From a virus, in IMG/VR virus record IMGVR_UViG_3300025872_000360, positions 1 through 21,538 of that record: a stretch of DNA of 21,538 nucleotides. The stretch is one strand, 5' to 3'. Position 1 is the stretch's first letter, and each line of letters starts with the position of its first letter. Below the pieces are notes generated by a model, which did not search any database, was not told where the DNA came from, and saw nothing but the letters and a program-made list of their open reading frames with translations. Positions 1 to 21,538 of the stretch are shown piece after piece. The position numbers were made by a program, and so were the translations under genes.

Positions 1-512
1 TGCCGCCGGTGCCAAGCGCTGCAGACCTCGCTGGTATCGAGCGCTCCGGGCTGCCGTGGTATATCTGCAACCCGAAATCAGGCGCGTGGAGCGCAGAGTT
101 GCTCCCAACCGGCTACAAGCCGCCGCTGGTTGGCAGGCCGTGGGTGTGGTCGCTGATGGATTGCTGGACACTAACTCGCGACTGGTACGCCGAGCATGGT
201 TTGCAACTGCTGGACTGGGATCGACCGCTAACACCAGAAGCGTTTGAGGCGGATCCGTTGTTTGACCGCTACTGGCACTCTGCAGGCTTCCGCGAGCTGC
301 TAGAAGATGAACCGCTACAGGCTGGTGATGCACTGCTGATGGCGATCGACAACAACAAGCTTAATCATGTTGGCGTCTACGTCGGTGATCAGCTGATACT
401 GCACCACCTACGCGGTCGGCTTAGCAGTCGTGATCTCTACGGTGGCTGGCTGATGAAATGCACCGGCCGAAGGCTCCGGCACTACGATGCGGGCAGGCTA
501 CGGCTTCGATGA
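1..512 (+). CDS. Tail assembly protein K-like, JAMM/NlpC-P60 peptidase (5' partial)
   Basis: This is the C-terminal part of a lambda K-type tail-tip assembly protein, thought to be a peptidase acting during tail-tip maturation or cell-wall passage. The frame is open to the window edge. A GTG at 9 could be read as a start, but the first residues PSAAD look like the S-x-x-D end of a JAMM (MPN) metalloprotease motif, so the real start probably lies upstream of the window. Counting from that GTG, an NlpC/P60-type domain follows: catalytic Cys in DCW (residue 52), His in NHVGVYVG (residue 120), and HH at 132-133 as candidate third polar residue. The stop overlaps the start of the I-like gene, and I and J follow as in lambda. 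The family call is firm from motifs and order; the missing N-terminus is inferred. Confidence 0.85.
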   Translation, partial: PPVPSAADLAGIERSGLPWYICNPKSGAWSAELLPTGYKPPLVGRPWVWSLMDCWTLTRDWYAEHGLQLLDWDRPLTPEAFEADPLFDRYWHSAGFRELLEDEPLQAGDALLMAIDNNKLNHVGVYVGDQLILHHLRGRLSSRDLYGGWLMKCTGRRLRHYDAGRLRLR

Positions 513-1132
513 TGCTGCGCAAAATCCGCGTTTATGGCAAGCTGGCATCCTTCCTCGGGCAGCGCACCTTTGAGGCCGCAGTCGATAGCGCAGCCGAGGC
601 TGTGCGCTTCCTGGCGGTCAACTTCCCCGGCCTAGAGCGTCACATGGCAGACCAGCACTACCGTGTCAGTGTCGGCACTTACGACCTAGGCGAAGGCGAG
701 CTGGCCGATCCAGTAGGGCAGCAGACAATCAAGATCATGCCGGTGATCGGCGGTGCTGGCGGTGGTACGGGCAAGATCATTGCAGGGGTGGCGTTGATCG
801 CACTAGCTATTGCACTACCTGGCATTGGCGGCGGCGCAACAGCAGCAACAATCTTCGGGACGAAGTTTACGGCGCTTGCGGTAGGAATTGGTGCCACTGG
901 ATTGAGCCTTGCCTTAACAGGCGTCTCCCAACTCCTCACGCCAACTCCACGCCTGTCAGGCCCAGGCACTGCAGCGTCAAATCGCGAAGTAGATCCACGC
1001 GAAAGCTTCAGCTTCAGCGGCATCCAAAACACCAGCCGTCAAGGCGTTCCCGTACCGATCGTCTATGGTGAAACCATCGTCGGCAGCGTTGTCATCAGCG
1101 CTGGTATCGACACCGTAAGGGTGCGCGGCTGA
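509..1132 (+). CDS. Tail assembly protein I-like
   Basis: This 207-residue protein matches the lambda I family in position and architecture. It has a ubiquitin-like N-terminal half (about residues 1-80, starting with a KIRVYGKLASFLG-type strand and ending in IKIMPVIGGAGGG), a Gly/Ala-rich hydrophobic middle (about 85-145, likely membrane-active or buried), and a C-terminal piece with VPIVYGETIVGSVVISAG typical of tail-assembly proteins next to J. I chose the ATG at 509, with a second ATG at 512, because it overlaps the stop of the K-like gene. A longer frame to 458 would run deep into that gene. The 3' end overlaps the J start as TGATG. It is needed for tail-tip assembly in lambda-like phages and is not expected in the finished virion; that role is from the family, not the sequence. 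Confidence 0.85.
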   Translation: MMLRKIRVYGKLASFLGQRTFEAAVDSAAEAVRFLAVNFPGLERHMADQHYRVSVGTYDLGEGELADPVGQQTIKIMPVIGGAGGGTGKIIAGVALIALAIALPGIGGGATAATIFGTKFTALAVGIGATGLSLALTGVSQLLTPTPRLSGPGTAASNREVDPRESFSFSGIQNTSRQGVPVPIVYGETIVGSVVISAGIDTVRVRG

Positions 1133-4100
1133 TGGGCAAACTGATTGCCGGTGCTGGTGGTGGTGGAGGAAGTGGCGGCGGAGCCTCACGATCTGAGCCG
1201 CAACGCACTCCAACGGTCGCAGGTGACAGCCTTGACTCACGCCAATATGCCACCATCGTTGATCTCATCAGCGAAGGTGAAATCCAAGGCTTGAAGGCCG
1301 GCCACCAGTCAATCATCATAAACGACACGCCGCTTCAAAATCCAGACGGCTCATATAATTTTCAAGGTATCACGGTTGATACGCGCACCGGCACACAAGC
1401 ACAGTCCTACATAGCCATTGCGCCTGACGTAGAAGAAGAGGTATCTGTCAGCGTTGAGGTGCAATATGGCACGCCAGTAACGCGGCAAATTACAGATCCT
1501 AATGTCAATGCAGTACGGGTTACGCTCACAATTCCACAGCTGCAGCAGAGTGCAAAAGACGGCAACGTTTACGGGTTATCCGTAACCTATTCCATCGCTG
1601 TTCAGTATGACGGCGGTGGCTTTACCACAGTGATTACAGACGCAATCTCTGGGCGCACGTCTGATCCATTTCAAACCGATTACATCGTCAACCTAACCGC
1701 TGGCTTTACCACCGCTGACATCCGCGTAACACGTATCTCAGTGTCGGATAGCACGCGCATTGAGCAGGATTCTAATGTCATCGAGTCCTCTAGTGCATTC
1801 CAGTGGACTTCATACACTGAGATCATTTACGCCAAACTGCGGTATCCAAACAGCGCACTGGTAGCGCTACGGCTTGATGCAGAGCAATTCAACAACATCC
1901 CATCACGCGCCTACCACATCCGGGGTATCAAGGTACAAATCCCAAGCAATGCCACCGTCGATAGCGCAACTGGTCGCTTGACCTATGCCGGCATCTGGAA
2001 TGGCACCTTTGGCGCTGCGCAGTGGTGTAGCGATCCAGCTTGGATCCTGTGGGATCTACTCACCAGCACGCGCTACGGATTCGGAGATCACATCAAAGCA
2101 GCGCAGCTCGATAAGTGGGCGTTCTTGGCAGCTTCGCAATACGCCAGCGAGTTGGTGCCCAATGGTTTTGGTGGCACGGAACCGCGCTTTAGCTGTAATG
2201 TCAACATCCAAACGCAAACTGAAGCGTATAAGCTGATCAATGATCTGTGCAGCGTTATGCGTGTGATGCCCTACTGGGGCATTGGTACGCTAACAATCAG
2301 CCAGGACAAGCCAACTGACAGCGCATACCTATTCACGCTAGCCAATGTCACAGCAGAGGGCTTTAGTTATCAAGGCAGCAGCCGTAAGGCACGACCTACT
2401 GTTGCCGTGGTCAGTTACCTTGACCTTGAAACACGTGAGAAGGCTTACGAGGTAGTCGAGGATCAAGATGGCATAAGCAAATACGGTGTTGTCAAGGAAG
2501 AAGTAGACGCTTTTGCCTGCACTAGCCGTGGACAGGCGCACCGTTTGGGTGAATGGCTGCTCTACTCTGAGCGATACGAATCAGAGGTGATCAGCTTTAC
2601 CACCAGCATCGACGCCGGTGTGGTTGTACGCCCTGGCCAAGTGATCGAGGTGGCAGATCCGCTACGCGCTGGGGTGCGTCGTGGTGGACGCATAGCAGCC
2701 GCTTCCGCCTCCACTATCACCGTAGACGACGCTACCGGCCTATCAGCCGTAGCCGGCGCTGAGTTATCGGTCATCCTACCAACCGGCGCTGTTGAATCGC
2801 GCATTATTCAGTCCATTGTTGGCAATAGCATCGTCGTTACCAGTAATTTCAGTGCCGCACCTAATGCAAACAGCGTATGGGTGTATCAAACCAGCAATAT
2901 ACAAGCATCAACATGGCGGGTGCTGTCTATTACTGAAACAGACGAAGGCAATCAGTATGGCGTTACCGCACTGGCCTATAACGCCGGCAAATACGCCTAC
3001 GTTGAACGTGACATCGCGCTGCAGCAACGGGACATCACAGACCTAAACATCGTCCCGCCACCGCCGATCGACCTGACAGGCAATGAAGTGCTCTATGACG
3101 CTGGTGGTATCGCCAAGGCAAAGCTGATCATTAGCTGGCGGGCGGTTACTGGTGTCACGCAATATCAAGTGCAGTGGCGTCGCGATAGCGATAACTGGAA
3201 TACCCGCACAGTCAGCAGCCCGGACTATGAGATCCTTGACACCACACCAGGCACCTATGCGGTGCGTGTTTACAGCCTCAGCGCATCACTGCTGCCGTCA
3301 ACACAACCGGCAGAGCTAACTAAGGTAACCGCTGGTAAGACGGCACCGCCTGTTGTTGTAACTGGGCTGTCACTAATCCCTATCGACACGGCAAGCGCTA
3401 TTCTCAGCTGGGATCGCGCTACTGAGCTTGATGTGCTGCTGGGCGGCAAGGTGCTGATCCGCCATAACATCGCTAGCACTAATGCGTTATGGGAGGATAG
3501 TCAAGAGATTGTATCAGCAGCAGCCGGAAGCCAGACGCAGAAGCAAGTGCCACTGCTGGCCGGCACCTATCTGGTCAAGTTTGAGGATGACGGTGGCCGA
3601 CGTTCTGCCACCGCTGCCACCGCTGTAGTACAACTGCCGGCGCCGCAACCGCGCCTACTGGTGCAGTCTTACCGCGAAGATCAAGAGACGCCGCCATTCT
3701 CGGGTAACGTCACAGACATGATCTACAGCGCTGAGCTAGATGGCCTGATCCTTGCAACCGGCATCAAGATCGACGCATTAGCAACGGATGGCAACTGGGA
3801 TGCACTAGGTACCATCGACGCCGTAAGCGGTAGCATCGGCTCTGGGGAATACGAGTTCGGCAGTACCTTTGACCTAGGCGGCGTATATGACCTTGACATG
3901 CGCCGGTATTTTGTCACACGGCCTTATGCGCCTGGCGATCTGTTCGACGACAATACCGCATTGATTGATACGTGGCCCACCTTTGATGGCACGCTTTATG
4001 ATGCCGTCAACGCTGTGCTTTATGTACGTTCTACCAACGACGATCCTGGCGCGTCGCCCACGTGGACGGCATGGCGTGAGTTCGCTAATGCGTTGACCCG

Positions 4101-4440
4101 TGGCCGCGCATTTCAGTTCAAGACTATTGCTACCAGTACCAACAACGATCAAAACATCGTCATTGACGAGCTTGGTTGCGAGCTTGAGCTGCAGCAGCGC
4201 AGCGCCAGCGCTGGCCCGCTGACGACAACCGCAGCGGCTTATGCGGTCACGTTTGCCAACCGCTTCTACCAGACGCCGCAGCTTGGCATCACCGCGTACA
4301 ACATGGCGACAGGAGACTACTATGTGATCAGCAGTCCCACCCGATCAGGGTTCACGATCACCTTCTACAGCGCAGCTAATAGCATGATCTCGCGCCAGTT
4401 CAGCTACACTGCCATCGGCTACGGCCGGGAGATCGTCTGA
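1132..4440 (+). CDS. Tail tip attachment protein J-like (central fibre / host specificity)
   Basis: This 1102-residue protein is the lambda J-type tail-tip hub and host-recognition protein. It begins with a Gly-rich linker (residues 4-20), followed by the conserved tip segment DSRQYATIVDLISEGEIQGL, a feature of J proteins. A long hub region follows (about 50-500, with AWILWDLLTSTRYGFG and NDLCSVMRVMPYWG), then a small beta domain around 500-560 (RPGQVIEVADPLRAG). A fibronectin type III-like domain lies at about 645-737, probably a second at 740-840, and the C-terminal region should reach the receptor. Length is close to lambda J (about 1130). Start and stop both overlap neighbours as TGATG, so I, J and the next fibre gene are translationally coupled. 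This is the strongest family assignment in the late block. Confidence 0.92.
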   Translation: MGKLIAGAGGGGGSGGGASRSEPQRTPTVAGDSLDSRQYATIVDLISEGEIQGLKAGHQSIIINDTPLQNPDGSYNFQGITVDTRTGTQAQSYIAIAPDVEEEVSVSVEVQYGTPVTRQITDPNVNAVRVTLTIPQLQQSAKDGNVYGLSVTYSIAVQYDGGGFTTVITDAISGRTSDPFQTDYIVNLTAGFTTADIRVTRISVSDSTRIEQDSNVIESSSAFQWTSYTEIIYAKLRYPNSALVALRLDAEQFNNIPSRAYHIRGIKVQIPSNATVDSATGRLTYAGIWNGTFGAAQWCSDPAWILWDLLTSTRYGFGDHIKAAQLDKWAFLAASQYASELVPNGFGGTEPRFSCNVNIQTQTEAYKLINDLCSVMRVMPYWGIGTLTISQDKPTDSAYLFTLANVTAEGFSYQGSSRKARPTVAVVSYLDLETREKAYEVVEDQDGISKYGVVKEEVDAFACTSRGQAHRLGEWLLYSERYESEVISFTTSIDAGVVVRPGQVIEVADPLRAGVRRGGRIAAASASTITVDDATGLSAVAGAELSVILPTGAVESRIIQSIVGNSIVVTSNFSAAPNANSVWVYQTSNIQASTWRVLSITETDEGNQYGVTALAYNAGKYAYVERDIALQQRDITDLNIVPPPPIDLTGNEVLYDAGGIAKAKLIISWRAVTGVTQYQVQWRRDSDNWNTRTVSSPDYEILDTTPGTYAVRVYSLSASLLPSTQPAELTKVTAGKTAPPVVVTGLSLIPIDTASAILSWDRATELDVLLGGKVLIRHNIASTNALWEDSQEIVSAAAGSQTQKQVPLLAGTYLVKFEDDGGRRSATAATAVVQLPAPQPRLLVQSYREDQETPPFSGNVTDMIYSAELDGLILATGIKIDALATDGNWDALGTIDAVSGSIGSGEYEFGSTFDLGGVYDLDMRRYFVTRPYAPGDLFDDNTALIDTWPTFDGTLYDAVNAVLYVRSTNDDPGASPTWTAWREFANALTRGRAFQFKTIATSTNNDQNIVIDELGCELELQQRSASAGPLTTTAAAYAVTFANRFYQTPQLGITAYNMATGDYYVISSPTRSGFTITFYSAANSMISRQFSYTAIGYGREIV

Positions 4441-5594
4441 TGGCGCAACACGACTACGCAATCGCTAACCAGTCCGGCGCGGCCGTCCGTGCGGATCTGA
4501 ACAACGCGCTGTCTGCAATCGTCAGTCAGAACAGCGGCGCCGCAGAGCCCAGCACCACCTTCGCATACATGCGCTGGGCCGATACCACGGCCGGCGTCAT
4601 GAAGATGCGCAATGGCGCAAACTCAGCCTGGATCACGCTCTACCAGCTGGACGGCGAATGGACCAGCATTGCCCTTGAGAATGGCACTGCTGCAGCGCCA
4701 TCGCTGTATTTCAAGGACAGCGGTACCGATACTGGCGTCTACAGCAGCGGCACTGATGCGCTTGATTTTGCCACTGGCGGCACGCGCCGCGTCGGCATCA
4801 GCAGCGGCGGTGATGTCACCATCTACGGTCAAGGTGACCTGCGGTTCGCTGATAGCGACAGCAGCAACTGGGTAGCATTTCAAGCGCCGGCCACGGTATC
4901 GAGCAATGTCACATGGACGCTGCCGGCTACTGATGGCACCAACGGACAGGCGCTGAAGACCAACGGCAGTGGCACGCTCACATGGGGTGATACTGGCGCC
5001 GCTGTGGCCACCCGCGCTGATGTCGATGGGGTGCATACGACCGGCACCATCACCAGCGGCACCGCCAGCCTGACGGTTGCCAGCGCTACCGGCATCGTGG
5101 CCGGCATGGTAGTGACTGGCGAAGGTATCGCGCCCGGCACGACGGTCAGCAGCATTGCCAGCACCACCGTCACGCTCTCAGCCAACGCAGGCGCCACACT
5201 CAGCAGCGATCCGGTTGGGTTCTACGACAACACCAAGGCACTCAGCCCTGGCAGTGTTGGCGGGCAACTATGTCGCGCCTGGGTCAACTTCGACGGCACC
5301 GGCACCGTTGCAATTCGCGCCAGCTACAACGTCAGCTCGATAACTGACAATGGCGTGGGTGACTATACGGTAAACTTCACGACGGCGATGCCGGATGCTA
5401 ATTATGCAGTGTGCGGAAATGCTGGTCCAATAGGGAATAGTTCTTCTACCTTTGTTACTACCTTGGCCTTGAGCGGACAGTACCCTGCAACCACAGCAAC
5501 ATTCTCAACATCATCTGTTCGCGTGTCTACTAGCGCCATTAGTCAGAACGGTGGAGCCGACGCAAGCGTTGTCACCGTCGCCATCTTCCGCTGA
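4440..5594 (+). CDS. Tail fibre protein, phage-type, with Ig-like and C-terminal tip domains
   Basis: This 384-residue fibre starts at the ATG overlapping the J stop. Residues 1-60 hold a widespread phage fibre start (ADLNNALSAIVSQNSGAAEP, then MRWADTT and WITLYQLDGEW), followed by a Thr/Ser/Gly-rich shaft. About residues 198-262 form an Ig-like/adhesin segment (SGTASLTVASATGIVAGMVV, then TTVTLSANAG). From about 278 comes a C-terminal module beginning with LCRAWVNFDGTGTVAIRASY, which I recall from many phage fibres. The last 70 codons (5390-5590) are visibly more A+T-rich than the rest, suggesting a swapped tip. It probably attaches to the tail tip and binds a surface receptor. Fibre is secure; receptor and exact family are not. 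Confidence 0.82.
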   Translation: MAQHDYAIANQSGAAVRADLNNALSAIVSQNSGAAEPSTTFAYMRWADTTAGVMKMRNGANSAWITLYQLDGEWTSIALENGTAAAPSLYFKDSGTDTGVYSSGTDALDFATGGTRRVGISSGGDVTIYGQGDLRFADSDSSNWVAFQAPATVSSNVTWTLPATDGTNGQALKTNGSGTLTWGDTGAAVATRADVDGVHTTGTITSGTASLTVASATGIVAGMVVTGEGIAPGTTVSSIASTTVTLSANAGATLSSDPVGFYDNTKALSPGSVGGQLCRAWVNFDGTGTVAIRASYNVSSITDNGVGDYTVNFTTAMPDANYAVCGNAGPIGNSSSTFVTTLALSGQYPATTATFSTSSVRVSTSAISQNGGADASVVTVAIFR

Positions 5595-5597
5595 CCC

Positions 5598-6008
5598 ATG
5601 ACCTACATCATCCATCCCACCGCTACCGGCGTCGCGATCACCACTCCCACCGGAGAGGTGTCGATCGAGCAGGTCGCCCAGCAGGTCGCGCCCGACGACA
5701 TCTACGCCATCGTCACCGCTGACCAGATCCCCTCCGACCGCACCTTCCGCGCTGCGTGGGTCTACTCCCCCGATGGCATCGAGATCGACCTAAATCGCGC
5801 CAAGGCCATTGGCCATGATCTGCGCCGTGCTAACCGCAATGCAGAGTTTGCACCACACGACAAGGTGATCAGTCTGCAGATTCCTGGTGTCCAGCGTGAT
5901 GCCGCCGAAGCCGCTCGCGCTGCTATTCGCGCCCGGTACGTCATCATCGAATCTGCCATTGATGCAGCCACTACCACGGATGAGATCAAGGAGGCGCTTA
6001 ATGCCTAA
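5598..6008 (+). CDS. Small phage protein, possibly fibre/tail associated
   Basis: This 136-residue protein starts three bases after the fibre stop. The N-terminal half reads like a short beta-rich segment (YIIHPTATGVAITTPTGEV, then DDIYAIVTADQIPSDRTFRAAW). The C-terminal half is helical and charged (RAKAIGHDLRRANRNAEFAP, then AAIRARYVIIESAIDAATT). The DRTFRxAW motif followed by a K/R-A-K-A helix recalls small proteins encoded next to tail fibres in many phages. These are often called tail fibre assembly or hypothetical, with no proven role. There is no signal peptide or membrane segment. It overlaps the next small gene by 8 bases at its 3' end. Coding status is well supported by context; the function is unknown. 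Confidence 0.75.
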   Translation: MTYIIHPTATGVAITTPTGEVSIEQVAQQVAPDDIYAIVTADQIPSDRTFRAAWVYSPDGIEIDLNRAKAIGHDLRRANRNAEFAPHDKVISLQIPGVQRDAAEAARAAIRARYVIIESAIDAATTTDEIKEALNA

Positions 6009-6123
6009 GTATCTTTTCTTGATCGACGCTTTGCCTATGCCGCTGACCGCCGCCGAGCGCTTGAAAGCCGCAGGTTTTGACCTTGATGAGTTGCGAGCGC
6101 TGCTTCTGGGAGGTGCAGTCTGA
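6001..6123 (+). CDS. 40-residue small protein
   Basis: A short gene of 40 codons. It is preceded by a strong ribosome binding site, AAGGAGG, at about 5988-5994. Its ATG overlaps the preceding stop by 8 nt and its TGA overlaps the next ATG (TGATG). The product has a hydrophobic N-terminus (KYLFLIDALPMPL) and a short amphipathic helix (AAERLKAAGFDLDELRALLL). It could be a membrane-binding or helical adaptor peptide, but no family is recognised. The overlaps on both sides and the Shine-Dalgarno sequence are the main evidence that it is real. Confidence 0.6.
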   Translation: MPKYLFLIDALPMPLTAAERLKAAGFDLDELRALLLGGAV

Positions 6124-6260
6124 TGGCAGTCCGCAGCAAAACCGGCACTGCCGCCGTCCAGCACCAGCCCGGCAAGCCGAAAACTACACGGGATGGCTAC
6201 GGCAAAAACTCTCGCCCTTGGCGAAGAGGCAAAAAACCTCTTCGGGGTCAAGGGCGATAG
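6123..6260 (+). CDS. Small basic Gly/Arg/Lys-rich protein, interrupted gene with substituted 3' end
   Basis: This 45-residue, highly basic protein starts with MAVRSKTGTAA and ends with KKPLRGQGR. Its ATG overlaps the stop of the preceding 40-codon gene, and GGGAGGTG lies just upstream. From 6184 onward it is coded antiparallel to the C-terminal tail of a leftward HNH endonuclease gene. A second, diverged copy of its C-terminal half, including the ending RKKLRGQGR, lies beyond that gene at 6775-6873. The simplest reading is that the endonuclease inserted into this gene and its end supplies a replacement C-terminus. I recall small basic proteins with RGQG endings from cyanophages; their role is unknown (nucleic-acid or virion binding is a guess). 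Confidence 0.6.
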   Translation: MAVRSKTGTAAVQHQPGKPKTTRDGYGKNSRPWRRGKKPLRGQGR

Positions 6261-6771
6261 GGGCAAATTTTCCGTAAGTGAATTTTTCAGCAACTTCTCT
6301 AGCGGCAATCGCCGCTTCTTTGGTCGCGTATGATCCAAGATGAAGCTGCCTGCCCTTGACAACTACATAAGCCTTCCAGTATTCGATGCCTCCAACTACG
6401 GCGTACAGTACGCCTGATTGGCCAGACGTATTGTTTCTGCGTAGTCTTCTGCAGTTCCGCAAATTCTCTGTTGCAGTAGCCATTCGTAAATTACTGGGAC
6501 AGTTGTTAGACGGGTTTCCGTCTATATGATCTATAAAGTAATTGCCAGGATTTTCCTTGGTGGCAATGTAGTAAGCAATTCTATGTGCAAGCATTTTATT
6601 ATTTTGTTTCCTAATCTCGATGTATCCGTCGGGTCGCAAATATCCAGCGCGCTTGCCTATGAGTTCCTTGAAATAGCTAGTACGCCAAACAAGGTCTGGT
6701 CCGTCAATGGCGAACCACGTCTCTAATTCGTGCAAAGGGGGCAGTGGTTTGATACCGCGAGTGGTGGCCAT
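6184..6771 (-). CDS. HNH homing endonuclease with AP2 DNA-binding domain
   Basis: This 195-residue protein is read against the surrounding late genes. It starts at ATG 6771 (MATTRGIKPL). The frame stays open upstream to 7020, but that part is the shadow of another gene. The HNH core is NKMLAHRIAYYIATKEN, then FIDHIDGNPSNNCPSNLRMA and TATENLRN (about residues 58-112), an HNH_3-type zinc-independent nuclease. An AP2 domain follows (about 117-170: SGVLYAVVGG, WKAYVVVKGRQLHLGSYATK, EAAIAAREVAEKF). After YGKFAPI, where such proteins usually end, it has about 23 extra residues antiparallel to the basic small gene. It is A+T-richer than its neighbours. It should cut an empty allele and spread by gene conversion. 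Function is confident; the insertion model is inferred. Confidence 0.9.
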   Translation of the reverse strand: MATTRGIKPLPPLHELETWFAIDGPDLVWRTSYFKELIGKRAGYLRPDGYIEIRKQNNKMLAHRIAYYIATKENPGNYFIDHIDGNPSNNCPSNLRMATATENLRNCRRLRRNNTSGQSGVLYAVVGGIEYWKAYVVVKGRQLHLGSYATKEAAIAAREVAEKFTYGKFAPIALDPEEVFCLFAKGESFCRSHPV

Positions 6772-6774
6772 GAA

Positions 6775-6873
6775 ACACGTCAAAATCAGGGTCAGCTTAG
6801 CGCAGGCCAAGGGCAGGGTCGCCAGAGCAAGCCCAATCACAACCGCAAGAAGCTGCGCGGCCAAGGTCGCTAA
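6775..6873 (+). pseudogene. Displaced 3' end of the basic small gene
   Basis: This stretch reads TRQNQGQLSAGQGQGRQ, then SKPNHNRKKLRGQGR and a TAA. It has no start codon of its own in a sensible place: the frame closes at 6724-6726 and the intervening codons are the reverse of the endonuclease start. It aligns with the end of the 6123-6260 gene (pattern G-x-G-x-x-S-[KR]-P ... KK-x-LRGQGR) but with many silent differences. ACACG at 6775-6779 matches ACACG at 6186-6190 at the other side of the endonuclease gene. It is probably the original C-terminus of the interrupted gene, now untranslated. An alternative is a second paralogous gene that lost its start. Confidence 0.5.
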
Positions 6874-6882
6874 GCTGGAGCC

Positions 6883-7221
6883 ATGGAAATCTCCCCTGGC
6901 AAGTACGACATCACGCTCCAGCGCCGGGCGGACTACAGCGTCACGCTGCAGTTCAAAGACAGCACCGACACTCCTATCAACCTCACCGGCTGGACTGCCG
7001 CCGCTCAGGTCTGGAATCAAAACCGCACCACTAAGTACGCTGACTTCACCGTCACCTACACCAACCGCAGCACCGGCACCATTGAAATCGCACTTAGCGA
7101 TACCGACACCGCCACCTTCCCCAACGAAGCCTATTACGACGTACTACTTACCAACCCAAGCGGCCTGAAAGAGTATTACCTCGAAGGCATCATCTACGTC
7201 AGCGAGGGGTACACGGCATGA
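6883..7221 (+). CDS. Small beta-rich structural protein upstream of the collagen-like fibre
   Basis: This 112-residue protein has GGAG shortly before its ATG and an ATGA overlap with the following fibre gene. It reads as one beta-sandwich domain: [19 protein letters not shown], then [31 protein letters not shown] and [11 protein letters not shown], ending in [15 protein letters not shown]. Short proteins with this NLTGWT...AQVR-like pattern are frequent beside phage fibre and baseplate genes and sometimes form the N-terminal part of receptor-binding proteins. It lacks Cys and membrane segments. It may be an adaptor between tail and fibre. That role is inferred from position and fold impression only. 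Confidence 0.75.
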
Positions 7222-9275
7222 CATCTGTAAGTGTTACTGCTGTAAGTAACACTATTACGATCACAGAAGGCGGCGGTGCTACAACCGTTGTAACGGTACC
7301 ACGCACAAACGTGGTCACGACTCTTACAGCCGGTCCACAAGGTCCCGTAGGTGCGCAAGGTCCTGAAGGTCCTCAAGGTCCTCAAGGTCCTGAAGGTCCT
7401 CAAGGTCCTGAAGGCCCCGAGGGTCCGCAGGGGGATCCTGGCCCGACTGGAGCAACGGGGCCTACGGGCCCGCAGGGGGATCCCGGCCCGACTGGACCTC
7501 AGGGCCCTGCCGGCGCGACCGGCGCGACCGGCGCAACTGGTGCAACGGGCCCCGCTGGCCCCGGCGTGCCCACAGGCGGCACCACAGGGCAGGTGCTCAC
7601 GAAGATCAGCGCCACGGACTATGCCGCTGCATGGCAGACGCCGAGCGGCAGCACGGATCTGGGCTACACGGCATCCACGCGACTGCTGACCAGCTCCACC
7701 GGTGCTGATGTGACGCTGCCACTGGCCACCACCAGCGATCCTGGGCTGATGGCCGCGGCCGACAAGGCCAAGCTGGATGGCGTGGCTGCTGGCGCCACGG
7801 CGAACTCAACGGATGCCCAGCTGCGCGACCGCAGCACGCACACGGGCACGCAGTCAGCGAGCACGATCACCGGCCTGGCGACGGTGGCCACCACCGGAGC
7901 GTATGCGGATCTGACCGGGAAGCCGACGATCCCAGCCGCAGCTGATGCGGCACCGCTGGCGCTGGGTGCTGCCGCTGCGATCGGCACCAGCACGGATTAC
8001 GCCAGGGAAGATCACGTGCACGCTCGGCCGAGCGCGAGCGACATCGGTGCAGCGGCCAGTGGTGCGATCACCGGCAGTGGGCTCACGATGGCCACTGCGC
8101 GCCTGCTGGGCCGCTCTACGGCGAGCAACGGCGCGGTGGAAGAGATCAGCGTGGGCTCTGGCCTCTCGCTGAGCGGCGGCACGCTGAGCGCCACCGCCGC
8201 CGGTGGCGGCGGCCTGACCCACTTCGTCGAGTCCGAGAGCACCGCATCACCCAACGCGACCGTGCCGGTCGATGCGCTGACGGCGACGGATGCGAGCTAC
8301 ACGAACATCGACGTGGCCATCGTACCCAAGGGTTCAGGCGCACTACTGGCGCAGGTGCCGGATGGGACGACGGCTGGGGGGAACAAGAGAGGACTCAATG
8401 CAACTGATTTGCAAAAAGGTGCACGATCGCTTTCAACCAAGGTTGCGTCTGGTAGTTCTTCTGTAATTGTTGGCGGCAGCGATAACACAGCCTCTGGATC
8501 AACTAGCGTCGTCGTCGGTGGTTCCAACAACACAGCATCTAACACTAATACATTTGTTGGCGGTGGCAGCAATAATATGGCGTCAACAAGTGGAGCAGCG
8601 GTATGCGCGGGAAGCGGTAACTCCGCATCAGGATCAACTGCATTTATCGGAGGCGGATCCACAAACACCGCATCGGCATCGGGAGCATGTGTTGCTGGCG
8701 GAAGCAGTAATTCAGCAACAGGTAGTAACTCTGCAATTGCTGGCGGGCAATCAAACACAGCAAACGCCTCAGCTTCTTCTGTAAGTGGCGGCGCATACGG
8801 TACAACTAGATCAATTCATGGGTATTCAGTAAGACCTGCGTGCAATGCCCCTATTGCCTCTGTCGCTGGCGTCACCCAATCCGCCCTCCTACTCCTAGGT
8901 CGCCAAACCACCGACGCCACCCCAACCGTCCTCACCAGCAACAACAGCGCCGCCGGCACCACCAATCAAGTCATTCTCCCCAACAACTCCGCCTACAGCT
9001 TTTCCGGTGAGGTGATCGCAGGTCGGACTGGAGGAGGCGACACCGCCCGCTGGACGATCAACGGCGCCATCAAGCGCGGCGCCAGCGAAATCACCACCGC
9101 CATGGTCGGCACGCCCACCGTCACGATGACCCACAACGACGCTGGCGCAGCCGCCTGGACCGTGGCCATCACCGCCGACACCACCAACGGTGGCATTAAG
9201 GTTGAAGTCACCGGCGCGACATCCACCACCATCAGGTGGGTGTGCAAGATCAATACCACCGAGATGACCTTCTGA
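7218..9275 (+). CDS. Collagen-like, beta-roll repeat tail fibre
   Basis: This 685-residue fibre is coupled to the preceding gene by an ATGA overlap. Order of parts: a short beta N-terminus (1-38); a collagen-like G-x-y tract (about 39-116) that should form a triple helix; a Thr/Ala/Gly shaft with phage fibre pieces ([20 protein letters not shown], then [20 protein letters not shown]); a run of about eight 14-16-residue repeats (about 412-529) resembling YadA-type adhesin head repeats (SxVxGGSxNTASG); and a C-terminal domain (about 560-685) with [19 protein letters not shown] and [15 protein letters not shown], seen in other phage fibres. All parts favour a homotrimer. The repeat region uses more A/T-ending codons than its flanks, so it may have been acquired separately. 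Confidence 0.87.
7332..7565 (+). repeat. Collagen-like Gly-x-y coding tract with 9-bp tandem units
   Basis: About 26 Gly-x-y triplets, mostly GPQ, GPE, GPT and GAT. The first half is built from near-identical 9-bp units of the type GGTCCTCAA/GGTCCTGAA, a layout prone to slippage that would change fibre length in steps of three residues. The second half uses GC-rich codons and contains two copies of a PQGDPGPTG segment. Confidence 0.9.
8454..8805 (+). repeat. Adhesin-head-like repeats (about 8 units of 14-16 residues)
   Basis: Successive units follow the pattern S-x-x-V/I/F-x-G-G-S-x-N-T/S-A-S/T-G, for example [15 protein letters not shown] and [16 protein letters not shown]. This is the periodicity of left-handed beta-roll heads in trimeric autotransporter adhesins. 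Codon choice shifts toward A/T relative to the flanking sequence. Confidence 0.7.
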
Positions 9276-9550
9276 TGGCCCTGATCACCGACCTCGCCTC
9301 GACTCCGTTCGGCATCCCCATCACCGCCGCCTACGCCAGGATCTCCCTGCTCCGTGCCGACAAGCAGGGCCTGCTGCTGCAGGTCAGCCACTACGCCAGC
9401 GAGGCAGCCGCCCAATCTGGCGCGAGCCCCATCCTCGATCGCACTGAGTTCGCACCCACCGAGGAGCTGGCCCCCGGCCCCAACCCGCTGGCGATCGGTT
9501 ACGCCTGGCTCAAGCAGCAGCCTGCCTACGTTGAGTCAAAAGACGCATAA
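9275..9550 (+). CDS. Small protein following the fibre
   Basis: This 91-residue protein starts at the ATG that overlaps the fibre stop (TGATG). An upstream ATG at 9236 would lie inside the fibre gene and is rejected. The sequence is mixed alpha/beta: ITAAYARISLLRADKQGLLL, then QVSHYASEAAAQSGASPI and PLAIGYAWLKQQPAY. No membrane segment, Cys or known catalytic motif is seen. Proteins of this size and flavour (an AYARI strand, a Y-x-x-x-x-A-A-x-x-G helix) commonly sit between fibre and lysis genes in phages. It may be a minor tail component. Function unknown. Confidence 0.75.
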   Translation: MALITDLASTPFGIPITAAYARISLLRADKQGLLLQVSHYASEAAAQSGASPILDRTEFAPTEELAPGPNPLAIGYAWLKQQPAYVESKDA

Positions 9551-9641
9551 GTACCGCAGCCCACGCTCATCAGCCTCTCCCGCAAGGCCGAGTAGAGCAG
9601 CCTGGTGCGGTAGCCTGCAAAGGTAGTCACGGCGACACGCC
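9551..9641. other. Spacer before lysis genes
   Basis: A 91-base gap without an ORF, the largest in the rightward block. It contains an inverted pair TACCGCA (9552-9558) and TGCGGTA (9606-9612), and GAGTAGAGCAGCCTGGT just before the second arm, which resembles the D-arm of initiator tRNA. The anticodon and T arms do not follow, so it is not a tRNA gene. It is a plausible place for a lysis-gene promoter, but no convincing -35/-10 pair was found. Confidence 0.4.
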
Positions 9642-9917
9642 ATGATCGAAAACCTGATCGTCGGCGTTGTCTGCCTTATTGCCGGTGGCATCGGCAGCAA
9701 AACCAGCCAGTGGATAGCCAAGCGTGGTACTGAAGATGAAACTGCAAAGCTAACCATAGTCAAACTTACTTCTGGTGTTGAGCACATTGCTAATGAGCTA
9801 ACTGCTATCCGCGAAGATATGCGCACCGACCGCCGCGAACTCTTCGGCAGACTTAGTGACGTCGAGCAGCGCGTCGCTAGGCTGGAAGCAACCGCAGAAA
9901 CGCGCCATGGCGCTTGA
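9642..9917 (+). CDS. Membrane-anchored coiled-coil protein, possible lysis accessory
   Basis: This 91-residue protein has one N-terminal hydrophobic segment (IENLIVGVVCLIAGGIG, residues 2-18) followed by a long charged helix with heptad spacing (ANELTAIREDMRTDRRELFG, then RLSDVEQRVARLEAT). That is the build of an N-in anchor with a coiled-coil rod, as in i-spanins (Rz), some antiholins and small cyanophage lysis proteins. Its 3' end overlaps the putative holin by 11 bases, and the endolysin follows, so a lysis role is likely. Rz normally pairs with an Rz1 lipoprotein; none was found nested here. The position supports the lysis cassette; the exact type is uncertain. Confidence 0.7.
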   Translation: MIENLIVGVVCLIAGGIGSKTSQWIAKRGTEDETAKLTIVKLTSGVEHIANELTAIREDMRTDRRELFGRLSDVEQRVARLEATAETRHGA

Positions 9918-10050
9918 CGCCAACACGACCACGATGATCGCCATCGGCGTTGCCGCTACAAGCGAGATCATCGGCATCAGCCCACTGCGTTCCAATAGCA
10001 TCCTCCAGCTGCTTCTGCAGGTGGCACGCCTTGTTTTCCCCAAGCGGTGA
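9907..10050 (+). CDS. Putative holin, 47 residues
   Basis: A short protein with one hydrophobic segment (TTTMIAIGVAATSEIIG, about 7-23) and an amphipathic, basic C-terminal helix (SNSILQLLLQVARLVFPKR). It starts at ATG 9907 inside the end of the coiled-coil gene; the frame stays open further upstream without a better start. It lies five bases before the endolysin. Short proteins with SEIIG-x-SP-x-x-x-NS followed by a basic tail are familiar to me from cyanophage lysis regions, but I cannot search. As a holin it would make pores in the inner membrane to release the endolysin. Assigned by size, topology and position. Confidence 0.65.
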   Translation: MALDANTTTMIAIGVAATSEIIGISPLRSNSILQLLLQVARLVFPKR

Positions 10051-10054
10051 GCTA

Positions 10055-11116
10055 ATGAGTTCCCTGCGCCTCGCCGACCTGTTCCGCTACTACAAAGCAT
10101 TGCCGCATCAGCTGGCGGCCATCACCGAACTGGAGGCGGCTATCCTCGCCGCCGATCCCGCGCTGCTCGATCGCGATCAGTCGTGGTTCAAAACATGGAG
10201 CGCCGCCGGTCAACAGGCCGATCTCGCCGCTGCTATCGCGCTGCTCAAGGAGTTCGAGGGCTGCCACCTCAGCGCCTACCCGGATCCGCTCAGCGGTGGC
10301 GATCCCTGGACCATCGGCTACGGCACCACGCGCTACAGCGCCGGTGAGCCCGTCAAGCGTGGCGACAAGATCACCGTTATCGAAGCTGACATGTTGCTCC
10401 GCCTTGAGGTGGATCGCATCGCCGATAAGCTTCGCGCCACGGTACCCCATTGGCAAACCATGAGCGACGCCCAGAAGTCCGCGCTGGTCAGTTTCGCCTA
10501 CAACCTCGGCGATGGCTTCTACGGTGCCGAGGGCTTCGAGACCATCTCGCGCTGCCTGCGTGAACGCGACTGGGAGGCGGTGCCAGCAGCGTTTGAGCTG
10601 TATCGCAACCCTGGCACGCCCGTCGAGGCCGGCCTGCTTCGCCGCCGTAAGGCAGAAGGGCGCCTATGGGGCATCACCCCGCCAGCGCCAGCAGCCAAGG
10701 TCACGCCGAGCAGTAGCTTCACCACACGCCTGACGCCACACATCACCCTCGGCGAGTTTGCGCTGAATCAAGAGGTGCGGCGCTTTGATCATCAGCATCA
10801 GATCAACACCGCAGCCGAACTGGCTGCCTTCATGGAGCGTGCTCGCACCGCATTTGGTGGTAAGCCAGTCATCATCACTAGCGGCTACAGGCCAGCAGCG
10901 ATCAATCGCGCAGTTGGTGGCGCCAGTGGCAGCGAGCACCTATACGACGCACCTAATGTCGGCGCTGTGGACTTCTACATCGACGGTGTAGACATCTACA
11001 GGCTGCAAGATTGGTGTGATAAGCACTGGCCATACTCTCTAGGCTACGGCGCACCTAAGGGCTTCGTACACCTCGGCATCCGCGCCGGCAGACCTCGCGT
11101 CAGGTGGGACTATTGA
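10055..11116 (+). CDS. Two-domain endolysin: GH24 lysozyme plus M15 peptidase
   Basis: This 353-residue enzyme is the lysis enzyme that cuts peptidoglycan. The start is ATG 10055, as the longer frame from 9950 would overlap the holin. Residues about 56-207 are a T4-type lysozyme: LLKEFEG with catalytic Glu68, AYPD with Asp77 and PWTIGYG with Thr86, matching E11/D20/T26 of T4 lysozyme. After a Pro/Ala linker (208-220) comes an M15-type zinc peptidase (about 225-353). It has ITSGYRPAAINRAVGGASGS, His295, Asp306 in NVGAVDF, and His339 in GFVHLGI as zinc ligands. Thus both the glycan strand and the peptide stem would be cut. No signal peptide, consistent with holin-dependent release. Fusing both activities is unusual among small lysins but the motifs are clear. 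Confidence 0.93.
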   Translation: MSSLRLADLFRYYKALPHQLAAITELEAAILAADPALLDRDQSWFKTWSAAGQQADLAAAIALLKEFEGCHLSAYPDPLSGGDPWTIGYGTTRYSAGEPVKRGDKITVIEADMLLRLEVDRIADKLRATVPHWQTMSDAQKSALVSFAYNLGDGFYGAEGFETISRCLRERDWEAVPAAFELYRNPGTPVEAGLLRRRKAEGRLWGITPPAPAAKVTPSSSFTTRLTPHITLGEFALNQEVRRFDHQHQINTAAELAAFMERARTAFGGKPVIITSGYRPAAINRAVGGASGSEHLYDAPNVGAVDFYIDGVDIYRLQDWCDKHWPYSLGYGAPKGFVHLGIRAGRPRVRWDY

Positions 11117-11295
11117 GGCAGTACGTCCTTGAGATCGAGTACACAATCGTCGTCGAGAGCGACGCAGAAGACCCTGTTGAAGTCAGTGATGACTTTGCAG
11201 CGCGTCTGACCGAACTAGCTCCCACCAATGACCACATCCTGGGCCTGTCGGTCCAGGTACTCCCTATCCCAGAACTGCGTGGACCATGCGATTGA
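11113..11295 (+). CDS. Small acidic protein
   Basis: A 60-residue acidic protein beginning RQYVLEIEYTIVVESDAEDP and continuing through DDFAARLTELAPTNDHILGL with a final beta strand LSVQVLPIPE. AGGTGG at 11102-11107 lies at good spacing before TTG 11113, whose last bases overlap the endolysin stop; a GTG at 11104 is the alternative start. The alternation of beta strands and one helix gives a plausible compact fold, but no family is recognised. It could be a small regulator of lysis or unrelated. Coding confidence is moderate. Confidence 0.55.
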   Translation: MRQYVLEIEYTIVVESDAEDPVEVSDDFAARLTELAPTNDHILGLSVQVLPIPELRGPCD

Positions 11296-11575
11296 TGGCA
11301 CCAATCTCGTTCCAAAGCGCAGCGCAAAGCAGCAGTTCCGTGAGCACATCTTCAACGCCTGGAACCACTGCTGTGCATACTGCAGCGCTCCTGCCGATAC
11401 CCTAGATCACGTAAAACCTAGGCATAAGGGAGGTAGTACGGTCACAAACAACCTAGTGCCCGCCTGCCAATCTTGCAACCGCAGTAAGGGAAGTGAATAC
11501 TGGCTTGATTGGTACATGCGCCAATCTACCTATAGCCACCTACGCATTAGTCGCATCCAGCAGTGGTTGGCCTAG
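11279..11575 (+). CDS. HNH endonuclease (zinc-type, CxxC...CxxC)
   Basis: A short HNH nuclease of about 98 residues. The core is visible: FREHIFNAWNHCCAYCSAPA, then DTLDHVKPRHKGGSTVTNN and LVPACQSCNRSKGS. Two CxxC pairs would hold zinc, and DHV plus the Asn and His of the H-N-H core form the metal site. The start is uncertain: GTG 11279 is chosen because the domain begins soon after, while ATG 11228 would overlap the preceding gene by 68 bases. It ends in an aromatic tail (YWLDWYMRQSTYSHLR) that I associate with HNH genes of Synechococcus phages. It is probably a free-standing homing endonuclease; a packaging-associated HNH role is less likely this far from the terminase. Confidence 0.85.
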   Translation: MDHAIDGTNLVPKRSAKQQFREHIFNAWNHCCAYCSAPADTLDHVKPRHKGGSTVTNNLVPACQSCNRSKGSEYWLDWYMRQSTYSHLRISRIQQWLA

Positions 11576-11601
11576 GCTAAAGGCAGCAAGCAGTACGCCT
11601 T

Positions 11602-11892
11602 ATGGCCGACGACATGGCGTGGTTGACCGGGGAGCTTAGTCTCCCCTCGCAGCTTCACCAAGAACTGGATCGCCGAGCTGCTGCCAAACTCAGTCGAGAC
11701 GAGCTGTCGATTTTGGTGGATCGTCTAATCACAGAGTGGTATCGTCACACCAGTACCATCGACGCTCTGCTTGGTAAAGTTCGCCATCTGCAAGTCGAAC
11801 TAGCCTTAAGCAGTGGTGTACAGGGTATCCCACCGCCATCGGCTGAGCATTACGAAATGGCTAAGCAGCTTGGTGCTCACCCCGATGACTAA
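11602..11892 (+). CDS. Small helical protein of unknown function
   Basis: A 96-residue protein, the last rightward gene. It starts WLTGELSLPSQLHQELDRRA and continues AKLSRDELSILVDRLITEWY, then TIDALLGKVRHLQVELALSS: three amphipathic helices, likely an oligomeric or coiled-coil fold. There is no Cys, membrane segment or catalytic motif. The LP-x-x-LH-x-ELDRRA pattern looks like a conserved phage protein of unknown role, but I cannot confirm this. The last codons, from AKQLGAHPDD, lie inside the first copy of a 28-bp tandem repeat that carries on past the stop. Confidence 0.75.
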   Translation: MADDMAWLTGELSLPSQLHQELDRRAAAKLSRDELSILVDRLITEWYRHTSTIDALLGKVRHLQVELALSSGVQGIPPPSAEHYEMAKQLGAHPDD

Positions 11893-11937
11893 GCAGCTTG
11901 GTACTCACCACGACGACTAAGCAGCTAGGTGCTAACC
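11861..11937. repeat. 28-bp direct tandem repeat, about 2.8 copies
   Basis: Units start CTAAGCAGCTTGGTGCTCAC at 11861, 11889 and 11917 (the third partial and diverged). The first unit codes for the end of the 96-residue gene, and the second and third continue downstream of its TAA. Differences between copies 1 and 2 are only a few bases, so the duplication is fairly recent. It sits exactly where rightward and leftward transcription meet. Confidence 0.9.
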
Positions 11938-12203
11938 CAAAAAGCGGCGCAGTCCTTTGCGTGGGACCCGCCGCTTTGCTTTCCCTCGGGAAACCCGAGA
12001 CTGCAAACACCCTTCACGAAGTGCCAGTGAATACACTGCTGGCACCGCGCCTTGCCCTCAGCAAGAACATAGGCATCCGCGTACAGCTGCTCTGCCTGCA
12101 TAAGCGCCGTTTCTAGGTCTACAGCGCGTATGCTTACTTCAATCAACCCTTGCTTAGTCCGCAGGCGTAGCAGCCAACCCTCAGCTTGAGGGATCAGCAC
12201 CAT
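11925..12203 (-). CDS. Small Cys-rich protein
   Basis: A 92-residue protein, last in the leftward block. I chose ATG 12203, which follows the stop of the kinase gene after one base; a start at 12233 would overlap the kinase by 29. The N-terminal half is beta-rich (WLLRLRTKQGLIEVSIRAVD), then a helix (LETALMQAEQLYADAYVLAE). The C-terminal half has C-x2-C-I-H-W-H, a further Cys in VCSLGFPEG, a His and a final Cys in HAKDCAAF, a possible zinc knuckle or iron-binding site. It may be a small DNA/RNA-binding factor. No family recognised. Confidence 0.65.
   Translation of the reverse strand: MVLIPQAEGWLLRLRTKQGLIEVSIRAVDLETALMQAEQLYADAYVLAEGKARCQQCIHWHFVKGVCSLGFPEGKQSGGSHAKDCAAFWVST
11941..11977. 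terminator. Hairpin between convergent gene blocks, likely bidirectional terminator
   Basis: AAAGCGGCG (11941-11949) pairs perfectly with CGCCGCTTT (11969-11977). Inside the loop GTCC (11952-11955) can pair with GGAC (11964-11967). Leftward, the stem is followed by a run of five T (CGCCGCTTTTTGGG); rightward it is followed by the weaker TTTGCTTT. It overlaps the last codons of the leftward 92-residue gene. Both the sequence and the convergent context support termination. Confidence 0.65.
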
Positions 12204-12204
12204 C

Positions 12205-12747
12205 TTACCTGAGTGGTATCGTAGCGAGGGCATCAGCTAGATCCTGGAGCGTACCGTTATTGGTAATATACCGCGAAAAATGTGGCCAACCATCCAAGCT
12301 ACCTTCGGAAGAGTGGTCCGTACTACGCAACTGCCCAGGTCGTTCTACGTGCCACACCTCACCTCCAAGTTCCCTAATAAGTTCAGCCTCGTTAACAAAC
12401 CTTACGTCATCCACAACTACCCGGTTGTAGTGGCGCACGCGGCGTTTCCATACGCGCAGCCACACATCAGGCGATACGCATGTACGCCCCCATTCTGTGC
12501 CTAAGGTTTGCTGCAGATGGCGTGACGTAACCCCCAAGGGCTCCACGCGCTCATGCTTGTCGCAATAAAGGATCCTCTCTACATCAAAATCGCTGTATCC
12601 CAACTCTTCAAGCAGAGGCGTAAGCATCAACTTTAGAGGCTCTGCGAACGGTACACGTACATACCCTTTATCGCTTAGGTACGTGCCGGTTGTGGTTTTT
12701 CCGCTTTGGGGAGCGGGAGAATAGAGTCCGATGATGTGCGTAGACAT
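12205..12747 (-). CDS. Deoxynucleoside monophosphate kinase
   Basis: This 180-residue protein looks like a phage dNMP kinase of the T4 gp1/T5 dmk kind, which phosphorylates dTMP and other dNMPs to diphosphates. The P-loop is IGLYSPAPQSGKTTTG (Lys17). A substrate lid or base-contact region lies at 33-50 (VPFAEPLKLMLTPLLEEL), and the typical VVVDDVRFVNEAELIRELGG segment (about 109-129) resembles Walker B plus helix of this family. WHVERPG and the C-terminal DLADAL helix also fit. It lies just downstream of the sigma factor, in the same direction as dCTP deaminase and ThyX, completing a dTTP supply route. A more general P-loop nucleotide kinase is the alternative. Confidence 0.85.
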   Translation of the reverse strand: MSTHIIGLYSPAPQSGKTTTGTYLSDKGYVRVPFAEPLKLMLTPLLEELGYSDFDVERILYCDKHERVEPLGVTSRHLQQTLGTEWGRTCVSPDVWLRVWKRRVRHYNRVVVDDVRFVNEAELIRELGGEVWHVERPGQLRSTDHSSEGSLDGWPHFSRYITNNGTLQDLADALATIPLR

Positions 12748-12792
12748 GGGCTGTAAGTTGACGAAGTGGACTAAGAAAAGGTAAAGCGCTGC

Positions 12793-13683
12793 TTATTGAA
12801 GACGCGCCTTACTCAAGTGAAAGCGCATCTTATTGTGAGCGCACTCCAGTCTCTGACGTACACGCTCCCTAGACACACCGTCTTCGGCAGCGATACTTGG
12901 CATAGAGCGCGGTTCACCTCCATTCAGCCCGTAACGACGACTGATTGTGTAAAGCTCCGCCTCGCTTAGGCAAGCTAGGCCTACGCGCAGCATTGCCGCT
13001 TTTTCGTCGCGCTCCATGCACTCTCGCTGCGCAGTAGCGCTTGATTCGTCAGCAATCAAATCAATCATGTTACTACCATCTTCTACAGCAGATGTGTCCA
13101 GACTGCAGTGATTGACGTTACGAGCCAGCAGCATACGAAGATGCTCAGGCTCTGCCTCTACGGCCTCCGCCATTTCCTGCAGAGAAGGCAATCTCCCGTG
13201 TTGCTGCATAAAGGTTTTCTGAAACTTTGTAGCCTTATACACAGTCTCTAAGCTGTGCTGCGGCACTCGAATCAACCGCTCCTTTGTGTCAATACCACGT
13301 GTTATGGCTTGACGCACCCACCAATAAGCGTAGGTGGAGAACTTGTAGCCCTTTGTACTGTCGAACAGTTCAACGGCTCGCGTAAGTCCAAAGGCACCCT
13401 CCTGCACCAAGTCCATAAGCTCTAGTCCCGTTCCGCTAAGGCGATGCGTGTACTGCTTAGCAAGATGCACCACTAAGCGCAAATTAGAGTTGATCAGGTC
13501 GCGCTTTGCTCTCTCTCCTCGCTTGATGACGCGCTTCTGGGCAGGTGTGGGATCATGTACGTCACGCAAAGCTTGCATCGCATCGACTTGGCGTGACAGC
13601 TCAATCTCTTGTGCGGGTGTGAGCAACGGATAGCGTGAAATCTCATTGAGATACGCTTTGACAGAATCGTGCATAATGCGCAT
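12793..13683 (-). CDS. Sigma-70 family RNA polymerase sigma factor (group 2-like)
   Basis: This 296-residue protein contains every core sigma-70 region except 1.1. Region 1.2 is DSVKAYLNEISRYPLLTPAQ (residues about 6-35). Region 2 is RDLINSNLRLVVHLAKQY, then DLVQEGAFGLTRAVELFD and KGYKFSTYAYWWVRQAI, the last being the -10 binding/melting segments 2.3-2.4. Region 3 is ERLIRVPQHSLETVYKA with RLPSLQEMAEAV. Region 4 is YTISRRYGL and SIAAEDGVSRERVRQRL, the -35 helix-turn-helix. Length and sequence resemble cyanobacterial group 2 factors rather than a small phage factor such as T4 gp55. ATG 13683 is used; ATG 13674 is equally possible. It would bind host core polymerase and redirect it, probably to phage promoters. 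No anti-sigma gene is seen nearby. Confidence 0.93.
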   Translation of the reverse strand: MRIMHDSVKAYLNEISRYPLLTPAQEIELSRQVDAMQALRDVHDPTPAQKRVIKRGERAKRDLINSNLRLVVHLAKQYTHRLSGTGLELMDLVQEGAFGLTRAVELFDSTKGYKFSTYAYWWVRQAITRGIDTKERLIRVPQHSLETVYKATKFQKTFMQQHGRLPSLQEMAEAVEAEPEHLRMLLARNVNHCSLDTSAVEDGSNMIDLIADESSATAQRECMERDEKAAMLRVGLACLSEAELYTISRRYGLNGGEPRSMPSIAAEDGVSRERVRQRLECAHNKMRFHLSKARLQ

Positions 13684-13711
13684 CAAGGTAAGAACAGAAT
13701 GAGATGGAAAT

Positions 13712-13885
13712 CTATAGAGTAACAGTCACATCAAACACATAGCGGGGGCCGCTGCTGTGTGATGTATAGGTCTCGAAAGACACTCCACTAATGGTAAGTC
13801 CGGTGTTACGTGCAAACGCATTAGCGGTGTCGGCAAACACGCGAAGCAGTTCCTCTTTAGCCTGAATCGCTTCCTCAATGCTCAT
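13712..13885 (-). CDS. 57-residue small protein
   Basis: A short protein whose ATG overlaps the stop of the Cys-rich 56-residue gene (ATGA), 28 bases before the sigma start. It opens with an acidic amphipathic helix (SIEEAIQAKEELLRVFADT), a second helix AANAFA-like segment, then two beta strands (GLTISGVSFETYTSHSSG and RYVFDVTVTL). The regular amphipathic layout, in-frame coupling and lack of rare stretches support coding. No family recognised. By position between dCTP deaminase and sigma it may be a small regulator, but nothing shows this directly. Confidence 0.6.
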   Translation of the reverse strand: MSIEEAIQAKEELLRVFADTANAFARNTGLTISGVSFETYTSHSSGPRYVFDVTVTL

Positions 13886-14052
13886 GACTGGTACGGAATA
13901 AAGTACAAGCAGTCCTCAACGCCCTCGATGTTGAGGTTGCGTACCCAACGGAGAGCTGTATTCTCCGGCTGGTCGCGGGACCTCGCACAACGGTCGCGTT
14001 CGGGACATTTAGGCGTTTCACCCATGCAGCGGGTGTAGTCAGTTGGTAGCAT
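13882..14052 (-). CDS. 56-residue Cys-rich protein
   Basis: A small protein with five Cys: YTRCMGETPKCPERDRCARS and later VEDCLYFIPY. A possible short zinc or Fe-S site is suggested by C-x6-C-x4-C. Start ATG 14052 has a strong GGAGGA six bases upstream; a longer frame to 14265 would overlap the deaminase and an intergenic hairpin, so it is rejected. The 3' end overlaps the next gene as ATGA. The PKCPERDRCARS segment resembles small phage proteins annotated as hypothetical. Coding is well supported by the ribosome binding site and coupling; function unknown. Confidence 0.7.
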   Translation of the reverse strand: MLPTDYTRCMGETPKCPERDRCARSRDQPENTALRWVRNLNIEGVEDCLYFIPYQS

Positions 14053-14089
14053 GTGTGTTCCTCCATTTCGGTGAGAGGCAGTCCGTTGC

Positions 14090-14138
14090 GGCCGGCAGCG
14101 GTGAGGCGGGTTAGGCGCGTGAGCCACCGCTACCGGCC
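14090..14138. promoter_or_regulatory. Strong intergenic hairpin between dCTP deaminase and Cys-rich gene
   Basis: GGCCGGCAGCGGTG (14090-14103) pairs with CACCGCTACCGGCC (14125-14138): a 14-bp stem with one mismatched position (a G-U pair in the leftward transcript) and a 21-base loop. An outer AGAGG/CCTCT pair can extend it. No T-run follows, so it is not a typical intrinsic terminator. It could be an RNA-stability or processing element, or an operator. Confidence 0.6.
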
Positions 14139-14144
14139 AACCTC

Positions 14145-14654
14145 TTACCCTAAGCTCCCTTGGACTGTGGAGCTTCCGTTGTATCTTCCAGTCACCGTAT
14201 AGCTGCGCTGGGGGATCCCTGCCATCTGGTGAAACACCATCTGGCCGATCTTCATGCCCGGCCATAGGGCGACCGGGTGCAGCTGGCGGCTGTTGACCAA
14301 CTCAAGGGTCATTGCCCCGTGGAAACCTGGGTCTGCGTACCCAGCCATCAAGTGTTCGATCCCCTCGCGGGCGCGGCTCGACTTGAGCATGAACTGCGCG
14401 GCGATGTCGTCGGGCAGGTAGAAGGTCTCGATCGTGTGGGCCAGCACGAACTGGCCAGGCCGGAGCAGGTAGGGGTTCTGCTCCGTGTGCTGACGCAGCG
14501 GGTAGGGCACAAGCTCCAGGCCCTCGGCGGACTCGATCAGCAGCGTGCCGCCAAGGCGCACATCCAGCGACGCGGGGTTGACCAGCTCGGGATCAAAGGG
14601 CGTCACCATGCCGCCGTTGCAGCGTGCGGTGATCTGCCAGTCGGAGAGGATCAC
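14145..14654 (-). CDS. dcd: dCTP deaminase
   Basis: This 169-residue protein belongs to the dCTP deaminase/dUTPase fold. It probably converts dCTP to dUTP, which feeds dUMP to ThyX. Signature pieces are SDWQIT at the start, NPASLDVRLGG, LRPGQFVLAHTIETFYLPDD, the nucleotide-binding LKSSRAREGI (Ser92-Ser93), AGYADPGFHGAMTLELVN with catalytic-type Glu118, and a C-terminal lid GRYNGSSTVQGSLG. The GTG start at 14654 overlaps the stop of the 72-residue gene (GTGA). A bifunctional dCTP deaminase/dUTPase is possible because no separate dUTPase is seen in the window. The LEL glutamate favours deaminase over simple dUTPase. Confidence 0.88.
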   Translation of the reverse strand: MILSDWQITARCNGGMVTPFDPELVNPASLDVRLGGTLLIESAEGLELVPYPLRQHTEQNPYLLRPGQFVLAHTIETFYLPDDIAAQFMLKSSRAREGIEHLMAGYADPGFHGAMTLELVNSRQLHPVALWPGMKIGQMVFHQMAGIPQRSYTVTGRYNGSSTVQGSLG

Positions 14655-14869
14655 TGCTGCACCTCCTGCTGCGCCGAGGCAGAATGTTCAGCGACAGCGG
14701 CCGGCTCCCTGCCACCGGGCACAGCCGGTCCATCTGCCGCTTGGGCGAGGCCGGTGTAGAGCGCGTGCATGGGGTGGTCCGGGTTGTCGCGGCCATCGGC
14801 CAGGTAGAGCGCGTCGAGGTGATCTTGACGTGCCTGTTGTTCAGTTGGATTGCAGTCGGAACTGACCAT
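14651..14869 (-). CDS. 72-residue protein coupled to dCTP deaminase
   Basis: A small acidic protein: NPTEQQARQDHLDALYLADG, then RDNPDHPMHALYTGLAQAA and a Pro/Ala/Glu-rich tail ending SAQQEVQQ. The middle ADGRDxPxHPMHxLYTGL segment looks like a conserved phage motif; I associate it with cyanophage small proteins but cannot search. Its stop overlaps the GTG of the deaminase, so both are translationally coupled. The tail (AADGPAVPGGREPAAVAEHS) appears disordered. It could be a partner or merely an accessory gene. Function unknown. Confidence 0.65.
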   Translation of the reverse strand: MVSSDCNPTEQQARQDHLDALYLADGRDNPDHPMHALYTGLAQAADGPAVPGGREPAAVAEHSASAQQEVQQ

Positions 14870-14986
14870 AGGGACCTAAGGGGGTGCGGTGGAGCGGGGG
14901 TAGACGTGAGACAAGTTAGCACATTAGTCGCGTGGCGTCTAGGCTGCCAAGCAGCCACGCGGCAAAGCAGCTAAGCGACCAAGCAC
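14870..14986. other. Spacer with hairpin downstream of thyX
   Basis: This 117-base gap separates thyX from the deaminase pair. CGCGTGGC (14929-14936) can pair with GCCACGCG (14954-14961); an alternative inner stem GGCTG/CAGCC within the same span would compete with it. The leftward side after the hairpin is not T-rich. It may act as a weak terminator or processing site for the long upstream operon. No clear promoter for the deaminase pair was found. Confidence 0.45.
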
Positions 14987-15001
14987 CTACGGAGCTAAGC
15001 G
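14946..15001. repeat. Degenerate 8-bp tandem repeat at the 3' end of thyX
   Basis: Seven consecutive octamers follow the loose pattern GCYAAGCR: GCCAAGCA, GCCACGCG, GCAAAGCA, GCTAAGCG, ACCAAGCA, CCTACGGA, GCTAAGCG. The tract spans the thyX stop codon (14987-14989) and runs into the spacer, so it codes for the last residues of ThyX on one side and is non-coding on the other. Confidence 0.65.
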
Positions 15002-16714
15002 AGCCTTATGCAGGCGGTGCTTCTCGTACCAAGCGGCGATCTCCGGCGCCCACGTCTGCATGTGCGGCCACATCAGCTCACACAAGGCGCGGATCTCCTC
15101 CTGGGCGTCGAGCTTGGCGCGTAAATCCATGAAATGCAACAATGCTCGCAGCGAAAAGCTAACTACAAAATGCTGCCGGATGTCAAATGGCAGGATGCTA
15201 CGGGCGTGCTCCTCGGCGAAGCCTTGATCTAGCAGTTCCTTGTAGCGAGTAGCGGCAATCAAGCAATGTCCCATGTCCAAGCTACGCGCTTGCTCAGTGT
15301 ACTGATACCGCTTGCCTTGGCGGTCGCTGTAGGCACCAACCGGCCGCAGGTAAAACACCTCCTCAGGGTTCAGCTTGTACTCCGCCGCTTGGCAGATCCG
15401 CTGGCCGGTGTAACGCCCAGACTGCACATCAAAGCTCACGCCAACGCGATGCGTCCGCGCCTGTTGCATCACGCTATGTGGAAACCAGCCGACATTGAAC
15501 GTGATCTGCGGATGCTCGGTGCAGTTACCACTCACAACCGGCTTGTTATTACGACGAACAAGCAGTGCGCCGGTAGACACAGTGGCGCAGTACACATACC
15601 CCCCGTACTGGACGAGCGCTTCAATTCCTTTGGTCCGGCCTTTCTGGTGTACTTCCTGCCTAGCCGTGCAATCCCTGGCACCACTTAGATGCAGGCGCCA
15701 GCATGGCTTGTGATTCTCGTGACCAACTCCGCTATTGCGGTTATTAAGACTTAACGAAGCCGGGATGTTATTAACAGCACAAGCCGCTTGAAGCACATCA
15801 AGGGAGCCCTTGGCGGTACTGTCCAATCCCCAGCCCTTGCCTTTCAGCGTGCCGTCACTGCTTTTAAGTCCATCCAGCAAGCAATCCAGTAATTGAGAGG
15901 GCAAGCTGATGATCCATTCCGGCAGCTGCTTCCCCTCGGCACTAGAAAAGTGCTTGTGAATCCATAAGGCAACTTCTTTCTCTCGAATGACATACCTATC
16001 CGCCGTCCTGACATCAAGATCAAAGCCCAGACTGGACAAGTAAGCAATTTTCCTGGCTCTGCGAAGGCGGAATCGCAGACACCTTGGTTTTTTGTTATTC
16101 GTCCGAAGTCCGTCACCATAGAAAAATCCGGCCAGCCTCAAGAGCGACGAGATATTAACGCCAGCCGGGACATCCTTTGGAATACCTCTCTGCTCATCAG
16201 CCAGAGTCCCGCCTGTCATGTATCGAACAGCTTTGCCAACAATCGACTCAGCGGTTTTGAACTCCCAAGGAGAATAGCCTTTCTTGCCCCTAAAGCTAAC
16301 CACCATCCTGTGGTCTAGGGTAACTTTCAAGTTTAGCTTCCGAGTCTCGATGTAGTACAGCTTGTCGCCGTCCGCAATCGGAACTTTTTGGAGATAGCGA
16401 GGACACTCAAATACAATCTGCCCAGTGGCAATGTCCACAGCAGCAAGTCTGTGAGAAGAAGTGACATCCGGCCAAAGCTTCCAGCCCTCTGAAGTGAGAA
16501 CTTCGGTATCACTGGAGTAACACCCGTAGTGGCCACGATCACCTGCCAGCAGGCGCTTGACCGCGATCCTACCCGCCGTGGTCTCATCGGGCCAATCGGC
16601 GCGATCGGCAACCACGAAGCCCTCACTGTAGTCCTGGTGCATTGCTGCATAGACGCATTGCTGCGGATTTGGTGTAGCAGCAATCAGCTCAACACGAAAA
16701 AATGGATCGTTCAT
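14987..16714 (-). CDS. thyX: Flavin-dependent thymidylate synthase ThyX, interrupted by an intein
   Basis: The 575-residue precursor has a 64-residue N-extein, a 333-residue intein (65-397) and a 178-residue C-extein, giving a 242-residue enzyme after splicing. ThyX methylates dUMP to dTMP using FAD, NADPH and methylene-tetrahydrofolate. Extein motifs: GRIAVKRLLAGDRGHYG joins CTEHPQITFNVGWFPHSVMQ, the substrate/FAD-binding EH-x-x-x-TF site, and ARTHRVGVSFDVQSGRYTG matches the ThyX signature in a divergent form (Ser432, Arg434, Tyr435). The C-terminus (ALLHFMDLRAKLDAQEEIRA) is also typical. ATG 16714 overlaps the stop of the preceding gene (ATGA). No thyA is present. The family is clear from motifs although the RHR triplet is altered to THR. 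Confidence 0.93.
   Translation of the reverse strand: MNDPFFRVELIAATPNPQQCVYAAMHQDYSEGFVVADRADWPDETTAGRIAVKRLLAGDRGHYGCYSSDTEVLTSEGWKLWPDVTSSHRLAAVDIATGQIVFECPRYLQKVPIADGDKLYYIETRKLNLKVTLDHRMVVSFRGKKGYSPWEFKTAESIVGKAVRYMTGGTLADEQRGIPKDVPAGVNISSLLRLAGFFYGDGLRTNNKKPRCLRFRLRRARKIAYLSSLGFDLDVRTADRYVIREKEVALWIHKHFSSAEGKQLPEWIISLPSQLLDCLLDGLKSSDGTLKGKGWGLDSTAKGSLDVLQAACAVNNIPASLSLNNRNSGVGHENHKPCWRLHLSGARDCTARQEVHQKGRTKGIEALVQYGGYVYCATVSTGALLVRRNNKPVVSGNCTEHPQITFNVGWFPHSVMQQARTHRVGVSFDVQSGRYTGQRICQAAEYKLNPEEVFYLRPVGAYSDRQGKRYQYTEQARSLDMGHCLIAATRYKELLDQGFAEEHARSILPFDIRQHFVVSFSLRALLHFMDLRAKLDAQEEIRALCELMWPHMQTWAPEIAAWYEKHRLHKARLAP
15524..16522 (-). mobile_element. Intein with DOD-type homing endonuclease in thyX
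   Basis: The insertion has Cys1 (block A: CYSSDTEVLTSEGW), block B VTLDHRMVV with the T-x-x-H pattern, two DOD endonuclease motifs (LLRLAGFFYGDG at intein residues 127-138 and LLDGLKSSDG at 215-224, each with its Asp), block D-like KQLPEWIISLP, and block F/G VYCATVSTGALLVRRNNK then VVSGN before Cys+1. The penultimate residue is Gly rather than the usual His, and block F has Cys where Asp is frequent. Some phage inteins share this VYC-x-TV...TGN ending. It splits ThyX at its conserved nucleotide-binding site, so activity depends on splicing. The A+T content looks higher than in the extein. Confidence 0.9.
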
Positions 16715-16869
16715 AACATTTGATCAAGGTACATTTCAGCTTGCCAGCGATCTTCGCACGATCGGCAGATGCCATGTGCACAGACGCGGTGATAAATCAT
16801 CCCGCGTTCATCCTGCAGCACCTCGATGGTGCCGCCGTCGCGCTTTATCCGGTCGATCAGCTCCGTCAT
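16711..16869 (-). CDS. 52-residue protein upstream of thyX
   Basis: A short protein starting MTELIDRIKRDGGTIEV; the start ATG 16869 overlaps the preceding stop, and its own stop overlaps the thyX start. It holds beta strands (GTIEVLQDERGMIYHRVCAH) and a GICRSCEDRW Cys pair, ending in a helix (QAEMYLDQML). The layout suggests a tiny zinc-binding or redox-sensitive domain. Tight coupling to thyX could mean a related role, but the whole upstream chain is coupled in this way, so context is not specific. Confidence 0.65.
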   Translation of the reverse strand: MTELIDRIKRDGGTIEVLQDERGMIYHRVCAHGICRSCEDRWQAEMYLDQML

Positions 16870-17105
16870 GGCAGGATTCTGGACGCTACCCACAAGCTAA
16901 GCAGGCACACCACCACATAAGCTACGGCGAGGACGCCGAACTCGTTGAGGCTCATTCGCCCACCTCCGGCAGCGGCAGGGCGTGGGCGGGGGTCGGTCTC
17001 CTGCCGATCGGCGATCACCCGCAGCATGGATGCCCAGCCGTTGGCGTCGCTCCATGAGTCGAGGAACACCCTGCGGAGCTCCTTGTAGAGGGGGCGGTCA
17101 GTCAT
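16866..17105 (-). CDS. Chimeric small protein with C-terminal membrane segment
   Basis: A 79-residue protein. Residues 1-36 are soluble and helical (MTDRPLYKELRRVFLDSW, then NGWASMLRVIADRQ). Residues 37-50 (TDPRPRPAAAGGGR) come from a 39-bp repeat read in a different frame than in its other copy at 18029-18067. Residues 51-79 begin at an internal Met (ATG at 16955) and form one membrane segment (GVLAVAYVVVCLLSLWVA) with a short basic end. The internal ATG overlaps a TGA in the repeat frame exactly as at 18032, so a separate 29-residue membrane peptide may be translated as well. It looks like a deletion fusion of two former neighbours. Confidence 0.55.
   Translation of the reverse strand: MTDRPLYKELRRVFLDSWSDANGWASMLRVIADRQETDPRPRPAAAGGGRMSLNEFGVLAVAYVVVCLLSLWVASRILP
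16952..16990. repeat. 39-bp direct repeat, copy 1
   Basis: Identical to 18029-18067. Read leftward, it holds codons for PAHALPLPEVGE, a TGA and an overlapping ATG. In this copy the PAHALPLPEVGE frame is closed by a stop shortly upstream, and the covering gene reads it in another frame. Confidence 0.9.
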
Positions 17106-17343
17106 GATCCATCTTTCCGCTGGACAGTGGCAAGTAGTCCATGCCACAGCGGCAAGGTTTAACGTAGACGTTCCATGTGCCAGTGAACCGTGGCTCGACG
17201 GTGCAGCCATCGTGAAGCCACTGACCAAGAAGGCGACCAGCCTCGCGGCGATCGGTGCGGATGTAGTCCATAGCGCCAACGACCACACCGCAGCGACAGG
17301 TGGCGACAAAGCCGGTGGGTGGAGCATTGCGGGGATCAGCCAT
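17098..17343 (-). CDS. Small protein with paired CxC-G motifs
   Basis: An 81-residue protein preceded by AGGAGG. Two CRCG motifs (TGFVATCRCGVVVGAMDY and NVYVKPCRCGMDYLPL) flank a basic helix (YIRTDRREAGRLLGQWLHDG) and a single Cys, a build consistent with a small zinc ribbon. ATG 17343 overlaps the upstream stop by 8 nt and the stop overlaps the downstream ATG by 8 nt. It is likely a conserved phage protein; I recall similar GAxDYxRTDRxEAGxxLGxWL proteins from cyanophages but cannot search. It might bind nucleic acid. Function unknown. Confidence 0.72.
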   Translation of the reverse strand: MADPRNAPPTGFVATCRCGVVVGAMDYIRTDRREAGRLLGQWLHDGCTVEPRFTGTWNVYVKPCRCGMDYLPLSSGKMDHD

Positions 17344-17827
17344 TATCCACCTCCTGCCCAGGCAGCGACAGATGGTCGGGTAAAGGCTGCCACCAAGCTG
17401 GATACATGGCCTCGCCTTCGCGATTGGTCCATTCACCTGTGATTCCCACGTCAAACCTTGGCCCGACCCAGCTCACGATCTCGATGGCGTCATAGTCGCT
17501 GGCCAGGATCTCTGTGCCGTCGCGTGGTGCGGTGTCGATGGGTTGCCAGGCCATTTGATCAACTTCCGGCAGCGGCGCCTGCCGCTCCAGCAGATCAGCA
17601 GCGCGGGTGATGGTTGGATCTGCGGTGCCGAGCGGATTCTGTGGGGCAAGCCTGCGGAGCTTTGCTACCAACTTCGCCACCTCCCCATCGGCTGGGGGTG
17701 CGGGCACAGCCGGTTCATCGGCCTCGCCCAGGGCGGCGCGGGCGCGGTTCATGGCGCCAACGATGTCGTCTCCTTTTAGCCAAGCGTCAACCAGCTCAGC
17801 GCACAAGGCGCGAAATGTGTCAGTCAT
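17336..17827 (-). CDS. DUF551-like phage protein, paralogue A
   Basis: A 163-residue protein. The N-terminus MTDTFRALCAELVDAWLKGD with NRARAALGE is shared with the larger protein at 18029-18760, including a 24-bp exact DNA repeat. A Pro/Ala linker (PPADGEVAKLVAKLRRLA) and ITRAADLLERQAPLPEVDQ follow, also shared in part. The C-terminal part is MAWQPIDTAPRDGTEILASD ... AWWQPLPDHL, a small domain common in phages and related to DUF551, with unknown function. It seems assembled from an N-terminal adaptor shared by paralogues and a different C-terminal domain. No catalytic residues are seen. Confidence 0.75.
   Translation of the reverse strand: MTDTFRALCAELVDAWLKGDDIVGAMNRARAALGEADEPAVPAPPADGEVAKLVAKLRRLAPQNPLGTADPTITRAADLLERQAPLPEVDQMAWQPIDTAPRDGTEILASDYDAIEIVSWVGPRFDVGITGEWTNREGEAMYPAWWQPLPDHLSLPGQEVDNG
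17792..17815. repeat. 24-bp direct repeat, copy 1
   Basis: Identical to 18725-18748; codes for FRALCAEL near the N-terminus of two paralogous proteins. Confidence 0.85.
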
Positions 17828-18032
17828 TACAAGCCTCTTCGTCAAGGTCAACAATCGGAATGTCTTTCCATTCCACGCCAAACGCATTGCCTTCATGCCA
17901 CTGATAACCGGCTTGAAGGACCAACTCACCATTGCGCCGTGCAAGGCGGAATTGGCAGGGCGAGTTGCTGCCAATGCGACAGAGACGAATAGGACCGTCG
18001 CCAATGTGCAAGAGATTAGAGTTGTCAGTCAT
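17820..18032 (-). CDS. 70-residue beta-rich small protein
   Basis: Starts at the ATG that overlaps the TGA of the 243-residue gene (ATGA, inside the 39-bp repeat) and ends overlapping the next ATG by 8 nt. The protein reads NSNLLHIGDGPIRLCRIGSN, then CQFRLARRNGELVLQAGYQW and VEWKDIPIVDLDEEA, a series of beta strands with two Cys, ending acidic. The VLQAGYQW and W-x-DIPIVD segments look like a small barrel or SH3-like fold. Function unknown; coding supported by overlaps at both ends. Confidence 0.68.
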   Translation of the reverse strand: MTDNSNLLHIGDGPIRLCRIGSNSPCQFRLARRNGELVLQAGYQWHEGNAFGVEWKDIPIVDLDEEACND

Positions 18033-18067
18033 TCGCCCACCTCCGGCAGCGGCAGGGCGTGGGCGGG
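18029..18067. repeat. 39-bp direct repeat, copy 2
   Basis: Identical to 16952-16990. Here the PAHALPLPEVGE frame is the true C-terminus of the 243-residue protein, and the terminal ATGA starts the 70-residue gene. Confidence 0.9.
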
Positions 18068-18760
18068 AAGCCAAAACACCTCCGAACCAAAACGATCATC
18101 AGGCGCAGAAAGACGCCATTGGGCAGATTGCGTAACTGAGTAGCAGTTGACGAAACTGGGAGTCCCCCACCAGCATCTCCCCTCCGCATCGCAATCCTTC
18201 GGCCCCGGCGGCCGCTCGCTCACGGGCACCGGCACCAACGCCTGCCGTTGCAGCAGCTCGGCGGCGCGTGTAAGGCGGCTGACAGTGATGTGAGCCTCCA
18301 TTTTGTCGCCGCGATGGATTGAGTAGATGTGCTCAGGATCTAATCCACGCATTTGCTGATAGCCAGCCAAAAAGTGCCGGATTTCAGCCACCAACTCCGC
18401 CACCTCCCCATCGGCTGGCAACAGCCTAGTTTGCGTCAAATTAGAAGTTCCCCAGCGGGCTAGGACGGCGCGGAGTCCTTGCAGGGTAACCTCGTCAGTG
18501 GTGCCTCCCTCTGCCTGGCACGCTGAGTAAAACGTCTGCAGCAGTGCTCGATCGTCCCCGGAATGTTCGGGGTCGATGTAACCCTCGGGTAGAGCCGCTG
18601 GGGGTATGGGCTCAGGCGGTTCACCTGCCAGGGCGGCGCGGGCGCGTGTAAGCAAATGGGCAGCGTGGATATAGTAAGATCCCGCATCGCCTTTGTCATC
18701 AATGCGTTCAGCCAGAGTTGCAGTCAGCTCAGCGCACAAGGCGCGAAAGTTGTTGGTCAC
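18029..18760 (-). CDS. DUF551-like phage protein, paralogue B
   Basis: A 243-residue protein starting at GTG 18760 (GTGA overlap with the previous stop). The N-terminal MTNNFRALCAELTATLAERI and RARAALAGEPPEPIPP match paralogue A. Then comes an insertion (about 60-105) with LLQTFYSACQAEGGTTDEVT, the linker PADGEVAELVAEIRHFLAG, an RLTRAAELLQRQALVPVPVS helix, and the C-terminal VSERPPGPKDCDAEGRCWWG, then EVFWLPAHALPLPEVGE, a DUF551-like ending (W-L-P-x-H-A-x-P-x-P). Such proteins are frequent in phages of Synechococcus by my recollection; their role is unknown. Modular mosaic structure is visible in the internal repeats. Confidence 0.75.
   Translation of the reverse strand: MTNNFRALCAELTATLAERIDDKGDAGSYYIHAAHLLTRARAALAGEPPEPIPPAALPEGYIDPEHSGDDRALLQTFYSACQAEGGTTDEVTLQGLRAVLARWGTSNLTQTRLLPADGEVAELVAEIRHFLAGYQQMRGLDPEHIYSIHRGDKMEAHITVSRLTRAAELLQRQALVPVPVSERPPGPKDCDAEGRCWWGTPSFVNCYSVTQSAQWRLSAPDDRFGSEVFWLPAHALPLPEVGE
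18725..18748. repeat. 24-bp direct repeat, copy 2
   Basis: Identical to 17792-17815; codes for FRALCAEL at the start of paralogue B. Confidence 0.85.
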
Positions 18761-18975
18761 TTGTCTAGCTCCTTGATGAGTTTCTTAAGGGCCTTGAACT
18801 CGCCCCAGGTCAGGCGAATAGTTTGATCGGCGTGAGTGCTCAGGTGGGCATCAAAGCCTTCGCCGTTGCGCCACAGGCTGACCTCAATGAAGTCGTGTGG
18901 CTTGGCGAAGTGATCGAAATGGCGTAGCTCTGCGAATGCGGCATTGAGCTTGTAGGTTTTGATGTCACTGCTCAT
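18757..18975 (-). CDS. 72-residue small protein
   Basis: Starts at the ATG overlapping the end of the Ala/Trp-repeat gene (ATGA) and ends overlapping the GTG of paralogue B. It reads DIKTYKLNAAFAELRHFDHF, then DFIEVSLWRNGEGFDAHLST and TIRLTWGEFKALKKLIKELD: a beta hairpin followed by a charged C-terminal helix, resembling small phage proteins of unknown role with an IRLTWGEFKALKKLI ending. No Cys or membrane segment. Function unknown. Confidence 0.72.
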   Translation of the reverse strand: MSSDIKTYKLNAAFAELRHFDHFAKPHDFIEVSLWRNGEGFDAHLSTHADQTIRLTWGEFKALKKLIKELDK

Positions 18976-18988
18976 TGGTGGTTCTCCA
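18972..18988. repeat. 17-bp junction repeat, copy 1
   Basis: TCATTGGTGGTTCTCCA, identical to 19727-19743. Read leftward it codes the gene end ENHQ plus the ATGA stop/start overlap. Confidence 0.85.
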
Positions 18989-19730
18989 CAACAGGGGCTT
19001 CAGAGATAAGGCGAAGCAGCAGGTCGCGTTGGCGCCGGCGGGAACCAGCCCGAGTAGTAGTAGCAGCATTAGCAGCCCAAGCAGAAGCAGCATTAGCAGC
19101 CCAAGCAGCAGCACGGGCAGCATCAGCATCAGCAGCAGCAGCAGCAGCATTAGCTGCCCAAGCAGCAGCAGCACGGGCAGCATCAGCAGCAGCCCAAACA
19201 GCATTATCAGCAGCCCAAGCAGGAGCCCAAGCATCATCATCAGCAGTATCCCAAGCAGCAGCCCAAGCATCATCATCAGCCCGAGCAGCCGCATCCCGAG
19301 CAGCAGCAGCAGCAGTCCACTCCTGCCCACTGGCAAGTAGGTCCATTCCTGCAATCACCGGATCAATAACTGCTTGGATTTCAGCAAGTTGTTCAGGCAG
19401 ACTACGCAGCTCAGCAGCAAGGAACTGCCAGCTAACTTTGGTTAGATCCTTGCCGTCACAAGCGACAGCATCAGGTAATGCAGCAAAGAAAGCCTTGGCT
19501 TCATCAGCGGGCAGTGCCTCAAAAATGCCTTCAGCAATGCGCTGGAGAATTACAGGCAAACCATAAGTCACTTCGTTGATGGTTGGATCATCGCCTTTGG
19601 CAAGGCAGCCATTATAGCAACCATGCCTATTCTCTTCGTCCCAATAATCACCTTGAACGATAGAATCAGCAGCAACGTGTGTTGCGACTTCTTGGCGGAG
19701 TTTGTCAGTGTTCTTGGTGAGGATGGTCAT
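18972..19730 (-). CDS. Protein with Ala/Trp-rich repeat region
   Basis: A 252-residue protein. The N-terminal domain (1-138) is soluble: DYWDEENRHGCYNGCLAKGD, then YGLPVILQRIAEGIFEALPA, ACDGKDLTKVSWQFLAAEL and IDPVIAGMDLLASGQEW. Two Cys occur in GCYNGC, a pattern I recall from uncharacterised cyanobacterial and phage proteins. Residues 139-223 are an Ala-rich tract with regularly spaced Trp and Asp (DDDAWAAAWDTA-type 12-residue units), probably one long helix or a helical repeat with Trp on one face. A basic helix (RAGSRRRQRDLLLRLI) ends it. Start ATG 19730 overlaps the preceding stop. Could be a scaffold or membrane-surface protein; function unknown. Confidence 0.75.
   Translation of the reverse strand: MTILTKNTDKLRQEVATHVAADSIVQGDYWDEENRHGCYNGCLAKGDDPTINEVTYGLPVILQRIAEGIFEALPADEAKAFFAALPDAVACDGKDLTKVSWQFLAAELRSLPEQLAEIQAVIDPVIAGMDLLASGQEWTAAAAARDAAARADDDAWAAAWDTADDDAWAPAWAADNAVWAAADAARAAAAWAANAAAAAADADAARAAAWAANAASAWAANAATTTRAGSRRRQRDLLLRLISEAPVVENHQ
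19062..19316 (-). repeat. Ala/Trp-coding GCA/GCT-rich repeat tract
   Basis: The tract consists of GCN-rich triplets with periodic TGG. A 21-bp segment beginning AGCCCAAGCATCATCATCAG occurs at 19224 and again at 19260 (36-bp period, 12 residues), and GCAGCATTAGCAGCCCAAGC recurs at the other end. Such triplet-rich DNA is prone to slippage and unequal recombination, always in steps of whole codons. Confidence 0.85.
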
Positions 19731-19743
19731 TGGTGGTTCTCCA
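19727..19743. repeat. 17-bp junction repeat, copy 2
   Basis: Identical to 18972-18988; again spans ENHQ and the ATGA overlap, here between the 88-residue gene and the Ala/Trp gene. Confidence 0.85.
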
Positions 19744-19993
19744 GTTCGGTGGCGATGGCGAGGAGTTGCCGACGAGTTTCTTCTCGCTGGTATTTCGTTG
19801 CGTTCATGTGGTTCCAGTCTTCGATGCTCCAAGCCTTTAGCGGATCAATCTCAGCCTCTACGGGCACCACCTGATCTGCAGCAGCACGCAGGGCGGCGGC
19901 GATGGCAGCCTCAAGCCCTGGGCACTCGTTCGGCGCTACGCATGGCTCGGCAGCATCCAACACCGCCTGCGCGGCGGGGCTCAGCTCAGCCAT
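19727..19993 (-). CDS. 88-residue small protein
   Basis: Starts MAELSPAAQAVLDAAEPCVA at ATG 19993, overlapping the upstream stop by 8 nt, and ends ELENHQ with an ATGA overlap. The sequence is helical: GLEAAIAAALRAAADQVVPV, then AWSIEDWNHMNATKYQREET and RRQLLAIATELENHQ. The LSPAAQAVLDA...AIAAALRAAADQVVP pattern looks like a widespread small phage protein of unknown role, possibly an oligomeric helical bundle. The final segment resembles that of the Ala/Trp protein, with which it shares the 17-bp repeat. Confidence 0.72.
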   Translation of the reverse strand: MAELSPAAQAVLDAAEPCVAPNECPGLEAAIAAALRAAADQVVPVEAEIDPLKAWSIEDWNHMNATKYQREETRRQLLAIATELENHQ

Positions 19994-20354
19994 CGCTCTC
20001 CAGCTCCTGCAGCCGCTCAAGGGCGCGGCGGATGGTGTCAGAGCGTTGCTGCCATTCGGATTCGCTTAGCCCCTCGTCTGCCTGATCAAGCGCAGTCAGC
20101 GCCTGCTCCGCCAAGCTCGGCGGCTTGGGGCGCATGGCGGCGCGGATGCACACTGAGGCGATGTTGTATTGATGCTTCCACAGCCACTCACAGTCAGCCT
20201 TCAGCTGCTGATCAGCGCCCCATCGGGCGGCTTGGGTGCAAAGTTGGTCCTTGACGCTTGTCTCGATGTTTGGCATGGTGGCTTGCCACCACTCCCGCAC
20301 CAGCTCCGGCGGTGGGGTGATCGGGTGTTGGTGCTGCTGGTCAAACGTACCCAT
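19986..20354 (-). CDS. 122-residue phage protein, first gene of the overlapping chain
   Basis: Begins at ATG 20354 with AGAGG six bases upstream. The protein starts HPITPPPELVREWWQATMPN, has a helical middle (QLCTQAARWGADQQLKADCE, then WLWKHQYNIASVCIRAAMRP) and a C-terminal KPPSLAEQALTALDQADEG ... DTIRRALERLQELESDG. The ITPPPELV start and the RPKPPSLAEQAL and DTIRRALERLQELE ends look like conserved modules that I recall from Synechococcus phages. It contains four Cys/His-rich positions but no clear motif. It starts a run of eleven overlapping genes ending with thyX. Function unknown. Confidence 0.75.
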   Translation of the reverse strand: MGTFDQQHQHPITPPPELVREWWQATMPNIETSVKDQLCTQAARWGADQQLKADCEWLWKHQYNIASVCIRAAMRPKPPSLAEQALTALDQADEGLSESEWQQRSDTIRRALERLQELESDG

Positions 20355-20398
20355 AAAATACCTCTAAAAAACGTAACGTAAATCTCAACGCTTAGCTA

Positions 20399-20842
20399 CT
20401 AAGGAACAAACCACATAGGCTGCTTAGTGGTTTCGACCCAAGTACGGTAGTCCGTTTTGGCAGCTTGCATAGCTTCTTGCTCAATCTCCTGCAGCTCATT
20501 CTCTCCAAACTCCTCCACAAGGATGGCACGCAACCGCTGCTTGTAAAGCTCTTCATACTTTTGCCGCTGCTCAATCGTCGTACCTCCATGAATACGACTA
20601 TGCGCTTCCGTAGCAAACTTAAGCGCAATCCGCTTCTTGGTACTTACTCTGTGCAGCCAGTCAGTGTCCATAAGTACACCGCTGGCACGCTCCTTACTTT
20701 TCGCTTCTGTAAGCACCGCATTTAGCGTACCAATCGTTTCACACAACTCAGCATGAAACGCACTTAACTGCTCCTTATCCAACGCCTCAAGTTGGTCGAA
20801 CTGGACATGGCGCGACAACGAATTACTGAAAAACGTAAGCAT
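20399..20842 (-). CDS. 147-residue charged helical protein
   Basis: An unrecognised protein from ATG 20842 (a TTG one codon earlier is the alternative). It is mostly helical and highly charged: FDQLEALDKEQLSAFHAELC, then ETIGTLNAVLTEAKSKERAS, KRIALKFATEAHSRIHGGTT, and EQRQKYEELYKQRLRAILVE followed by EEFGENELQEIEQEAMQAAK. Heptad-like spacing in 85-130 suggests a coiled coil. No ribosome binding site stands out. It sits between the AT-hook gene and the long overlapping chain, separated from each by 44-70 bases. It may be a DNA-associated or structural protein; nothing specific can be said. Confidence 0.65.
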   Translation of the reverse strand: MLTFFSNSLSRHVQFDQLEALDKEQLSAFHAELCETIGTLNAVLTEAKSKERASGVLMDTDWLHRVSTKKRIALKFATEAHSRIHGGTTIEQRQKYEELYKQRLRAILVEEFGENELQEIEQEAMQAAKTDYRTWVETTKQPMWFVP

Positions 20843-20874
20843 CAACTAAGTGGAATGAAGGTTGGGAGGTAAAT

Positions 20875-20905
20875 GTGGGTCTTGTGTTGTTGCACTAAGA
20901 CCCAC
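20875..20905. terminator. Hairpin downstream of the AT-hook gene
   Basis: GTGGGTCTT (20875-20883) pairs perfectly with AAGACCCAC (20897-20905) around a 13-base loop, in the gap between the 102- and 147-residue genes. In the leftward transcript it is followed by ATTTACC, a weak U-rich stretch, so it is a partial terminator or attenuator at best. Position between two same-direction genes fits attenuation. Confidence 0.5.
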
Positions 20906-20912
20906 GTGTAGC

Positions 20913-21221
20913 TCAGACGCTGGGCTTACGGCCACGCTTGGGCTCGTCGGGCAGCTTAGGCCCGGCAATGAGATAGCAGCCCGTTCCGTCCGGCTTACGG
21001 CGCACCGAGTATCGCACAGTCTCGGAGCGGGAGGTCATCGTACCTGCCACCTGGCTGATGGTGGTGGGACGGTAGCCCTTCTCAGGATCGAACTCGTCGT
21101 AGGCCACCTCAATGGCCTCGCCGATCTCCAGCGCTGCCAAGGCATTGCGCAGAGGCGTGGTCTTACTGGTGCGCGTGGCTCGCGCCGGCACAGCAGAAGC
21201 CGAAATCACATCGAATGTCAT
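20913..21221 (-). CDS. AT-hook-ending small protein
   Basis: A 102-residue protein. Residues 1-25 are Ala/Thr-rich. The core reads PLRNALAALEIGEAIEVAYD, then YRPTTISQVAGTMTSRSETV and RYSVRRKPDGTGCYLIAGPK. The C-terminus EPKRGRKPSV contains an RGRKP AT-hook-like clasp, which would bind the minor groove of A/T-rich DNA. The SQVAGTMTSRSETVRYSVRR segment resembles a short helix-turn-strand in compact DNA-binding proteins. It is the first gene after the promoter at 21252-21280, so it may be an early regulator or DNA-organising factor. I recall comparable proteins with a PLR-x-AL-x-x-L-x-x-GEAIEV core from cyanophages; their function is unknown. Confidence 0.72.
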   Translation of the reverse strand: MTFDVISASAVPARATRTSKTTPLRNALAALEIGEAIEVAYDEFDPEKGYRPTTISQVAGTMTSRSETVRYSVRRKPDGTGCYLIAGPKLPDEPKRGRKPSV

Positions 21222-21251
21222 GGATGGTGCGTAACACGCTTGGAAGTCTAC

Positions 21252-21280
21252 ACCCTAAGCCGATCGTTGCAGCGTGTCAA
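21252..21280 (-). promoter_or_regulatory. Sigma-70-type promoter before the AT-hook gene
   Basis: Read leftward: a perfect TTGACA -35 box (21280-21275), a 17-base spacer, and TAGGGT as -10 (21257-21252). The -35 box overlaps the stop codon of the ribbon-helix-helix gene. Transcription would start near 21245, about 25 bases before the ATG at 21221. The -10 matches the consensus only at TA---T. CGATCG in the spacer is palindromic. Confidence 0.6.
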
Positions 21281-21525
21281 CCCTGTGTCTTTACACGGCC
21301 TTGCACTTGGTTCTGAATACCCTGCCTATGCAGTGCCTGGTCCTTAGCCGCAGCCAGCCCATAAGCAGCGCCGTCCGTACCACGCTGGAGTGCCCGGTAG
21401 ACCATATCCCTAACCAACGCCGTTGTACGCACCCCCTTATCCGCTGCCAGCTTCTCCAGCAACGCAGCCCGGTGCGGATCCAACAGGATCTGGTAATGAA
21501 TCTTGTTGCCGTGGATCTTGGTCAT
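21277..21525 (-). CDS. Ribbon-helix-helix (CopG/Arc-like) DNA-binding protein
   Basis: An 82-residue protein with an N-terminal beta strand and two helices, HYQILLDPHRAALLEKLAAD then KGVRTTALVRDMVYRALQRG, the layout of ribbon-helix-helix repressors that dimerise to bind DNA with the strand. The C-terminal 30 residues (GAAYGLAAAKDQALHRQGIQ, then basic VQGRVKTQG) are a Gln/Arg-rich tail, perhaps non-specific DNA contact. Its stop lies within the promoter of the next gene, so it could autoregulate and control the downstream early genes. It may also be an antitoxin-like protein, but no toxin neighbour is visible. Start ATG 21525; the region upstream is beyond the window. Confidence 0.75.
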   Translation of the reverse strand: MTKIHGNKIHYQILLDPHRAALLEKLAADKGVRTTALVRDMVYRALQRGTDGAAYGLAAAKDQALHRQGIQNQVQGRVKTQG

Positions 21526-21538
21526 AAGTGGACAGGAG

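Follow-up and report, generated by a model that had tools for sequence, protein, structure and literature searches.

Mobile ORFs that replace the C-termini of the genes they enter have been described from fungal mitochondria, in atp6 of Allomyces macrogynus and in atp6, atp9, cox2, and nad3 of Glomus sp. (PMC3630166). Allomyces atp6 was the first such case, the four hybrid genes of Glomus sp. are transcribed, the C-terminus that is brought in is functional, and the ORFs spread by horizontal transfer (PMC3630166). In phages, the ShiLan element is a hidden, out-of-frame HNH endonuclease in a methylase gene, inserted without known splicing (PMC11855218), and free-standing HNH-AP2 homing endonucleases are represented by phrog_99 and by the HNH/AP2 homing endonuclease genes of ICP1 (PMC10448857). 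A phage report of C-terminal replacement with antisense overlap was not found in the open-licence literature, where the mitochondrial cases and ShiLan come closest. The element analyzed here seems to be a clear example, from a phage, of a replacement gene end.

Like the fungal mobile ORFs, this element places an endonuclease ORF near the 3' end of a gene, provides a foreign C-terminus in frame, and displaces the native one, which persists as a duplicate downstream, past the endonuclease ORF. The fungal ORFs are mitochondrial, belong to the LAGLIDADG or GIY-YIG families, and in several instances are in phase with the host gene, whereas the present element is of HNH-AP2 type, resides in a phage on the strand opposite to its host gene, and has a replacement tail that overlaps the endonuclease frame. 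The fungal endonuclease ORFs, moreover, lie on the host-gene strand, and in the Glomus cases they are cotranscribed with the host gene, unlike the antisense endonuclease described here. Because of this orientation and the overlapping tail, we regard the element as one that would work like the fungal mobile ORFs and do not file it as a member of that group. With ShiLan it shares a phage HNH gene within a protein gene, an open host frame, and the overlap of two frames; in ShiLan, however, both frames are on the same strand, the host frame runs on through the insert, which becomes an internal loop, and there is neither a substitute C-terminus nor a displaced tail. The free-standing HNH-AP2 enzymes have the same domain order and family as the endonuclease, but the ones aligned here stop directly behind the AP2 domain and have no extension encoded antisense to another gene.

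The window, by which we mean the whole stretch of DNA analyzed, is a 21.5-kb phage contig from IMG/VR; it is cyanophage-like and carries a lambda J-like tail tip gene, tail fibre genes, and a lysozyme. The host gene of the element (6123-6260, plus strand) is a conserved basic gene of 45 codons with the product MAVRSKTGTAAVQHQPGKPKTTRDGYGKNSRPWRRGKKPLRGQGR, assigned by family match to phrog_516, whose matches in the phage collection all come from Synechococcus phages and cyanophages. Across loci L011-L329, the phrog_516 gene has neighbours that differ between phages (LtfC-like, several small holin-like genes), and its tails are mainly of two types, 44 and 45 aa; it looks like a travelling gene. 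In L061, L065, L067, L069, and L071 the final part of the basic gene is in a shifted frame, an apparent natural frameshift (in L061 the shifted reading is GARSRPGDAGRNPLKAKD..., and the ...RRRGKKPLKGQGR ending lies in another frame). Promoter and terminator scans gave no usable signal. Elsewhere in the window, a second small HNH gene (PF01844/HNH_5; 11228-11575, plus strand) lies just after the lysozyme/peptidase gene, and an ORF at 18972-19832 (minus strand), which had no match when Pfam and PHROG were searched, has a long, repetitive C-terminal half rich in Ala, Trp, and Asp (WAAAWDTADDDAWAPAWAADNAVWAAADAARAAAAW...). A ThyX-type thymidylate synthase (PF02511; 14987-16714, minus strand) is split by an insert of roughly 300 aa, which starts after ...GHYG at CYSSDTEVLT and ends in ...VVSGN before CTEHPQ; it looks like an intein, and no Pfam intein match was obtained for it at 1e-3.

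The endonuclease gene runs on the minus strand from an ATG at 6771 to its end at 6184, an alternative upstream TTG start also being listed, and the ORF listing agrees with the strands and coordinates that a preliminary description of the window had assigned to it and to the basic gene. Its product has an HNH nuclease domain (PF13392 HNH_3 in Pfam, E 7.8e-12) and matches phrog_99 with an E of 1e-42. A Pfam AP2 match did not reach the 1e-3 threshold. In the C-terminal part of the protein model, whose overall confidence is low (mean pLDDT 64), residues 121-166 form three strands and a helix, for which plant AP2 domains are the best PDB matches (Foldseek probability 1.00, E only 0.016), and the AP2 region aligns throughout with annotated HNH endonucleases. 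Model and alignment together indicate a C-terminal AP2 DNA-binding domain. A relative with a solved structure was sought by sequence and not found. The features of the locus are collected in the table.

Table. Features of the endonuclease-bearing locus, in window coordinates
Feature	Position	Strand	Basis or remark
Host gene, native 5' part (first 20 codons; phrog_516 family)	6123..6182	+	Aligns to empty allele L016
Replacement 3' end of host gene, element-borne (TTRDGYGKNSRPWRRGKKPLRGQGR, then stop)	6183..6260	+	Absent from L016
HNH-AP2 homing-type endonuclease gene, 195 aa	6184..6771	-	HNH_3, phrog_99, AP2-like fold
Endonuclease C-terminal extension, residues 172-195	6187..6258	-	Antisense to replacement tail
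Endonuclease upstream leader, right end of mobile element (AAACACGTCAAAATCAGGGTCAGCTTAGC)	6772..6801 (right limit approximate)		Alignment by eye
Displaced native 3' end of host gene, remnant (...QGQGRQSKPNHNRKKLRGQGR, then stop)	6802..6873 (start approximate)	+	L011 counterpart equals L016 tail
LtfC-like tail fibre assembly gene, locus marker in empty and occupied relatives	6883..7221	+	PF23926, E 2.6e-8

Empty sites were searched for with the LtfC-like gene as anchor, and 80 loci were fetched. One empty allele, L016, has a single gene (...KPKLTRQGHGRHSRPSHNRKKLRGQGR, then stop) that crosses the insertion site uninterrupted and stops 9 nt upstream of the anchor gene. Its 5' part differs from that of the window by few changes, aligns with it as far as CCGAAA, and is joined directly to the native tail. 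Such an uninterrupted relative had been expected in the preliminary description, and the tail of L016 is letter for letter the remnant found in L011-L015, near-identical sister contigs of the window that carry the endonuclease. The displaced ending is therefore native, and the 25 codons in its former place are element-borne. Two claims of the preliminary description are thereby borne out: that a mobile endonuclease gene is inserted in the basic gene, and that a substitute C-terminus, absent from L016 and common to the lineages, comes with the element and is encoded antisense to the C-terminus of the endonuclease itself. The diverged second plus-strand ending (...NHNRKKLRGQGR, stop at 6873) is likewise present, although the native tail begins near 6802 and not at 6775 as had been proposed. 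The replacement tail contains DGYGKNSRPWRRGKK and the displaced tail contains NHNRKK; the duplication is not random, since a degenerate tail-peptide pattern had 0 matches in 100 shuffles. The remnant is of each phage's own tail type, being L016-type in L011 and of the ...KLIGQG type in L007, where it matches the KLIGQGR tails of empty relatives in the same context, e.g., L255. The L008 remnant reads TRQGNGTRSKPSHGRKKLRGQGR, then stop; that of L007 is shortened and contains a stop codon (TRQN-stop-GQKLIGQGS-stop), which argues that the old tail is dispensable. As aligned, these alleles show that the element is inserted in the gene, that its tail has replaced the native one, and that the native one has been moved downstream.

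The mobile unit had been equated with the endonuclease ORF, but it extends about 30 bp beyond the start codon. The leader is recognisable in the window, L008, and L007 beside three different native sequences and was therefore assigned to the element, which thus spans approximately 6183-6801 and not the ORF alone; this right edge was placed by eye in an alignment of about 30 bp. There is a loose resemblance between the leader and the TRQGxGQ target codons, of which it may be an old copy. ACACG, previously noted at both edges, does occur at 6186-6190 and 6775-6779; since the left copy is not conserved (L007 reads ACTACGAAAG), however, the repeat is poor evidence for the edges, and at just 5 bp it was rejected as a target-site duplication.

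Close relatives of the endonuclease in IMG/VR are confined to the window group, L008 (93% at the amino acid level), and L007 (75%); because there are only these three lineages, with shared ancestry between them, the counts given here are small and limited by that ancestry. All three sit in the basic gene, in different phage contexts: L008 and L007 adjoin different genes, and their flanks match the window or its sister contigs little or not at all. Endonuclease and tail DNA are 92-98% alike among the window, L002, and L008, and the flanks in the window and L008 are unrelated or weakly related. The presence of occupied and empty alleles at one site, with an element more alike than its flanks, is at the sequence level the pattern expected of homing, and recurrence in unrelated phage contexts is likewise apparent. 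In genome contigs, neither the tail pattern nor the endonuclease profile gave matches to chromosomal or prophage relatives.

The overlap between the replacement tail and the endonuclease had been interpreted as 77 bp coding on both strands. Under true dual coding, this stretch would be selected on both strands, the endonuclease would need its extension, and the overlap would have evolved because it silences the insertion. The frame is indeed open in every lineage, and also in the endonuclease-free L186 and L200, and some extension residues are invariant. The phase of the overlap is antagonistic, however, with host third codon positions corresponding to endonuclease second positions and host second positions to endonuclease third positions. 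Among four endonuclease sequences (window, L002, L007, and L008), variable sites at endonuclease positions 1/2/3 number 40/21/106 outside the overlap and 5/8/2 inside it (P = 3e-5). Between the window and L007, synonymous and nonsynonymous codon differences number 68 and 41 outside the overlap and 1 and 9 inside it (P = 0.002). Changes in the overlap thus fall at host third positions, and changes synonymous for the endonuclease are almost absent; in natural tails, changes at host positions 1/2/3 number 1746/1388/7810, counted over pairs of alleles that are not independent. The host reading alone is therefore visibly under selection, and partial conservation of the extension motif LDxEEVFxLF is attributable to host-gene constraint. 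An extension of approximately 23 residues is absent from all nine aligned phage relatives (163-176 aa), which end just after the AP2 domain and function without it as far as is known, and it was likewise absent when HNH-AP2 relatives at other sites were checked for it. In the model, residues 172-195 have a pLDDT below 50, and the same antisense phase is open by chance in 95 of 142 natural tails (67%; 81% of the RRxG type). Considering the substitution phase, the relatives, the low pLDDT, and the chance-open frames, the extension is probably an incidental, passive read-through into a captured host-gene end, although it may have a minor role in DNA binding. Dual coding is improbable and was rejected on the codon-position pattern.

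If two tandem basic genes had existed first, with a free-standing endonuclease between them and nothing repaired, the window by itself would look much as it does, with two similar endings. Every related contig with the endonuclease has the second ending, however, against 0 of the endonuclease-free loci fetched (a set that includes many repeat fetches of one contig and some loci that stop near the gene); only one gene exists in L016, and in L007 the second ending is reduced to a broken pseudogene. Tandem basic genes lacking an endonuclease, which would have contradicted the preliminary description, were looked for among the fetched relatives and not found; for the loci sampled this reading is refuted, and we give it very little credence. 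Phage introns and inteins often contain HNH genes, and the element lies in a conserved codon stretch, as would suit a group I or II intron or an intein removed by splicing to restore the host gene. Against this, positions 5900-7200 have no Rfam match at E <= 1, the host frame stops at 6260, inside the insert, and the endonuclease is antisense; furthermore, a spliced gene would have no use for a replacement tail, and its downstream tail would be expected to stay intact, unlike that of L007. Splicing was accordingly discarded as a highly improbable explanation.

We consider it very likely that the locus holds a homing element with an antisense-fused, captured host-gene end, which formed a hybrid gene and displaced the native tail. 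In the proposed mechanism, the 3' end of the endonuclease gene would have been fused tail to tail, on opposite strands, with a 3' end captured from the host gene, giving an element of about 620 bp. In empty alleles of the basic gene, the endonuclease would cut close to the conserved TRQGxGQ codons, and break repair would copy the element into the cut allele. Because it is copied in at that point, the 5' part of the host gene would be joined to the element's own tail of 25 codons and stop, yielding a full-length hybrid gene, and the native tail would be pushed downstream and then decay. Since the fusion would have removed its own stop, the endonuclease frame would read through the tail antisense until a chance stop, which would add a tolerated extension of 23 residues. 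Our inferences are cleavage and homing, a functional hybrid protein, and the way in which tail and endonuclease first came together; the insertion would presumably be phenotypically silent.

Where the tail came from is a separate question, and either answer is compatible with the main mechanism. Nine contigs match a DNA pattern for the tail; the endonuclease is present in seven of them and missing from two, L186 and L200. The tail is thus common to all three endonuclease lineages and to these two phages, which may be tail donors or relics from recombination between two similar endings. Phages like L200 or L186 could have been the source, with the endonuclease landing just behind the stop codon and the pair then spreading, and this stands only slightly short of an even chance, the alternative being relics left after loss of the element. 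Both carry the element's tail without an endonuclease, L186 is at the base of the tail clade, and its tail turns to native-type sequence only from the last few codons on. Element tails and those of L186 and L200 form one clade, which excludes the natural tails (ultrafast bootstrap 98-100); the L200 tail, however, groups within the endonuclease-bearing tails, and in this tree of 78-bp tails a single endonuclease-bearing clade is not rejected by the AU test (P = 0.11). Codon choice in the tail is unusual within the gene family (ranks 1-6 when set against 142 natural tails); since this could reflect foreign origin as well as earlier constraint, it was not taken as proof.

Where neither an intron nor an intein houses it, a homing endonuclease gene usually has to lie between genes, and a replacement gene end would offer it another route to harmlessness. 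The case also shows how antisense overlap may arise as a by-product of capture, and it is a clean example in which substitution phase reveals the selected frame of two that overlap. At its compact size, the element is suited to laboratory tests. Synthetic homing drives use recoded rescue, and the element may mirror them. Tentatively, and with appreciable doubt, it could be a natural self-rescuing homing drive in phages, in which the tail would be a recoded rescue copy that restores carriers and makes them immune to the cutter, and loss of the endonuclease, through recombination of one ending with the other, would leave an immune, repaired hybrid gene, as perhaps in L186 and L200. If so, rescue sequence and endonuclease C-terminus would share the same DNA on opposite strands.
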